Source: Gammaproteobacteria bacterium (lineage in GTDB: Bacteria > Pseudomonadota > Gammaproteobacteria > UBA4575). From it: a stretch of DNA of 64,000 bases. The notes under the pieces are model-generated. The model did no database searches. It was not told where the DNA came from and saw only the letters and a program-made list of their open reading frames with translations. This document shows, piece by piece, positions 1 to 64,000 of this stretch (its first letter is position 1; each line of letters begins with the position of its first letter). Location of the stretch: contig WTFY01000003.1 of the NCBI GenBank assembly GCA_011523795.1, forward strand, positions 248,001 to 312,000, in the 5' to 3' direction. Position numbers and translations under genes: made by a program.

Positions 1-122
1 TTGATCACGTCACTGATCGCACCCATTGAACAAAAGTGAGTTTTGTTTCCAATAAAGCCAAATACAGCGGCTATGATAAAACCAAGTATTGCTACCAGAT
101 GAAGGTTAGAAAATTCTTCCAT
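1..122 (-). CDS. YeeE/YedE-family transporter, N-terminal part (runs off the window)
   Basis: About 40 codons are visible, starting with ATG at 122 behind a GAGGTGAC ribosome site. The peptide has one hydrophobic helix (residues about 8-24) followed by the segment NKTHFCSMGAISD. That GNKTxFCxMGAxSD pattern is the hallmark of the YeeE/YedE (DUF395) membrane proteins that import thiosulfate or other sulfur compounds; the Cys in it is a conserved pore residue in that family. The rest lies outside the window. It is co-directional with the methionine-rich genes to its right and near fccAB, which fits a role in sulfur metabolism. The family call is firm from the motif; the substrate is inferred. 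Confidence 0.75.
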   Translation of the reverse strand, partial: MEEFSNLHLVAILGFIIAAVFGFIGNKTHFCSMGAISDVI

Positions 123-437
123 GTCACCTCGTTCCTACGGGATCAGGGGGCTAAATTATACAATGTAGATAACTTAAATTCACCAGAATGCCAATCCATA
201 TAGCGAGCAATTATATCCCTGAATATTTTTGAATTTTCAGAATTGAAAGTACTTGAGAAATATATCCTAAGGCCCAAATATCTCTTAAGTAATTTGAAAG
301 CAGAAGAGCATTTCGAGTGTCTGCCTGTGTAGATTAAGGTTCTTCAAAAAGATTTTACAACAGTGTTCGTGACACCGCATGCCCATCCCAAATGCAAGTT
401 CGCATATCTGTTGGGATGAGCACACCAGGTAATGTTA
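123..437. other. Intergenic stretch with a hairpin and a likely -10 box
   Basis: No gene is seen here and the region is AT-rich. A perfect TATAAT on the minus strand (155-160) could be the -10 of the YeeE-like gene, although no good -35 is visible. An 8-bp inverted repeat (384-391 with 411-418), with a further ATGC/GCAT pair inside, lies just after the stop of the methionine-rich gene. It may end that transcript, but no T-run follows it, so a terminator role is uncertain. Confidence 0.4.
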
Positions 438-1172
438 TTACTCAGTCTTGGACCCAGAATTAGGAAGGAAGTTTTTCATCATGTCTGTCCATTGATCGTA
501 CCACTGCTTATGCTGTTCAGTATCCATTTGCGGGCTTCCGGGAGACTGTGGTGATTGTCCTCCATAGCCAGGCATTGGGGGCATCATACCCATAGGGTTC
601 ATCATCGGATTTCCCATCATGGGGTTCATCATGTTCATGTACATCGCAGGATTCATCATGTTCATATACATCCCGGGATTCATCATGTTCATGTACATCG
701 CAGGATTCATCATGGATCCCATCATGGGGCCCATCATTGGCCCCATCATTCCCATCATCGGATACATCATGTTCATGTACATTGCAGGATTCATCATCCC
801 GCCAAAGGAACCCATATAGGTATTTGGATTCATCATAGAAGTCATCGCGTGAGGATTCATCATTGCCTTGTAGGGTTGCCACATCATATCCAGCATAGGC
901 CCGAAGCTGGCATGGTACTCAGCTATTTCCTGGGGTTCATGACATAGCGCGCAAGCATCTAGAGACGATGAATTTTGAGGGTTCATCATGATCGCCATCA
1001 TCTGCATCCATACGTTGGGGTCCATGGAGTGTTGCATTGCCTTCGACATGCCTAATGGAGCAGAATCTGCTTGCGGGGTTGGTGTTTCCTCAGCATGTAA
1101 GCCGGTGACGCAAGCAGTAAGTAGGCAACTAGCAATCAATACCCGTCGAAGCAGTCTATTATTAAATAACAT
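438..1172 (-). CDS. Methionine-rich repeat protein with one haem c motif
   Basis: This is a 244-residue exported protein of unknown function. The N-terminus has a basic stretch and a hydrophobic segment. It could be cut after LHA (about residue 27), or be a lipoprotein at LTAC (Cys21). A CALCH haem-binding motif sits at 74-78. From about residue 100 to 205 the chain is built from MNPxMYMNM units of nine residues mixed with MMGPMMG runs, so roughly a third of that part is Met. A short Gly/Pro/Ser linker and a charged tail close it. The start is backed by AAGGGA upstream. It lies 39 bp after the DUF302 gene, with which it shares the YPMMGMMG block, so the two are probably one operon. Met-rich, Asn/Pro/Tyr-containing repeats occur in some proteins annotated as sulfur globule proteins and in copper-binding proteins. 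Either would fit a sulfur oxidiser, and neither is proven. Confidence 0.75.
   Translation of the reverse strand: MLFNNRLLRRVLIASCLLTACVTGLHAEETPTPQADSAPLGMSKAMQHSMDPNVWMQMMAIMMNPQNSSSLDACALCHEPQEIAEYHASFGPMLDMMWQPYKAMMNPHAMTSMMNPNTYMGSFGGMMNPAMYMNMMYPMMGMMGPMMGPMMGSMMNPAMYMNMMNPGMYMNMMNPAMYMNMMNPMMGNPMMNPMGMMPPMPGYGGQSPQSPGSPQMDTEQHKQWYDQWTDMMKNFLPNSGSKTE
625..797 (-). repeat. 27-bp coding tandem repeats in the Met-rich gene
   Basis: Three near-identical 27-bp units lie at 625-651, 652-678 and 679-705. A partial fourth follows, and a related copy lies at about 760-797. Each unit encodes nine residues of the MNPxMYMNM type. The high DNA identity suggests recent slippage or expansion. These are coding repeats, not a CRISPR array. 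Confidence 0.85.
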
Positions 1173-1211
1173 TTAAATTCCCTTCTGGTTAATAGGTTTA
1201 CAAACGTATTC

Positions 1212-2309
1212 TCAAAACTCGCCTGTTGCAGCGCCTTCCATAATGTAAGTCATTGCCTCGCGAATTCTGATTGCATCCTGACGCAAATCTTTAGCCAAAT
1301 GCGAGTTCGGATTTTGAGCAAAATCAAGCCATTCAATACTCCAGTCCATGGTCATGACCCACAGCTTGCCCTCACCATCCTCAATCAATGAAATCTGGCA
1401 CGGCAGGAATATAACAAATTCTGGAATTTCGTCTAAGATTTTTCGAGCAACTGCCGCATCACAGAAACGAAACATCTCGACCTTGGCTGAAGGTTTTTCC
1501 GTGACTGCTTCAATTTCTTTCCACAGTGGGCTCGAACCAACAAACTTGAAGTTCAGCTCATTCGCACGGAGCTTCATGGCCTCCACAGCATCATCCCAGG
1601 AGACGTCTTCCTGAACAGGCATCTTGTCAGTCATGATACTGATCATGTCACGCATGGAAAGCGGACTGAAGGCCATCGCAGTTTGAAAGGCATTCTTCTT
1701 GGCTTCACGGGACACTCCGGGAGATACCTTGTTTTTCGGCCAGTTTTGATAATTCTGGGTCGGGAAAAACGGGATTCTTACAGCCGGCAAATGCTCTGGA
1801 ACTTTGCCTCCCCTGTAAGCAGAACCCGCATGGCCGAACATGCCAAACAAAAGATGTGGATTCATCGAGCGCATCATCATGTCCATGGCCCATGGTTGCG
1901 TCATCATGTCTACAGGAAAGTTATACATGGTCCCCATCATTCCCATCATCGGATACATCATGCCCATGTAGGCTGCAGGGTTTAGCATAGTGAAGGGGTT
2001 AAAAAAGTTCGCAAATGAACCATGTGCCCCCGTCCATGGGTTATGCGCCGATTGAGAAGGTGCCTGCTTTGCTATGTCTTCATTGATACTGGCCTGTGAG
2101 TCTTCGGTGGACTCTGGGTTAGTATCTGTATTTGCTTTCCCGCTTGGTTCTTGACTGTCATTCATCTTTGCAACAGTCTCGGTCTGGACAGAATTCTCTG
2201 CGTCGTTTTGACTGGAAAGTTCTGAACTTATTGAGGCCGTGGGCAAGACTAGTATCCCAGCCATCAAGACAACGAGCGTCCGAGTCACTTCAGCATACTT
2301 CATAAGCAT
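1212..2309 (-). CDS. Secreted Met-rich protein fused to a DUF302 domain
   Basis: This protein has 365 residues. An N-terminal hydrophobic segment (about 10-28) reads as a signal peptide. An acidic, Ser/Gln/Asn-rich low-complexity stretch follows to about residue 95. A Met-rich block of about 75 residues comes next (NPAAYMGMMYPMMGMMG and on), which resembles the neighbouring haem-motif protein. The C-terminal 130 residues look like DUF302, with the typical FVIFLPCQISLIEDGEGK strand pattern and a conserved Cys. ATG at 2309 follows an AGGGA site. DUF302 proteins are frequent in sulfur oxidisers but have no settled biochemical role. A Met-rich and DUF302 fusion beside a Met-rich haem protein suggests they form one envelope complex; this is inference. 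Confidence 0.75.
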   Translation of the reverse strand: MLMKYAEVTRTLVVLMAGILVLPTASISSELSSQNDAENSVQTETVAKMNDSQEPSGKANTDTNPESTEDSQASINEDIAKQAPSQSAHNPWTGAHGSFANFFNPFTMLNPAAYMGMMYPMMGMMGTMYNFPVDMMTQPWAMDMMMRSMNPHLLFGMFGHAGSAYRGGKVPEHLPAVRIPFFPTQNYQNWPKNKVSPGVSREAKKNAFQTAMAFSPLSMRDMISIMTDKMPVQEDVSWDDAVEAMKLRANELNFKFVGSSPLWKEIEAVTEKPSAKVEMFRFCDAAVARKILDEIPEFVIFLPCQISLIEDGEGKLWVMTMDWSIEWLDFAQNPNSHLAKDLRQDAIRIREAMTYIMEGAATGEF

Positions 2310-2416
2310 TAAGTCCCTGTAACACCAGATTTTTGATATAGTCTGGCAGTATACTGCTATAAGGTTTGCTCTGTCATTAGCTCATTTTGCAATCAGACAA
2401 CTCACAGAGGTATCTT
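2310..2416. promoter_or_regulatory. Divergent promoter region, Met-rich operon versus cytochromes
   Basis: This 107-bp region separates the minus-strand Met-rich/DUF302 operon from the plus-strand tetraheme cytochrome and fcc genes. It is AT-rich (ACCAGATTTTTGATATAGTC) and must hold promoters for both directions. I could not assign -10 and -35 boxes with confidence. Confidence 0.4.
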
Positions 2417-2947
2417 TTGAAACTTTTACTTGCCGCCGCCCTGCTGCTCATCGGTGCAGTCTCCATGGCCGTATCCTCTGTCACGTTAGAGGCTACCAAC
2501 AGCACGGACTTCTGCACATCGTGCCATTCCATGCAGTGGGTACAGGAAGAATGGATGGAAAGCATCCACTATACAAATATCTCGGGTGTACGTGCCGGCT
2601 GTTCTGACTGCCATGTTCCGCACAGCCTGGGGCCAAAGCTGTATGCCAAGATTCGCGCCGCAAAGGATGTATGGCACGAGATCCTGGGCACCATAGATGA
2701 TGAAGAAAAATTTGAAAAGCACCGGTGGCAGATGGCAAATGCCGTATGGACACGAATGAAAGCAAATGACTCACGCGAGTGTCAGTCATGCCACACCATT
2801 GCTGCCATGGATCTCAAGGAACAGGACCGCTCAGCGCGCAAAAAGCATAAAAATGCAGAGACGCGAGGAAAAACCTGCATTGATTGCCATACTGGCGTGG
2901 CACATACACTGCCCAGAAAACCTGCAGAGGAAATTGCACTGAACTAG
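2417..2947 (+). CDS. NapC/NirT-type tetraheme cytochrome c
   Basis: This is a membrane-anchored tetraheme cytochrome of 176 residues. Four CxxCH motifs lie at 33-37, 62-66, 122-126 and 154-158, after a single N-terminal hydrophobic anchor (residues 3-23). The length, anchor and spacing match the NapC/NirT family, which passes electrons between the quinone pool and periplasmic redox proteins. I place the start at TTG 2417 because AGAGG stands six bases before it. The open frame reaches back to another TTG at 2387, but that one lacks a ribosome site. The gene lies 137 bp before fccA and divergent from the Met-rich operon, so it may link sulfide oxidation to quinone. The exact partner is inferred. 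Confidence 0.85.
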   Translation: MKLLLAAALLLIGAVSMAVSSVTLEATNSTDFCTSCHSMQWVQEEWMESIHYTNISGVRAGCSDCHVPHSLGPKLYAKIRAAKDVWHEILGTIDDEEKFEKHRWQMANAVWTRMKANDSRECQSCHTIAAMDLKEQDRSARKKHKNAETRGKTCIDCHTGVAHTLPRKPAEEIALN

Positions 2948-3084
2948 GCAAGGCGCGGGTCTAAAAGCGGGCATTCAACTGTGCTAGTATTCGTGTGCGG
3001 GGATAAAAATCACTGCGGTTGTGCTTAGATTCTAGCCGTTTGCAGAATAACGAAGCCATGAATATCCAGTACAGGAGGATAAGA

Positions 3085-3750
3085 ATGCTGTTAACAATTG
3101 TCCGCCATACATTTTTGTTATGTGTGCTCAGTCTGCTGACTTTCCATACCGTATCAGCATCCGACCTTGCAAGCCCGGCTATGCTATCTGACACATGTCT
3201 TGGCTGCCATGGTCCAGCAGGTATCAGCGAGGGGCCAGCGACCCCGACCATTTCGGGAATGTCAGAAATTTACATAATTGGCGCAATGTTGGCCTACAAG
3301 TACGATAACGACGAGGATAAGGTTGAGGAAGTGATTGAATCGGACCCTGACTTCGAGGACGTCGAATTCTTTGCCCGAACGTCCACTGTCATGGACCGAA
3401 TTGCCAAAGGTTATTCCGAGGCAGAAATCAAGGCTATCGCAAAGTACTTTGCAGCATTGCCTTTCAAGGCCAGTGTGCAGGAGGTCAACCCTGAACTGGC
3501 CAAGGCCGGTGCAGATATTCACGAACATCACTGCGAAAAATGTCACGAGGATGGCGGAAGGTCTGCGGATGATGACGCAGGGGTGCTGGCGGGACAGTGG
3601 ATTCCTTACCTTGAATATACAATGGCTGATTTTCAAAGCGGTGATCGGGCCATGCCTAAGAAAATGAGGAAACAGATGGAAGAAGCCCATGACGTGCATG
3701 GAGAGGAATCAATTGCCAAACTCATCCAGTTTTATGCAGATCAGCAATAA
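3085..3750 (+). CDS. fccA: Flavocytochrome c sulfide dehydrogenase, dihaem cytochrome subunit
   Basis: This 221-residue protein has a signal peptide ending near VSA (residues 23-25) and two haem sites, CLGCH at 38-42 and CEKCH near residue 154. That gives the two-domain dihaem layout of FccA/SoxE. It accepts electrons from the flavin subunit encoded 31 bp downstream and passes them to periplasmic acceptors. The start at ATG 3085 is set by a perfect AGGAGG six bases upstream. The longer frame from 3019 would put an unlikely tail before the signal peptide. The region between the haem domains is acidic ([20 protein letters not shown]), which is longer and more negative than I would expect. Confidence 0.88.
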
Positions 3751-3781
3751 AGTGCCGGTCAGGATTGCAGGAGGAACTAAC

Positions 3782-5065
3782 ATGCCAAACCTAAACAGAA
3801 GGAAATTTTTGCAGAGTACAGGTAGCGCATTTGCGCTGGGCTCCACCGTACTCGGTTTTCCGCATATAGCGGGAGCTGCAAAAAAACGTGTTGTCGTGAT
3901 TGGAGGCGGTGTAGGTGGATCGATCGCTGCCAAATATATTGCCAAAGGGGATTCTTCCATAGAGGTAACCATTGTTGAAGCAAAACCCAGTCACCATACA
4001 TGCTTCATGAGTAATGAGGTAATTGGGGGTGATCGAGATATTTCAACCATCGAGTTCGGCTACGACAAGTTTGCTAGCCACGGAATAAAAGTAGTTCAGG
4101 ACAAGGCTACTGCGGTTGACCCCGTTGCTCACAAGGTTACCACTGCAGGTGGTGTAACGCTTGAGTATGACCGTCTGGTAATGTCACCAGGCATCGCACT
4201 CAAGTGGGAAACGATTGAAGGCTACGATGAGGCTGCTGCAGAAATCATGCCTCATGCCTGGCTAGCAGGACAGCAGACTGCACTGCTGAGAAAACAGCTG
4301 GAATCGATGGATGACGGTGGACTGGTGGTACTTGCTCCTCCAGGCAACCCGTTCCGTTGCCCGCCGGGCCCTTATGAGCGCGCGGCACAAATTGCCCACT
4401 ATTTTAAGCATCACAAACCGAAATCCAAGATTTTGATACTTGATGCCAAAGACAAGTTCTCCAAACAGGGATTGTTCATGCAGGGGTACAAGAAAGTCTA
4501 CGGGGACATGATCGAGTGGGTTGCAGGGGCGGACACAGGTGGAGGTGTCACCTCGGTAGATCCCAAGGCGATGAAAGTCAGCACTGATTTTGATGAACAC
4601 AAAGTTGCTGTAGCCAATATCATCCCGCCGCAAAAAGCGGCACAAATTGCCCATGATGCAGATCTGACGGATGATTCTGGCTGGTGCCCTGTAGATTTGG
4701 GGACATTCGAGTCCAAGCGGCACAAGGACATACACGTCATCGGCGATGCCGGGATCATCACGGGCATGCCCAAGTCCGGTTTTGCTGCGGGCACCGAGGC
4801 GAAAGTGGTTGCTTCAGCAGTCGTCAGCATGCTTCAGGAAAAGGAGTCCGGCGTTAATTCCTATGCCAATGCATGCTACAGCATCATCGCACCAGACTAC
4901 GGAATTTCTGTGGTCGCTGTGTACAAGCTTGCTGCAGACCGTTCGAAAATCGAAAAGATGAGTGGCGGGCTTACTCCTGCTGATGCAACTCCGGAAGCGC
5001 TTAAACGTGAAGTGCAATATGCCTACAGCTGGTTCAAAAATATGACGGCTGAAATGTTTGGTTAG
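3782..5065 (+). CDS. fccB: Flavocytochrome c sulfide dehydrogenase, flavoprotein subunit
   Basis: This 427-residue periplasmic flavoprotein oxidises sulfide to sulfur or polysulfide and reduces FccA. A Tat-type signal (NRRKFLQ) opens the protein, followed by the FAD-binding [11 protein letters not shown] loop. Cys in [12 protein letters not shown] corresponds to the Cys that binds FAD covalently in the Allochromatium enzyme. Cys in FRCPPGPYE and GWCPVDLG match the redox-active pair of the FCSD/SQR family. The NADH-oxidase-like domains and the C-terminal FCSD flavin-binding extension (ending NMTAEMFG) complete the usual length. The start follows a GGAGG site. fccA-fccB order is standard, and a strong terminator follows. 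Confidence 0.95.
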
Positions 5066-5090
5066 CCCGTCCGCAGCACATGCTGAAACT

Positions 5091-5118
5091 AAAAAGGGGG
5101 CAGAAGCCCCCTTTTTTC
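5091..5118 (+). terminator. Rho-independent terminator after fccB
   Basis: GGGGGC, a short AGAA loop, GCCCCC and a run of six T form a textbook terminator 26 bp after the fccB stop. A-residues on the other flank mean it may also serve the convergent DUF3365 gene. Confidence 0.9.
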
Positions 5119-5142
5119 TTGCACGATATCTGTCCGGCTACT

Positions 5143-5661
5143 TTATTCGATGAGTGGCACCTTGTAGACAAGGGTCCCGATCGCCCCATCGTTGCCCTTG
5201 AAGTTTGCATGGCACATCACACACCTCTCAAGAACGACCGGGACAGCCGTGGCCTTACGCAGATAGCGCTTGCCTTCAATGGTGACTACCTCTTCATGCG
5301 TAGACTCGCCACCTAGTAGCTTCTCTTTAGCCTGCTCTTCGAATTCATCTTTTGGTCGATTCATCTCAGGATGGATGAGAACATCCGTCAGGCCTACAAG
5401 ACGCACCTCGTGATAGCCGTTGTTACTCATGGTGTCAAACAAAGCTTTCGCAGCACTTGCCCCCGAAAACTTCGACGGATCAGTGACGTATTTGTCCGTG
5501 ATCAGCACTATCGCTGTCTTGTACAGGGTGTCAAGCATCTCTACGTGCTGGCGCGTTCTTGTGACTTCAGGATCTTCATCTGCCATGGAAGCTTCACTGA
5601 ACAAAGCCAGCGGTATGCAGACAGGAATAAGCCAGGCAAGAAGGTGTTTTCGCTTTCTCAT
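5143..5661 (-). CDS. Periplasmic DUF3365 (Tll0287-like) c-type haem protein
   Basis: This 172-residue protein has a signal peptide (residues 1-24, ending SMA) and then a DUF3365/Tll0287-like domain with a single CVMCH motif near the C-terminus. Domains of this family bind haem c in a PAS-like fold and often act as sensory input for gas or redox signals, alone or in kinases. Here the domain stands alone and no kinase is attached. The start at 5661 has a GGGGG site upstream. It is divergent from an NsrR-like Rrf2 regulator 144 bp away with a palindrome between them, so the regulator probably controls it. Whether it senses NO or moves electrons cannot be told. Confidence 0.8.
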   Translation of the reverse strand: MRKRKHLLAWLIPVCIPLALFSEASMADEDPEVTRTRQHVEMLDTLYKTAIVLITDKYVTDPSKFSGASAAKALFDTMSNNGYHEVRLVGLTDVLIHPEMNRPKDEFEEQAKEKLLGGESTHEEVVTIEGKRYLRKATAVPVVLERCVMCHANFKGNDGAIGTLVYKVPLIE

Positions 5662-5714
5662 CGAACCCCCTTTAGTGTACTTAGATAATATGTATAGAAA
5701 GTATAGGTTATAAC

Positions 5715-5731
5715 ATCTATTTTTTATAGAT
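5715..5731. promoter_or_regulatory. Palindrome, likely operator of the Rrf2-type regulator
   Basis: ATCTAT and ATAGAT flank five T in the AT-rich gap between the DUF3365 gene and the regulator gene, and pairing continues two bases further out after one mismatch. NsrR operators are AT-rich inverted repeats of similar size, so this is the best operator candidate here. Binding is inferred. Confidence 0.5.
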
Positions 5732-5805
5732 ATTTGAAACTTAAGAACCCGGGAACAGCGAAACCGAGAAACGATCTCCACACACAGAGACAAGGGAATT
5801 GAATT

Positions 5806-6240
5806 ATGAGAGTAACAAAATTTACGGACTATGCGCTCCGGGTTTTGATCTATATGGCCTGCAGACAACGAGGGGAGCTTACGACTGTTTCACAATTGGC
5901 CGAGGCATACTCCATTTCTGCACACCATGTTCGATCGATCGTGCATAAACTGGGCAAGTCAGGATACATAAAAAGTGTCCAGGGCAAAGGCGGTGGAATC
6001 AGGCTGGCGTCAAGCCCCGATGAAATCATGCTGGGAGAGGTAATCAGAAAAACCGAGAAAGACCTGTTTATTGTCGAGTGTTTTGGACCGGATGGGCAGT
6101 GTCCAATTGTGCGGGCATGCAAACTCAAACATGTCCTCGGTGAAGCCTTGAATGCCTTCCTGGATACGCTGGACCAGTACAGCCTTGCAGATATTACCGA
6201 CAACAAGCACTCAATCATGCAGTTGATTGAGGCTGCTTGA
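5806..6240 (+). CDS. Rrf2-family regulator, NsrR-like
   Basis: This is a 144-residue DNA-binding protein. It opens with the winged helix-turn-helix of Rrf2 proteins (FTDYALRVLIYMA, then SAHHVRSIVHKLGKSGYI and GKGGGIRLA). Three Cys follow in CFGPDGQCPIVRAC, which is the NsrR arrangement for an NO-sensitive Fe-S cluster, and the C-terminus LDQYSLADI also resembles NsrR. I therefore favour NsrR over IscR, but the exact signal is inferred. AAGGGA precedes the ATG. It probably controls the divergent haem DUF3365 gene and itself. Confidence 0.85.
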   Translation: MRVTKFTDYALRVLIYMACRQRGELTTVSQLAEAYSISAHHVRSIVHKLGKSGYIKSVQGKGGGIRLASSPDEIMLGEVIRKTEKDLFIVECFGPDGQCPIVRACKLKHVLGEALNAFLDTLDQYSLADITDNKHSIMQLIEAA

Positions 6241-6346
6241 TGTCCAGGTCTCCGGTCACTGTACCTGGCTTAACGGTTCCCGGATTGGGATTTTGACTGA
6301 AACGGACAACTCGTCAGCTTCAATGCTGAAGGACGACTTGCCCCGT

Positions 6347-6973
6347 CTAGACAAACAGGCAGATATTCGCGTCCTTGGCAGCTGAAAGAAAGGAGGCTGC
6401 ACCGACCCACTCTGATACTTCATCGATAAACTCGGCCTTGTCATACCCGAACAAGTCCGCTGTCATCTCACAGCCGATAATTTTTACTTCAGCTTCGATG
6501 GATAAGGCACGCAACTCCTGGATACTTGCGACACCTTTCTCCTTGATAGTCCGCTCCATCATCAAGGTGGCAAATTTTTCAAATCCCGGGAGGTTACTGC
6601 TCAGTGCATTGGGTATATTCCATTCCACACTTTTGAACCAGTCAGGGCCAAACGGCATTTTCATTGGCATCGCAGGATTGCCCAGCGGCGAAACAGCAAG
6701 GTTCAAATCTTTCTTCAAAAGGTTCAGTCCGTAAAAAGTAAAGAAGCAGGATACATCCCAGCCCAGAGCTGCTGCAGTCGACGCAAGAATAAAGGGAGGG
6801 TACGCCATGTCCAATGTGCCCTTGGTGGCAATCAGTGACAACTGGGGGGTCCTGGCTTCTGCACGCTCGCGCAGCTTTTGCTCCAGCCTTTCGTCGAACC
6901 AATTGTTCAGCGCTTCCTGGTCAAGTTGTGACGGAACCTGGGATTCGGATTCGGGTGTACTTTCTTGCTGCAT
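6347..6973 (-). CDS. DsrE2-like protein (DsrE/DsrF/DrsH family)
   Basis: This 208-residue protein has a charged, Gln/Glu-rich N-terminal 40 residues and then a DsrE2-like fold. The segment LSLIATKGTLDMAYPPFILASTAA, the FFTFYGLNLL strand and a late GCEMTADLFG stretch with a conserved Cys match the DsrE2 group. These proteins occur beside rhodanese and TusA and handle sulfane sulfur on the way to oxidation, sometimes at the membrane. None of those partners is adjacent, so it stands alone. GGAGG precedes the ATG. A sulfur-carrier role fits the neighbouring sulfide-oxidation genes but is inferred. Confidence 0.8.
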   Translation of the reverse strand: MQQESTPESESQVPSQLDQEALNNWFDERLEQKLRERAEARTPQLSLIATKGTLDMAYPPFILASTAAALGWDVSCFFTFYGLNLLKKDLNLAVSPLGNPAMPMKMPFGPDWFKSVEWNIPNALSSNLPGFEKFATLMMERTIKEKGVASIQELRALSIEAEVKIIGCEMTADLFGYDKAEFIDEVSEWVGAASFLSAAKDANICLFV

Positions 6974-7104
6974 TTAAACCTCCAACGGCACTAGAAATTG
7001 TCCCCATAGAGATGATTCAGTATAAGGCAGTTTTTCGACATATTACAGGACACACCATGTTGAGCAGAATTACCGGCTACAGGTCCAGGTCTTTTCCGGA
7101 TACA

Positions 7105-7132
7105 AAGAAAGCTGACTCCAATGCTTGAGTCA
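7105..7132 (-). terminator. Possible terminator after tRNA-Glu
   Basis: Read on the minus strand, TGACTC and GAGTCA form a six-pair stem with an eight-base loop, followed by AGCTTTCTTTG. It lies 36 bp past the tRNA-Glu 3' end. The T-run is weak, so this is tentative. Confidence 0.4.
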
Positions 7133-7167
7133 CGCAACAAAGACTTTTGCTCGACGACATCGAATAG

Positions 7168-7243
7168 TGGCGTCCCCAGGGGGATTCGAACCCCCGTTGC
7201 CGCCGTGAAAGGGCGATGTCCTAGGCCTCTAGACGATGGGGAC
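7168..7243 (-). tRNA. tRNA-Glu (TTC)
   Basis: This is a 76-base tRNA with encoded CCA. The acceptor stem pairs GTCCCCA with TGGGGAC. The anticodon loop reads CCTTTCACG (TTC), and the T-loop is the standard GGTTCGAATCC. It is the second of two tRNAs after gltX, so the synthetase and its own substrate tRNA may share a transcript. Confidence 0.97.
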
Positions 7244-7349
7244 AGACGAATGTTCCTGCATTAACCAGCCATACCTGCATCAGAAGCGGCGCAAGGTACG
7301 CTAACCCAGCTTTTGCGTCAAGTACTACGGCATCAGGCAGCACTTGGTA

Positions 7350-7425
<76 letters not shown>

Positions 7426-7443
7426 ACTTCCCAAACCAGTAAT

Positions 7444-8850
7444 CTATATCGTGTCTGCAATGTATTCAATCGCCTGATCTATTCGATGCATGGTCTTTTC
7501 GACTCCAAGCAGTTCCAGTGTGATATCAATGGATGGCGAGATTGCCTTTCCCGTGACTGCCAATCTGAGGGTCGGCGCGACCTGGCCGAACTTCAAGCCC
7601 ATTTCACTGCTGACCGAATTTATCGCTGACTTGATCTGCTGTGCAGACCAGTCATCTACCTGCTCAAACTTGAATTTGAGATTCTGCAGAATTTTCATGC
7701 CGTCATGATTGAAATTCTTTTTGGCTGAATTCTCTTCGTAGTGGCTTATGTCCGCATAGAAATAGGTGCTTGTATCACATATTTCAACTAGAGTCTTGCA
7801 CCGGTCTTTCTGAATATCAAATAATTCGTCCAGTTCCGGCTTTCCGTCAGGACGTATCCCTTTAGAACGAAAATGCAGTGCAAGCTCATCCAGAATTTCA
7901 CTGCCTGAAATTTGCTTCAAATGCTGGTGATTGACCCAGAGCAGCTTGTCCGGATCGAAAACTGCCGGAGACTGCTGGACTGAAGTCAAGCTGAACAGCT
8001 CAATCATTTCCTCTATAGAAAATAACTCCTGATCTCCACTAGACCAGCCCAGCCTGACAAGATAGTTCATCAGTGCCTTGGCAAGGAATCCATCTTTTCT
8101 GTATTGGCGGGCTGACATGGCGCCATGCCTTTTCGATAGCCTTTTACCGTCTTTCCCGTGTATGAGCGGAATGTGCGCATACTTGGGCAAAGGCATCCCC
8201 AGGGACATGAACAAATTTATCTGCCTGGGGGTATTGCTCAGGTGGTCATCCCCCCTGATAACGTGAGTGATGGAATGGTCAGAATCATCAACCACCACAC
8301 ATAGATTATACGTAGGAGAACCGTCTGAACGGGCCAGTACCAGGTCATCAAGCTCACTGTTCATGATCTCTATGGGGCCATGAACCAGGTCCTCAAACCT
8401 GACACTGCCGTCGAGCGGATTCTTGAATCTTACTACGGGATTTGAACCTGCTGCGACTTTACCTTTCCTGGACCTGCAAAATCCGTCATAGCGAGGTTTT
8501 TGCTTGTTTTGAATCTGCTCTTTGCGTATGGCATCGAGACGCTCCCTGGAACAATAACAATAGTATGCCAGGTCCAGATCAAGCAGCTGCTGCACAATTT
8601 CACTGTATCTTTTCAGGCGTGAGGACTGAAAAACCGGTCCCGTGTCTGCCTCCATGCCCAGCCATGACAAATTGGAAAGGATGTCTTCTGTAAACTCGCT
8701 GGAAGAGCGCTGCTGATCGGTATCTTCTATGCGCAGAACATACTCGCCGTTATGCCGCCTGGCATACAGCCAGTTAAACAGCGCAGTCCTGACGCCGCCT
8801 AAATGCAGGTAACCGGTCGGACTCGGGGCAAAACGGGTGCGGATAGTCAT
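7444..8850 (-). CDS. gltX: Glutamyl-tRNA synthetase
   Basis: This class I synthetase of 468 residues charges tRNA-Glu with glutamate. The HIGH-type signature is PSPTGYLHLGG (residues about 9-19), the KMSKS-type loop is KRLSKRHG (near 240), and the length is normal. The C-terminal anticodon-binding domain is helical and intact. Two tRNA genes, one of them tRNA-Glu, follow directly. Downstream-neighbour order differs from Escherichia, but tRNA genes beside gltX are a recurring theme in gammaproteobacteria. Confidence 0.97.
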   Translation of the reverse strand: MTIRTRFAPSPTGYLHLGGVRTALFNWLYARRHNGEYVLRIEDTDQQRSSSEFTEDILSNLSWLGMEADTGPVFQSSRLKRYSEIVQQLLDLDLAYYCYCSRERLDAIRKEQIQNKQKPRYDGFCRSRKGKVAAGSNPVVRFKNPLDGSVRFEDLVHGPIEIMNSELDDLVLARSDGSPTYNLCVVVDDSDHSITHVIRGDDHLSNTPRQINLFMSLGMPLPKYAHIPLIHGKDGKRLSKRHGAMSARQYRKDGFLAKALMNYLVRLGWSSGDQELFSIEEMIELFSLTSVQQSPAVFDPDKLLWVNHQHLKQISGSEILDELALHFRSKGIRPDGKPELDELFDIQKDRCKTLVEICDTSTYFYADISHYEENSAKKNFNHDGMKILQNLKFKFEQVDDWSAQQIKSAINSVSSEMGLKFGQVAPTLRLAVTGKAISPSIDITLELLGVEKTMHRIDQAIEYIADTI

Positions 8851-8943
8851 AAGAAACGGCGTGCTAGATGGCCAGGCAGCATAGTGGATGATTGTACATG
8901 GATACAGAAACAGAACCGAACCATACCAGAATTTGAAAGCAGT

Positions 8944-9435
8944 TCAGACTGATATGACCCAGATCAGCCCATGCAGACACAGTGCACTGTAGACGGCTGC
9001 AAGCAGGTCATCCACCATGATCCCAAACCCTCCTGTAATTTGCCGGTCTGCCAATGAAACTGGCCAAGGCTTCAAGATGTCAAACACCCTGAAAAGCAAG
9101 AACCCTGCCAGTACCCAATACCATGCAACGGGCACAAACAGCATGGTCAGCAAATAGCCGACAATCTCGTCAATTACGATCACGGGGTGATCATGTTTCC
9201 CTAACGCCTGGGCAGTCTGTTTGCAGGTGTAGCACCCTGCCAAAAACAAAAGCACTGCAAATGAGGCATATACGCCAGTGCCGAATGACGCCAGAATCAG
9301 GTAAACCGGTATCGCAAACAAGGTCCCGACCGTTCCAGGTGCCACAGGTGACAGCCCGGCCCCGAACCCTGCAGAAAATATGTGCACAGGGTTGCTGAAA
9401 ATAATTTTGTTTATCTCCCGTGACACCGTATGCAA
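8944..9435 (-). CDS. pgpA: Phosphatidylglycerophosphatase A
   Basis: This 163-residue inner-membrane enzyme removes phosphate from phosphatidylglycerophosphate to give phosphatidylglycerol. Visible family segments are the Gly-rich opening GAGLSPVAPGTVGTL, the VIDEIVGYLLTM segment, and FRVFDILKPWPV followed by GGFGIMVDDLLAAVY, with the conserved acidic residues. The gene begins right at the end of thiL, as in many gammaproteobacteria (nusB-thiL-pgpA). Confidence 0.95.
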   Translation of the reverse strand: MHTVSREINKIIFSNPVHIFSAGFGAGLSPVAPGTVGTLFAIPVYLILASFGTGVYASFAVLLFLAGCYTCKQTAQALGKHDHPVIVIDEIVGYLLTMLFVPVAWYWVLAGFLLFRVFDILKPWPVSLADRQITGGFGIMVDDLLAAVYSALCLHGLIWVISV

Positions 9436-10419
9436 TCAAGAAAAGTGGTCAAAGCCTAATTTATCGGGCAGGGAAAAGGATTGGCCGGATCTTGAAAGCT
9501 CTATCCCCTTGCCTTGGGTGATCCGTCCAATGCAACGGGTAGGGCATGCAGTTTTTTCACTTATCATTTCGATTGCGTCCTGATGTTCTGGGCAGACTGT
9601 AAACATCAGCTCATAATCATCTCCGCCGGTCAGTACAACATGCCAGTCCTTATCGGTCTTTAGCTGTCTTCTCATGGCTTTTGAAAGCGGGATCTGGTCC
9701 AGTTCAATTTGTGCGCCGACTTCACTCATCAATAAAATCTGATGTAAATCGCTTAAAAGCCCATCGGATATATCAATGGCTGCGCTGGCACAGGAAACAA
9801 TTTCCTGGCCAAGATTCACTTTTGGCTCAGGCCGGTTTAAACGTAACGTAAAGTATTCATGGTCTGCCTTGGCCATCTTACGGTGTTGAATACCGTCGCG
9901 TAACTTTACGCCCATGGCCGCATCGCCAATGGTTCCAGATACATAGATGAAATCTCCTGGCCTGGCTCCTGACCTTGTCAGCATCAGGTCAGGTTCCAAA
10001 AACCCGACCATATAGAGCGAAACAGACAAAGGCCCACGGACCACGTCGCCCCCAATCAACCTGACACCATACCTGTCAGCCAGTTGAAACAGCCCCTGAG
10101 AAAACCCTTCAAGCCAGACATGCTCGGCATCTGCCAGGGACAAGTTCAGGCTCGCCCACAACGGCGCTGCACCCATAGCAGCCAGGTCGCTCAAATTTAC
10201 CGCCAGCACTTTATAACCAAGGTCCCCAGGTTTGCAGCCCGGGGCAAAATGAACCCCCTCGTTCAGCGTGTCAGAAGTGATCACCAGCCTGGAACTCTTT
10301 GGAGGCCTGACCACAGCCCCATCATCACCTATGCCGATTTCCACACCGGCATCAGCAGAGTGCCTTGAGAAATACCTGGTGATGATCTCCTGCTCTGTCA
10401 AAACTTTTTGATTATGCAA
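9436..10419 (-). CDS. thiL: Thiamine-monophosphate kinase
   Basis: This 327-residue enzyme phosphorylates thiamine monophosphate to thiamine diphosphate. It has the ATP and metal-binding segments of the PurM-like fold: GIGDDGAVV near residue 30, the SDLAAMGA helix near 77, the IGGDVVRG loop near 120, and DISDGLLSDL in the C-terminal half. It is 12 bp downstream of nusB in the standard order. Confidence 0.96.
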   Translation of the reverse strand: MHNQKVLTEQEIITRYFSRHSADAGVEIGIGDDGAVVRPPKSSRLVITSDTLNEGVHFAPGCKPGDLGYKVLAVNLSDLAAMGAAPLWASLNLSLADAEHVWLEGFSQGLFQLADRYGVRLIGGDVVRGPLSVSLYMVGFLEPDLMLTRSGARPGDFIYVSGTIGDAAMGVKLRDGIQHRKMAKADHEYFTLRLNRPEPKVNLGQEIVSCASAAIDISDGLLSDLHQILLMSEVGAQIELDQIPLSKAMRRQLKTDKDWHVVLTGGDDYELMFTVCPEHQDAIEMISEKTACPTRCIGRITQGKGIELSRSGQSFSLPDKLGFDHFS

Positions 10420-10431
10420 TGCGTTCGATGC

Positions 10432-10851
10432 TTAGTCTGCCAAATTCCGTTCCACCTTATCCAGTATGCCGTTGATCAGCTTGTACCCTCCTGGCGAACC
10501 AAATTTCTTGCATAGAATGATGGCTTCAGAAATCACTACATCCCGCGGTATGTCGTGCTTGTTTAGAATTTCATAGGTAGAAAACAACAGAATGGCTCTT
10601 TCAACGTGACCTATCCGTTCAGCAGACCCGTCAACGCATGCAGTAAAAACTCCAGTCAGCTTTTCTGCATTGCCGATAGATTCCCGCAATAATTCAGTAA
10701 AGTATTCCTTGTCAACCTTGTGCCAGTTCTCGTCCTCGGAAAACTGAGCCAGGAGTTCTTCTACGCTGTGTCCGGATAGCTGCCACTGGTATAAGGACTG
10801 TAATGCAAAACGCCTTGACCAATGGCGTTTATGAGTTTCGGCTATGCTCAT
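10432..10851 (-). CDS. nusB: Transcription antitermination factor NusB
   Basis: This 139-residue all-helical protein pairs with NusE (S10) at boxA in rRNA operons. RFALQSLYQWQLSG near the start and DVVISEAIILCKKFGSPGGYKLINGILD near the end are family signatures. The start overlaps the end of ribH by 23 bp, so the two are probably translationally coupled. Confidence 0.96.
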   Translation of the reverse strand: MSIAETHKRHWSRRFALQSLYQWQLSGHSVEELLAQFSEDENWHKVDKEYFTELLRESIGNAEKLTGVFTACVDGSAERIGHVERAILLFSTYEILNKHDIPRDVVISEAIILCKKFGSPGGYKLINGILDKVERNLAD

Positions 10852-11326
10852 CGGATGACCGGATGGCTCTCAATGCATTAACCATCTCCAAAACGCACAG
10901 GGCTGCATCGCGGCCCTTGTTGGTACTTCCGGAACTGCGCACAACCGCCTGTTCCAACGTATCCGTGGTCAATAATCCAAAGGCGATGGGAACTCCTGAT
11001 TGCAGGCTAGCTGCCTGTATGCCCAGCGTACATCCCTGGGACACGTACTCGAAATGCGGAGTGTCGCCCCGTATCACGCAACCTAAAGCGATCAGCCCGT
11101 CATAGCTGCCGGTGTCGGCCATGGCTTTGCATACCAGCGGCAACTCGAATGCGCCGGGCACGTGCCTGGAGCTGATATCTGTTTCCGCCACCTGGTTTTC
11201 AAGCAGCGTGCTCAGCGCAGCTTCCTGCATGGCTCTGACGATTCTCCCGTTAAAGCGTGCAGACACGATCCCGATACGGGCGCCCTGCCCTGAATAGTCT
11301 GCGCCTTTCGTGTAACTATCCTGCAC
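10829..11326 (-). CDS. ribH: 6,7-dimethyl-8-ribityllumazine synthase
   Basis: This 165-residue enzyme makes the lumazine precursor of riboflavin. The RIGIVSARFNGRIV strand, the PGAFELPL loop and the GCVIRGDTPHFEYVS segment, with its catalytic His, are all present. It abuts ribE and overlaps nusB. No ribBA gene lies between ribE and ribH, where many gammaproteobacteria have one. Confidence 0.96.
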   Translation of the reverse strand: MQDSYTKGADYSGQGARIGIVSARFNGRIVRAMQEAALSTLLENQVAETDISSRHVPGAFELPLVCKAMADTGSYDGLIALGCVIRGDTPHFEYVSQGCTLGIQAASLQSGVPIAFGLLTTDTLEQAVVRSSGSTNKGRDAALCVLEMVNALRAIRSSDEHSRNS

Positions 11327-11928
11327 TATGTTTTTCCCCTGTTCTGCATCAGGTTCTCAAGGTAGCGTGCGATCAGGTCTACTTCCAGGTTCACTTTATC
11401 CCCGGGCATTGCCATGCCCAGTATGGTGTTATCTAAGGTATGCGGGATCACTGTTACGCAGTACTGGTCGCGCTTCACTTCATTGACTGTCAAGCTGACG
11501 CCATCTACGCTGATCGACCCTTTGGGCGCGATATAACGAAGCAGTTCCGGGGGCGAAGAAAACCATAACACTGATTCGTGCTCACCGTCCTCACGTGCTG
11601 CAAGCGCGCCGACGCCGTCTACGTGGCCGCTTACAAAGTGACCACCAAGACGTGTGGTAGGAGTGACCGCGCGTTCCAGGTTGACATGGTCGTGCCGGAG
11701 TGCGCAGCCGAATGTAGTGCAGTCACGTGATGCAACGGAAATATCCACGCTAAACGAGTTTTCACCTATGTCATAGGCAGTCAGGCAAACACCATTCACC
11801 GAGATACTGTCGCCCTTGGCAATTTCAGCTGTAAACCCGGAACTCGAGTGAATCAGATATCGGAAAATATCCTTTTCTTCCTTGAGCAAACGGGCTCGGC
11901 CAACTTCTTCTATGATCCCTGTAAACAT
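11326..11928 (-). CDS. ribE: Riboflavin synthase
   Basis: This 200-residue enzyme dismutates two lumazine molecules to riboflavin. MFTGIIEEVG at the start, GDSISVNGVCLTA in the first barrel, GGHFVSGHVDGVG at the join and GSISVDGVSLTVNEV in the second barrel show the expected internal duplication. Its stop overlaps the ribH start by one base. A 334-bp gap with a long inverted repeat separates it from ribD. Confidence 0.96.
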   Translation of the reverse strand: MFTGIIEEVGRARLLKEEKDIFRYLIHSSSGFTAEIAKGDSISVNGVCLTAYDIGENSFSVDISVASRDCTTFGCALRHDHVNLERAVTPTTRLGGHFVSGHVDGVGALAAREDGEHESVLWFSSPPELLRYIAPKGSISVDGVSLTVNEVKRDQYCVTVIPHTLDNTILGMAMPGDKVNLEVDLIARYLENLMQNRGKT

Positions 11929-12262
11929 CCTGAGCCTTTTTCCGAGAAGAATATGATATCGCTGTCAAATTTTTGAATACGACTAGACAGGCACAGGCAT
12001 TTCAAAACATTTGACAGTTTTTTCCGAACCATCTACCGCAACCCCATCCTGTGCATCTTCCCCTGAGAAACATTACTCTCCGGGTTTCTTCCTGAAATTA
12101 TACATGTTCAACGGGTGTACAGGCTCACGACAGGCCAGGCGGACAATGCAGAGTTCAATGCACAGGTCCATGCGGCATGGCCAGAATGGTCACTTGCGCC
12201 CGTGTATGGCCCGGTTTGGAATTCCCATACAGCCCAATACACCAACATGTCATGAACTCGCC
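11929..12262. other. Gap between ribD and ribE, no gene seen
   Basis: The gap contains a long inverted repeat (11962-12017, listed separately) and a TATAAT on the minus strand near 12106. I see none of the conserved blocks of an FMN riboswitch on either strand. The gap suggests that ribE has its own promoter. Confidence 0.4.
11962..12017. repeat. Imperfect 16-bp inverted repeat before ribE
   Basis: CTGTCAAATTTTTGAA (11962-11977) pairs almost fully with TTTCAAAACATTTGACAG (12000-12017) around a 22-base loop. Six T follow on the plus strand (12018-12023), so it has a terminator-like shape in that direction. On the minus strand it lies about 35-90 bases before the ribE start and could fold in the ribE leader. 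Confidence 0.6.
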
Positions 12263-13363
12263 CTAAGTACTGGATGGCCTGAACCTCAGCTTTATATCTT
12301 CTCCTATGACAGAGATGTCTTCTATTTGCATCGCCAGCCGATTCCGCATGTCCGTGATTAACGGCAGTCTGGCGAGCCCATGGCCGCTTTCTCCAATGAT
12401 GTGCGGTGCCATGTATACCACCATCTCGTCGACCAGGCCCTGACCAAGCAGACTGCCAGTCAACCTGGAGCCCGCCTCGACCAGAACCTCATTAATTTCT
12501 CTGGCTGCCAGGTCATGCAGCACTTCAGCGAGATCGAGCGAGTCCTGTTCCATGACCGTGATCTCTACATTTTTGCTTCGCAGGCGTTCAATTTTCTGTG
12601 GATTTGTCGAGCAGGTATAAATGACAGTCTTGCCGGGACCGTGCAGCACCTTGGCAGCTTCAGGCATCATCAGGTTTGTGTCGAGAATGACCCGAAGCGG
12701 TTGCTGAGGCTCGGATTCCAGGTCCAGCTGCTCCTTCGCAATACGCACAGTGAACATGGGATCATCGGCAAGTACCGTACCGATACCGGACATGATGGCG
12801 CAGCTTCGCGCCCGCAGCTTCTGCACGTCAAGACGAGCCGGTTCACCGGATATCCACTTGCTGATACCGTTTGCCAGGGCAGTTTTACCATCCAGGCTCA
12901 CGGCAGCCTTGACTGTTACGTGCGGCCTGCCCTTTTGCATTCGAAGGAAGAAGCCCTTGTTGAGCTCCATCGCTTCCTCTTTCAGGACATCGCACCGAAC
13001 CTGAACACCGTGTTGACTCAGATAGGCCAACCCTCTCCCATTTACCTGGGGATTCGGATCCTGTACCGCAGCAACGACCCTCATGACCCCGGCATCGACC
13101 AGCGACTTGACACAGGGCGGTGTTCTCCCTTCATGCGAGCAAGGCTCAAGGGTTACGTAAACCGTACTGTTTTCAGCATTTTCCGTAGTATTTTCCAGGG
13201 CATCTATTTCAGCATGATTCTGGCCAAGGCTGGCATGGTGCCCTCTTGAAATGATGCGGCCATCTTTAACGATTACGCAGCCGACGCGTGGATTCACACG
13301 TACAACGTACAGCCCTTTTTTTGCGAGCCGCACCGCTTCCGCCATGAATGCATGGTCATTCAT
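12263..13363 (-). CDS. ribD: Bifunctional riboflavin deaminase/reductase RibD
   Basis: This 366-residue enzyme deaminates and then reduces the early pyrimidine intermediate of riboflavin. The N-terminal deaminase half shows NHAEIDAL and TLEPCSHEGRTPPC, the zinc site of the cytidine-deaminase fold. The C-terminal half (from about 145) is the RibD reductase with VTVKAAVSLDGKTA and the VLVEAGSRLTGSLL segment. Length and domain order are normal. It follows nrdR by 41 bp on the same strand. Confidence 0.96.
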   Translation of the reverse strand: MNDHAFMAEAVRLAKKGLYVVRVNPRVGCVIVKDGRIISRGHHASLGQNHAEIDALENTTENAENSTVYVTLEPCSHEGRTPPCVKSLVDAGVMRVVAAVQDPNPQVNGRGLAYLSQHGVQVRCDVLKEEAMELNKGFFLRMQKGRPHVTVKAAVSLDGKTALANGISKWISGEPARLDVQKLRARSCAIMSGIGTVLADDPMFTVRIAKEQLDLESEPQQPLRVILDTNLMMPEAAKVLHGPGKTVIYTCSTNPQKIERLRSKNVEITVMEQDSLDLAEVLHDLAAREINEVLVEAGSRLTGSLLGQGLVDEMVVYMAPHIIGESGHGLARLPLITDMRNRLAMQIEDISVIGEDIKLRFRPSST

Positions 13364-13404
13364 AAAAAGGACATGGAATTCCGGCTACCTGCGGGCAGGC
13401 ACGG

Positions 13405-13911
13405 TCAGTCAGCATCATCAATAATCAGGGAGAGCTGACCTTTGCGCATTTCCGGATCAAGATCTTTTTCCACCCGCTCGATCAGATCCTTGAACGCGCG
13501 AACATCTTCAAAGCTCCGGTATACCGATGCAAAGCGTACATAAGCCACCTGGTCAATCGCACGCAGTTCCTGCATGGCCCAGTCACCGATACTGCTCGCA
13601 CGCACCTCGCGTTTTCCAAGGGCAAGGGCCTTGCGTATTATCCTGCTGATAAGCGAGTCCAGTGTTTCGGTGGCAACCGGTCTTTTCTCGCAGGCCAGTG
13701 TCAAGCCCTTGCGCAGCTTTTCCTCGTCAAAAGGTTCTCGCCTTCCATCGCGTTTCACGATCCTGGGGAGGCTGCGCTCTGCCGCCTCATAAGTTGTGAA
13801 ACGTTCCTTGCACCGCAGGCACTCCCGCCTGCGCCGAACCTGGTCACCCTCCCTTGCAAGCCTGGAATCTATGACTTTCGTGTCTTCGAAATGGCAAAAG
13901 GGACAATGCAT
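13405..13911 (-). CDS. nrdR: Ribonucleotide reductase repressor NrdR
   Basis: This 168-residue regulator binds NrdR boxes and senses ATP/dATP levels. The N-terminal zinc ribbon [15 protein letters not shown] with [12 protein letters not shown] is followed by the ATP-cone domain starting [17 protein letters not shown]. The C-terminal tail is slightly longer than usual. glyA-nrdR-ribD is a conserved gammaproteobacterial order. Confidence 0.97.
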
Positions 13912-13943
13912 GTTGCGATAAGGGCACCATCACCGTAGGCAGG

Positions 13944-15224
13944 TCAAGCCACGGCCTGTTGTGCTGCACTGGACTGGTACACCGGGAAACGCTTGCACAG
14001 GTCAAGCACTTGGTTCTTCACACGCTCTATGGTCTGCGTATTCTCAATGTCATCCAGGATGTCACACATCCAGTTGACAAGCTCCTGGCATTCAGGCTCC
14101 TTGAATCCGCGTGTCGTCGCGGCAGGGCTGCCGATCCTCAGTCCACTGGTCACGAATGGAGACTGCGGATCATTTGGCACGGTGTTCTTGTTGACGGTAA
14201 TGTTTGCCTGGCCAAGCGCGGCATCTGCAGCCTTTCCAGTCATGCCCTTGTCGATCAGGTCAACCAGGAACAGGTGATCGTCGGTACCGCCTGAGACAAT
14301 CTTGTACCCTCTTTCCATGAACTGGCTGGCCATGACTCTCGCGTTGTTCAGCACCTGCTGCTGATACGCCTTGAATTCAGGCTGCAGGGCCTCAAGAAAA
14401 GCAACGGCCTTGGCGGCAATTACGTGCATGAGCGGGCCGCCCTGGGTACCCGGAAACACCATGGAATTCAGTTTCTTTGTGATCTCTGCATTCTCGCGAG
14501 CCAGAATAATTCCGCCGCGAGGTCCGCGCAGGGTCTTGTGCGTGGTCGAGGTGACGACATCCGCCAGCGGAACCGGGTTTGGATAGAGGTCCGCTGCAAT
14601 CAGCCCGGCTACGTGAGCCATGTCTACCACCATGTAGGCCCCTACGCTGTCACAGATATCCCTGAAACGCTGCCAGTCCCATACCCTGGAATACGCTGAA
14701 AACCCGGCAATGATCATTTTCGGCTTGTGCTCTTCAGCCAGCTGTTCCACCTGGTCATAGTCGACTTCACCCGTATCCGGGTTCAGGCCGTACTGCACCG
14801 CATTGAAGATTTTTCCCGAAAAGTTCACTGGGCAGCCGTGGGTCAGGTGTCCGCCATGCGGCAGGGCAAGCCCCATGATGGTGTCGTGCGGCGACAGTAA
14901 AGCCAGGTAAACGGCAGCATTTGCCTGGGACCCGGAGTGCGCCTGCACGTTCGCATAGTCTGCACTGAACAGCTTCTTGACACGATCAATTGCCAGTTGC
15001 TCGGCGATGTCTACGAATTCGCAGCCCCCGTAATAGCGCTTTGCAGGATAGCCTTCTGCGTATTTGTTCGTAAGTACACTTCCTTGAGCCTCCATCACCC
15101 GCGGGCTGGCGTAGTTCTCGGATGCTATCAGCTCCACATGCTCTTCTTGGCGGCGAATTTCCGACTGAATTGCCTCCTTGAGTTCCTTGTCAAAGCTCGC
15201 GACTGTCATGTCTGCTGTAAACAT
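13944..15224 (-). CDS. glyA: Serine hydroxymethyltransferase
   Basis: This 426-residue PLP enzyme converts serine and tetrahydrofolate to glycine and methylene-THF. [20 protein letters not shown] near residue 35 and the [16 protein letters not shown] segment, with the PLP-binding Lys, are intact. The ATG at 15224 is preceded by AGGAG. No glycine riboswitch is seen upstream. Confidence 0.97.
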
Positions 15225-15321
15225 TATTCTTAACTCCTGCTCAGATTTTTAATTTGATTTGGCATAAATATGGGATTATAGCCTAATTTATAAGCAAAAT
15301 ACGCAAGATGCAGGGGTGCCC

Positions 15322-16266
15322 TCATGCGTCCACCATCGCCCGGGTCACGGATATCCAGCCCTTGGCGATATTTCCAAGGTTGTAACCACCGCCCCCCAGT
15401 GCCAGCAGCCTCCCCTTGCAATGCAATTCTGCGTAGCTTATCAGCTGTTCCGTGACGAATCTGTGCACCCTGTCGGTGTAGTGAAGATCCGTAATCGGGT
15501 CCCCGTGCAGACTGTCTACGCCGCATTGAAGCAGGACAAACTCCGGTGCGAACCGGTCGATGAACCGCCTGCCCTTTTCCCATTCCTCGAAGAACGCTTC
15601 ATCGCCGCTTCCGGGCAGCATCTCGATATTCAGCTTGGTTCCCTGTGCAGCGCCGATCCCCGTTTCGGACGCCTTTCCTGTACCGGGATAAAGCGTCTTG
15701 CTGTGCTGGTGAAAATCAAGAAAAATCAGACGCTCATCACTTTCGTAGGAATAAAACACCCCGTCGCCATGGTGGGCATCAATATCCACGTACAGGATCC
15801 GGTCAAGCTTGTAGACTGAAAACAGGTGTTCAATCGCAGCACCGCAGTCATTGAATACACAAAACCCGCTTGCGATATTGCGCCGGGCGTGATGCAGCCC
15901 GCCAATTGGGCTGAACGCATGACGGCAGTCCCCTTTCATGATGGAATCTGCAGCCGCCAGGGTAGTTCCGACCACTGCAGCCGCTGCCTCATATACACCG
16001 GGGAATGCGGGGGTATCGCCTGCATCCAGGTAACCCCTGCCGATTTTGGAGCAATGCTTGACGTTTGCAACGTGCTCGGCAGTGTGGAACCGTTTCAACT
16101 GCTCTACGGTAGCCGAGCAGGGACTTTGGACGCAGCACCTGTCGGCAAGCCCCGTATCCTGCATGGTATCCCGGTACACCGAATACCGGTCCGAACTGAA
16201 CGGGTGCCCGTCTGGAAATCCGTACTTGGCCAGTTTGTCACCGAGATACACACAGGTCTTAGCCAT
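15322..16266 (-). CDS. Histone-deacetylase-family hydrolase (AcuC/acetylpolyamine type)
   Basis: This 314-residue zinc hydrolase belongs to the arginase/HDAC fold. The zinc and active-site motifs are visible: GGLHHARRNIASGFCVFND, YVDIDAHHGDGV, FLDFHQHS and GGGGYN. Bacterial members deacetylate acetyl-lysine of enzymes or small acetylated amines; the substrate here is unknown. It lies between glyA and purL on the same strand, with about 97 bp to glyA, but has no obvious functional link to either. Confidence 0.9.
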   Translation of the reverse strand: MAKTCVYLGDKLAKYGFPDGHPFSSDRYSVYRDTMQDTGLADRCCVQSPCSATVEQLKRFHTAEHVANVKHCSKIGRGYLDAGDTPAFPGVYEAAAAVVGTTLAAADSIMKGDCRHAFSPIGGLHHARRNIASGFCVFNDCGAAIEHLFSVYKLDRILYVDIDAHHGDGVFYSYESDERLIFLDFHQHSKTLYPGTGKASETGIGAAQGTKLNIEMLPGSGDEAFFEEWEKGRRFIDRFAPEFVLLQCGVDSLHGDPITDLHYTDRVHRFVTEQLISYAELHCKGRLLALGGGGYNLGNIAKGWISVTRAMVDA

Positions 16267-16309
16267 GTCGAAACCTATTAAGCGGGTACAGCAGTCCTGA
16301 GCGTACAGC

Positions 16310-19300
16310 TTACCCCAAGGCCATGCGGGCGTTCCTGAAAATTTTCATCCACGGCCCGTCTTCCAGCCAGCCCTTGGGGTGCCAGGAATACTGGACAGAG
16401 CGGAAAAGCCTTTCAGGATGCGGCATCATGATAGTAAAACGCCCGTCCTGGTTGCAGAAGGCCGTGACTCCCCGGGTTGATCCATTCGGATTATATGGGT
16501 ATTTTTCAGTTACTTGTAAATTATTATTGATAAACCTCATTGATACCATGCGGTGCTGAGAGAGGGAATCCAGTGCTTCTTTCGAAAGTTCTGCCTTGCC
16601 TTCTCCATGTGCGACGACCACCGGCAGGCAGGACCCGTGCATGCCGTGGAAAAAGATCGACGCAGACTGCAAGATTTCTACCATCACCAGTCTGGCTTCG
16701 AACTGGCCTGAAGTGTTATGGGCGAAACTCGGCCAGCAAGACGTTCCGGGGATCAGCTCCTGCAGCTGGGCAAGCATCTGGCAGCCATTGCAAACGCCCA
16801 GTGCAAACACGTCCGTACGCTCGAAAAATGCTGCCAGGGCATCCCGGACCCTGGTGTTGAACAGAATGGACTTGGCCCAGCCACCCCCAGCACCGAGCAC
16901 ATCGCCATACGAGAAGCCGCCGCTGGCCACGAGCCCCTGAAACCCTTCCAGGCCCTGTTTCCCGGAATTCAGCTCCGTCATGTGCAGGTCCACGCAATCG
17001 AAGCCCGCACGATCAAAGGCAGCAGCCATTTCCATGTGCCCGTTAACACCCTGTTCACGCAATATGGCCACTCTTGGTTTTGCTCCGGCAAGGACAGATG
17101 GCGGGTTCGACCGGTTATCCAGGTCGAATGTCAACTTTGCTGACAGTCCCGGGTCCGTCGTGTCGAGTATCGCGTCAAGCTCTTCCTCAGCGCATTCCGG
17201 GTTGTCGCGCAACTTCTGGATCGAGTGGCTGGTCTGCATCCAGAGCTTTTGCAGCTCGGTACGTCCAGCCTCATAAATCACCTGGTTTTCGTGATGGATC
17301 ACGATCCGGTCAGCAGCATTCAGCTCGGCAACGGCATGCGTGTGACCTGAAAGCCGGTGGTCCTCCAGAATTGCCTGAACCCTGCCCCAGTCGGACCTGC
17401 TAATCTGAATCACCGCACCCAGTTCTTCTGAAAACAGGCTGGCCAGCGGGTCGGGCCCGAGGAGGTCCAGACGGATATCCAGCCCCACATGACTGGCAAA
17501 GCTTATCTCGCATAACGTCACGAACAGGCCTCCGTCAGAACGGTCATGGTAGGCATGGACAAGCCCTGACTGTTTCAGCTCGGTCACCGCATGAAACAGG
17601 TTGACCAGGTCGGATGCATCATCCAGGTCTGCAGGCGTACTGCCGGTCAGGGAATATACCTGGCACAGCGCCGAGCCACCCAGGCGATTCCTGGATTTTC
17701 CCAGGTCGATGAGAACGAGCAGGCTGTCCTCCACTTCTGTATCGAGCACGGGGGTGAGAGTTTTACGCACATCTTTTACGGGAGAAAATGCGCTAACAAT
17801 CAATGATAACGGTGCAGTTACTGATTTTTCACATGAATTTTCCTTCCAGAGGCTCCTCATTGACAGCGAGTCCTTGCCTACCGGGATGGGAATGCCCAGT
17901 GCAGGACACAGTTCCTCCGCAACCGCCTGCACCGTAGCATACAGTTCGGCATCCACGCCCTCATGGCCCGCAGCGGCCATCCAGTTTGCCGACAGGCTGA
18001 TCTCTGCAGGATTTTCCACGTCGCAGGCTAGGATATTGGTGACTGCCTCGGCGACAGCAAGGCGTCCTGATGCCGGGGCTGACAGTAACGCAACAACCGG
18101 GCGCTCTCCCACTGACATGGCCTCCCCCGTATAGCCCTGGAAGTCACTGCAGGTCACTGCCGCATCCGATACGGCGACCTGCCATGGGCCGACAAACGGA
18201 TCGCGGGCAATCAGGCCGGTCACTGTACGGTCTCCAATTGTGATCAGGAAATTCTTGGCAGCAACGGCCGGCAGATGCAGTACTCTCTGGACTGCCTCGT
18301 CGATTGAAACCGGAGGCATTGAACTGGCCGGCTTCCCGGGACTACTTGAGACGACCTCCCGCAGCATCCTGGGTGTGTTGCCCAGCAGCATGCCCATGGG
18401 CATGTCAATCGAAGTGTTTTCCAGAAGCCGGTCTTTCAGCACCAGCTTACGTTTTGCAGTGCTGTGCCCGACGACTGCATAGGGACAGCGTTCGCGCTCG
18501 CAGATTTCAATGAATTCTCCAAGCCTGGCATGGTCGACGGCGAGTACATAACGCTCCTGGGCTTCGTTGCACCAGATCTCTTTGGGAGACATCCCTGTCT
18601 CGCCGCACGGGATATCCCGCAGCTCCAGTTCACCCCCCTGTTCTGCGCTGTCCAGTAACTCCGGTATCGCGTTGGACAGCCCGCCGGCCCCGACATCGTG
18701 GAGGGATAGAATGGGATTGGCTGCCCCAAACGCCGTGCAACTTTCGATGACTTCCTGGCAACGCCTCTGCATCTCGGCATTGCTGCGCTGTACCGAGGCG
18801 AAATCCAGCGCTTCCAGGCTTTTGCCGCTGGACATGGAAGAAGCCGCTCCGCCTCCCAGTCCAATCAGCATGGCCGGGCCACCCAGGATCGCGATTGGTG
18901 TGCCTTCTGAAAACTTCCTTTTCCTGATATGCGCCGCCCGGACATTGCCCAGCCCGCCGGCAAGCATGATCGGTTTGTGGTAGCCAAAGACGTGTGGGTC
19001 CTCCCCTTCAGCCGACACGTCCATTTCCAGGGTCCGGAAATATCCAAGGATGTTGGGCCGCCCGAACTCATTATTGAATGACGCAGCCCCTACCGGGCCC
19101 TCGATCATGATTTCCAGGGGCGATGCGATCCTGGCCGGTTTTCCATACTCCACCTCCCAGGGCTGTTCGCTGCCGGGAATCTTGAGGTTCGATACGGAAA
19201 ACCCGCACAGCCCGGCTTTGGGTCGACCTCCACGCCCTACGGCACCCTCGTCCCTGATTTCGCCTCCCGAACCCGTCGCTGCACCGGGAAAAGGTGAAAT

Positions 19301-20200
19301 GGCGGTAGGATGGTTGTGCGTCTCAACCTTCATCAGGATATGCATATCTTCCGGAACATACTTATACCTGTTGTCGCCAGGGTTCGACTGGAACCGTGAT
19401 GCCCGGTGCCCCCGGACTACCGCAGCATTGTCACTGTAGGCCGAGAGAAGGTTTTCAGGGGAGTGTTCCGATGTCTCTCGGATCATCCCGAACAGGCTTT
19501 GTTTTTTTCTCTCGGTATCTATGATCCAGGAGGCATTGAAAATCTTGTGCCTGCAATGCTCTGAATTTGCCTGGGCAAACATCATCAGCTCAGCATCTGT
19601 GGGCATTCTCTCCAGGCTCTCGTAGTGCATGATCAGGTAATCGATTTCATCATCAGCAAGTGCCAGCCCCATCTCGCGGTTGGCCTGCTGCAGCACTTCC
19701 CTTGGGTTGCTTCGGATGTCCAGGCGCACAAGATCTCTTGCAGGTTCCTCCGCAAAAAATGAAGCGGCATCATCCACTGAGCGCACAACCGATTCTGTCA
19801 TGCGGTCATACAAATGCAGCTCTATGCTGCTTTGCTCTTCATCGTTCAGTTCCCGGAGCAGCGCAAGTTGATACTGGATACCCCGTTCTATGCGCCGGAT
19901 TTTGTTTAATGCGCAGTTGTGCGCAATATCGGTCGCCTTAGATGACCATGGCGAGATGGTACCTGCCCGGGGGATAACCAGGACCTGATGGTCGCTTTCA
20001 CTATTGGGACATTCCGGGGCATATGAGAGCAGGTCCGTGAGACAGGCCATTTCTGCCGGGGTGAGTTCTCCAGCCGTATCGATGAAATGGTAGTACCTTG
20101 CGGTGAAGCCATCAATTTTGGATGAGATGCTTTTCAGGGTTTGGACGAGATTTTGAGCCCTGAACTCAGACAGGGCGCTGCCCCCTTCAAGAATTAGCAT
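16310..20200 (-). CDS. purL: Phosphoribosylformylglycinamidine synthase, large single-chain type
   Basis: At 1296 residues this is the long PurL of gammaproteobacteria and eukaryotes, which makes FGAM in purine synthesis. It has the N-terminal PurS-like part, a linker, and the two AIR-synthase-like halves (KVETHNHPTAISPFPGAATGSGGEIRDEGA near residue 290). A glutamine amidotransferase closes it, with nucleophile Cys in GVCNGCQM and His in MMPHPERLFRS. The start MLILEGGSALSEF matches the family. It points away from the tmRNA gene, 143 bp off. Confidence 0.97.
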   Translation of the reverse strand: MLILEGGSALSEFRAQNLVQTLKSISSKIDGFTARYYHFIDTAGELTPAEMACLTDLLSYAPECPNSESDHQVLVIPRAGTISPWSSKATDIAHNCALNKIRRIERGIQYQLALLRELNDEEQSSIELHLYDRMTESVVRSVDDAASFFAEEPARDLVRLDIRSNPREVLQQANREMGLALADDEIDYLIMHYESLERMPTDAELMMFAQANSEHCRHKIFNASWIIDTERKKQSLFGMIRETSEHSPENLLSAYSDNAAVVRGHRASRFQSNPGDNRYKYVPEDMHILMKVETHNHPTAISPFPGAATGSGGEIRDEGAVGRGGRPKAGLCGFSVSNLKIPGSEQPWEVEYGKPARIASPLEIMIEGPVGAASFNNEFGRPNILGYFRTLEMDVSAEGEDPHVFGYHKPIMLAGGLGNVRAAHIRKRKFSEGTPIAILGGPAMLIGLGGGAASSMSSGKSLEALDFASVQRSNAEMQRRCQEVIESCTAFGAANPILSLHDVGAGGLSNAIPELLDSAEQGGELELRDIPCGETGMSPKEIWCNEAQERYVLAVDHARLGEFIEICERERCPYAVVGHSTAKRKLVLKDRLLENTSIDMPMGMLLGNTPRMLREVVSSSPGKPASSMPPVSIDEAVQRVLHLPAVAAKNFLITIGDRTVTGLIARDPFVGPWQVAVSDAAVTCSDFQGYTGEAMSVGERPVVALLSAPASGRLAVAEAVTNILACDVENPAEISLSANWMAAAGHEGVDAELYATVQAVAEELCPALGIPIPVGKDSLSMRSLWKENSCEKSVTAPLSLIVSAFSPVKDVRKTLTPVLDTEVEDSLLVLIDLGKSRNRLGGSALCQVYSLTGSTPADLDDASDLVNLFHAVTELKQSGLVHAYHDRSDGGLFVTLCEISFASHVGLDIRLDLLGPDPLASLFSEELGAVIQISRSDWGRVQAILEDHRLSGHTHAVAELNAADRIVIHHENQVIYEAGRTELQKLWMQTSHSIQKLRDNPECAEEELDAILDTTDPGLSAKLTFDLDNRSNPPSVLAGAKPRVAILREQGVNGHMEMAAAFDRAGFDCVDLHMTELNSGKQGLEGFQGLVASGGFSYGDVLGAGGGWAKSILFNTRVRDALAAFFERTDVFALGVCNGCQMLAQLQELIPGTSCWPSFAHNTSGQFEARLVMVEILQSASIFFHGMHGSCLPVVVAHGEGKAELSKEALDSLSQHRMVSMRFINNNLQVTEKYPYNPNGSTRGVTAFCNQDGRFTIMMPHPERLFRSVQYSWHPKGWLEDGPWMKIFRNARMALG

Positions 20201-20343
20201 TTAGGCGTTATATCCTTGTACAAGGTGTAAGTGAGCAGGAATCATAACTCAAACCAGGGCAAATAATTCCGTCGCATCAAGCAGACCAGACCGTCTGCCC
20301 CTACTATGTCCAGGGGATTCATTATATACTCACCAGTGTCTCT

Positions 20344-20697
20344 GGGGGCGACCTGGCTTCGACGTGGGTCACGAAACCCGAGGTGCATGCCGAGGATGTA
20401 GCTCACCTCGTAAAATACGCTGCAAAATATAGTTGCAAACGACGACAACTACGCTTTAGCTGCCTAAACACCAGTCTGAAGCCGTCCGGCCTGTTCAGCT
20501 TGCGGGACAGTCCCGGGCGTAACCTTAGCAAGCTCGTGGGAAAGATTGCCTGAAGCGGACCCATCAAACCTTGATCAGGATCGCATTTGCTTCCCCGTTC
20601 GTCGGGCAGCAGGTGTTAAATCAAAGGCGATACTAAGCATGTAGTACCGACGGCGTAGGATTTGCGGACGCGGGTTCGATTCCCGCCGCCTCCACCA
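20344..20697 (+). ncRNA. ssrA: Transfer-messenger RNA
   Basis: This 354-base tmRNA frees stalled ribosomes and tags their products. The tRNA-like ends pair GGGGGCG (5') with CGCCTCC before ACCA (3'), with the T-arm GCGGGTTCGATTCCCGC. The tag reading frame at 20435-20467 gives ANDDNYALAA and a stop. Its 3' end is a common integration target, and the P4-type integrase next door starts 166 bp after it. Confidence 0.96.
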
Positions 20698-20862
20698 CTG
20701 AGATGTCCCGTAAAGTCCGATAGCGTCCTATAATGTCTTTTAATTCAGTGTATTATCGAACTATAGCGTCCTATGCTGTGTGAGGCCATATTGTAAAATC
20801 CACCAGTTTTAGTAATACTCTTAGTAATACGGAGCATATTCACTTAGGAGCGTATTACTAAA
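20698..20862. other. Region between ssrA and the integrase, likely att side and integrase promoter
   Basis: The sequence TAGCGTCCTAT occurs twice (about 20721 and 20764). It lies just past the tmRNA 3' end, where the recombination site of an ssrA-integrating element is expected. A second copy of the tmRNA 3' end, which would mark the far end of the element, was not found in the window. Confidence 0.4.
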
Positions 20863-20863
20863 A
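20807..20863. promoter_or_regulatory. Repeated TTAGTAATAC sites overlapping the integrase start
   Basis: TTTTAGTAATAC (20807-20818) and CTTAGTAATAC (20820-20830) are direct copies. GTATTACTAAAA (20852-20863) is an exact inverted copy of the first and runs into the ATG of the integrase. The third site covers the gap between AGGAG and the start codon. A protein bound here would block translation or transcription of the integrase, so this is probably an operator cluster. Confidence 0.6.
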
Positions 20864-22104
20864 TGCCAAGAATTACCAAGCCTCTCAGTGAAACTGAGAT
20901 CAAACATGCCAAGCCTAAAGACAAGCTCTACAGCTTAGCAGACGGGAAAGGCTTATACCTCAAAATAAAACCCAGCGGCTACAAAGTCTGGTTCTTCAAC
21001 TACTACAGGCCTTTCACCAAAAAACGTGTCGCTGATACCCTCGGCGAATATCCTGTCATAACCCTTGCCAGAGCACGATCCAAACGCAATGAATACTTGA
21101 AGCTGCTTGCGGATGATATCGATCCGATCGAGCATAAGCTTGAAAAGAAAAGGATTCACGCCGAGAAAAGCAGAAATACACTGGAAGCCGTGACGGGTCG
21201 GTGGATCAAAGTCAAAAACAGCCAAGTCTCCGAGGAACATGCGAAGGATATCTACAGGTCGCTGGAACTGCATGTTTTTCCCACGCTCGGCAGAATGCCG
21301 CTTCACAAAATCAGGGCAAAGCAGGTAATTGAAGTATTAGAGCCCTTGGCTGCAAAAGGCTCCCTGGAAACCGTAAAACGCCTAATCCAGAGATTGAACG
21401 AAATCATGGTCTATGCAGTAAACACTGACCTAGTGGCCGCAAACTGTCTTTCGGGAGTCAGCAAAGCATTTGCTTCACCGAAAAAAAACCACATGCCTAC
21501 CCTCAGCCCGGAGCAGCTCCCTGAATTAATGAAAGCCATTGCCAATGCTAGTATTAAAAAAACCACTCGATGTCTGATTGAGTGGCAACTGCATACGATG
21601 ACAAGACCTGGAGAGGCAGCTGGTACCAGATGGGAAGAAATCGACCTGAAAAAAAATTTATGGGCTATTCCTGCCATACGCATGAAAAAGAAACGTCCTC
21701 ACAAAGTGCCACTTTCACCACAAATGCTGGCATTGCTGGAAGTAATGAAGCCGATTAGCGCGAACAGGGAATATATGTTTCCTGCAGACAGAAACCCTAA
21801 AGCCCATGCCAATCCAGCAACTGCCAACATGGCACTAAAGCGAATGGGCTATGGCCGCCAACTGGTAGCACATGGCCTCAGGGCGTTGGCAAGTACTACA
21901 CTGAACGAGCAAGGCTTTGATCCAGACATCATTGAGTCTGCGTTGGCCCATACAGACAAAAACGATGTTAGAGGCGCTTACAACCGGGCTGAATATCTAG
22001 AACGTAGGAGAATCATGATGCGCTGGTGGTCAGATCATATAGAAGCTGCTGCAGAAGGTAATCTTAGTCTTTCAGGTACAAGGCAATTAAGGGCTGTCTA
22101 CTGA
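20863..22104 (+). CDS. P4-type tyrosine integrase
   Basis: This 413-residue integrase has an N-terminal DUF4102 DNA-binding domain (about 1-90), a SAM-like core-binding domain, and a catalytic domain with Arg in TMTRPGEAAGTRW, His-x-x-Arg in AHGLRALAST, His in ALAHTDKN and Tyr in GAYNRAEYLERRR. Enzymes of this type insert genomic islands into tRNA or tmRNA ends, which agrees with ssrA just upstream. All catalytic residues are present, so the gene looks active. AGGAG lies 12 bases before the ATG, further than usual, with a repeated operator-like site between. Confidence 0.93.
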   Translation: MPRITKPLSETEIKHAKPKDKLYSLADGKGLYLKIKPSGYKVWFFNYYRPFTKKRVADTLGEYPVITLARARSKRNEYLKLLADDIDPIEHKLEKKRIHAEKSRNTLEAVTGRWIKVKNSQVSEEHAKDIYRSLELHVFPTLGRMPLHKIRAKQVIEVLEPLAAKGSLETVKRLIQRLNEIMVYAVNTDLVAANCLSGVSKAFASPKKNHMPTLSPEQLPELMKAIANASIKKTTRCLIEWQLHTMTRPGEAAGTRWEEIDLKKNLWAIPAIRMKKKRPHKVPLSPQMLALLEVMKPISANREYMFPADRNPKAHANPATANMALKRMGYGRQLVAHGLRALASTTLNEQGFDPDIIESALAHTDKNDVRGAYNRAEYLERRRIMMRWWSDHIEAAAEGNLSLSGTRQLRAVY

Positions 22105-22180
22105 CCCAGCATCTTATTTGAAACTTGGTGTCCGGATTCGATACTAAGAGTTATTGAAGTATTGCAATTTTCAAATCTAG

Positions 22181-23419
22181 ATGAAAAACATTGCTAGCGA
22201 ATTCTTAACTAAGCTCGATATTGAGGATCGTATTTTTTCTAGGAAGCTGAAAGCCGATATAACCGGTGTTGGTTATTTAACTGCAATCAAAGAGTTTCAG
22301 TTTTACCACTATAATCTGCTGAGGAATGAGTGCACAGAAGATATTGATTTACAATTTTATCTGCTGCGCCTGGGGTTACCAAAATTTGTCTCCCGTATTC
22401 TTAGTGGCGTGTCATGCTTTCAATATCCGGTAATAACATTTAAAAGTAATAAGGCTCTTATTGAAGCAGCATACCAAACAGTAACAGCCTTTGGGTTCAT
22501 TGAGCATGGGAGACGATTAGCTCACGGAGCTATGGCCGGCGAATGTAGCATACACAAAATCTCCGATCGGAATTACGATGTTGTCATGCCAGATGTTGTC
22601 TCGTATTTTGAGCAGCATGAAGCCTCTATTGTTCATCACTACGCGAAGATTCGACAAGAACATGTAGATTCTGTAATTAAAGAATCATTTGTTAAAACAG
22701 GAATCACCAAACAAATTGAGACACTGCTCACGGAGCAAGTCTATGTGTTTCGAGATAGCTTTATTGGTTACGACGCACATCCTAGCTTAGATGATTTCTT
22801 TTTCGGAATCGCTAATGTAGAAATTCAAAACCAAAACGGGTTTGACAGCTTTAAAGGTAACTTGAAATTCGGTGGTGTCACATTCCAAAAATATATGCTT
22901 GCAACAATTTATTTTCTGTCGATTGCTCTTAAACATGAAAAATTTGCTGCGGCCCTTCTAAAGAAATCAGAACACATAAGGCTACGGGACATTCTTACAG
23001 TTACATGTGATAAACAGGAATTTCAAGCCTGTATGATTGAAGCATTAAATATGTACGGGCCAAACTTTGAAGAATTTACACCCGTTACAGACGAGGAAGC
23101 CAAAATAATAATAAAAGCATTGTCGGTGCGTCGCGACAACCTAAGTGTCCTACACTCAACAATGGCGCCTCTTCCATACCTTATCGAGTTTTCCGATACT
23201 ACATGGATACAGTTTGGGGCTGGAGTGCAACTTGGTGGGGTAGACTTCCTTCTCAATTCCCTAAATCACAATTTTCCTGATGACTACAGCCGCAATCAGC
23301 AAACCCGTGAAACTTCTATGCAACGTGCGCTGCAAAGAATAATAAACGATTATATTCCCGGGTTGATTTACGTAGATAGCTTCAAGATTCGACGATCAAA
23401 CTGGCCCAAATCCACCTGA
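22181..23419 (+). CDS. AT-rich orphan island protein, likely truncated at the 3' end
   Basis: This 412-residue protein has no function I recognise. It is mixed helix and strand, with no signal peptide or membrane segment. Base composition is clearly more AT-rich than the flanking genes, as expected for island cargo. The C-terminus MQRALQRIINDYIPGLIYVDSFKIRR resembles the stretch that, in some large defence or restriction-like proteins, comes just before a TDID...QxK nuclease core. That core is missing here: the frame ends 15 codons later, where the base composition changes. I think a deletion removed the end of the gene, but the family link is from memory of pattern only. Confidence 0.55.
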   Translation: MKNIASEFLTKLDIEDRIFSRKLKADITGVGYLTAIKEFQFYHYNLLRNECTEDIDLQFYLLRLGLPKFVSRILSGVSCFQYPVITFKSNKALIEAAYQTVTAFGFIEHGRRLAHGAMAGECSIHKISDRNYDVVMPDVVSYFEQHEASIVHHYAKIRQEHVDSVIKESFVKTGITKQIETLLTEQVYVFRDSFIGYDAHPSLDDFFFGIANVEIQNQNGFDSFKGNLKFGGVTFQKYMLATIYFLSIALKHEKFAAALLKKSEHIRLRDILTVTCDKQEFQACMIEALNMYGPNFEEFTPVTDEEAKIIIKALSVRRDNLSVLHSTMAPLPYLIEFSDTTWIQFGAGVQLGGVDFLLNSLNHNFPDDYSRNQQTRETSMQRALQRIINDYIPGLIYVDSFKIRRSNWPKST

Positions 23420-23603
23420 GCATACCTATGAGCTCTTCCTGGAAATCAGTCCAGCCACGGAACCCATTACAAATAATCGCTTCTACTTCGGCGGCAATAT
23501 CTACGAAGACTGGTCCACCGTACCCGACCACTACAAGGTCCTGGACTTCACCAGAACCAGTCCGAGTCAACCCAAGGCTAGAATCTTCACTTTCAAGTTT
23601 TAG
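23400..23603 (+). pseudogene. 3' remnant of an unidentified gene
   Basis: A reading frame shifted by one base from the orphan gene runs from about 23382 and becomes protein-like at DDQTGPNPPEHTYELFLEIS. It continues for about 70 codons to the stop at 23603 (ending ARIFTFKF). There is no start codon or ribosome site. It looks like the C-terminal tail of a gene whose front was lost at the junction with the AT-rich orphan gene. The product is not recognised. Confidence 0.35.
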
Positions 23604-23725
23604 CGTAAACAAGCCTACTATGGCTCGTGCCAAGCTTCCGTGTATGTATCAGGTTCTGTGAGAGAGCCAGAGCGATAGTTTCTGGCAAAGCGGTCCCTGT
23701 TGTCCCCTGCCCTCCCATGCCGTCT

Positions 23726-24997
23726 TCACAGCGAATTGTCTGCAATGAAATCATCCACCTGGTCGAACATCCCGTCGAAACGTGGATTGAAGGTCAGGCG
23801 TGCCATCGACTCGGGATCGGGAACCGTTGCAGGGATGTCGCGGTATACCTCGCCATACCAGGGGCGTAAGGCCTGCAGGCAACGTGAAACCGCATCGGGA
23901 CTGCGTTCTCCCGAGCCCTGACCACAGCTTCGATAATCCCCAGCCACGCCGTAGTGTGGATGGGTCGGTGCGATATGCAGCGACAGGTGAGAGAAACTGG
24001 CAATCCGTTGCGCGGGCAAGAAACTGCTGAAATAACGAACCCGCGAATCAGGTTCTTCAATCTCCTGCAGATTGCGCCGGTATACGAGCAGGCGGCTGCC
24101 AGGATGAGCGAAGCGCTTGCGAAAGTACTTTTGATTGGCGGCTACGTCAATCACGGGATCATCGGCACTTTGTGCCATAAATACGGGTACGGCCACCTCC
24201 TGGGTTTCCAGCAACTGCTTGAGTTCGCGGGTCAGCAGGTAGGTCTCGGCCATGGCGTTCATCGGCATCGCTTCATAGCGTGCGTAGTCGTCCTGAGAAT
24301 CACGGTCCACCCAGGCGAGGACATGGCGCAGCCACACTGCCTGGCGAATCAGCCACGCATCCGCAAGCACCAAGGCAGGAGAGAAGATAAAGGCACCTGC
24401 AAGTTCAGCACCTTCCAGTACAGCGTGCACGGAAAGCAGACCTCCGAGCGAGAAGCCTCCGACAAAGACTGTATCGGCGTCACGCTTGAGGGTCTCCAGC
24501 CCAAACCGGGTCGCATTCAGCCAATCGTTGCGATGTACATCAAGCAGGTCGCCCGCGCGCGTACCGTGCCCGGGCAGCAGCAGCACACGAACCAGAAAGC
24601 ATCGCTCTGCAAACGCATCGGCCAGATCGGCCATCGCCAGCGGCGTATCGGAGAGGCCGTGCAACAGCAGTATCCCCCGCCCGGGACGCCCATCGGCCGC
24701 AGGCTCGCAATGCCCGGCAGGGCTGCGTTCGAACGGTGTCGACGCATCAAGATCAGGCATTATGCGGGATGGGTCCAGGTACACCTTGTGGCGTTTGAGC
24801 CGCTCGCGTGTCTGCATAATGTAGTCTTCGAAATTTCGATACTGAATCGCCTCAAACGGCAGGCCTTCGCCCGAAGCCTGAAAGCGCGCATTCATGAAAG
24901 TTTGACTCTGCGAGGCAACATCTGCAAAGCACAAGGAGGCGCCCGCACTGTACCCAGCCACGAGCAGCGCACCCAAACTCATTGCTATCACGCGCAC
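23726..24997 (-). CDS. Secreted alpha/beta-hydrolase (carboxylesterase-like)
   Basis: This 423-residue protein has an N-terminal signal (LGALLVAGYSAGASLCFA). It has an alpha/beta-hydrolase fold: GILLLHGLSD as the oxyanion strand, GGFSLGG as the nucleophile elbow with Ser, SADDPVID for the acid and SHLSLHIAP for the His. It resembles monoacylglycerol lipase or carboxylesterase proteins. The substrate is unknown. Higher GC than the preceding island gene suggests a different origin. It is transcribed toward the remnant and stands alone. Confidence 0.8.
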   Translation of the reverse strand: MRVIAMSLGALLVAGYSAGASLCFADVASQSQTFMNARFQASGEGLPFEAIQYRNFEDYIMQTRERLKRHKVYLDPSRIMPDLDASTPFERSPAGHCEPAADGRPGRGILLLHGLSDTPLAMADLADAFAERCFLVRVLLLPGHGTRAGDLLDVHRNDWLNATRFGLETLKRDADTVFVGGFSLGGLLSVHAVLEGAELAGAFIFSPALVLADAWLIRQAVWLRHVLAWVDRDSQDDYARYEAMPMNAMAETYLLTRELKQLLETQEVAVPVFMAQSADDPVIDVAANQKYFRKRFAHPGSRLLVYRRNLQEIEEPDSRVRYFSSFLPAQRIASFSHLSLHIAPTHPHYGVAGDYRSCGQGSGERSPDAVSRCLQALRPWYGEVYRDIPATVPDPESMARLTFNPRFDGMFDQVDDFIADNSL

Positions 24998-25497
24998 CCT
25001 ACTCCCCTCGCTTTCTGTGCATATAGATATACCTGAAGCGGGAGCGGCCAGAGTTACCTGGTCTTGATCTCGATCGCTCGTAGTAAATTAATGATCTCCG
25101 ACTCACTGAATCGCTGCACATGATGACCTCTGCTCCAAACCAGTTGAGAGTTTTACGCTCAAACCTGGATCAAGCTGGAAAGCAGGATACGGCAGTCACA
25201 TCGAGGCTCGCACCGATGCACAGCGTAACCGCGCATTACCTGGAAATTCGCTCTCGCTGAACCTCGGTCTTTTGTTTCATCTCATCCGGATTATTCACTG
25301 TCCAACTCGATGAATCAGGGACCAATTATAATCAACTATTTTATTTTCTATAAGTAATTCACGGAAAAGTCATAAGATTTAGCTGACTGATCACAGTATG
25401 TTCATGCAGCATATGCTAGGGTGTGGTCTTAATTATTGCCTGTAAGTCATGGAATGCAAAAAGAAAGTGGTATATCCACTATTGGCAATGCCGTCTG
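24998..25497. other. Long intergenic region before the TbpB-like gene
   Basis: No gene is seen. The part from about 25320 to 25440 is AT-rich and probably carries the promoter of the lipoprotein gene. AATTATAATCA (25324-25334) matches the core of a Fur box in 9 of 11 positions but fails in the outer part, so iron control is only a guess. Confidence 0.3.
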
Positions 25498-26355
25498 ATG
25501 GTTCAAAATAATAATTCATTATCATTTAGCATCATTCTGGCCCTGTGTGTGTTGTTCACAGGCTGTATGAGTGGAGGGTCCAGCCGAATCCCGGTTCCGC
25601 CTCCTGAATATTACGCAATACAGAATTACGAACGCATCGCAAGCAATGCCAACGCGCTGCATTCCACCGATCGCATCAATTGGGTGCCTGGCCGAACAGA
25701 GCCTGAACGCGTTTCCGTCGAATGCAAGACCAGGTATTGCAAGGTTGGCTACTCGTTGTTCATTTACGCGGACAGGGTGGTCGAGGTCTTTGCCGATGAC
25801 CTCACGCTGACCGGTGAGGTAAATGGAGTCAGTACCGTTCTTGAGGACTGGAGTTCCGAGAGCGGCTTCGCCGACACGCATACCTATGGTGGGTGGATGC
25901 AGTACAGTTTCTATGCCTCGACCGTCGTGCGCTTGCTGGCAGACTTCGATCCCGCCCAGGGTGTGCAACAGGTGTTTGCAACCGTGACCGGGGAATCCAC
26001 GTTTACCAATCCCACGACGGAAGCGATCTGGACCGGCGGCGTTTCGGCCCGCGACGATACGGCTGGAGAACAGCGCGACTCGTACGTCAGGGGAGAGTCG
26101 AGCATCACCGTGAGCATCGGCAACGAGGTCCTGGCAGACGTATACCTGAGCGCACTCGAGAACGCTACCACCGGGCGGGCCTATACCGATATTGCTTTTG
26201 AGGACTTAGCCGTGAGCGATGGACAGTTCAGCCGCTACCATGCGGACAATCACCGTGTATCGGGCACGTTCTACGGTCCGGAGCACGAGGAAGTGGGAGG
26301 TGTATTCGAGCACCCGCAAGGGCTGCTGGGCTCGTTTGGCGCGAATCGGAACTAG
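25498..26355 (+). CDS. TbpB-like surface lipoprotein
   Basis: This 285-residue protein has a lipoprotein signal ending in LFTGC (Cys near residue 23) and a Gly/Ser then Pro-rich linker. The mature part is mainly beta. The end, VSGTFYGPEHEEVGGVFEHP...GSFGANR, is the closing segment of the TbpB/Slam-type beta-barrel domain seen in transferrin-binding and related host- or metal-binding lipoproteins. In most bacteria outside pathogens the ligand is unknown. ATG 25498 is chosen because the longer frame (from 25423) would bury the signal peptide. It is upstream of a TadD-like gene on the same strand. Confidence 0.7.
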   Translation: MVQNNNSLSFSIILALCVLFTGCMSGGSSRIPVPPPEYYAIQNYERIASNANALHSTDRINWVPGRTEPERVSVECKTRYCKVGYSLFIYADRVVEVFADDLTLTGEVNGVSTVLEDWSSESGFADTHTYGGWMQYSFYASTVVRLLADFDPAQGVQQVFATVTGESTFTNPTTEAIWTGGVSARDDTAGEQRDSYVRGESSITVSIGNEVLADVYLSALENATTGRAYTDIAFEDLAVSDGQFSRYHADNHRVSGTFYGPEHEEVGGVFEHPQGLLGSFGANRN

Positions 26356-26595
26356 ATGTACCCACGGACTTATCCGGAGTTCAGCATATCTTCACACCGG
26401 GATGGACTGCGCTTGACCCTGAATGTCATCAAACAGGAGCTGTCCTATCGAAGCAGTGACATCATTGCACCGTTCTGGAGAAGACGAGCTAACAAACAGA
26501 ATGACAGGCATGGTGCACAAAGCGGATATATCAGCTGGTCGACGGATTGTGCATATACTGCTTGCGTCAATGCTCATGCATTTAAGGGGAAGTTC

Positions 26596-27474
26596 ATGGC
26601 CCAAGGCGAACGGAACACCAAGGTGAACATTCCCTGGGGTTTCGCCAGTCAACTGAAACGTCTCACCTTCCTGTTTGCGGGGATAGTCTGTCTGTCCGCC
26701 TGTGTGCCGACCCCTCATACCGACGCCGTCTTGGATGATGACCGTGAGATGTTGCTGCGTCTCGGCGATGTGGCACGGGATTCGGGCGAATTTGCGGCAG
26801 CTGTCCCTTTCTATCGCCAGGCCCACTTACTCGACACGCTGGATCCCGCACCCTTGCTTCGCCTGGCTGAAGCACTCGATGACCTGGGGAAGTACCGCGA
26901 GGCTGGAAATGCCTGGAAACGCGTGTTGACAATCGACCCGAACAACTTCGAGGCACTCGTCGGGTACGGTGAAACGCTAATCGTCCTTGGCCAGCCCTTA
27001 CTGGCTCTGGAACAGTTTCGCCTGGCCCGTGAACACGGCCGTGATGCAGATTTATTCAACGGAATCGGTGTGGCACACGACATCCTGGGCGATGCGGGAG
27101 CTGCACAGACTGCGTATCGCGAGGGCCTCAGCCTCGACCGCAACCTCAAGCTGCTCAACAATCTGGGGTTGTCTCTCGCCCTGTCGGGTGCACATGAAGA
27201 GGCGGTCACTATTCTTGTGCAAGCCAATGCTCTCCCGGGTACGGACCTGCACCATCGCGCAAACCTGGCCTTGGCTCACGTTCTGGACGGGAGCTCAAAG
27301 CGTGCGACGGCCGTGCTGGTCATGGAAGCCGACGAGCAGATGGTCGAACGCATGCTGGAGTACTTTGCGGTGGTGGCAGGACTGTCGGATCACAAGTCCA
27401 GGGTAGCCGCCATGGGAGTCATTGGAATGGTTCTCAATGCCGGTACCATCGGGGACTCACAGGTTGCTCCCTAG
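26596..27474 (+). CDS. tadD: TadD-like TPR lipoprotein
   Basis: This 292-residue lipoprotein (lipobox LSAC, Cys about 37) carries repeated TPR helices between about residues 55 and 240, such as AAVPFYRQAHLLDTLDPAPLLRLAEAL and YREAGNAWKRVLTIDPNNFEAL. TadD is the TPR lipoprotein of Tad/Flp pilus machines, and the Tad genes 2 kb downstream lack one, so this is the best candidate. It is on the opposite strand to them and away from the operon, with two nuclease genes between. ATG 26596 follows AAGGGGA. The TPR and lipoprotein calls are firm; the TadD role is inferred. Confidence 0.7.
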   Translation: MAQGERNTKVNIPWGFASQLKRLTFLFAGIVCLSACVPTPHTDAVLDDDREMLLRLGDVARDSGEFAAAVPFYRQAHLLDTLDPAPLLRLAEALDDLGKYREAGNAWKRVLTIDPNNFEALVGYGETLIVLGQPLLALEQFRLAREHGRDADLFNGIGVAHDILGDAGAAQTAYREGLSLDRNLKLLNNLGLSLALSGAHEEAVTILVQANALPGTDLHHRANLALAHVLDGSSKRATAVLVMEADEQMVERMLEYFAVVAGLSDHKSRVAAMGVIGMVLNAGTIGDSQVAP

Positions 27475-27623
27475 CCTGCCTCAAACACAAGGTGGAATGT
27501 AATTCTGAAAACAACAATGATTTGGAAGTCTGGTGATGTGGCCTCTTGGCCTTCGGCGGCTCCGAGACCTGAATCTTCAGCAAATCTCTGCATGGTCTGC
27601 GGTTAACATCGAAAGGAGACAGT

Positions 27624-28328
27624 ATGAAATTGAAAAGAAACCCCGGCGAGTGGCTTCAAGAAAAGCGTCTAGATCTGATACCTGATGTCGTACTGCCTGC
27701 GATGATAGGGGTCGGGTGGCTTTGCGGGGCGGGTTTGACGCTTTTGGTGGTATTCGGAACCCGCCTTTTTTCAGGGTCAATCCCCTTGCACACACTGTTG
27801 CCTAGTGTATTGCCTGGTCTATTGGCATTGATATTCGCATGGTACAAGTATAAGAGTGGCTGGCGGTTGCAGGACATGAAGAAGGGAGAACTTGCCGAGC
27901 AAATCATTGGGCAAAAGATCGAGTATGCACTGACCCGGGACGCGTGCGCGGTGGCACATAATGTGAAGGAGGTCGCACGGTACGGCGATATTGACCACCT
28001 GGTAGCCACACCGCACGGGCTATGGGTAATCGAAACGAAGTATCAGCGCACCCAAAAAAAAGTATTCAGTAAGGCCTTGGGGATTATCGCAGACAACGTA
28101 AAAGCCGTGCGGGAGCAGGCACCGCCCGGCACGCAGGTCACGGGGTGCCTTGTCTTTGCAGTCGAACTGAATAAGCCACCGACACCGACCCGTGAGGTTA
28201 AGGGGGAGATGATCAGAATCTTTGGCAAATGGGGAGACCTTCAACGCGAACTGCGCAACGAAGCGCGTGAAACGAAAGATTCGTGGAATCTTGCGAGTTG
28301 GGTGTGGAAGCTTGGCAAATTAGATTGA
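27624..28328 (+). CDS. Membrane-anchored NERD (nuclease-related) domain protein
   Basis: This 234-residue protein has two predicted membrane helices (about 22-46 and 52-72), then a NERD domain. GDIDHLVATPHGLWVIETKYQ holds the G-x-x-D-x-hydrophobic and E-x-K residues of the PD-(D/E)xK-like core, so the site looks complete. NERD proteins are predicted nucleases; their targets are mostly unknown. The start is preceded by AAAGGAGA. A secreted thermonuclease faces it just downstream, which may be chance or a shared DNA-related role. Confidence 0.8.
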   Translation: MKLKRNPGEWLQEKRLDLIPDVVLPAMIGVGWLCGAGLTLLVVFGTRLFSGSIPLHTLLPSVLPGLLALIFAWYKYKSGWRLQDMKKGELAEQIIGQKIEYALTRDACAVAHNVKEVARYGDIDHLVATPHGLWVIETKYQRTQKKVFSKALGIIADNVKAVREQAPPGTQVTGCLVFAVELNKPPTPTREVKGEMIRIFGKWGDLQRELRNEARETKDSWNLASWVWKLGKLD

Positions 28329-28366
28329 AGGCTGCCGATCAACCCGAAAGGCCAGCATAGGTTTGG

Positions 28367-29314
28367 CTACTGACGCGAGCGTCGCCACCCTGCTGCCCTT
28401 GCCTCGGACTCAGAGCAGAACCACTGCTCACCCTGCGAGGTGTTGATACGGGTCTGGTCATAGAACCGTCCACCCGGCACATGATAGATGCGCTTCCTAC
28501 CCTTGCTGATATTGCCTTTGATCTTGCATCGCCCGCTACCTCGTTTCATGGTCGTTTCCGTGCCGTTGAGCCGCTTGCCTCTACGCCAGTCCCAAGGGGG
28601 AACCACATCGCCTCTCCATACCCCGCGTTTGGCCGCCTTAGCCGCCATTTCTTCCGCAAGGTAACGCCTGGAATACTGACGGTAGGCGAATGCCCAACCC
28701 TCAGCAACCATCCATGCGTTAACGTCTTGGTCCCCGACGCGGCACACGGCAACCACGCGTCCGTAGCGGTCCCGGTCGTGCTCCTTGCAGGCTACAGGAT
28801 GCGAGCCGATGCGGCGGGCAAGTGCACGGGTGGCCTCACGACCGCACGACCAAACCCGGCCTCCCGAGCGGCAACGCTGCGCACTCTCCGGGGCGTCGAT
28901 ACCATGTAGACGTATACGTGACCCGCGAACTTCCAGCGTATCACCGTCGATAATCCGTGCGAGCCCCATAAGCGTTGCATCCGCGACTCGAATTGTATGA
29001 TCCACCGGAAAGTCTGCTTTCGCTTGTCCATCGAGTACATCCCGGACCGTTCCTGTACCTTCGACAAGCAAGTCCATCATGCGCTCCATGTTCAGTCTAA
29101 TGGCGTCATTGATAACACCGTGGGATCCCCGAACCATATGCTTTGCCTCGTCCCAGGCCGAAGGTGCAATTGTGACAGCTCCGAGTGCCACGACAGCGAC
29201 CGCAACCAGTGTCCTGGTCATGCGCCTCACCGTGAGCCTTCTCAGCCAGCGCGTACGTCGTATTCTTGAGAACTTCACGGCGTAGATAACCTTTTGGTAA
29301 CTCCTAGACTTCAC
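28367..29314 (-). CDS. Exported thermonuclease (SNase) with a C-terminal sunset-type domain
   Basis: This 315-residue protein has a basic N-terminus and one hydrophobic anchor or signal (VAVAVVALGAVTIAP, about 38-52). The SNase-like domain (about 115-240) has IIDGDTLEVRGSRIRLHGIDAPE, GREATRAL and DRYGRVVAVC, with the Asp, Arg and Glu-type catalytic positions. The tail CKIKGNISKGRKRIYHVPGG...WFCSESEARAAGWRRS is the small domain often found after SNase in proteobacteria. The N-terminal 37 residues are very Arg-rich, and a later start (for example Met32) is possible. Role: degradation of extracellular nucleic acid, inferred. Confidence 0.85.
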   Translation of the reverse strand: MKSRSYQKVIYAVKFSRIRRTRWLRRLTVRRMTRTLVAVAVVALGAVTIAPSAWDEAKHMVRGSHGVINDAIRLNMERMMDLLVEGTGTVRDVLDGQAKADFPVDHTIRVADATLMGLARIIDGDTLEVRGSRIRLHGIDAPESAQRCRSGGRVWSCGREATRALARRIGSHPVACKEHDRDRYGRVVAVCRVGDQDVNAWMVAEGWAFAYRQYSRRYLAEEMAAKAAKRGVWRGDVVPPWDWRRGKRLNGTETTMKRGSGRCKIKGNISKGRKRIYHVPGGRFYDQTRINTSQGEQWFCSESEARAAGWRRSRQ

Positions 29315-29529
29315 TAGTCAGTTCGCAATTTCCATTTAATTGCTGGCACTATCCGCCTGATCGACCCCTCATCTACTCGTTTGATTACGGTGAATGAGCG
29401 TGACAGAATGTCGGACCTGGAAGGTAAAGGTGCAAGAACGTTATCATAAGGGTAAGTGAGCTTGGGAGCGACCCCGATGTCCTCTGTAACCTCTGAACAT
29501 GCGGTCCTTGCATCTTAGGCTGTACGGAG

Positions 29530-30498
29530 TCACTTCATTTCCCTGAAGACATCGATAATACCCAGCGCGGCCGGTCCGACGATCACTACAAAAAGTGCAG
29601 GCAGGATGAATACAAGCATGGGTATGGTGAGCACAGCGGGAAGCCGTGCGGCCTTTTCCTCGGCCTTCGTCATCCGTTTAGCGCGCATATCCTCAGACAT
29701 CACGCGCAGGGCTTCCGACAGTGGTGTGCCATGACGCTCGGTCTGGATGAGCATGTTTACAAAACTTCGCATATCGGAAATCTGTACACGGCGTGCCAGA
29801 TTTTGCAACGCCAATCGTCTGTCAGGAACAAATCTTAACTCGATCAATGTCTGGCTGATTTCGTCTGAGAACTCTGGCAAGGTTTGATCTGTCTCGTTCG
29901 CGACATAATCGAGTGCAGCCTCGAAACTGAGCCCTGCTTCCGCACAGACCAACAGGAGGTCAAGTCCATCGGGCATGGCTTCTGTGATCTTATCCTGGCG
30001 TCGCTCAATGGCCTTTGAAGTAATCAGGTTGGGCACGTACATGCCGGTCAACACAGCCCCCAGTGTGGCCGCAAGCTTCGCGATGTTGGAAATGTCAAAT
30101 ACGGGGAAGATGTACAGAAACAGGATCGCACCGATAATGGAGGCCAGCAGCATCACGAACCTCAGGAATACATAGATAACCAGAGCGTTCTTCCCGCGCC
30201 ATCCTGCCTGAACCAGCTTCTCACGGAACTGGTTGGCGCGCTTGTCTTTCATCAGATCCAGGCGCTCGACCGCACGTTCCACAAATCTGAATACCCGGGC
30301 GCGCGCCACATGAAATTCTTTCTGGTTTTGTGCACGATACAACTCGTCGCGCATTTCAGTTAGTGCACGAATTCGAGACTTTGGCAAGCGCGGTGCAAGC
30401 AACCAGCCCCACACTGCCAGAACTGCGGCCACGGCAACTAGAGCTGTAAGCCAGGCAAGCACTTGGTCGGATGAAGCCGAAAGCAGTGCGTCAGTCAT
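29530..30498 (-). CDS. tadC: Tad pilus inner-membrane protein TadC
   Basis: This 322-residue T2SF-type membrane protein has helices near both ends and the PDGLDLLLVCAEAGLSFEAALDYVA segment that marks the cytoplasmic T2SSF core. It works with TadB as the platform of the Flp pilus. It is the last gene of this operon, and its start touches the tadB stop. Confidence 0.93.
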   Translation of the reverse strand: MTDALLSASSDQVLAWLTALVAVAAVLAVWGWLLAPRLPKSRIRALTEMRDELYRAQNQKEFHVARARVFRFVERAVERLDLMKDKRANQFREKLVQAGWRGKNALVIYVFLRFVMLLASIIGAILFLYIFPVFDISNIAKLAATLGAVLTGMYVPNLITSKAIERRQDKITEAMPDGLDLLLVCAEAGLSFEAALDYVANETDQTLPEFSDEISQTLIELRFVPDRRLALQNLARRVQISDMRSFVNMLIQTERHGTPLSEALRVMSEDMRAKRMTKAEEKAARLPAVLTIPMLVFILPALFVVIVGPAALGIIDVFREMK

Positions 30499-31481
30499 TA
30501 AATCTTGAACTTGATCATCCTGACCATGATCAACACACCGATGAACTGACTGAGTAACGCCAAGCCGACCAGCAGGTGACCTCGTGGGTCATCAAACAGG
30601 GTCATCACATAACTGGCCTCTATAACGAAGAGGATTGCAAACATGATGAAGGGGAGACTGCCGAGAATCCACGCGCTAGCCTTGGGTTCCGACACAACAG
30701 CTTTGATTCGTTGTCTCATCTGCTGTCGCTTGCGCAGCATATCGGCAAGGTTTCCCAGTGTTTCAGCCAGATTGCCGCCCGTGGTCTGCTGAATAGTGAC
30801 CGCCGTGGCGAAGAACCTGAACTCCGGGGTGTCGATGCGCAAGAGTGCAGCCCTGAGGGCATCATCAAGTGTATTGCCGAGCCGCACCGAGTCAACGATG
30901 CCCTGGAACTCGGGGCCGATGGGCTTCGGCATTTCGCGAGCCATATATGCGGCTGACTCAATCAGTGGCTGGCCTGTTCGCAGGCCGCGGATGATCAGTT
31001 CGATACCTTCGGGAAACTGGTCCGTGAATGCATGCTGTCTACGCCTGCATAGATGGCCAACAAAGAGATGGGGCAACGCAAATCCAGCCACGCATGCCCC
31101 AAGGACGGACACAGGAACCGAGTAACTGAGCACGACGGCCATCAGTGCTGCAGCCAAAAGTCCAATCACGAGAGATCCAAGCACGTATTGGCCTACCGTG
31201 ATCGACCGGCCACTCTGCGACAATCGCATGCGCAGCCTGTCCTGATTCGGCAATATCTTCCTGAGCAAAGGGCCAACTGTCAATGTGTCGCGCCTGATGG
31301 ACGGTATTTCGGTGCCATCGGCACGCGATTGCCAACGTTGACTCAACGCTGTTATGCGCTTGCGAATCCTGAGGCGGCGCATTGCCACCAGCAAGACGAG
31401 AACATATACAAGCGCCAGAACACCAGCCACGAGTATCGCAGCGATGTTCGGGTCAATCGTATCGAGTACCATCCCGTTCAT
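30498..31481 (-). CDS. tadB: Tad pilus inner-membrane protein TadB
   Basis: This 327-residue T2SF protein has an N-terminal helix (AAILVAGVLALVYVLVLLVA), the QFPEGIELIIRGLRTGQPLIES and QQTTGGNLAETLGNLADMLRKR motifs, and two C-terminal helices. It overlaps the ATPase gene by 4 bp and precedes tadC, the standard order. Confidence 0.94.
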   Translation of the reverse strand: MNGMVLDTIDPNIAAILVAGVLALVYVLVLLVAMRRLRIRKRITALSQRWQSRADGTEIPSIRRDTLTVGPLLRKILPNQDRLRMRLSQSGRSITVGQYVLGSLVIGLLAAALMAVVLSYSVPVSVLGACVAGFALPHLFVGHLCRRRQHAFTDQFPEGIELIIRGLRTGQPLIESAAYMAREMPKPIGPEFQGIVDSVRLGNTLDDALRAALLRIDTPEFRFFATAVTIQQTTGGNLAETLGNLADMLRKRQQMRQRIKAVVSEPKASAWILGSLPFIMFAILFVIEASYVMTLFDDPRGHLLVGLALLSQFIGVLIMVRMIKFKI

Positions 31482-33160
31482 TCGCGCAGCGCCTCTGTCA
31501 ATACTCGGTCGAGTCCGAAAAACTCCGCCTTCGGCATCATGTGCGGGCGCACATCGGAATACTCGTATTTGCCACGGATACTGCCCGATGAATCGTCACC
31601 TTCATACTTGAAGGTGAACAGGTTCTGCGTAATGACAATGTCACCTTCCATGCCCACAACCTCGACAATGTCAGTGACCCGCCGTACACCATCGCGCATC
31701 CTGCGAACCTGAATGATCATATCGATGGCCTCAGAGATCTGGGTCCGCACGGCCTTTGCAGGCAGGTTGAAGCGAGCCATGCTCACCATGTTTTCAAGTC
31801 GGGTAAGCGCCTCACGCGGCCGATTGGCATGGATCGTACTCATCGAGCCCTCATGACCGGTATTCATCGCCTGGAGCATGTCCACCGCTTCTGCCTCGCG
31901 AACCTCACCAATAATGATCCGATCCGGGCGCATTCGCAGGGCATTCTTCACCAGATCACGCATGGTGACCATGCCTTCACCTTCAAGGCTGGGTGGACGG
32001 GTCTCAAGGCGCACGACATGTGGCTGGAGCAAGTCCAGTTCGGCTGCATCCTCGATGGTCACCACCCGCTCATCGTGACCGATCATCTGGGAGAGTGCAT
32101 TAAGCAGGGTCGTCTTTCCCGATCCTGTCCCGCCCGAGATCAGGATGTTGAGGCGTGCCCGTGCAGCGACTTGTAGAAGCGTCACCATCGCAGCACTTAT
32201 ACCGTTCGACCGTTCAATCTCCTTGAGCGTGATTTTCTGCTTCGAAAACTTTCGGATGGAAATCGATGGACCATCGATCGCCAAAGGCGGAATGATAATG
32301 TTGACACGGCTACCATCGGCGAGTCGTGCATCCACCAGCGGATTGGCCTCATCCACACGCCGGCCGACCTGCGAAACAATCCGCGTTGCTACGTTCATGA
32401 CGTGCCCATCATCTCGGAACGCAGTGTCGGTCAGCTCGAGTTTGCCGAACCGTTCAATGTAGACCTGGGCATGGCCGTTGACCAGGATATCGGAGATGTC
32501 ATCGTCTGCGAGAAGCGGCTCAAGAGGCCCCAGCCCCAGCATCTCGTCGAGCAGGAGCTTGAGGAGATCCTGCTGTTCACGCTGGTTAAGCCGAATATCT
32601 TCCTCGTCAAGAATGTCGGTCACTACGCCGGAAATCTGGCCAGCAAGCTCTTCTCGCGAAAGTCCAACCGCCACGCCAAAGTCGATCTGTTCCAGAAGCT
32701 TGGGCAATACCCTGGGATGTGCATCCTCGATGGCCTTTGGGGCCCGGCGTTTGCCGATTACTTGCACTTTAACGGGGGGGCCGGGTTTTTGCCCGTGACT
32801 TGCGACGGGCTGCTCCTGATCGGGAACCGCTTCGAGTCCCAGCCTTGCCGGCATGGCAACACGGTTGACGACGGAGGCAATCAGGTTGCGCCGTTCAATA
32901 GGATTGAGGCTGTTGAATGTCAATCCAAGTGCATTTTCGGCTGCGCGGGACGCCATGGCTGCAACATCTACGCGTGACGCCTTCTCCAAAGTGTCGGCAT
33001 CTTCGCCGTTGACAAGTGCTGTAAATACCGTATCGACCATTCCCTGCAGGCTCGGGTCGACCATGCCCCCGGTCGTTCCTTTCGTATCACCAGCGTGCGA
33101 GCCTGAGAGTGATTCGCTGCCGGACGAGGGCAATGGTTTGGTGGATCGCCGTGTGAACAT
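31478..33160 (-). CDS. tadA: Tad pilus assembly ATPase CpaF/TadA
   Basis: This 560-residue secretion ATPase powers Flp pilus assembly. It has a disordered N-terminus, the helical CpaF N-domain, then Walker [17 protein letters not shown] near residue 345, the Asp box [10 protein letters not shown] and the [15 protein letters not shown] Walker B/His region. The N-terminal extension of about 100 residues is longer than in many TadA proteins. Its start overlaps the cpaE stop. Confidence 0.95.
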
Positions 33161-34365
33161 CAGCGGTCGGACTCCTTGCGAGACCCGAGAAAGAGCGTGA
33201 AGCCGCGTTTCTTCTTCAAATCGGGGGCCAACTCCATCACAACCTTCCGGATTTCTGCCGCAAGCTTGCTGCGGCCAGCGACCTGGGTGATGGGCTTGCC
33301 GACCATCTCAGCGGTGCCTGCCTTTCGGTCTTCAGGCAGGCAGGCGATGACTGGCTTGGGTACTCCCTTTTTGAATTCAGCCAGTGATACCCCCTTTGAA
33401 GCCCCGATGCGGTTGACGATGACACCAATCTCTGCCTTGTCGTTAAGGGTGTTACAGTACGAGGAGATGCGGATCGTATCGCGCATACCTGCAAGTGACA
33501 GTTCCGACACCAAGAATACATGCGATGCTTTGGCGATCACGCCGGCCGTCATCTGATACAGCACTCGTGGCACATCGATCCAGACCCAGGGGAACATTCG
33601 GCTCAACTCGGCAATCAGCCGTTCAACACCGTCTTCGCCGAAATCAAGGCCTTGATCCAGATTTTCTTCCGCTGCCAGCACCGATAAGCGCTTCGTCTTG
33701 GGAGACAGTGCCTTTTGCAGAAACAACTGGTCGATACGGTCCGGGTCGCGAAGCGTCTCGATCATGCCGCCTGCAGGCACGAGGTTGAGGGACAGTGCCG
33801 TTGAACCGAATTGCAGGTCGAGGTCTACCAAGACCGTATTCTGTTCACGTTCCTCGGCAAGTATCCAGGCCGCAGTGGTCGCAACGGTCGTTGCACCGAC
33901 TCCACCACGGGCGCCCATGGTGATGACGATCTTGCCCATAGCAGTTTCAGCAACCGCTGGTCGTTCGTGGCGCACCGCCGCAAGGAGTGAAGCCTCAAGT
34001 TCGTCGACATCGACCGGCTTCACCAGATAGTCTGCCGCACCCGCGGCAACCAGGTGCTTATAGAGAATGAGATCATTGGCGGTCCCCAGCACGATGATCC
34101 GTATCATGGTGTTGCCTGCATCCGCCACGGCCTGAAGATCTTCAAGCATTCGCTCGCTCGTGCCCAAGTCAATCACCACGACATCCAGTTCCTGTATATC
34201 TTTCATATAGGCCACCGCAACATCGGGTCCGCCTTCAATCATGATTGCACCTGGCCAGTGACGGTTGGCTGCCTTCTCGATCGTTGCCATCGTGGTGGAA
34301 TCGGTTGCGAAGGCCACCAAGGTTGCATTACTTTCGGACCTTGCCTGGAGGTTCACAGCCATCAC
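33160..34365 (-). CDS. tadZ: Tad localisation protein CpaE/TadZ
   Basis: This 401-residue protein has a receiver-like N-domain (about 10-130) and a MinD/ParA-type ATPase domain. The P-loop is MGARGGVGATTVATT, without the usual Lys, as is typical for TadZ/CpaE. TadZ places the pilus machine at the pole. It lies between cpaD and the ATPase gene with near-zero spacing. Confidence 0.92.
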   Translation of the reverse strand: MMAVNLQARSESNATLVAFATDSTTMATIEKAANRHWPGAIMIEGGPDVAVAYMKDIQELDVVVIDLGTSERMLEDLQAVADAGNTMIRIIVLGTANDLILYKHLVAAGAADYLVKPVDVDELEASLLAAVRHERPAVAETAMGKIVITMGARGGVGATTVATTAAWILAEEREQNTVLVDLDLQFGSTALSLNLVPAGGMIETLRDPDRIDQLFLQKALSPKTKRLSVLAAEENLDQGLDFGEDGVERLIAELSRMFPWVWIDVPRVLYQMTAGVIAKASHVFLVSELSLAGMRDTIRISSYCNTLNDKAEIGVIVNRIGASKGVSLAEFKKGVPKPVIACLPEDRKAGTAEMVGKPITQVAGRSKLAAEIRKVVMELAPDLKKKRGFTLFLGSRKESDR

Positions 34366-34367
34366 AG

Positions 34368-35066
34368 TTACTCGTTCGCACTTGATTTACTGGATGGAGC
34401 AACCAGGTCCTTGACCTTGTCCTCCCAGTATCGGCGTACCGCCGCCGAAAGAACCTGTGCGTCTCCCGGGGCAAGGCTACGTCCCTGCTGTAAGTCCGTT
34501 GGATCCACTACCATCCGGCTGAGGTTAACGGCTGTCGCACAGCCAAAGTTGCTGTCAGGCACGTTGTCTGGATCTGACTCTAGCAGTCGAGTTCGGTCAG
34601 GACAGTCTGGAATCTTGACTAGATAATGGCCGACCAAGACGCGCACACCATGAGGAAGCGGCTCGTCCCCCGAGTGCGCATGCACCACCGCTCCAGGCAA
34701 ACGTTGTTTCAGTTGCAGGGTGATGGCATCGATGCGTTCCTGAGTCAACCGGTTCAGTTCACCTTTACCGCCAAAATCGACCAAAATGTGATGATCAGGC
34801 TTCGGCGCGACTTCGTACAGGAAATCATCCAGGCGACGGCGCTCGTCCTCGGATAGTATGGCTGAGGCAGGTTTGAACTGCACGAGATGAACCTGCCAGT
34901 TCCAGTGCAGTTGAATGACCTTGGGTGAGTGTTCAGGGTTGTGCAAATGGTACGGTTGCGTGCAACCCCCCGCCAGCAGGAACGTGCAGGTTAACAGCAC
35001 CCCTCTCCACCAGATTTGGCGGGCGCATCCACAATCCTTTGCTGTCAGTCCTCGTTGCAACATCAT
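34368..35066 (-). CDS. cpaD: CpaD-family pilus lipoprotein
   Basis: This 232-residue outer-membrane lipoprotein has a lipobox (LAGGC, Cys about 35) after a short basic start. The CpaD signature DSNFGCATAVNLSRMVVDPTDL is near residue 165. It helps place or stabilise the secretin. AGGAG precedes ATG 35066, and the gene sits between the secretin and cpaE as expected. Confidence 0.9.
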   Translation of the reverse strand: MMLQRGLTAKDCGCARQIWWRGVLLTCTFLLAGGCTQPYHLHNPEHSPKVIQLHWNWQVHLVQFKPASAILSEDERRRLDDFLYEVAPKPDHHILVDFGGKGELNRLTQERIDAITLQLKQRLPGAVVHAHSGDEPLPHGVRVLVGHYLVKIPDCPDRTRLLESDPDNVPDSNFGCATAVNLSRMVVDPTDLQQGRSLAPGDAQVLSAAVRRYWEDKVKDLVAPSSKSSANE

Positions 35067-35075
35067 GAACTCCTG

Positions 35076-36476
35076 TTACTTGATTTCAAATCCGCCAAGG
35101 ATGATCGCCGGTCCATTTCCAAGGGCATGGGTGGAACGTCCATCACCGGCGGCTTCTCGATGATGCGCCTGACCGCTCGCGACTTTGTTGACACCATCGT
35201 TCGGCGTTGCCAAGGCACCGAACGATACAGGCCGCACGAGGTAAGGTGTTACGATGACGACGAGTTCGGTTTCTCGGCGCTCGAATCGGGTCGAGCGAAA
35301 CAGTGCTCCAAGGACTGGCAAATCGCCCAGCCCCGGAAACTTGTCGACGTTTTGATCCGTATCGGCCAGCAGAAGTCCTGCAATAGCGAAACTCTGACCG
35401 CTGCCCAACTCCACGGAGGTGCTAGCTCGCCGCGTGGTGAGTGCGGGGATATTAATGCTGTTCACCGTGACCGCACCTGCTGATGAAATGGAACTCACCT
35501 CGGGCATCACTTTCAGATTGATTCGATTACCCGACAAGACGGTCGGCGTGAATGCCAGCGAAACACCGTAGTCCTTGAACTCGACCGATGTGCCACCCAA
35601 TTGATCCACCACGGGAACCGGAAACTCACCGCCAGCCAGAAAACTGGCCGTCTCGCCACTGAGCGCCGTCAGATTGGGCTCGGCAAGCAGTGAGATCAGT
35701 CCTTCGGATTCCAGGGCATCGATGATGGCGTTGATATCGGCGTGCGATGTTTCGTAGATGATGTGCGCAAACCCTGTATCAGACAGCCTTTCAATCGATT
35801 CGCGGGACTTGTCCACAAACGTGCGTCCCGTGGCTAGCCCAAGCTGAAAGTTCCCGGACAGCAGCAGGCCATCAAAACTGAACCCAATGCGCTTGAGCAC
35901 GTTCCGAGAGACCTCAGCAACCTTTACGCGAAGATTGACCTGATTCGGTCCGACTACCTGCAGTCGGTTCACGACAGCCTCATCGTCTCCAACAAAGCGC
36001 GACGTGATCCGTCTTGCCTCCTCTGCATCCAAGGCTGAATTCACGTGCCCCGTAAGCATCAGTCCACCCGGTATCAGATGCACGTCGACCGCAGTATCAG
36101 ATAGCACCGATTGCAAGGCTGCACGCACAGCCATGAGGTCATGGGTTACAACGATGTCAATGCTGGCAATCTCAGTGTCGTTGTCGTCAACAGCAAAAAA
36201 CGTGGTTTCACCCGCGCGCTTTGCCATCACATAGACGAGTTCTGGCGACTTCACTGCAATATCGGCGATCTCAGGATTGGCTACAAACACTGATGAGGCT
36301 GCCTTCGGCAGACGGGCTATTACGCCCTCGTTGACATTGATCTCGATCCTGTCGACGCCCGGCTTGATGATACGGACCGCACCTGGGAAGGCAGGATCGC
36401 CGGCCCAGGCAGATGCAGGGTTGAGGGCCACCGTCAAGACGAGGGCCGCCGATACGGCAAGTCGAACCCCGGTCAC
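35076..36476 (-). CDS. cpaC: Tad secretin CpaC/RcpA
   Basis: This 466-residue outer-membrane secretin has a signal peptide (residues 1-25), an N-terminal domain with VFVANPEIADIAVKSPELVYVMAKRAGET, a BON-like segment (LTGHVNSALDAEEARRI) and the secretin core (LAEPNLTALSGETASFLAGGEFPVPV, later VELGSGQSFAIAGLLL). It starts at GTG 36476, which overlaps the cpaB stop as GTGA, so the two are coupled. Confidence 0.94.
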   Translation of the reverse strand: MTGVRLAVSAALVLTVALNPASAWAGDPAFPGAVRIIKPGVDRIEINVNEGVIARLPKAASSVFVANPEIADIAVKSPELVYVMAKRAGETTFFAVDDNDTEIASIDIVVTHDLMAVRAALQSVLSDTAVDVHLIPGGLMLTGHVNSALDAEEARRITSRFVGDDEAVVNRLQVVGPNQVNLRVKVAEVSRNVLKRIGFSFDGLLLSGNFQLGLATGRTFVDKSRESIERLSDTGFAHIIYETSHADINAIIDALESEGLISLLAEPNLTALSGETASFLAGGEFPVPVVDQLGGTSVEFKDYGVSLAFTPTVLSGNRINLKVMPEVSSISSAGAVTVNSINIPALTTRRASTSVELGSGQSFAIAGLLLADTDQNVDKFPGLGDLPVLGALFRSTRFERRETELVVIVTPYLVRPVSFGALATPNDGVNKVASGQAHHREAAGDGRSTHALGNGPAIILGGFEIK

Positions 36477-37477
36477 TCGTCAGTCTCAGGGTGCCGGTTG
36501 CCGGGTGGGTCATGATAGGTCCCTGCATGATCTCGTTCAAAATACCTAATGACCGAATTCTCTCCGCGCACTACCTGTATATGATGCGGGATGGGTGCAG
36601 GCTCTTCTGGCGCGGGTTCTTCTAACACAGGCTCCTCTAACAAAGCGTGCAACATCGGATTGACATCACTGTCCAGAGTGGGGTACCCACCAGAGATTGC
36701 GCCTGCAGGGGGTTCATTTGCGAAATTTACATGCTTCACCCGGTTCATGCCGGGCGGGAGGCCCCGCAAAGTGAGCGACAGGGTTCCCATCCTGGTAGCG
36801 TGCACTACAATCTCGGCTTGTTTCGGTGTCACTTCGAGGGTTACGGTCTTGGATACGGTCTTGGGTGGTCCTTCTGGAGACTCAGATTCTTCCATCTGGT
36901 CTGCTGTCGATTGATCAACCGCCAGTACCCGAATGTCGGTGAGCACCGTCATGGTGGCCCATCTCTTGGCGGCATTCATCTTACCGTTAATTTCATAGGA
37001 CAGGACCAGGTCGATGTGGTCACCTGGAAACGTGAGACCCCCGAGCGTCAGGTTTTTGTCGACGGCGATGGTCACCGCCCTGTACCCCGGCCTCAGGACC
37101 GAAGCCAGTAAACCACGCGCACCGGGGTATACTAGTTGTGCCTCGGCGACAGGGTCACCTTCGGCCAGCCACTGGCGCACGACGGCACCCTCCAGGCTTT
37201 CGAGCGTCACCTGGCCTTCAACAAGATAGTCCTCCGCAAGCCTCTCTTCAGTCGGCCATTCCTGCCAGCGCAAGTCAGATTGCTTGATCAACGTTCCTGA
37301 TGCCAGACGGCGTTTGGGAACGACTACACGCACACCTTTTTCCTCAATCACTGCAGGCTCCACCCTCATACGGTCTTCAACCTCTTGTGCAGGAGGTGCC
37401 AGCCACAAGCGCACTCCCAAGAAAGCGCCACCACCCACGACCACCAAGATCAGGAGCAATCCGACTACACGGATCAC
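36473..37477 (-). CDS. cpaB: Flp pilus assembly protein CpaB/RcpC
   Basis: This 334-residue protein has one N-terminal membrane helix, then an SAF domain (VVPKRRLASGTLIKQSDL) and the RcpC region (YRAVTIAVDKNLTLGGLTFPGDHIDLVLSY). It helps gate the secretin. A Glu/Pro-rich tail (PVLEEPAPEEPAP) is unusual but harmless-looking. GTG 37477 overlaps the tadV stop. Confidence 0.93.
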   Translation of the reverse strand: MIRVVGLLLILVVVGGGAFLGVRLWLAPPAQEVEDRMRVEPAVIEEKGVRVVVPKRRLASGTLIKQSDLRWQEWPTEERLAEDYLVEGQVTLESLEGAVVRQWLAEGDPVAEAQLVYPGARGLLASVLRPGYRAVTIAVDKNLTLGGLTFPGDHIDLVLSYEINGKMNAAKRWATMTVLTDIRVLAVDQSTADQMEESESPEGPPKTVSKTVTLEVTPKQAEIVVHATRMGTLSLTLRGLPPGMNRVKHVNFANEPPAGAISGGYPTLDSDVNPMLHALLEEPVLEEPAPEEPAPIPHHIQVVRGENSVIRYFERDHAGTYHDPPGNRHPETDE

Positions 37478-37986
37478 AGGGCTGACTCCAGGGTATTGAA
37501 GAGATTGGCGGCTTTGGAGCCTGCAATGAAAATTGCGCCCATCAGAATTGCGATGGCATAGGGCGTATAGAGTTGTCTCGCATGGGTGCCTGCCTTCGGC
37601 TGTAGCAGTTGGAAGGAAAAGAAGCTAATGCCACGGGCATGAATCAATATGGCAACCGATACGATCGCACCTGTAATAGCGACGGTCGCAATCATGGGCA
37701 GTGCCAATTCCGTACCCGCCCACAGGCTTACGGCGGTCAGTAACTTTATATCGCCGCCCCCGGCGAGACCAAATCCATAAAGCACGAATCCAAGAGAAAG
37801 TACGATAACAGCGACAATCAGTCCGCCCTGCCACCCCGTATTATCAGTGAGTGCATACATGATCCAGACAAGGGCAACAGCGAGACTGATCTGGTTCGGG
37901 ATGCGCCGACTACGCACGTCGGTCACGGCACCCGCGCCGACCAGCCCCACAAAGACAGCAAGAAAAACTATCTGTAACTGAACCAC
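37474..37986 (-). CDS. tadV: Prepilin peptidase TadV/CpaA
   Basis: This multi-helix aspartyl protease of about 170 residues cuts Flp prepilin and pseudopilins. The two catalytic Asp are in TDVRSRRIPN near the start and in the GGGDIKLL motif. No ATG is available near the helix start. GTG 37986 fits best, TTG 37992 is possible, and the frame is open back to 38031. It follows flp and leads the assembly genes. Confidence 0.88.
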   Translation of the reverse strand: MVQLQIVFLAVFVGLVGAGAVTDVRSRRIPNQISLAVALVWIMYALTDNTGWQGGLIVAVIVLSLGFVLYGFGLAGGGDIKLLTAVSLWAGTELALPMIATVAITGAIVSVAILIHARGISFFSFQLLQPKAGTHARQLYTPYAIAILMGAIFIAGSKAANLFNTLESAL

Positions 37987-38098
37987 TGACAAGCCTGTTA
38001 TGGTACTGCCTCGTGAGGTGCCCGGGCACACCTACCCTGACACACCACCAAAGGCGGTGATGTTTCAGGGCATAAAGCAGCAGACTTATTCTAAGTGA

Positions 38099-38290
38099 TC
38101 AGTCCGGTGCCGGAGTAGCGAGATCGTCCATCTCGTCTTCAATGTCTACGAAGATCTCTGCAATCTCACCGCCAAGAGCGGTAAGCGACGCAATGATCGC
38201 GACGGCAATCAGTCCTGCAATCAGGGCATACTCCGTTGCAGCAGCACCCGATTCGTCGTGAATTAAAGATTTCATAAGTACTGTGTTCAT
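38099..38290 (-). CDS. flp: Flp-type pilin
   Basis: This 63-residue pilin has the prepilin cleavage pattern ESG, then AAATEYALIAGLIAVAIIA, with the Glu-Tyr pair after the cut and one hydrophobic helix. ATG 38290 follows AGAGG. The C-terminus is acidic (DIEDEMDDLATPAPD). It is the first gene of the operon, behind the duplicated regulatory region. Confidence 0.94.
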   Translation of the reverse strand: MNTVLMKSLIHDESGAAATEYALIAGLIAVAIIASLTALGGEIAEIFVDIEDEMDDLATPAPD

Positions 38291-38901
38291 AACCAAACCT
38301 CTGTTGATTAAAAGAACCAATGACAGCAGCCAGTGATGGCTGATTGTCAAATGTACTAATTCCCACACTCCAAACGATCAATTAGCAATAGTGTCGAACC
38401 ATTACTAACATCACTTATTGAGCGGTATTTCCTGCTTATTTCAAACAGCAGAAATCAGGTCTGTTTCTGCTTTAGTTTTGTATTCAGCAGGTACCCTATC
38501 TTGGACTATCAGTGAGTTAGCACTGTTAGTATAAGATTGGATTTATGAAGTTGCAATAATTCTGTTTGGATTTCAGCTTGAGCGAGGTAGAGTTGGAAAA
38601 CCAACCTATTGATATATTTGATAATTCAGTTAAAATTTTTCTGAAAACTGCACCCATTTGCCCGGGCATCTGCGACCTGCATAAACCTCCAGAGGCTGCA
38701 TCCCAGAATGCGGGTGTGGTCCGCAGCGCCCCTTCCAGGCATCACGATTCCCGCCACAACAGCTGCCGTGCCTGGCAGCCCAGGGAAAAGAGACTGGATT
38801 CATGCGTGTGAGCAGCAACTCGGAACGGAAACAAGCGTACATCCATGATGCCGCCCCGTGCAATGCCGGGATCTGTGGCCGCAGGGTGTGGCCATGGGAG
38901 C
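38291..38901. other. Intergenic region between flp and tadF
   Basis: No convincing gene is present. The left part (38291-38523) is the flp upstream region, AT-rich with the duplicated control element. The rest (to 38901) shows only small open frames without ribosome sites and is the region after the end of the tadG-tadE-tadF operon. Confidence 0.4.
38394..38523 (-). promoter_or_regulatory. Upstream regulatory element of the flp operon
   Basis: Read on the minus strand, this begins TGCTAACTCACTGAT and continues with GGGTACCTGCTGAATACAA, CCTGATTTCTGCTG and GTGATGTTAGTAATGG. The same blocks, in the same order, lie upstream of tadG. AGTGAGTTAG and an inverted ACTAACATCACT lie at the two ends. 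I take it as the binding region of a shared Tad regulator. Confidence 0.55.
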
Positions 38902-39498
38902 CTACATCGTGATGATCGCAGATCTTCTCGGACTGTGGAACGCCTGCATGTACAACCGGCGGGCGGGAAACATCTGTGCTGCCAGCCGTGGAGTGTAATC
39001 GAAATACACCTCGGTCACGATCAGCCCCTGTCCTTCATCAATGCCAAGGCCCCCGGGCAGGGTGGCTGCCTTGCCGGGGCTTCCGATGCGGCTCTCGACC
39101 GTTACACCGTCCTCGGAAACCTGTTGCCACAGTACTGTGGGATTCTCATCTTCCTCTTGACCCACGATGGAGGTGACGATGACGTTGCCATTTTCAAACA
39201 GGTCATGGGGCCAGGCGAACTGGCTTGCCGCATCAAAACAGGCCTGAAAATTCTCTTCGGTGTGCGACTCGGCACGGGCCACAAGGTTGCCGACCATGCC
39301 CGCCACGCGTTCCATCTTCTGCTGAGTCCTCACCAGGTGGGTCACCTCGAAGGTGCCGACCAGCAATGCGACAAGGACGGGTATGATGAGTGCGAACTCG
39401 ACCATCGCATCCCCGCGCTGCGTGACGATGAATGAGCGAAACGCCGCTGCAAGCCACCCCCCTGGCAGCATCCTTCGTTTGTGGTCTGTCGGTCTCAA
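38902..39498 (-). CDS. tadF: TadE/TadF-type pseudopilin
   Basis: This 198-residue protein has a hydrophobic helix near residues 30-56 (GDAMVEFALIIPVLVALLVGTFEVTHLVRT) with the Glu typical of TadE-like pseudopilins and the prepilin-like Gly upstream. The rest is a periplasmic domain. It is the third gene of the tadG operon. Calling it TadF rather than TadE is by position only. Its start overlaps the tadE stop. Confidence 0.75.
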   Translation of the reverse strand: MRPTDHKRRMLPGGWLAAAFRSFIVTQRGDAMVEFALIIPVLVALLVGTFEVTHLVRTQQKMERVAGMVGNLVARAESHTEENFQACFDAASQFAWPHDLFENGNVIVTSIVGQEEDENPTVLWQQVSEDGVTVESRIGSPGKAATLPGGLGIDEGQGLIVTEVYFDYTPRLAAQMFPARRLYMQAFHSPRRSAIITM

Positions 39499-40079
39499 TC
39501 GCTGCCCTCCCGAATATCGAAGGGCTCGTTGCGCACGACGAGCCTCGCCGTCAGCCGTATGGCACCATCGCCGCCGAACAGGCTGTCATCCAGAACCCCG
39601 GTCATCGATGGCGCATCGTAGGTCACGTGGTACAGGACAATCTCCCCGGAACGCCCGGCGCCGGGTCTTCCCTGATCCGCATCCCACTGGTTGTTCCCAT
39701 TGACGTCCGTGTAATCCTCACCGGCATCAAACACGCCGTTGAACGGCTCTGCATCGACAAAGGGTTCGGGTGTCCCGACCCGGTCAAAGCTTGTGTAGGT
39801 CAGCACATCAATATTTACCTGGTCTGTGTCGACTAACCCCATCGTTCGGTTGCCGATAATGCGGCGAACCTCGGCCAAATACTGCGCTTCACCCATACCT
39901 GTCGTGCCGGACCGTGAGGCAGCATGCACCGCATTATCCATCAGGACCTGCCTCAACATAATCATCCCAAGCTCCAGTATGGCGATGACTATCACAAGAA
40001 ACAGCATCAGCGTAAGGGCAAACCCGACCGCTATCGCACCATCGTTATTCCGCCGCAATGTGTCAAGTGCACGAACCAT
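39495..40079 (-). CDS. tadE: TadE-type pseudopilin with a Ca-binding-like loop
   Basis: This 194-residue protein opens with a membrane helix (GAIAVGFALTLMLFLVIVIAILELGMIMLRQ) with the TadE pattern; the Glu after the helix and HAASRSG are typical. The segment near residues 112-135 reads FDAGEDYTDVNGNNQWDADQG, which looks like the DxNxNxxxD calcium loops of dockerin and thrombospondin type repeats. ATG 40079 has GGAGG upstream; the longer frame to 40121 has no such site. Confidence 0.78.
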   Translation of the reverse strand: MVRALDTLRRNNDGAIAVGFALTLMLFLVIVIAILELGMIMLRQVLMDNAVHAASRSGTTGMGEAQYLAEVRRIIGNRTMGLVDTDQVNIDVLTYTSFDRVGTPEPFVDAEPFNGVFDAGEDYTDVNGNNQWDADQGRPGAGRSGEIVLYHVTYDAPSMTGVLDDSLFGGDGAIRLTARLVVRNEPFDIREGSD

Positions 40080-40336
40080 CACCTGCCTCCAGAATGCCCA
40101 GGTGTGCCCAAACATCTCCATTTGTTGAAGAGCCTATCCCTGTTAGAAGCCAAGCCTGTAAAACTGGCATCCATGTCAGGATGAAGGGTTTCCATGAATG
40201 TGTGAGTGTGAACTGCTCCCATCCGTCATCGGTGGCTAGACTGGCGATCCGGTAAACCCGACCAGCCCGCTGCAGACAGCAGTTCGCAATCCGTGGATAT
40301 TCATCGAGCATTGCCTTTACGCGTTGGAAGGCTGTG

Positions 40337-41974
40337 CTAGTGAGTGATGCGCAGGTTGGCGAGTTCACGCTCGATTCCTTGAAATGCTGTGCGCAGGCCT
40401 GCTGCCGACGCCACGTTGAAATAGTGTTCTGACGAGGATGCGCATGTGCGATACAGGTTCTGCAGTAAAGGGTCGCTCGTTCCGGTCGTGATCGTGAACA
40501 GGGTGATTCCCCGGGATTTGATCGCACCGCAAAGTTCAGTTGTGCGATTATCAAGTTCTCCCGAGGCCTCGGCGGGCGTGGTAACATCCAGCCTTCCTTC
40601 ACTGAAGTCGCCATAGGCCGTATAGTCGGGTTGCAAAAACCGGCGCTGCCTGCCCTGCACTTCATCGAAATACCAGGGGGACTGCCACTCGTTCCAGGAG
40701 TTTTCGCCATCGGTGAGCAGGACGATCACCTTGTCGATATGCGGCAGGCTGTAGTCGAGCGGCATGTCACTGGGCGTGGAACCGCCCCACAGACCCCGCC
40801 AGCGTGGCGAGAGCGTGCGCCACCCCCACAGAAGGCCGAGATTGGCCATGGTTCCACCTCGTGCCCACGTCTGCATTCCACGGATTGCAGTCTGAACGGT
40901 GGTCTTCTCGGCTGTCAGCGGCATGATGGCCTCTCCGCATGTCAGGTTGGGACCGAGTCCCTGTTTCTTGGCCCCGTTCGTTTCGTCGATGTTGCTCCAC
41001 GTCCAGTCGTTGTTTCCCTGCCCGCCGGGCAGGCCATCCCCTGCTGTGGATGGCCAGAACTGGTTGGCGAAAGCCTGAATCGAAGGAGGGTCGTCCGTCT
41101 GGTCGTAGCCGCCTTCCCGCACCAGGACACAGCCCTTCCAGCGGACTCTGGGCAGCAATTGCCACTCTGCTTTGGAAATATCGGGCGGGGCACCGGTGCT
41201 TGTGCGTATCGCTTCGTACGGTTCGCCTTCGAACCTCACCGCATCGAGCGGGGCGTATTCCTTTCCCCGATCCCATGCCTCCGGCGGCAAATAATCGCCA
41301 GGGTCGTAGCTGGTGAGCCAGTCCGTGCGCTGGGAGCCGATATTTACGGTCGTGGTGAAAGGAACCAGCGAGATCCACAGGTTATTTACGGTTTCTTCGG
41401 AACCGTACAAGTGATCCACCAGTTCCACCGCCGTGTCCTGCACGGCCTGCATTCGGGTTCTTTCATCGTCCCCTCCAGCCAGATTACCCATCGAGCCCGT
41501 GGTATCAATGACCAGGGCAAGTTCCATGCCGCGCGGTTCGCGCAGCACACCCGTACGGGCACTGACCGTCACCTCGTCGAAACCAAATACCCGTGAGAAC
41601 GTCGTAGGAACGGTCGCTTCTGCCAATAAAACAAGCCTGCCGTCGTTTACGTCCCCTTCATCTATGCTTATGACCAGTTCGGTCGTTCTGAGATAACCTT
41701 CGGGGTAGTTGGCATTAAAATAGTCGGAAATACGGGCATCCCGTCCGGGGTCTCTCAATACCCGTGCCCCGGCAAGTGCCGCAGCATCCAGGGCATCCTG
41801 AAGTTTGCTCTGGACCGAATAGAGCAGAACTCCGTCGACCGCCAGCCCGACGAAGCCGAGCAGGGGCACGAGAAGGAGTGCGAACAGCACTGCAATTGCT
41901 CCACGGCGGTCCCCCCACAGTGCCTGGAGCCTTGCCCAGGGATATGCATGAATTCGCTTGAGTGCGTTCTTCAT
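40337..41974 (-). CDS. tadG: TadG-like protein with a von Willebrand A domain
   Basis: This 545-residue protein has one N-terminal helix (GAIAVLFALLLVPLLGFVGLAVDGVLLY), then DAALAGARVL typical of TadG. The vWA domain has an intact metal-ion site DTTGSMGNLA near residue 158 and VIVLLTDGENSW later. It is a candidate tip or surface protein of the pilus machine. It is the first gene of the second operon, with a 257-bp gap to tadE and the duplicated regulatory region upstream. Confidence 0.85.
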   Translation of the reverse strand: MKNALKRIHAYPWARLQALWGDRRGAIAVLFALLLVPLLGFVGLAVDGVLLYSVQSKLQDALDAAALAGARVLRDPGRDARISDYFNANYPEGYLRTTELVISIDEGDVNDGRLVLLAEATVPTTFSRVFGFDEVTVSARTGVLREPRGMELALVIDTTGSMGNLAGGDDERTRMQAVQDTAVELVDHLYGSEETVNNLWISLVPFTTTVNIGSQRTDWLTSYDPGDYLPPEAWDRGKEYAPLDAVRFEGEPYEAIRTSTGAPPDISKAEWQLLPRVRWKGCVLVREGGYDQTDDPPSIQAFANQFWPSTAGDGLPGGQGNNDWTWSNIDETNGAKKQGLGPNLTCGEAIMPLTAEKTTVQTAIRGMQTWARGGTMANLGLLWGWRTLSPRWRGLWGGSTPSDMPLDYSLPHIDKVIVLLTDGENSWNEWQSPWYFDEVQGRQRRFLQPDYTAYGDFSEGRLDVTTPAEASGELDNRTTELCGAIKSRGITLFTITTGTSDPLLQNLYRTCASSSEHYFNVASAAGLRTAFQGIERELANLRITH

Positions 41975-42559
41975 ACGATTATCCTCAAATCATGCCCAGC
42001 CGTTTCCCGTTCATTCCGGGTCGACAGAAAGCATGCGGCTGCTTCATCCTGAAGGGATGCTATGAGCATTACACTGGTCTACACATAGTGTAACCCCCTA
42101 ACCTCTCGTTTGACGCGGAGGCAAGGTGCCGGGCCATTTGCTAACGTCAACTGAAAAGTGGAAGTCTCTGCCTGTTTCCCAGCAGGGATAACAGGATAAT
42201 CACTGCCTGTTTGCCTTGCTTGACAGGTGTTGTATTCGGCAGATAACCCGGCATTAGAACATCAGTTGAGTTAGCAAAGAGAAGTATATAACAAGCAGGC
42301 AGGTGCTTACAAGAAGCAAAGTAATTTTTATATAGGCATAAGTCTACTGCGGGGATCGAGGTTCAAGTCAATGGAGGTACAGGCATAGAGGAGACCTGCC
42401 ACCCTGACAAGGCGGGCTTTCCCAGAGAATGATTGTCGGCAGGAAACACACGCATTAGACTAACCGGTATCAGCAAGTTCCCTGCGCAGCCGGTGTGATC
42501 CAGCTGTGCATCGAGCAAACAACATCAAAACAGCAGGATAAGCGGGTTTAGGAAAAGCC
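41975..42559. other. Intergenic region upstream of tadG and of the BASS transporter
   Basis: This region holds the duplicated Tad element (42131-42277). The remainder has no gene I can support. The part from about 42290 to 42559 should carry the promoter of the plus-strand transporter; no clear boxes are seen. Confidence 0.4.
42131..42277 (-). promoter_or_regulatory. Upstream regulatory element of the tadG operon
   Basis: This is the paralogue of the element upstream of flp, with the same ordered blocks on the minus strand (TGCTAACTCAACTGATG, GGGTTATCTGCCGAATACAA, CCTGTTATCCCTGCTGG, GTTGACGTTAGCAAATGG). GCTAACGTCAACTG (42140-42153) and CAGTTGAGTTAGC (42263-42275) form a nearly perfect inverted pair at its two ends. 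Confidence 0.6.
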
Positions 42560-43423
42560 ATGGGATTTGTGACGGATGTCGTTCTGCCTCTGGCACTTGC
42601 TTTCATCATGCTGGCACTTGGGCTCGGACTCACCTTTGGTGATTTTGTACAGGTAGTGCGGCGACCGCGCGATTTCGCAGTCGGTGCTGTATCACAGATC
42701 CTCGTGCTGCCAGTGATCGCTTTCCTCCTTGCGAGCATCTGGCCGATGGCACCTGAACTTGCCCTCGGGCTGATGATCATTGCTGCTGCTCCGGGTGGTG
42801 TAACCTCCAACCTCCTGACAGCCTTCGCGCGTGGCGATGTCGCACTGTCAATCTCACTGACAGCGGTGATCAGCCTGCTGAGCGTGCTCACGATCCCCTT
42901 GGTTGTTGTCTTCGCCTACGGCCATTTCATAGGTGACCAGGCGGTGCGGGACATCACAGTCGCCGACACTGCGATCAGTGTCTTCCTGATCGTCACCATC
43001 CCGGTACTGATCGGCCTGCTTGTCCGCCGTTTTGCCGAAAACTTCGCACTGCGGGTCGAACCATCGGCCCGTGCCTTGTCCGCCGTGTTGTTCGTGCTTG
43101 TGCTTGCGGGTGCAATTTATCAGGAACGCAGTAATCTTGTCTCCTATTATGCCCAAGCCGGGCTGGCCACTTTTACCCTGAACCTGATGATGATGGTGAT
43201 TGCTTACCTGCTTGCGCGGTGGTTCGCGACCGGAGCGAAACAGCGCACCGCTATCGCGATGGAGTGTGGACTGCAGAACGGGACGCTTGCGATCGCTATT
43301 GCAGTACTTTTGTTTGGCGGCGGACTCGCGACAGTGCCGGCTACAACCTACAGCCTGACCATGTTCGTGACCGCGCTGATCTATGTCGCGCTGTTGCGGC
43401 GCAGTAGGGATGCAGCCGCTTGA
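42560..43423 (+). CDS. BASS-family (bile acid:sodium symporter-like) transporter
   Basis: This 287-residue membrane protein has about nine hydrophobic segments. LGLTFGDFVQVVRRPRDFAVGAVSQILVLPVIAF and MIIAAAPGGVTSNLLTAFARGDVALSISLTA are the BASS signatures, and ECGLQNGTLAIAIAV matches the second crossover motif. Many members carry small organic acids rather than bile acids; the substrate is unknown. It stands alone between the Tad locus and small orphan genes. Confidence 0.88.
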   Translation: MGFVTDVVLPLALAFIMLALGLGLTFGDFVQVVRRPRDFAVGAVSQILVLPVIAFLLASIWPMAPELALGLMIIAAAPGGVTSNLLTAFARGDVALSISLTAVISLLSVLTIPLVVVFAYGHFIGDQAVRDITVADTAISVFLIVTIPVLIGLLVRRFAENFALRVEPSARALSAVLFVLVLAGAIYQERSNLVSYYAQAGLATFTLNLMMMVIAYLLARWFATGAKQRTAIAMECGLQNGTLAIAIAVLLFGGGLATVPATTYSLTMFVTALIYVALLRRSRDAAA

Positions 43424-43845
43424 TGTGCGCGGTTTCCGTATTCTGCTTGCACGGCAGATAATAACCTGCAGTGCTGTTTTCCTGCCTTCATTCCGCCTGC
43501 CCTGACCGGATAAGGCTGCACGAGGTCTGCACTAATCCTTTGGATGCCAGGGGCGCCTGACTCAGGTTGTCAGCATGGCTGCACAAGGATGATTGAATAT
43601 GGGAGCTGAAGATTGCTGATTTCTACATCATTTGAATGAAAAGGCGGACGGGCTATCCATGAACCGGGATGAACTATATCATGCAACTTTGATTTTGAAG
43701 AAAAAGACAGGTGGTGTAGCGCTCAGGAGACAAAGAAACACTGCCTGCAGATAACAATAAATTCCTGGATGAGTCAGGAAAGAAAACTACGTAAATTACC
43801 TGGCCTTTCAGCCTGTAAAATCAATTTTGTTCGGAAATTAATGCT
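43424..43845. other. Intergenic region, nothing recognised
   Basis: The 422 bases between the transporter and the 92-residue orphan hold no gene with a ribosome site on either strand, and no strong inverted repeat or terminator. Confidence 0.4.
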
Positions 43846-44124
43846 ATGGATTACTCAGATGACAAGTTCATTTCAGAATTCGACGCGTTCGCTGCCTACA
43901 CTGTATTTGCAACGGTAGCGTCCGCCCTGCGGGTTCTGGTTCCCAGTGACCAGCTGGAGATCCTGCACGCCAAGCTTTCAAAAATCGATCATACCGTGTG
44001 GAAAAAACGCGAGGCCTACTTAAAGGATGAGCGCCATGTAGAGCTTAGAGAAAATTTTCAGGACTCCTGTGCTGAGTACTGGAAAGCATTTCTAAATGAC
44101 CTGGCCAGAGAAAGGCATCACTAA
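43846..44124 (+). CDS. Small protein of unknown function (92 residues)
   Basis: The sequence MDYSDDKFISEFDAFAAYTV and on looks like a compact helical cytosolic protein with charged helices and Trp-containing segments (HTVWKKREAYLKDER, EYWKAFLNDL). There is no signal peptide and no match I recognise. The ribosome site is weak. Codon use looks like the rest of the chromosome, so I think it is real. Confidence 0.5.
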   Translation: MDYSDDKFISEFDAFAAYTVFATVASALRVLVPSDQLEILHAKLSKIDHTVWKKREAYLKDERHVELRENFQDSCAEYWKAFLNDLARERHH

Positions 44125-44435
44125 ATCAAGCACCCGCTGAAAAGTCTGCTGCAACCGTAACAGCCTCCCTGAGCCTTACGCGAATCGCCTGCCTTCTCCC
44201 TTCAAGCAGGTTGCGCACCAGTTTTTGATAAATGGCACAGTCCACTGCCTCGTTGCTGGTGCTGACTGAAACAACATCATAGCTCGTCTCACGTTATGAT
44301 TATAACTTGCTGAGATTACTGTAATTCATCTCAGTCTTTCCACATGGCACCCATATTTATTCTTGTAGCTGTACAGGGGGTTTCAGTGACCGGTGATAGG
44401 CCCCAGTCAGACTCTTGGATGTATGACCTGTAGCT
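44125..44435. other. Intergenic region, possible gene relic on the minus strand
   Basis: A minus-strand frame of about 55 codons (44126-44291) reads like a protein (YQKLVRNLLEGRRQAIRVR and on, ending FSAGA) but has no ATG and a stop directly upstream. It could be the tail of a lost gene. Nothing else is seen. Confidence 0.25.
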
Positions 44436-44645
44436 TTAAAGGTGAGGGTTCGTAAATCTATGCCTGAAATGCAGCAGTACTTTTTCATACCGCGTGCCAC
44501 CCATGTTTTGGTTATCCAGCTTAAGGATGCCGTCAATTTGATCCACTAATTTGTCGTTCATGTCGAGATTACTCGCTATAGTGATTATCATGTCAGCCAC
44601 AGCGTTCATTTCCCCTTCATGACCCTCGTATTCAGATTCACTCAT
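44436..44645 (-). CDS. Small acidic protein of unknown function (69 residues)
   Basis: ATG 44645 is chosen over the ATG four codons earlier because GGAGGGCAAC stands right before it. The protein is acidic at the start (MSESEYEGHEGEMN), then a helix (AVADMIITIASNLDMNDKLVDQIDGIL) and a basic His-rich end. Not recognised. Confidence 0.5.
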   Translation of the reverse strand: MSESEYEGHEGEMNAVADMIITIASNLDMNDKLVDQIDGILKLDNQNMGGTRYEKVLLHFRHRFTNPHL

Positions 44646-44882
44646 GTTGCCCTCCAAGCCAGTTTGTAACCATTAGAATTTCTTGGTCAGTTATATTTCA
44701 GGTCAATAATAGCATTATGCTAGAGCCTGTAAAAATCCTGTAAGGAAATCTGTCGACGCTGCAGATTGAAAAGGCTGCCTTTTCCCGATACCCCCTCGAA
44801 TGCGAATCTGGCAGCTTATACGGCCTTCAATGCCGCCCATTCACTGGGTGACCGGTGGTTGAGCGCCCTGTCTCATAAGGAT

Positions 44883-45743
44883 TCAGTTTCCTGCAGACTG
44901 GACACATCCTCTTCGGGGCCAGGGAATCAAGACAGGTGTCGTGGCCTGATAGTCGCGATAGCCGGGGTATTTTCCAGCAGAAATTGATTCTGTGAGCCGA
45001 ATCGAGAAGACAAAAAGAATCGTAAGCAGAACAAACCCCAGACCCGTCCAGTGCAGCCACTGGCCTGAGGCCGCAACCGCGAACAAATAAAATATCCACC
45101 ACATGCCAATCTCACAGAAGTAATTGGGGTGCCTGCAATAGCGGAAAAGCCCGGTTGTAATGAAAGGCCTGGTAATTTTTTTGCCTGCGGCAGCGCGTTG
45201 CTTTTTATCCTGCTGAAATCGCCACATCTGTTCATCGGCAATCGCCTCAAAAACAAGCAATACCACGATGACTGCAGCCGCTGCCATATCCATCCAGTTC
45301 AAGGGGGTCTGGCGCCACAGCCAGGCCTGGTGAACAGGAGAAGTAAACAGCCAGACCAGCAGCATCTGACCGGCAGCGATCACCGTGAGATTCAGCACCT
45401 GGAACCCGACCGGCCCGGTGCGTTCTCTTACGACAATCCACCGGTAATCCTCTCCACCCCGCCTGAATCCGCCTTTACGGGCGTAGTTGAAAGTCAGCCT
45501 CGCCCCCCAAATGATGACAAGCAGCGCCATGAGATTGATACGCGCCGAATTGAATTCCGTGTCAACCGCCACCATCAGGCAGTACACCGCCGGACAAATT
45601 GGCCATATCCGGTCTACCCAGGAGTATTCCCGGACGATTATTGAAAGCAACCAGGCGAATGCAGCAAGCAGTATGCACAAGTCCAGTGCTGAACCGAATG
45701 GCGAACCGGTCAGCGGATGATTGAAAATATTCAGTATCTCCAT
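44883..45743 (-). CDS. DUF1295 membrane protein, steroid-reductase-like
   Basis: This 286-residue protein has about six membrane helices. FWxR-type motifs are visible as TGLFRYCRHPNYFCEIGMWW, preceded by GGFRRGGEDYRW, both standard for DUF1295 (a 3-oxo-5-alpha-steroid 4-dehydrogenase-like or ICMT-like fold). Substrate unknown. It is close to a phosphoribosyltransferase gene on the same strand, with 167 bp between. Confidence 0.85.
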   Translation of the reverse strand: MEILNIFNHPLTGSPFGSALDLCILLAAFAWLLSIIVREYSWVDRIWPICPAVYCLMVAVDTEFNSARINLMALLVIIWGARLTFNYARKGGFRRGGEDYRWIVVRERTGPVGFQVLNLTVIAAGQMLLVWLFTSPVHQAWLWRQTPLNWMDMAAAAVIVVLLVFEAIADEQMWRFQQDKKQRAAAGKKITRPFITTGLFRYCRHPNYFCEIGMWWIFYLFAVAASGQWLHWTGLGFVLLTILFVFSIRLTESISAGKYPGYRDYQATTPVLIPWPRRGCVQSAGN

Positions 45744-45910
45744 TTGCAGCCCCTGCCCCTGTCAGTGGACTCCATCTGCTCAGCCCTTAAAGAGGTGAAG
45801 AATTTGCCTGTCCGACTCTGGCAGCCAAATCTACTGTACATCCGCTTTTCACAACAATCTACAGCGAACACCCTGTTCCGAATGACCTGGCTGAACTGAA
45901 CAGCCGGCGG

Positions 45911-46765
45911 TCATACCGCTTTATTTTCGATGCCTGAATAGGCAATCGGGAGGTAATAGTCCACTTCCGATACGCTGTACCCTATCAAGTCACATAACCT
46001 GCGGTGGCATTCCTGCTCAGTGGCCCCTCTCTTTTTCCATACCGGTACGCGTTTCATCATGGTTTCAACCCGTTCCCTCGGGGTGATAAGCCAGGTCTCC
46101 TGGGATACTTCCCCAAAGTAGAAGTCAGCCGTGTACTTTCTCATCGCTTCGGGCTTCATATACAGGGTAAGTACCATTACCTTGCTCGCACCCTTTTCCA
46201 AAACATGGTCGGCAAGAAATTGCATGGTGTCTCCACTATCACCCAGATCGTCGACAATCAATACGGTCTTGCCCTGCATCGGCATCGAAATTTCATCCTG
46301 TATCCGAGGCTGCCCATGCCGCTTCCCTGGCCCCGTATAGGCCGACACGGCAACGGTACCAAACCGGATCTTTGCAGGGTGCTGGGAACAACCTCCAACC
46401 AGGTGGTCATAAAGCAAAACACCGGGTAACAGGCCACCCATTGCAACCATGAGTACAGATGTAATCCTGTCCGGCTTCCCTGACATTCTCTGCTGATAGC
46501 CATGAACCTGCCTGGCCAGTTCCAGGCAGACTGCAGATTCAACAAAATCCGGCACCAAAAGGAACCTCAGCTCGTCATCAGGAATCTCGATTCCCTGCGG
46601 ATTGCGCCAGTAGTCAAGGTCAACGGTGTCTATACAGTGTTTCATGGGTGACGTGCAGGAGGATGTACTTTCCATAAAATCGTCGTATGAATGCTCGAAC
46701 AGGTATGATTTCATATCGCCAAGGCAGTCATGCACCAAAACCTGTCGCCTCTCCCGGGAATTCAT
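45911..46765 (-). CDS. Phosphoribosyltransferase (type I fold)
   Basis: This 284-residue protein carries the PRPP-binding loop VLIVDDLGDSGDT near residue 168 and the nearby GGLLPGVLLYDHL segment, as in hypoxanthine- and xanthine-guanine phosphoribosyltransferases. An N-terminal stretch of about 90 residues and a C-terminal stretch of about 70 extend beyond the core, so it is longer than Gpt or Hpt. It probably salvages a purine; the base is unknown. Confidence 0.8.
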   Translation of the reverse strand: MNSRERRQVLVHDCLGDMKSYLFEHSYDDFMESTSSCTSPMKHCIDTVDLDYWRNPQGIEIPDDELRFLLVPDFVESAVCLELARQVHGYQQRMSGKPDRITSVLMVAMGGLLPGVLLYDHLVGGCSQHPAKIRFGTVAVSAYTGPGKRHGQPRIQDEISMPMQGKTVLIVDDLGDSGDTMQFLADHVLEKGASKVMVLTLYMKPEAMRKYTADFYFGEVSQETWLITPRERVETMMKRVPVWKKRGATEQECHRRLCDLIGYSVSEVDYYLPIAYSGIENKAV

Positions 46766-46953
46766 GACGAATATTTCAAAAGCCCGAGATCAAAACAATC
46801 GATAATCTGGTTTAATAATATTCAGTATTACTTTGAATAAAAAAGTTATTTCCTATTTCAGAATTACGATTTTCCAAACAGTCCCGTGTCGCGATGCAAG
46901 CCCCAGGTACCAGAATCGACGAATAGGCAGTATCCGCAGGTACACACAGCCTG

Positions 46954-49900
46954 TCAAAGGTCACACGAATCATCCGCAGGCCCGCCGGAAGGAAAGCTCC
47001 ATTCACGCCATCCCTTCAACAGCGGGAAGTAGAGGCCCAGCCTTATGGGATGATTCTCCATCCTGCTCATCACCTCCGCGTAGTGTTCCAGTTGTCCGCG
47101 GTAGCGCATTTGTTCCTGGTCCAGGAAATCTTCAAGCTTTCCGCCATGGGTACTTGCCTTGAAATCGATGATCCAGCGGGTTCCCTCTTCATCCACAAAT
47201 GTTCGATCGATAATGATGTGCACGACCGTACTGTTTTCCACGCAACTCAATTCCAGTTCGGAAGCTGCCTTGTCGTGCACCCTGCTCAACACCCACCTTC
47301 CCCTCTCGTCTTCCAGGGTGGACCTGAGTGCCGCACATACTTTCTGGTGGGCAGGTTTTATCCGGTTCTTCGGCACTGCAAGACGTTCAAGCAGCGTGTA
47401 GCCCGTCTTTTGGAGGTTTTCGATCTCGGCCGGATTCACGTTTTCGATCCCTTTCGACCCAATGAACTGAAGCAACCTGTGCAACACGGTTCCGATGTGC
47501 CGTGCTGTCTCTCCTGCCCAGTCAAAACTGATCGCTTCACGGCCATGTAAATTCTCGTCATCCCTGCTGCAATGTACCTCAATTGGCTGCCCGGGAGCGG
47601 GTAAAGACCATTCCAAGTCCAGGCGGGTGCGCATGGGCTGGGAAATCACGGCCATGCCGGTAGCATTTCCTGTCGCCCCGGCCTCCTTTGAACTTCGAAA
47701 CCCGGCAAGACAGGACAGGTAACGCTCTTCAACTGCCGGCCAGAGGCACGCAAGGAGCGAGTTCCTCTGCGGCTTGAGCCCTGCTGTAACACCGCTTTGC
47801 TCCTGTACGTGCCCGAGCAGATACAGGCGATGCCTGGCCCGGGTAGCCGCCACGTACAGCAACCGACCCTCTTCAAAATTTCCTTTTACCCTGTCCAGGT
47901 ACTGCAGATACGAGGCAAGCGGCCCTTTCTCCTCACCTGACCGGCTGACCGGGGCAAGAAGTAGGTCGCTTGCACCCGATTCCCGGCCGCGCTCCAGCCA
48001 GTCCAGCAGTTTCTCCTCGCTGCCTTTTGGAACCCGTCCAAGCCCCGGGAGTATCACTGTATCGAATTCCAGCCCTTTCGCCTTGTGGATTGTCATGAGC
48101 TGCAAAGTACCGCTCGCCCCGGCATCGGGCAGGGCAAACAACTGGTCAACCTGCTTGTCCAGCTCCTGGAAATTTGGCACGTCCCGTTCTTCCCCGATTT
48201 CCTCAAGCAGCCGGAAAAATACCTCTCCATCCTCTAGCCCGGCCCTTGTGTCCACACAAGCGGGTCCGCCCAGCGTAATCCACGTACCTTCAACGCTGTC
48301 CCTCAGTGAGCTGCGACCCTGACCAGATATGGCTGCATCCAGTACCGGCAATACCCTGGCAACACGCCTCTGACCGTCCGGACTCAGCCGTGTGACGCGC
48401 TGTTCATCGTGCAGCAGGTCGAGTACCGTTTGATTCCAGTCATCGCCTGCCAGGGAATGAAGGTCGGCAAGTGTCAATCCGCAATACGGTGCACGAAGCA
48501 CAGCCAGCCACGCTATCCGGTCATTCAGGCGGCTCAATGCCCTGGTCAGTGCCAGCAAGTCCTGGACCAAGGGGCGATGGGACAGCTTCTCGATTTCAAC
48601 GGCCTGGTAGTGCAGCCCTGCGGCCTGAAGCTGCCTTGCAATCTCCGTGAGATGCGTGCGTGCCCGCACGAGCACTGCGATCGTGCCTTCGGGGGACATC
48701 GATCTTGCCTCCCTGACAATTGACACTACCTTGCCAGCCTCCGCAGCATCATTACGCTTGTTCGATGGACAAATGGTTACCGCCTCGGATACCGAGCGCG
48801 GATGAAAAGACTCCGATCTCGCAAAGGACACGGCTCCCTCGTTGAAGCTGTCCTGCTTCGGCAGGACAAGCCTGAAAAACCGGTTGATCCAGTCCACGAT
48901 CCCCTGTTGCGAACGGAAATTTACTGCAAGACACAGGTACTCGAGCTGGACCTGGCTGATCCCGTGTTCCTTCGCGATGAAAAACAGCCCTACTTCCGCT
49001 TCACGAAAACGATAAATGGACTGCATGGGGTCCCCCACGACGAACAGGGTCCTGCCGTCTCCAGGCTGCCAGCCTGTCGTCAGCAGTTCGAGCAAGTTGA
49101 ACTGGCTGAAAGAAGTATCCTGGAATTCATCTACCAGCAGGTGCTGTATTCGGTAATCCATGGACAAGGCAAGATCAGTGGGGTCATCCGCACTGCCAAG
49201 CGCCGTGATGGCGGCTTGCACCAGGGCCGTAAAGTCAACCTGCCCATGTTTTCTGAAAACAAGTTCAAGATGGGCCGAAGCCACGCGCAACAGCTGTACC
49301 AGTGCTCTCAAGGTAGACCATTCCTGGTCCGTATATTCCCGTGGAGGCAATTTCGGCAGCCATTCAAGCTTCTGAAGCAGGGCATCCTGGTCTTCCATTG
49401 ACCGGAGCAAGGCCACCATGCGCTCTTTCATTTCATGAAAATAATCCTTTTCATGCTTGTCAGCGGCTTCCCCCTGTGAGGGAAAGCCCTGGTTCTTGTT
49501 CACGTTCCTGCGCCAGCGGCCACCCTGTGTCAGCAGCAGTTCTGCAATACCTTCCCATTGATCACGGTGCTCAAGGCCAGCTCCAGGCAGCCTTTCAAGG
49601 CCCGCGCAGCAAGCAATCCTGGAATGACTTCCATGCGGCAGATGGTCGGCTGCAAAATGCAACAGCGTGATGAGTTCCGGGATCACTTGGCGGGGGAAAT
49701 GGGCAACAAGACCCTGCAACGCATCGGTAACCAGCCGTGCCGTGGCATCCTCCAGCCTTCCTCGCTCCAGTTTTGAATCATCCGCGCAGGCAATGTGACG
49801 AAGCCACAGGTCCCGGTGCCCCAGCATGGTCGAAATCAATTCCTCCAGTCTGTCCAGGCGGTTGTCCAGGCACCTGGCCAAATGCGCAACGGCGTCTGAC

Positions 49901-50415
49901 CAGTCAGATTTCAATTCGAGTTCCATAACAGTACTGCGCGCTGCCTCAAGATACAGTCTCTCGGGATCTTGCGTTATGGCGGGGACCGAACCGAACCGGG
50001 AAAGCACTGGCATTTGTCGTACAAGCGCCATGCATAAAGAATCGATAGTCTGGATCCGCAGGCGTGTCGGGTTCTTGATCAGTTCCCAGCCTTTCTCCAC
50101 ATCGCGAGCCAGTGCTTTTCGTGCCAGTTCCCATGTACGCAGTTCATGCTCCTCCTCAGGCATCTCATTGCGACTGGCCGACTGCAGCGCAAGCACTATC
50201 CGCTGTCGCATCTCTCCCGCCGCCTTGCGCGTGAACGTGATCGCCACAATTTCCTCGGGCGCCTCGACACCAGCCAGGAGCACGAGAAAGCGTTGCATCA
50301 GCAATCCGGTTTTTCCGGACCCTGCGGGCGCCTGTACGATAAACGACCCGGAAGGGTCCAGCGCACGCATGCGCGCCGGCTGGTCGCCCTTCCCTTGCAT
50401 CTTTTGACTAGCCAT
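46954..50415 (-). CDS. addA: AddA-type UvrD helicase/nuclease
   Basis: This 1153-residue protein processes double-strand breaks with the upstream AddB-like protein. The UvrD/RecB helicase motifs run from Walker A QAPAGSGKTGLLMQRF near residue 30, through QHLLVDEFQDTSFSQFNLL and VGDPMQSIYRFREAEVG, to TIHKAKGLEFDTVILPGLG and YVAATRARHRLYL. The C-terminal RecB-type nuclease has WIIDFKAS. ATG 50415 is preferred: it overlaps the addB stop (ATGGCTAG) with AGGAAA upstream. A longer frame to 50484 would lie inside addB. Confidence 0.92.
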   Translation of the reverse strand: MASQKMQGKGDQPARMRALDPSGSFIVQAPAGSGKTGLLMQRFLVLLAGVEAPEEIVAITFTRKAAGEMRQRIVLALQSASRNEMPEEEHELRTWELARKALARDVEKGWELIKNPTRLRIQTIDSLCMALVRQMPVLSRFGSVPAITQDPERLYLEAARSTVMELELKSDWSDAVAHLARCLDNRLDRLEELISTMLGHRDLWLRHIACADDSKLERGRLEDATARLVTDALQGLVAHFPRQVIPELITLLHFAADHLPHGSHSRIACCAGLERLPGAGLEHRDQWEGIAELLLTQGGRWRRNVNKNQGFPSQGEAADKHEKDYFHEMKERMVALLRSMEDQDALLQKLEWLPKLPPREYTDQEWSTLRALVQLLRVASAHLELVFRKHGQVDFTALVQAAITALGSADDPTDLALSMDYRIQHLLVDEFQDTSFSQFNLLELLTTGWQPGDGRTLFVVGDPMQSIYRFREAEVGLFFIAKEHGISQVQLEYLCLAVNFRSQQGIVDWINRFFRLVLPKQDSFNEGAVSFARSESFHPRSVSEAVTICPSNKRNDAAEAGKVVSIVREARSMSPEGTIAVLVRARTHLTEIARQLQAAGLHYQAVEIEKLSHRPLVQDLLALTRALSRLNDRIAWLAVLRAPYCGLTLADLHSLAGDDWNQTVLDLLHDEQRVTRLSPDGQRRVARVLPVLDAAISGQGRSSLRDSVEGTWITLGGPACVDTRAGLEDGEVFFRLLEEIGEERDVPNFQELDKQVDQLFALPDAGASGTLQLMTIHKAKGLEFDTVILPGLGRVPKGSEEKLLDWLERGRESGASDLLLAPVSRSGEEKGPLASYLQYLDRVKGNFEEGRLLYVAATRARHRLYLLGHVQEQSGVTAGLKPQRNSLLACLWPAVEERYLSCLAGFRSSKEAGATGNATGMAVISQPMRTRLDLEWSLPAPGQPIEVHCSRDDENLHGREAISFDWAGETARHIGTVLHRLLQFIGSKGIENVNPAEIENLQKTGYTLLERLAVPKNRIKPAHQKVCAALRSTLEDERGRWVLSRVHDKAASELELSCVENSTVVHIIIDRTFVDEEGTRWIIDFKASTHGGKLEDFLDQEQMRYRGQLEHYAEVMSRMENHPIRLGLYFPLLKGWREWSFPSGGPADDSCDL

Positions 50416-53128
50416 TGGAGATTTCCTGGTCGCCTGGAACGTTTTCCCGGGCCTTGAGCTCATGAATTCGGCACAAGGGCCCAAGCGAGCAGTATGTACA
50501 CGTGGCTGAAGGATGCTTCGGGTTCACGCGCGCACTCCCTGCGCGGAAGTCCGCACCAAGCTTTTCCATTGTCGTGCGCCATCGCTCAAGCAACTCCTGC
50601 CAGGAATTGAACTCCGATGCACCAGGCATTTTTTGCCAGTGCTTTACCCCGGCCACCAGTGCCTCCTCCTCGGCCACGCCCCTGAATCCAATGGCCCCGG
50701 CTTTTACCTGTGCAATGAGAACACCGGCAAGATCCTTCTGAAACACCATGCTGTAGAGCGGCAGCTGAGGCTCATCGGGCCTTTCGCCAAACCACTGGCT
50801 GGCCCTGACATCACCCGTCTTGTAATCAATCACTACACGCCTGCCGTCTTCAAGCTCATCAACACGATCGATCTTCAGTCGAACCCTGATCCCGCCTGCC
50901 GTTGCTTCACACTCTACTTCTCTTTCAATGACCCGAAACGGCTCCCTGTCCTTTTCCCGCTCCAGCCACTCATGGATCTGCTGGCAAAGCCGCTCGGCCT
51001 CAATCTCCCTGAAACGGGCCATGAAACCCTGTGGGTATTTTCCGGCAGTCTTGTCCATTACCTCGTGTACCGTAGCCCGGATAAAATCTGCCAGAGGCGC
51101 ACTTTTCATGGCAGCAAGCTTCCTGCTGCTACCCAAATTTTCCCAGATCTTTTCAAGGATACGGTGGACCAGCAATCCGCGGGCCATGGCGTCCAGGCCG
51201 ATGTTCGATTGCCGCAGGTCGCGGGCCCCAAGCCTGAGTTCCGCGAAAGCTCGAAACGGGCATGCAGCCTGGAGCTTGAAAACAGCGCTCCCGCCTTTTA
51301 CACGACTGGCATCCGCCACAGCCACCTGGCTCTCCTCGAATTCGTCCAAAATTGCACTCGCCTGCACCGTGTCTCTCCAGAGCGGGGATGACGACAGGCC
51401 CAAGGACATGGAATCCCTTGAAGGCAGATGGACAAGCAACGGGCTGGGCCTCAGTTCCTCATCACCGCTTCGCTGGGGAAAACTCACGACAATTTCGCCT
51501 GCACTTTCCAGAATCCTGTTTGAAAGCGACTGTGCGGCTTGCAGTGCAAGGGTTTCACTTGAGCGGGGCAACCCGGCATCTCGCTGAACGGGTAAAGGGA
51601 TAAACGGGTTTGGCCGGGAGGGCGGCGGCCAGGCCCCGTCATGCATGCCCATTACCCATAAACAATCAAACTGCAGCCAGCTGGACTGGACAACACCGAG
51701 AACCTGAACAGGCGCGAAGCCGGTCTGAGGCTGGAAAATCCTTTCCTTGGCCATGCGTGTCAGCCGGCCAAGCGCAGCCGATGCACTCATCGACCCTGTA
51801 ACCGGATCCAGCGAGGCAAACGCTGACAGGAGTTCCCGCCATGCCTCGACACTCTGGTATTCCTCGCTCGACAATGGACGCCCTTTGGCCCAGCCGGCAG
51901 CATCCAGTAAACCCGCGAAGCTTTCCGACCACCCTCCAGGCGTATCCGTGCGTGGACAGTCCCAGGCCACCCTGGCCCAGGCGTCGAGGTTTTCCACGAG
52001 CAAGGGACATGAATAGGGTTTTCCGGGCCGTGATGCGTGATAGCGTACAGTCTTCAGTTCCAGATCCGGCGCACCCGTCTCCCTCAGCCTGCTGTCAAGC
52101 ATTGCCCTGGAACTGGCTTCCTCTTTCCACCCGGAGATAAAGGGTGAACGCAGCAGTCTCGAGAGTTCATCCAGGGCAATCACCCGGTCAAGCAGCCGTA
52201 GCAGCCTCAATGCAGCGCCTACAGCAGGGAAGCTGCTCAAGGGCAAGCCCAGAGAAAGATTGTAAGGCCGGGAGTTCGAATGAAGGCCCGGCTGCACGGC
52301 ATGAGGAACCAGGATCCTGTCCAGGGCCTTGCTGACGAGTTGCCGGTTCTCAGCGAAGTCTGGAACTACCACACCAACCTGCACGGCAGCATTTTCTTCA
52401 AGCCTTGCACGGACCCACCTCGCCATGCATTCCGCCTCCTGCCCTTCATCAGCGCATGCGGTCATGGAAGCAGTACCCCGCATGCCGGCAGGTTTTATCC
52501 AGCTGACCTTGCAGCCCGACTCGACCAGCGCCTGGATGAGCGACTCTTCCTGGGGAGTCAGCACATCGAAACCGAACAGTATCAGCTCATCAGGCAATAC
52601 CCGTGCTAAAGCCTTGTTTTCGCGAAGCAGCCGGGCCGCAAGAAGGTCAGACGGCAGCCAGCGCCCATGCTCACACCGGGCATTAAATTTCATGGCCCAA
52701 TTCAAGAAGGCTTCGCTGTCGCTGTTATACCGGAACCGCTGCCTGGTCAGCGGCAAATGCCATGAATGGATCAGCTGCCAGGCCTCCTGTACCAGTTCCA
52801 CGGTCCCTGGAATTTGCTGAAGAGGCTGCTCCGGCATGCTGTCGACGATGATGTCTTGCCACAAATGCCTTTCCTGCACGGGTGTAAGCAGATGCTCACG
52901 GGTCGAAACACCACCTGATACCAGTATTTCTTCCCAGATGCCCTGTAGCCAGTCCGTCCATGGCATCACTTGCGGAGTGGGCCAGACTTCGAGCCCTTTA
53001 CTGGCTTCCGCATACTCGAAGCTCTGTCGCAGGGCCCTGGCCAGTCTCTTGTGCCCGGTAAGAATTGTCACCCCGCGCCTGAGGGCATCAAGCATGTCCT
53101 GAAGCGAAGAAGTCATCAGCCTGGCCAA
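50408..53128 (-). CDS. addB: AddB-type nuclease subunit
   Basis: This 906-residue protein has a degenerate helicase-like N-terminal half and a C-terminal PD-(D/E)xK nuclease (RVVIDYKTGDVRASQW). A Cys cluster at the end (CTYCSLGPLC) and a single Cys before it (QAACPFRAFAELRL) match the AddB iron-sulfur site. The start is TTG 53128, set by AGGAGGTG four bases upstream; an ATG at 53116 has no such site. addB-addA overlap by 8 bp and form an operon. Confidence 0.9.
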   Translation of the reverse strand: MARLMTSSLQDMLDALRRGVTILTGHKRLARALRQSFEYAEASKGLEVWPTPQVMPWTDWLQGIWEEILVSGGVSTREHLLTPVQERHLWQDIIVDSMPEQPLQQIPGTVELVQEAWQLIHSWHLPLTRQRFRYNSDSEAFLNWAMKFNARCEHGRWLPSDLLAARLLRENKALARVLPDELILFGFDVLTPQEESLIQALVESGCKVSWIKPAGMRGTASMTACADEGQEAECMARWVRARLEENAAVQVGVVVPDFAENRQLVSKALDRILVPHAVQPGLHSNSRPYNLSLGLPLSSFPAVGAALRLLRLLDRVIALDELSRLLRSPFISGWKEEASSRAMLDSRLRETGAPDLELKTVRYHASRPGKPYSCPLLVENLDAWARVAWDCPRTDTPGGWSESFAGLLDAAGWAKGRPLSSEEYQSVEAWRELLSAFASLDPVTGSMSASAALGRLTRMAKERIFQPQTGFAPVQVLGVVQSSWLQFDCLWVMGMHDGAWPPPSRPNPFIPLPVQRDAGLPRSSETLALQAAQSLSNRILESAGEIVVSFPQRSGDEELRPSPLLVHLPSRDSMSLGLSSSPLWRDTVQASAILDEFEESQVAVADASRVKGGSAVFKLQAACPFRAFAELRLGARDLRQSNIGLDAMARGLLVHRILEKIWENLGSSRKLAAMKSAPLADFIRATVHEVMDKTAGKYPQGFMARFREIEAERLCQQIHEWLEREKDREPFRVIEREVECEATAGGIRVRLKIDRVDELEDGRRVVIDYKTGDVRASQWFGERPDEPQLPLYSMVFQKDLAGVLIAQVKAGAIGFRGVAEEEALVAGVKHWQKMPGASEFNSWQELLERWRTTMEKLGADFRAGSARVNPKHPSATCTYCSLGPLCRIHELKARENVPGDQEISNG

Positions 53129-53508
53129 GCTACACCTCCTGATCCGCAGTTCTTTCCAGTCGAGCGTTCACCATGCAGTACAGGTCCATCCGGGTTGCAG
53201 GCATGCCGTTTCACTGCTGATTGAAAGAAACCATATGCAGCGATTCGCTATAAGGACACCTGGAGCATACACGAACTGAAGCTGAGCCTATGAATTACCT
53301 GGTCAGGGGATTTCTAATGGGTGTGATGATTGGAATAATCATACTGCTGATATAAAAATCTCGGATATGACCGATACCGCTGTCCAGTCGGGGGACACGA
53401 TAACCATCATCGGGCAGGGACGAAATATCGGCAGGGATTTCGGAGCATGCATGCGTGTCCCCAGAATCCCGAAATAAGGGCAGCCAGCGCTCGACTCATG
53501 CACCGCAC
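53129..53508. other. Region between bfr and addB with a tiny membrane peptide frame
   Basis: Apart from the 21-codon frame listed next, nothing is recognised. The addB promoter should lie here. Confidence 0.35.
53290..53355 (+). CDS. Possible 21-residue membrane peptide
   Basis: The frame starts ATG at 53290 and reads MNYLVRGFLMGVMIGIIIL plus two residues before a stop. It is a single hydrophobic helix with one Arg. No clear ribosome site is visible. Small membrane peptides of this kind are real in some bacteria, but chance cannot be excluded. Confidence 0.25.
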   Translation: MNYLVRGFLMGVMIGIIILLI

Positions 53509-53982
53509 TTATTCGTGCATCTGCTCCTGGAGATAATTCTCGATACCCACCTTGTCGATCAGGGCAAGCTGGGTTTCCAGCCAGTCTATATGCTCTTCCT
53601 CTGATTCCAGGATTTGCTCGAACAACTCTCGACTGACAAAGTCACTGATGGATTCCGAATAGGTGATGGCTTCACGCAATACAGGGACGGCTTCCATTTC
53701 CAGTCTCAGGTCACATTCCAGCATCTCTTTCGTGTTCTCACCCACATAGACCTTGCCAATATCCTGCATGTTGGGTATCCCTTCGAGAAACAGAATGCGT
53801 TCCATCAACTTGTCTGCATGCTTCATCTCATCAATGGATTCGGCGTGTTCATGCTCTGCAATACGATGCAGGCCCCAGTCCCTGAACATCTTGGCATGCA
53901 GGAAATACTGGTTGATTGCCGTCAACTCGTTTTTTAACGCTCGGTTCAGACGTGCAATTATTTCTGTGTTTTCCGGTTTCAT
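53509..53982 (-). CDS. bfr: Bacterioferritin
   Basis: This 157-residue ferritin-like iron store has the di-iron residues across four helices (KNELTAINQYFLHAKMF, AEHEHAESIDEMKHADKLMERI, LEMEAVPVLREAI, EEEHIDWLETQL). Met in SIDEMKHADKLMERI fits the haem-ligand position of Bfr. It is divergent from bfd, with a Fur-like site between. Confidence 0.96.
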   Translation of the reverse strand: MKPENTEIIARLNRALKNELTAINQYFLHAKMFRDWGLHRIAEHEHAESIDEMKHADKLMERILFLEGIPNMQDIGKVYVGENTKEMLECDLRLEMEAVPVLREAITYSESISDFVSRELFEQILESEEEHIDWLETQLALIDKVGIENYLQEQMHE

Positions 53983-54080
53983 TGGACGCTAGATCTGGAT
54001 ATGTCCCAAGTATGCATCAAGCGTGTCATGTTGTACAGGTTAGTGGTAAAGTCTTGAATTTACATGAAAACCTGTTCAGA

Positions 54081-54099
54081 AATAAGAATTATTATCGTT
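54081..54099. promoter_or_regulatory. Fur-box-like site before bfd
   Basis: On the minus strand this reads AACGATAATAATTCTTATT, close to the Fur consensus GATAATGATAATCATTATC in its AT core. It lies 44 bp before the bfd start and 99 bp before the bfr start, in the place expected for iron control of the pair. Binding is inferred. Confidence 0.6.
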
Positions 54100-54142
54100 C
54101 TCTGTTGCAACTAAATCTCATTCGTGTTTATAATAATTCATT

Positions 54143-54391
54143 ATGTACGTCTGCCTGTGCCATGCCGTGAAAGAAGCAGAAATTGCTGCTGCAGTGGCTG
54201 GTGGCTGCAAGGACCTGGATACCATCGGCGAGGCGCTGGGCGTCGGTACCAGCTGTGAAATCTGTCGTTCAGAAGCGCAGTCCATCATAGACACCGTGCT
54301 GCGCAACGCATCTCAACCTGAAAACGTCTGCAAACAGGAACTGATTTCAAAAAACCAAGCCTCTCCCCTGCAGCAAGTCATCAATTTTTAG
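54143..54391 (+). CDS. bfd: Bacterioferritin-associated ferredoxin
   Basis: This 82-residue [2Fe-2S] protein, which reduces Bfr to release iron, opens MYVCLCHAVKEAEI and continues to SCEICRSEAQ. That gives the four cluster Cys as CxC and CxxC. It is slightly longer at the C-terminus than the Escherichia protein. Divergent from bfr. Confidence 0.94.
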   Translation: MYVCLCHAVKEAEIAAAVAGGCKDLDTIGEALGVGTSCEICRSEAQSIIDTVLRNASQPENVCKQELISKNQASPLQQVINF

Positions 54392-54554
54392 ACCCCAGTT
54401 TTTGACTCAATAAACACCTCCACGGCATACTGCACAAGATCCAGGGTGGTGCGCAGGCCGTTGACCTGATCTTTGTCGCCTCAGTGCGATTCGCTGGGCA
54501 TGCCAGCTTGATCGTGAACCCGGGTTACAGCGTATATCCTACAGGCGTAAAGCA

Positions 54555-57500
54555 ATGCAGTTACTCGACTCTGGCCATATCCGCTATTCCCCGTCGGACC
54601 TCGCCACATTCCTCGAATGCCCCCATGCCAGCTGGCTGGATACCAGGAACCTGACAGAGAAGCTGGACAGGAAAAGCCCCAGCCCTGTCGAGAGGCTCTT
54701 ATGGAAAAAAGGCCTTGAGCACGAAGGAAAGTATCTGGACCACCTGAGATCGACAGGGGCGGACGTCAGGGAAATCCCGCGTGGCACCACTCTGGAGAAA
54801 CAGGCCGAATCCACCGCAGAAGCAATCTCCGAAGGCGTGGACGTGATCTACCAGGCAGCTTTCCTGGAAGAGCCATGGTGTGGCTACGCGGACTTCCTGA
54901 TCAGACGTGATGCGTCATCAAGCCTTGGCCGTTTCAGCTACGAAGTGCTGGATACCAAGCTGGCCCGGACGGCCCGGCCCAAGCACATTATTCAGCTGTG
55001 CGCCTACTCGGAGATGCTTGCCGGCATTCAAGGCGTGCTCCCTTCGAACATGCAGCTATTCACGGGAAACAATGAAAGGCAAGTCTTCAAAGTCTCTGAT
55101 TTCTTTGCCTATTACCTGCGCACCAGGCAGCGTTTCGAGGCCCATGTAAGAGAACAGCCCGTCGACCCTTATCCCGAGCCCTGTGCGCACTGCAGGTTCT
55201 GCTCGTGGGAGCCACATTGTACCTCACGCTGGGAATCCGATGACCATCTGAGCCTGGTAGCAGGCATCCGGCGCACACAGTTGAACAAGCTTCAGAAAGC
55301 CGGCATTCGCACCGTGGCGCAACTCGCGACTGCCCGTGCAGACCTGGAGATTGCGGACCTGAACCAGGAGGTATTCCTTCGGCTTCGCCAGCAAGCTGCA
55401 TTGCAGGACGTCAAGAATAGAACGGGCAGGGATGCATACGAGGTGATCCCTTTTGCCCTACGCAAGGGTTTCGCACGCATGCCCGAACCGAGTGACGGTG
55501 ACCTGTTTTTCGACATGGAAGGCAATCCCCTGCATCCAGATGGCCTGGAATACCTGTTCGGCCTGCACCGCATGTCCGGTGGAGAGGCCGTGTTCGAGCA
55601 GTTCTGGGCACACGACCACGAAGAAGAAAAGGAAGCGTTCAAACAGCTGATGGGTTTTCTGGAAGATCACCTTGCCAGATACCCGCATGCCTATGTCTAC
55701 CACTATGGTCACTACGAGGTGTCCGCCCTGAAGCGCCTGTCAGGCCGGTATGCAGCCTGTGAAAAGCAGCTGGACAGCCTGCTTCGTGTACAAAAATTCG
55801 TAGACTTGTACCTGGTTGTTCGAGAAAGCCTGCGTTCATCGGAGCCAGGCTACTCCATCAAGAACCTCGAGACCTTTTATTGGGGCAAGCGAGCGGATCC
55901 TGTGGCCACCGCGGTTGACAGCATACTCGTTTACAACGAATGGCGTGAATCCGGTGAAGCGTCCTTGCTGCAGGACATTGCCGATTACAATCAGGTGGAC
56001 TGTACTTCCACCCGGATGCTGCGTGACTGGCTGCTGACGCTAAGGCCCGATGGTACTCCCTGGTTTACGCTTCAGGCTGAACACATGTTGAACACGGCAC
56101 GGCAGCAAAATGCTTCGGGTGCCAGCCATGAAAATGTCCGGGAAATCCTTGAAGAACGGCCGCTTGAATCCCCTGCAATAAACGAAAGGCTGACCCATCT
56201 TCTGGAATTCCATCAACGCGAGGCCAAATCACAGTGGTGGGACAGGTTTGAACGCCAGGCCAAGCTCGAGGACGAACTGATTGAAGATACCGAGTGCCTG
56301 GGTGGCCTGCAGCAGATCGGAGCCCCGGTGGCGAATGGGCTTACCGTCATCCACACGTTCAAATTCCCTCCACAGGAATACAAGCTGAGAGCAGGCAACC
56401 CCGTCGTAAACGTGGCCAATATGCAACCTGTCGGCAGGATCCTTGAGCTGGATGAGAACCACCGCGTCGTACGAATCGGACGAAGGTCGAACATGGAGCC
56501 ACCGCCAGCCCGGTTCACTGCCGGACCACCCGGCCCGGTCAACAGCCAGGGCATTCAATCGGCAATCTGCAGGTACGTGGAAAATGTCACCAGAAACCCC
56601 GGCAAAACCTTTGCAGCGACCGAACTTCTGGGCCGCAAGCTGCCCAGGATTCATGGCAAGGCGGCCGGAGCGCCCATCGTTGCATCACGGGACATCAAGG
56701 CTGAAACATTCCGGGCCATAGCCGGGCTGCAGGACAGCTACCTGTTCATCCAAGGTCCGCCCGGTTCAGGCAAGACCTACATCGCCAGTCACGTGATTGT
56801 CGAACTGGTCAGGCAAGGGAAAAAAGTCGGCATTTCATCGAATTCCCACAAGGCCATTCACAACCTGCTGTGCCGCGTGGAGAAGACAGTGGCAGAAAAG
56901 AACGTCAGCTTCCACGGAGTGAAAAAGGCAACAAGGGGTAACGAAGAGACATTCTTTGAAAGCAAGCTGATCTCAAACGAGACCAGGGTTGAAGACATTT
57001 GCCTGGACGCGGATATCTTTGCCGGTACGGCGTGGCTTTTTTCGCACGCGAGAATGCGGGATACGCTGGATTACCTGTTCATAGACGAGGCCGGCCAGGT
57101 CTCGACGGCCAATGTTGTCGCAATGGCGTCCTCTGCAAAAAACATCGTCCTCGTGGGAGACCAGATGCAGCTTGGCCAACCGGTCAAGGGAGTGCATCCC
57201 GGCGAGGCCGGGCTTTCAGTTCTTGAGTTCCTTCTCGGAGAAAATTCCACCATCGCCCCTGAACAGGGTATTTTCCTGGACAGAACCTACCGGCTGGGAC
57301 CCGGTATCTGCCGTTTTGTTTCCGCTGCGTTTTACGATGGCAAGCTGGCACCTCACGAAAATACATCACGGCGAATCCTGGACCTTCGTGGCTCGAACCT
57401 GCCCAGTGAAGGTTTGGTACTGGCCAGTGCAAACCACGAAGGCTGTTCCCAGAAAAGCGTCGAGGAAGGCGAGCTGGTGCGGACCCTGTACAGCGAGTTG

Positions 57501-57890
57501 CTGGACCAGCCTTTCAAAGACCTGAATGGCAGCGTACGGCCCGTCAACCGGGAAGATATTCTCGTGGTGACACCCTATAACGTACAGGTAAATTGCCTTC
57601 GTTCACTGCTGCCGGAAGGTGCGAGGGTGGGCACGGTAGACAAGTTCCAGGGACAGGAGGCACCCATCGTGTTGATTTCCATGGTGACTTCAAGTGCTGA
57701 AGACCTGCCTCGAAACGTCGAGTTCCTGTACAGCAAAAAACGCCTCAACGTGGCGATCTCCCGGGCCCAGTGCCTGGCTGTCATCATTGTAAACTCAGGG
57801 CTGCTGGAAATTTCATGCAGGACGGTTGAGCAAATGAAGCTGGCCAACACTTTCTGTCTGCTGGAAGAGTATGCGATGCCTCTTGAATGA
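54555..57890 (+). CDS. TM0106-type RecB-like nuclease fused to a DNA2/UPF1-type helicase
   Basis: This 1111-residue protein has three parts. The first 250 residues are a RecB-like nuclease with YEVLDTKLARTARPKHIIQL and a Cys cluster (CAHCRFCSWEPHC). The middle is an RNase H-like YprB domain (DGDLFFDMEGNPL, YHYGHYEVSALKRL, DYNQVDCTSTRML). The end is a superfamily-1 helicase with QGPPGSGKTYIASHV, LFIDEAGQVS, VGDQMQLGQPVKG and VDKFQGQEAPIVLISMV. This is the TM0106-type layout, with all motifs intact. Its biological role is not settled. It follows bfd by 163 bp; AGGCG precedes the ATG. Confidence 0.9.
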   Translation: MQLLDSGHIRYSPSDLATFLECPHASWLDTRNLTEKLDRKSPSPVERLLWKKGLEHEGKYLDHLRSTGADVREIPRGTTLEKQAESTAEAISEGVDVIYQAAFLEEPWCGYADFLIRRDASSSLGRFSYEVLDTKLARTARPKHIIQLCAYSEMLAGIQGVLPSNMQLFTGNNERQVFKVSDFFAYYLRTRQRFEAHVREQPVDPYPEPCAHCRFCSWEPHCTSRWESDDHLSLVAGIRRTQLNKLQKAGIRTVAQLATARADLEIADLNQEVFLRLRQQAALQDVKNRTGRDAYEVIPFALRKGFARMPEPSDGDLFFDMEGNPLHPDGLEYLFGLHRMSGGEAVFEQFWAHDHEEEKEAFKQLMGFLEDHLARYPHAYVYHYGHYEVSALKRLSGRYAACEKQLDSLLRVQKFVDLYLVVRESLRSSEPGYSIKNLETFYWGKRADPVATAVDSILVYNEWRESGEASLLQDIADYNQVDCTSTRMLRDWLLTLRPDGTPWFTLQAEHMLNTARQQNASGASHENVREILEERPLESPAINERLTHLLEFHQREAKSQWWDRFERQAKLEDELIEDTECLGGLQQIGAPVANGLTVIHTFKFPPQEYKLRAGNPVVNVANMQPVGRILELDENHRVVRIGRRSNMEPPPARFTAGPPGPVNSQGIQSAICRYVENVTRNPGKTFAATELLGRKLPRIHGKAAGAPIVASRDIKAETFRAIAGLQDSYLFIQGPPGSGKTYIASHVIVELVRQGKKVGISSNSHKAIHNLLCRVEKTVAEKNVSFHGVKKATRGNEETFFESKLISNETRVEDICLDADIFAGTAWLFSHARMRDTLDYLFIDEAGQVSTANVVAMASSAKNIVLVGDQMQLGQPVKGVHPGEAGLSVLEFLLGENSTIAPEQGIFLDRTYRLGPGICRFVSAAFYDGKLAPHENTSRRILDLRGSNLPSEGLVLASANHEGCSQKSVEEGELVRTLYSELLDQPFKDLNGSVRPVNREDILVVTPYNVQVNCLRSLLPEGARVGTVDKFQGQEAPIVLISMVTSSAEDLPRNVEFLYSKKRLNVAISRAQCLAVIIVNSGLLEISCRTVEQMKLANTFCLLEEYAMPLE

Positions 57891-58014
57891 CTCTATACTA
57901 TGCACGCATGGACTCGGACTTGACCAGCCTTTGTTCAATGAAGAGAGGACTTACCCGTTATAAGAAGCTCTGTATACTCATCAGCGGCAACAAAACAAGG
58001 ATAAACCAGTAGAT

Positions 58015-58695
58015 ATGAACGCACTACGAAGTTCCCTGGAACTGTTATTTAACCTAGGCGGGCCGGTCGTACTGGTCCTTTTGATTTTCTCCGTAATTGG
58101 AACCGCGGTAATCCTGCTGAAAATCTGGCAGTTCATTGTGCTGCGCCTGGGATCGTCCAGGACTGCAGAGAAAGCCCTGCAGTTATGGCACAGTAATGAA
58201 CGGGAAAAAGCAATCGATACGGTTCGGAACAGAAACCACCCTGTGGCGAAAGTTCTGCACACTGCCTTTGTGCAGCTGCAGGCAAGACTGGGGACCTCTG
58301 TTGAAAATGCACGGGAAGAAACCCTGCGTGTGGCCCGCGCGCAACTCGAAAAACTCAGGAGCTATCTGCGAATCCTGGAAGTCATCGCTGCCCTGAGTCC
58401 CTTGCTTGGACTGTTGGGAACCGTACTTGGGATGATAAAAGTCTTCCGTGAACTGGAGCTGGCAGGCAGCAAGGTGGATCCTTCCATTCTGTCAGGCGGC
58501 ATCTGGGAAGCCTTGCTGACAACGGCAATGGGCCTGTCCATAGCCATCCCTGCAGTGTTGATGGTGAACTATTTTGACCGCGTGATAGACCGGGTCAGGC
58601 ACCGGATGGAAGATACGGCAACACGGGTGTTTACCAGCGACGAGCACGTACAGCAATCCGGCAAAGCGCAAGCCAGTCCAGCCTCTGCCGCTTGA
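58015..58695 (+). CDS. exbB: ExbB/TolQ-type proton channel protein
   Basis: This 226-residue membrane protein has three helices: one at about 14-40 and two in the second half (LEVIAALSPLLGLLGTVLGMIKVF and GGIWEALLTTAMGLSIAIPAVLMVNYF). The latter is the MotA/TolQ/ExbB signature. It forms the pentamer around ExbD. It starts an operon exbB-exbD-exbD-tonB with overlapping or near-touching genes. Confidence 0.93.
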   Translation: MNALRSSLELLFNLGGPVVLVLLIFSVIGTAVILLKIWQFIVLRLGSSRTAEKALQLWHSNEREKAIDTVRNRNHPVAKVLHTAFVQLQARLGTSVENAREETLRVARAQLEKLRSYLRILEVIAALSPLLGLLGTVLGMIKVFRELELAGSKVDPSILSGGIWEALLTTAMGLSIAIPAVLMVNYFDRVIDRVRHRMEDTATRVFTSDEHVQQSGKAQASPASAA

Positions 58696-58697
58696 CA

Positions 58698-59108
58698 ATG
58701 CAGATCGCAGAAGCCCGCAAGCAGCGCAGCCTGATCAGCCTGACTCCGCTGATCGACGTGGTGTTCATACTGCTGGTGTTCTTCATGCTCGTGACAGACT
58801 TTGCCAGGTTTTCCACCGTCTCTCTCAGTGTTGCGCAGGATGAAAGCTCAGTGGATACAAGACAGACGAGTTCAATCGTGCAGATCTCAAGCACGGGAGA
58901 ACTGCGGTTCGATCACGAGGAAATCCGCTTTTCACAATTGACCGGGCACGCAAAAGAAAAGCTTTCCGCAAACAAGAATCACATTTTCTTCATACAGCCT
59001 GATGACGAGACCCATTTGCAGGAGACGGTATTTGTGCTGGACGAGCTCGTCCAGCTTGCGCCCGAAAACATTTCGTTCCTCAGGGACCTTGCCAAGGATA
59101 CGCCATGA
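58698..59108 (+). CDS. exbD: ExbD, first copy (with the proton-path Asp)
   Basis: This 136-residue protein has one helix, SLTPLIDVVFILLVFFMLVTDF, with the conserved Asp near residue 19 that carries protons in ExbD/TolR. A periplasmic peptidoglycan-associated domain follows. ATG 58698 lies two bases after the exbB stop; a TTG two codons earlier is possible but overlaps exbB. Its stop overlaps the second exbD start (ATGA). Confidence 0.92.
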   Translation: MQIAEARKQRSLISLTPLIDVVFILLVFFMLVTDFARFSTVSLSVAQDESSVDTRQTSSIVQISSTGELRFDHEEIRFSQLTGHAKEKLSANKNHIFFIQPDDETHLQETVFVLDELVQLAPENISFLRDLAKDTP

Positions 59109-59503
59109 CGCTGACCGAATATCGAAAGACACAGGAATTCGAGAGCGTATTGCCCCTGATCAACGTGATCTTCCTGTTACTCATTTTCCTCATCATAGGC
59201 GGAATCTTCACCAAGCCTGAGTTGCTTGATGTGCACCCGCCTGAATCCATCAGTGAAAAGCAGTCACCGGATGAGACGATACAAATCCTCTTGGACAAGG
59301 AAGGCGAGCTGTCCCATGACGGAAAGATCATTTCGATGTACAGGTTTCAGCAAATCATGGAGCAGGCTGCACAGAACGATCCGAACATGCCCATCCAGGT
59401 AAAAGCCGATCATAAAGTTGCCATGCAGAAAGTCTTTGAGGTCATGGAAATTATCAAGAATGCAGGGCACGATAATTTTCAGCTGCTTACGTTGAAAATA
59501 TAG
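59105..59503 (+). CDS. ExbD-like protein, second copy with Asn in place of the proton-path Asp
   Basis: This 132-residue protein has the same layout as the first ExbD, but its helix is VLPLINVIFLLLIFLIIGGIF. Codon AAC at 59162-59164 gives Asn where the first copy has Asp (GAC). In Escherichia ExbD that Asp is required. The protein otherwise looks intact, with a periplasmic domain ending FQLLTLKI. It is coupled to the first copy by ATGA overlap and is 16 bp from tonB. It may pair with the first copy in an asymmetric dimer; this is inference. Confidence 0.9.
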   Translation: MTLTEYRKTQEFESVLPLINVIFLLLIFLIIGGIFTKPELLDVHPPESISEKQSPDETIQILLDKEGELSHDGKIISMYRFQQIMEQAAQNDPNMPIQVKADHKVAMQKVFEVMEIIKNAGHDNFQLLTLKI

Positions 59504-59519
59504 TACCCGTTTATCAGAA

Positions 59520-60281
59520 ATGGAAATTAGTTTCAGGCACTGGTTTAGTGTTCTCAGCATAGCTGTCCTGATTCACCTGTACGCCGCCCTGAATGTAAAC
59601 CTTACGGGCTTTACGGCAGAATCCAGGCACTCGTTTGACCAGTACACGGTCGATTTGACAACCCTCTCCCTGCCGCCCAAGCAGTTGAAGCTCGAGCCCT
59701 TCAAGCCACCACCCAAGAAAGCCCCTGTCCCTGAGGCAAAGCCAGTACCCAAGCCGAAACCGCAGCCGAAGCCCGTTCCGCCCAAAATTGTCACTCCAAA
59801 AGTTGAAAAGCCCAAGGTAGTGCGACCAGAGCTCGAAAAGCCCGTCCAGGCTACGCAGGTCACGCCCGTGGAAACTCGGTCCAGCGAGGCGCAACAGCCC
59901 GCACCCCAGCCATCTGTGCAGCAGCCAGCCCGCACGTCCACTGCCAAACCTTCGGCAAGCCACAGGCCTGCACCCAGGCCAGGATCCCAGACCGCGAAAC
60001 CGGGTTACTATAAACTGATACTCGAGAGGCTCGAACGCTTGAAAAAATACCCGTCGCGTGCACGACGCCGCGGTCAGCAGGGCACGGTAGTCCTGTCCTT
60101 CACCCTGAACAGGGACGGCAGCCTGAAACATTACAGGATCACCCAGAGCTCCGGGGCGAAATCCCTGGATCTTGAAGTAAAAAAACTGATCCTTCGCGCC
60201 ACACCTTTCCCGGCAATACCCAAGAATATAAGCTCTGACACGCTGGAAGTGTCCGTACCGATCTCGTTTTCACTTCAGTGA
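59520..60281 (+). CDS. tonB: TonB
   Basis: This 253-residue energy transducer has an N-terminal helix (WFSVLSIAVLIHLYAAL), a long Pro/Lys-rich spacer (about 60-165, for example EAKPVPKPKPQPKPVPPK) and a C-terminal TonB domain (YPSRARRRGQQGTVVLSFTLNRDGSL, ending VSVPISFSL). The His in the helix is six residues after Ser, not four as in the SxxxH of Escherichia TonB. The cognate receptor lies just downstream on the other strand. Confidence 0.92.
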   Translation: MEISFRHWFSVLSIAVLIHLYAALNVNLTGFTAESRHSFDQYTVDLTTLSLPPKQLKLEPFKPPPKKAPVPEAKPVPKPKPQPKPVPPKIVTPKVEKPKVVRPELEKPVQATQVTPVETRSSEAQQPAPQPSVQQPARTSTAKPSASHRPAPRPGSQTAKPGYYKLILERLERLKKYPSRARRRGQQGTVVLSFTLNRDGSLKHYRITQSSGAKSLDLEVKKLILRATPFPAIPKNISSDTLEVSVPISFSLQ

Positions 60282-60344
60282 ATCACGGAATGTACCCTTC
60301 CCGCCTGTCACCGGCAGGCTCGCCCCGGCGAGACTCAACAGGTA

Positions 60345-62960
60345 TCAGAACTGGTATTCCAGGGTTGCGTAGTAAAACCCGCCGTTGAAACCGAAGGGTG
60401 CTGCGCGCCTGGAGTAAGTAAATACTCCATCCGATGAGACAACCGTATTTCCCTCTGCATCCACGATTGTGCCGGCTCGCGAACGACTGATCTTGTCCTT
60501 GTCCGGCTCATTATCGAAAAGGTTATCGGCACCCACCTTGATAGTCATGCCCGGACCCACCTCATAGCTCATTTGCACATCTGTGATAAGTTCAGAATCA
60601 TAAGACTGTTTCTTGAATTCTCCCCCGACTTCTTCCGCGATCCTGTAGTTCCCGTACCGCTGTACGGAAGCTGAAGCGGAGAACTTCCCCAGCCTGTAAA
60701 GCGCCGTCAGGGCCGCCCGGTTCTTGGGTTGCCAGTCTTCAATAATCGACCGGTCCAGGTCAGTGAACAGTGATGTCGGCAGGCCTGCCGGCAGGTTGAC
60801 AGAATCGATTTCAGTGTCCGTCCAGGATCCGAGTAGCTGCAGGGTCAGGTCACCTCGAATTTCGTAAGGTACATCCCAGGTGATTACGATATCGGCTCCC
60901 TCGGTCACCGTGTCCACACCGTTCATGAAGAACTGCGCCCGGCTGACCCCTTCCCGCTTCAGCGATTCAATGATCGAGTCAGAAAGCTCGCTGGACTGAC
61001 CTGCACCAGGCACTGTCAACTGCCCGCTGACAATGATTCGGTCATCGACTTCAATCCTGTACAGGTCCGCGGTAAGCGCCAGGGAAGGAGACGGCTGGAA
61101 AACAAAGCCTCCGCTGAAGTTGATGGATTCCTCTTTATCCAGTTCCGGGATACCGATTGCCTTGGCAAGCGGTCCGTCGTTACGGAATGTTCCTACCTGG
61201 AATCCCTGGCCGCCGCGGAACTGTGTGCTGATATTGTTGAAGTAGATCTGCTGCATGGAAGGTGCGCGGAATCCTGAACTGACCGATGCACGGAAGGAAA
61301 GCGTTTCATTCAGGTCCAGCTTGGATGCAATCTTGCCGTTCAGGGTATCGCCAAAGTCACTGTAATCCTCGTAGCGCAATCCCAGCCCCAGCTGAAGCCT
61401 GTCATTCACCTGGATATCGGTGTCTACATAAAAGGATTCTGCATGCCTGGTTTCGCTGACTTCGTTGCCCGGCTGGAATCCCGGGAAGACCTGTATGCCG
61501 CCATCTCCTCCGCCTTCACCGTCATAATCTGCATAGGAGTACAGCTCTCCCGCATCGATTTCATAACGGTCACGCCTGTACTCGGCTCCCCATGCGATGT
61601 CGGCACGCTTGTACGGGATTGTGAAGTCAAGGTTCACAGTAGTCAGGTCCAGGCCCAACTCGCCCGAGTCTGCACTCGTCTGGGTCGCTCCAGTAAATTC
61701 GGTACCAGGAAATGCCGGGTAGGCACTCCCCGGATTCAGCATCCTGTTTACCCAGGAAGCGTTTTGCGAGTTTCGTATATCGAACTCGAAGGTGTTGCCT
61801 CCATGCACAACGCTGAAATCGACCGTCAGTCCGTTTTCAAACTCGCGGCGGATCCCTGCGCCCATGGAATAATCCTGTACGGTCGTATCGATCCGCGGCA
61901 AAAATCCGTCAGGATAAATTGAACCAACCGGATTCCGGTTTCCCTGATTTGCGCGCCTGTAGAATCCACCACTCAGGTTGGTCGAACGCGAATAATTCGC
62001 GAATCCATACAGCTCTCCCCAGTCATCCATGATGGGCTGAACAAGGTTCAGGGAACTGACAAAATGCTCCTGTTCGGCATCCCCGATTCTGAAGTTGCGA
62101 CGTTCAAAATCACGCTCCTTGTTGCCCGGATCCTCTCTGATCGTCTGGACTCCCTCAACAAATGTGCAGTCTGTGTCGCCAGCGGCACATAGCACCGTGT
62201 CCGGATACTGGATCTGGGCAGACTTTCCGGCGCGGTTGGTCCGGTCACGCTCGTTGTATTCGAGGGCCAGGTGCAGCACCCCATCATTGCCCAGGGCAAA
62301 CCCTTTGTTGGCACCAACCGAACGGCGTTCACCATCACCATGGAAAGTGGACCCGTACAATCCCCGCAGCGTGCCCTCGTAATCCTCCTTGAGAACGATA
62401 TTGATGACCCCTGCCACGGCGTCCGAACCGTACTGCGCCGAAGCTCCATCTCTCAAAACCTCGACTCTTTCAATGGCATGTACCGGAATGGCATTCATGT
62501 CCGTGCCCGCCGTGCCCCGACCCACCGAAGTATTGACATGAATCAACGCACTTCCATGCCGCCTCTTGCCGTTGACCAGCACCAGGACCTGGTCGGGACC
62601 CATGCCGCGCAATGTGGCGGGACGCACCGAATCCGTGCCGTCGCTGATTGTCGAGCTGGAAAAATTGAACGAAGGGATAAGGGCCTGGATGGCACGTCCC
62701 AGTTCACTCTGCCCGGTCCGAACCAGTTCTTCTCCACTCACCACGTCGACAGGAACCGGCGAGTCAGCAACACTGCGCTCCCCGAACCGGCTGCCTACCA
62801 CGACGATTTCACCCAGCTCGACAGCCTCCTGGCCAGAGACAGTCAAGGAAGCCAGCATGAGCAGTAATGCCACGGTGCCCTGCACCCAGTGACCGGTTGT
62901 AAAACAGTTCTTTTCGATTTTCATGGTATCTTTCATTATAGTGTTCACCAATATATTCAA
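60345..62960 (-). CDS. TonB-dependent outer-membrane receptor
   Basis: This 871-residue protein has a signal peptide ending near VSG (about 43), a TonB-box-like GEIVVVGSRF, the plug domain (TLRGMGPDQVLVLVNGKRRHGSALI, IERVEVLRDGASAQYGSDAVAGVINIVL) and a beta-barrel ending YATLEYQF. Several upstream ATGs exist (62960, 62936, 62924), and the true start is not certain. The ligand is unknown. It converges on the exbB-exbD-tonB operon, which very likely energises it. Confidence 0.9.
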   Translation of the reverse strand: MNILVNTIMKDTMKIEKNCFTTGHWVQGTVALLLMLASLTVSGQEAVELGEIVVVGSRFGERSVADSPVPVDVVSGEELVRTGQSELGRAIQALIPSFNFSSSTISDGTDSVRPATLRGMGPDQVLVLVNGKRRHGSALIHVNTSVGRGTAGTDMNAIPVHAIERVEVLRDGASAQYGSDAVAGVINIVLKEDYEGTLRGLYGSTFHGDGERRSVGANKGFALGNDGVLHLALEYNERDRTNRAGKSAQIQYPDTVLCAAGDTDCTFVEGVQTIREDPGNKERDFERRNFRIGDAEQEHFVSSLNLVQPIMDDWGELYGFANYSRSTNLSGGFYRRANQGNRNPVGSIYPDGFLPRIDTTVQDYSMGAGIRREFENGLTVDFSVVHGGNTFEFDIRNSQNASWVNRMLNPGSAYPAFPGTEFTGATQTSADSGELGLDLTTVNLDFTIPYKRADIAWGAEYRRDRYEIDAGELYSYADYDGEGGGDGGIQVFPGFQPGNEVSETRHAESFYVDTDIQVNDRLQLGLGLRYEDYSDFGDTLNGKIASKLDLNETLSFRASVSSGFRAPSMQQIYFNNISTQFRGGQGFQVGTFRNDGPLAKAIGIPELDKEESINFSGGFVFQPSPSLALTADLYRIEVDDRIIVSGQLTVPGAGQSSELSDSIIESLKREGVSRAQFFMNGVDTVTEGADIVITWDVPYEIRGDLTLQLLGSWTDTEIDSVNLPAGLPTSLFTDLDRSIIEDWQPKNRAALTALYRLGKFSASASVQRYGNYRIAEEVGGEFKKQSYDSELITDVQMSYEVGPGMTIKVGADNLFDNEPDKDKISRSRAGTIVDAEGNTVVSSDGVFTYSRRAAPFGFNGGFYYATLEYQF

Positions 62961-63062
62961 TAACGCGTGTCCGAGCCATGCTCGACTCGAAGACCTATCA
63001 ACGCCGGGTTGGATCTGTCACACAGGTGAGTCTTAGCAGTGTGTTTTTGATTCTGCATAAAT

Positions 63063-63473
63063 ATGCTGGATTTTTTCCTTGAATTCAAATTTGTTTTCAC
63101 TGCACTGGCCTGGGGTTCCCTGGCCTTGTTCATTACCAGCATTGCCATCATGCCCTGGCTGATCGCAAAAATTCCTGCAGACTACTTCTGCATGCATCGG
63201 CATACGCCCGTCAGGCTCAACAGCCGGCCCTTGCCTTCGCGGGTACTGGCCTACGCAAGGAATGTTTTCGGCTGTACCCTTGTAGTACTGGGGATTGTCA
63301 TGCTGCTTTTGCCGGGACAGGGCATCCTTACGATTCTGGCAGGCCTGTTCCTGATGAATTTTCCGGGCAAATACGAGCTCGAGTGCAAGCTGGTCGCCAT
63401 GCCCAAGGTACTGAACTCGCTGAACTGGATTCGGCAAAAAGCCAGAAAGCCACCCCTGATCACGAACCCGTGA
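63063..63473 (+). CDS. PGPGW-like small membrane protein
   Basis: This 136-residue protein has two helix pairs. LPGQGILTILAGLFLMNFPGKY resembles the PGPGW/TIGR02611 family, with PGQG where PGPG is common. Function unknown. It is divergent from the TonB-dependent receptor. Confidence 0.65.
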   Translation: MLDFFLEFKFVFTALAWGSLALFITSIAIMPWLIAKIPADYFCMHRHTPVRLNSRPLPSRVLAYARNVFGCTLVVLGIVMLLLPGQGILTILAGLFLMNFPGKYELECKLVAMPKVLNSLNWIRQKARKPPLITNP

Positions 63474-63593
63474 TGAATCAGGGCTGCATCTTTCCGGCGC
63501 AATGCATTATCTGCTAAAGTCACAATACGGTATGGGTGCGAACTTTCTGCGCACGAGGCGGTTGAGCACGTTTCGCACCGCCGGCAGCTGACG

Positions 63594-63935
63594 ATGAGCG
63601 ACACGATCTTCACTAAAATTATCAACAAGGAAATTCCTGCCGACATTGTCTTTGAAGACGATTCCTGCATCGCGTTTCACGATGTCAACCCCCAGGCGCC
63701 TACCCACATTCTCGTCATTCCAAAAATACAGATCGCCAGGCTTGCAGAAGCTGGTGAAGAAGACCAGGCACTGCTGGGTCACCTGATGCTGAAAACCAGG
63801 GAAATCGCAAAAAACCTGGGCTTCGAAGATGCCTACAGGGTGGTCATCAACAACGGTGAAGGGGCCGGACAAACTGTCTTCCACCTGCATATCCATTTGC
63901 TGGCGGGCAGGCCTTTCAGCTGGCCACCGGGCTAG
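63594..63935 (+). CDS. HIT-family hydrolase (HinT-like)
   Basis: This 113-residue nucleotide hydrolase of the purine-nucleoside phosphoramidase type has IFTKIINKEIPADIVFEDD at the start and the catalytic HLHIHLL at the end; all three His are present. It is a typical length for HinT. Confidence 0.93.
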   Translation: MSDTIFTKIINKEIPADIVFEDDSCIAFHDVNPQAPTHILVIPKIQIARLAEAGEEDQALLGHLMLKTREIAKNLGFEDAYRVVINNGEGAGQTVFHLHIHLLAGRPFSWPPG

Positions 63936-63938
63936 GCC

Positions 63939-64000
63939 TCACCTGGCCAGCAATTGCTTGCGTGCCTTCACCAGGTGTTTACCCATGCTCTCGTCAACTG
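63939..64000 (-). CDS. C-terminal end of an unidentified gene
   Basis: About 20 codons run into the stop at 63939 (ending DESMGKHLVKARKQLLAR). The front lies outside the window. The helical, basic tail is not enough to name it. Confidence 0.4.
   Translation of the reverse strand, partial: VDESMGKHLVKARKQLLAR

Follow-up and report, generated by a model that had tools for sequence, protein, structure and literature searches.

A conserved Ton-motor variant in which an Asp-bearing ExbD is paired with a second ExbD bearing Asn at the proton-path site

Bacteria rely on the Ton motor to drive the import of nutrients through the outer membrane. The Ton operon described here harbors two adjacent exbD genes, the first of which encodes the transmembrane aspartate of the proton path, and the second an asparagine at the same place. 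The operon lies within a 64,000-nucleotide stretch of gammaproteobacterial DNA (hereafter the window), which comprises positions 248001–312000 of a contig in a 2.07 Mb genome (97% complete). The split between Asp and a neutral residue recurs in 106 of 107 distinct tandem pairs, far beyond what chance would produce, and we regard the arrangement as a real and conserved variant of the Ton motor that apparently has not been described before. We consider it likely that the two genes specify a motor in which an obligate ExbD1:ExbD2 heterodimer, with one protonatable site, would act as the axle in the ExbB pentamer; such a motor would probably be lopsided by design.

The operon is intact and reads exbB–exbD1–exbD2–tonB, head to tail on the forward strand (Table 1). 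ExbB displays the GTV and W-E-A-L-L-T-T motifs of the ExbB type, and together with exbD, a TonB possessing its C-terminal domain and a receptor nearby, it identifies the locus as a Ton system. The ATG start of exbD1 is found 2 bases past the exbB stop (an alternative TTG start at 58692 is possible), while exbD1 and exbD2 overlap by 4 bases (ATGA), a spacing that makes co-translation plausible. An earlier note, made from the sequence alone, had read PLIDVVF in the first copy and PLINVIF in the second, and had taken the latter for an intact and co-translated member of the same operon. Both residues were confirmed (the surrounding sequences being SLTPLIDVVFILLVFF in ExbD1 and VLPLINVIFLLLIFL in ExbD2), and both proteins match the Pfam profile PF02472 almost end to end, at scores (Table 1) that exceed its cut-off of 25.4 bits. 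By profile, both belong to the ExbD/TolR family; the transmembrane Asp of proton transfer is present in ExbD1 and absent from ExbD2, i.e. ExbD2 is an ExbD/TolR homologue without the proton-carrying feature. Neither protein passes the NCBIfam ExbD/TolR equivalog models (at most about 45 bits, against cut-offs of 123-216 bits).

Table 1. Features of the Ton operon in the window (positions within the window, unless a locus is named) and separated ExbD genes in Salinisphaerales.
Feature	Position	Strand	Description
exbB	58015..58695	+	MotA/TolQ/ExbB proton-channel subunit, presumed pentamer; Pfam PF01618, 109 bits
exbD1	58698..59108	+	transmembrane Asp20, equivalent to E. coli Asp25; PF02472, 77.6 bits; first-copy clade
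Proton-path Asp codon of ExbD1	58755..58757	+	GAC, read from the sequence
exbD2	59105..59503	+	ExbD paralogue; Asn20 occupies the proton site, and the periplasmic domain is intact and of the ExbD type; PF02472, 77.8 bits
Asn codon of ExbD2	59162..59164	+	AAC, Asn in place of the proton-path Asp, read from the sequence
Periplasmic Asp102 codon of ExbD2	59408..59410	+	GAT, column of E. coli Asp107
tonB	59520..60281	+	transmembrane His, Pro-rich linker and C-terminal domain; PF03544, 65.2 bits; TIGR01352
Possible TonB D-box	59643..59663	+	YTVDLTT, proposed because hydrophobic and hydrophilic residues alternate (pattern after PMC10907165)
TonB-dependent outer-membrane receptor	60345..62960	-	PF00593 and PF07715; convergent to the Ton operon
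Separated Asp/Asn ExbD genes (Salinisphaerales)	L310 785-1216 and 6666-7127; L106 and L311		

The convergent receptor is likely a client of the motor encoded by the operon, and the YTVDLTT stretch of TonB may be the segment that binds the ExbD dimer. The gene directly upstream of the operon (54555-57890) encodes a large protein with RNase H-like nuclease and AAA_11/AAA_12 helicase domains. About 3.6 kb upstream of the operon we observed a small Cys-rich protein (54143-54391) that by eye resembles a bacterioferritin-associated ferredoxin, a possible link to iron.

A scan of genome contigs with the single protein gave no match, and relatives were obtained with an alignment-based scan of one genome per species, which yielded 302 confirmed relatives, 80 of them kept and read. 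Because the scan pattern itself contained Asn, the count was repeated using a profile built from the Asp copies, across 398 genomes from the phylum and 274 from the class. Among the loci read from this search, in which Asn was left unselected, there were 26 tandem pairs, and their second copies bore Asn in 23 cases, Ser in 2 and Asp in 1; within the class sample, 16 of the 274 genomes (about 6%) had an Asp-type copy with a score of more than 118 bits. The tally of Asp and Asn in tandem pairs, which the earlier note had called for, came to 107 distinct pairs, all with Asp in the first copy and with Asn (103), Ser (3) or Asp (1) in the second, although these sequences are related and the pairs do not amount to independent events. 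The pair was recovered from Gammaproteobacteria (Thioalkalivibrio, Aquisalimonas, Halorhodospira, Methylophaga, Woeseiaceae and Porticoccaceae) and from Alphaproteobacteria (Nisaea, Tistlia, Thalassospira, Rhodospira, Marivibrio, Aquibaculum and Kiloniellaceae), so that the supposition that Asn-containing ExbDs exist in other gammaproteobacteria was right, and indeed too modest, such proteins being common among Alphaproteobacteria as well. One record in which the pair groups among proteobacterial sequences (L054, CP051228.1) is titled Mesoflavibacter (Bacteroidota), a name that is probably wrong. At closer range, orthologues from the same genus (64–76% identity) show the same Asp/Asn split, and Asn20 is invariant in 13 homologues whose identity to the ExbD2 of the window goes down to 26%. 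Furthermore, the Asn of the second copies is encoded by AAC in 65 cases and by AAT in 38, though Asp is only one transition away.

The order exbB-exbD-exbD-tonB is found in 92 of the 107 pairs, tonB being undetected in the stretch read around the other 15. In all placed cases but one, the start of the second copy falls between -11 and +23 bases from the stop of the first (with the ATGA overlap in 31), and such near-zero or overlapping junctions suit a 1:1 output of the two proteins. The three second copies with Ser (MTPLVSVIFLL) belong to related genomes (L126, L127 and L133), and suggest that the site calls for neutrality rather than for Asn specifically. The only operon with Asp in both copies (L156, 1474-2359) has the order exbB-exbD-exbD-tonB, and may preserve the state before the loss of Asp; in the larger tree its second copy falls just outside the Asn clade, a position that would fit an ancestral Asp/Asp pair.

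The two copies have diverged beyond the proton site. A tree of 186 rows has a branch that sets the second copies apart, with almost all first copies gathered in another clade; when the Asp/Asn column was removed and the search was conducted carefully, the first copies fell on one side of a branch (supports 92/71) and the second, Asn-bearing copies on one side of another (82/73), such moderate values being expected from 125 columns. Four residues before the site, Thr is present in 106 of 107 ExbD1 sequences and Leu in 98 of the ExbD2 ones. In the column of E. coli Asp107 (periplasmic domain), Asp is found in 97% of the second copies, in 97% of single ExbDs and in 13% of the first copies. The family trend is that most first copies are devoid of the periplasmic Asp and the second copies of the transmembrane one; it is incomplete in the ExbD1 of the window, which retains Asp in this column (QPDD) and belongs to the minority of first copies in doing so. 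Moreover, the predicted fold of ExbD2 (single chain, mean pLDDT 76) matches that of E. coli ExbD with a TonB peptide (8vgc/8p9r) at a TM-score of 0.82–0.83 by target length.

The genome from which the window derives has at least 6 TonB-dependent receptors and 3 ExbD-family genes, the third of which passes the NCBI cut-off for TolR (134.6 against 127.3 bits). In 8 genomes checked (this one included) the Asp/neutral pair is the only ExbD besides TolR, and must therefore serve the Ton receptors; in other genomes with the pair extra ExbDs are present. In one of the loci read (L066, 2082-2597) a third exbD gene, encoding Asp, precedes an Asp/Asn pair by about 0.9 kb. Every Asp-type copy found has a second ExbD as partner, which is neutral in all but one case. 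Two loci from Salinisphaerales (L049 and L106), in which the Asn copy has no ExbD neighbor, were considered as counter-examples and dismissed, as both genomes have an Asp-type copy elsewhere (at a distance of 5.9 kb in one genome, on a separate contig in the other; Table 1). These Asp-type copies score 104 and 102 bits with the first-copy profile, against 45 and 47 with the second-copy profile, and the presence of both types in the two genomes indicates that they are retained together without close linkage. Neither exbB nor tonB was detected in the stretches read around the separated genes.

In homodimeric ExbBD, the two aspartates are thought to take turns. Rotary models assign 36 degrees to each proton, with one of the two Asp carrying it (PMC12215075). 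In the heterodimer that we propose, ExbD1 would furnish the sole protonatable transmembrane Asp, whereas ExbD2 would have a permanently neutral side chain (Asn, in rare cases Ser) at that position and would contribute a second ExbD-like periplasmic domain. From this we infer the mechanical consequences: with a single Asp, about half as many protons would be used per turn, and the motor would either advance in steps of about 72 degrees or leave every second step unpowered. The symmetric state with both Asp hydrogen-bonded to ExbB, which has been proposed as the closed one (PMC10771500), could not form with one Asp. The E. coli ExbD D25N mutant is inactive (PMC11658791), so a dimer made only of Asn chains should not drive transport. 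Two unlike periplasmic domains would surround one TonB; as a single TonB D-box is bound per two ExbD chains, running parallel with one of them and antiparallel with its partner (PMC10907165), a dimer of different chains could determine the part that each of them plays. The ExbD dimer interface includes Ala106 (PMC10771500), the residue that adjoins the diverged column of the periplasmic Asp107. The proposed heterodimer would fit all of these published observations.

Conservation of the pair would likewise be compatible with a second subunit in a regulatory role, i.e. a brake: Asn homodimers, or an excess of mixed dimers, would occupy ExbB and conduct no protons, so that some motors stay idle and ExbD1 homodimers carry the load. 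The Asn copy is indeed conserved and intact, the inactivity of D25N in E. coli (PMC11658791) would suit such a role, and Xanthomonas takes up iron without the need for its exbD2 (PMC3551730), although the latter gene belongs to a different arrangement, with tonB first. Some lineages, however, should have lost or uncoupled a regulator, yet each Asp-type copy was found to be partnered, and the partners persist even when unlinked. Translational coupling further suggests equal amounts of the two proteins, and most first copies, being devoid of a periplasmic Asp that is kept in 97% of other ExbDs, are unlike ExbDs that stand alone. On these grounds we regard the brake as rather unlikely, although it is the most probable among the alternatives.

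An ExbD2 that acts outside the pore (as a helix-anchored periplasmic adaptor for TonB or peptidoglycan, whose helix need not carry protons) would be in line with a periplasmic domain that keeps the residues conserved in other ExbDs and is predicted to match the fold of TonB-bound ExbD. We deem this improbable, given that the transmembrane helix (LPLINVVFLLLIFF) is the most conserved part of ExbD2, retains the pattern of an ExbD pore helix (needless in a simple anchor) and has its site held as Asn. Deamidation of the finished protein from Asn to Asp, which would restore an ordinary Asp/Asp dimer, is more doubtful still: deamidation of Asn does happen in proteins, but here the Asn is invariably followed by Val (65 cases) or Ile (38 cases), both of them slow contexts, and the Ser of three second copies cannot become Asp. 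Least credible of all is a decaying duplicate, or an error of sequencing or assembly. Duplicated genes frequently decay, and the earlier note had named decay as the more likely explanation should the Asn copy prove rare and unconserved in its clade; it proved to be retained in both Gamma- and Alphaproteobacteria, accompanied in every case by a copy with Asp. Conservation leads us to reject decay and error as the source of the Asn, which is invariant among the same-genus genomes and present in 103 of 107 pairs, where its codon varies synonymously and Asp is almost absent. The asymmetric Asp/Asn dimer, which that note had envisaged, appears to be the best available explanation, to which the divergence of the two periplasmic domains would add support.

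The operon shares with the ExbBD-TonB systems of E. coli and Serratia the domains of ExbB, ExbD and TonB, the gene linkage, the ExbD fold, the Asp (in ExbD1) and the presumed 5:2 stoichiometry. It differs in that the known systems have an ExbD homodimer in the ExbB pentamer, whereas here two types of ExbD are encoded, with Asn at the Asp25 site in ExbD2 and with the equivalent of Asp107 mostly absent from the first copies. Tandem exbD genes within one Ton operon are already known from Sphingobium SYK-6 and Xanthomonas; the gene order there is tonB-exbB-exbD1-exbD2, in contrast to the exbB-exbD1-exbD2-tonB order and the Asn-bearing second copy of the window, and in Sphingobium SYK-6 Asp25 is conserved in both copies (PMC8599685). 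MotAB and other 5:2 rotary motors follow a homologous proton-site logic, but their axle is a homodimer with two Asp; the D22N substitution of MotB has served to imitate the protonated form (PMC9389320). Within the open-access literature searched, we found no paper that describes paired ExbDs with Asp in one and Asn in the other.

Models of MotAB, ExbBD and TolQR assume that two equivalent Asp take turns as ring and axle rotate. If our reading is correct, a naturally occurring motor that combines a single Asp with a fixed neutral residue would offer a ready-made test of how proton flow is converted into force: each turn should cost fewer protons, the steps should be longer or include half-steps that are unpowered, and each ExbD chain should have its own definite part in the grip on the one TonB. 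The Asn gene seems to be present in about 300 species genomes, of which several have no further Ton motor and some belong to named, cultured isolates, which makes a test of the single-Asp motor practical.

Another tandem ExbD pair with one Asn and one Asp was observed in operons that encode two TPR proteins, an ExbB-type protein and an AgmX/PglI-tailed protein related to GltG. These probably are the Agl/Glt core operons reported from Gammaproteobacteria (PMC3169522), and resemble both AglRQS and the operon of the window in having one MotA/ExbB-type subunit and two ExbD-type subunits (one with Asn and one with Asp in the operons read). Here, Asn is in the first copy (TAFMNLMVILVPF) and Asp in the second (SLMDIFTILVFF) in 35 of 35 loci (L265-L269 and L273-L302, a few places being counted again). 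They differ from the window operon by the AgmX/PglI-tailed output protein, by the Asn coming first and by their separate clade; conversely, the output protein of the window operon is an ordinary TonB, not one of this type. For AglQ and AglS, a review predicted Asp in both and treated the choice between hetero- and homodimers as undecided (PMC9389320). In the 186-row tree the two Agl/Glt-like ExbDs group most closely with each other, suggesting that their Asn arose separately, and with the site column removed the tree requires two changes to account for Asn in the two systems; since a single origin is not rejected by the AU test (p 0.42), we do not claim independence. We hold it evenly balanced whether ion-driven 5:2 motors evolved into obligate heterodimers with a single proton site per axle, perhaps twice (in the Ton system of Alpha- and Gammaproteobacteria and in the Agl/Glt-like one of Gammaproteobacteria), so that alternation between two Asp would be unneeded for the generation of force. 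The Asn copy of the Agl/Glt-like type was matched in 60 of 274 gammaproteobacterial genomes.
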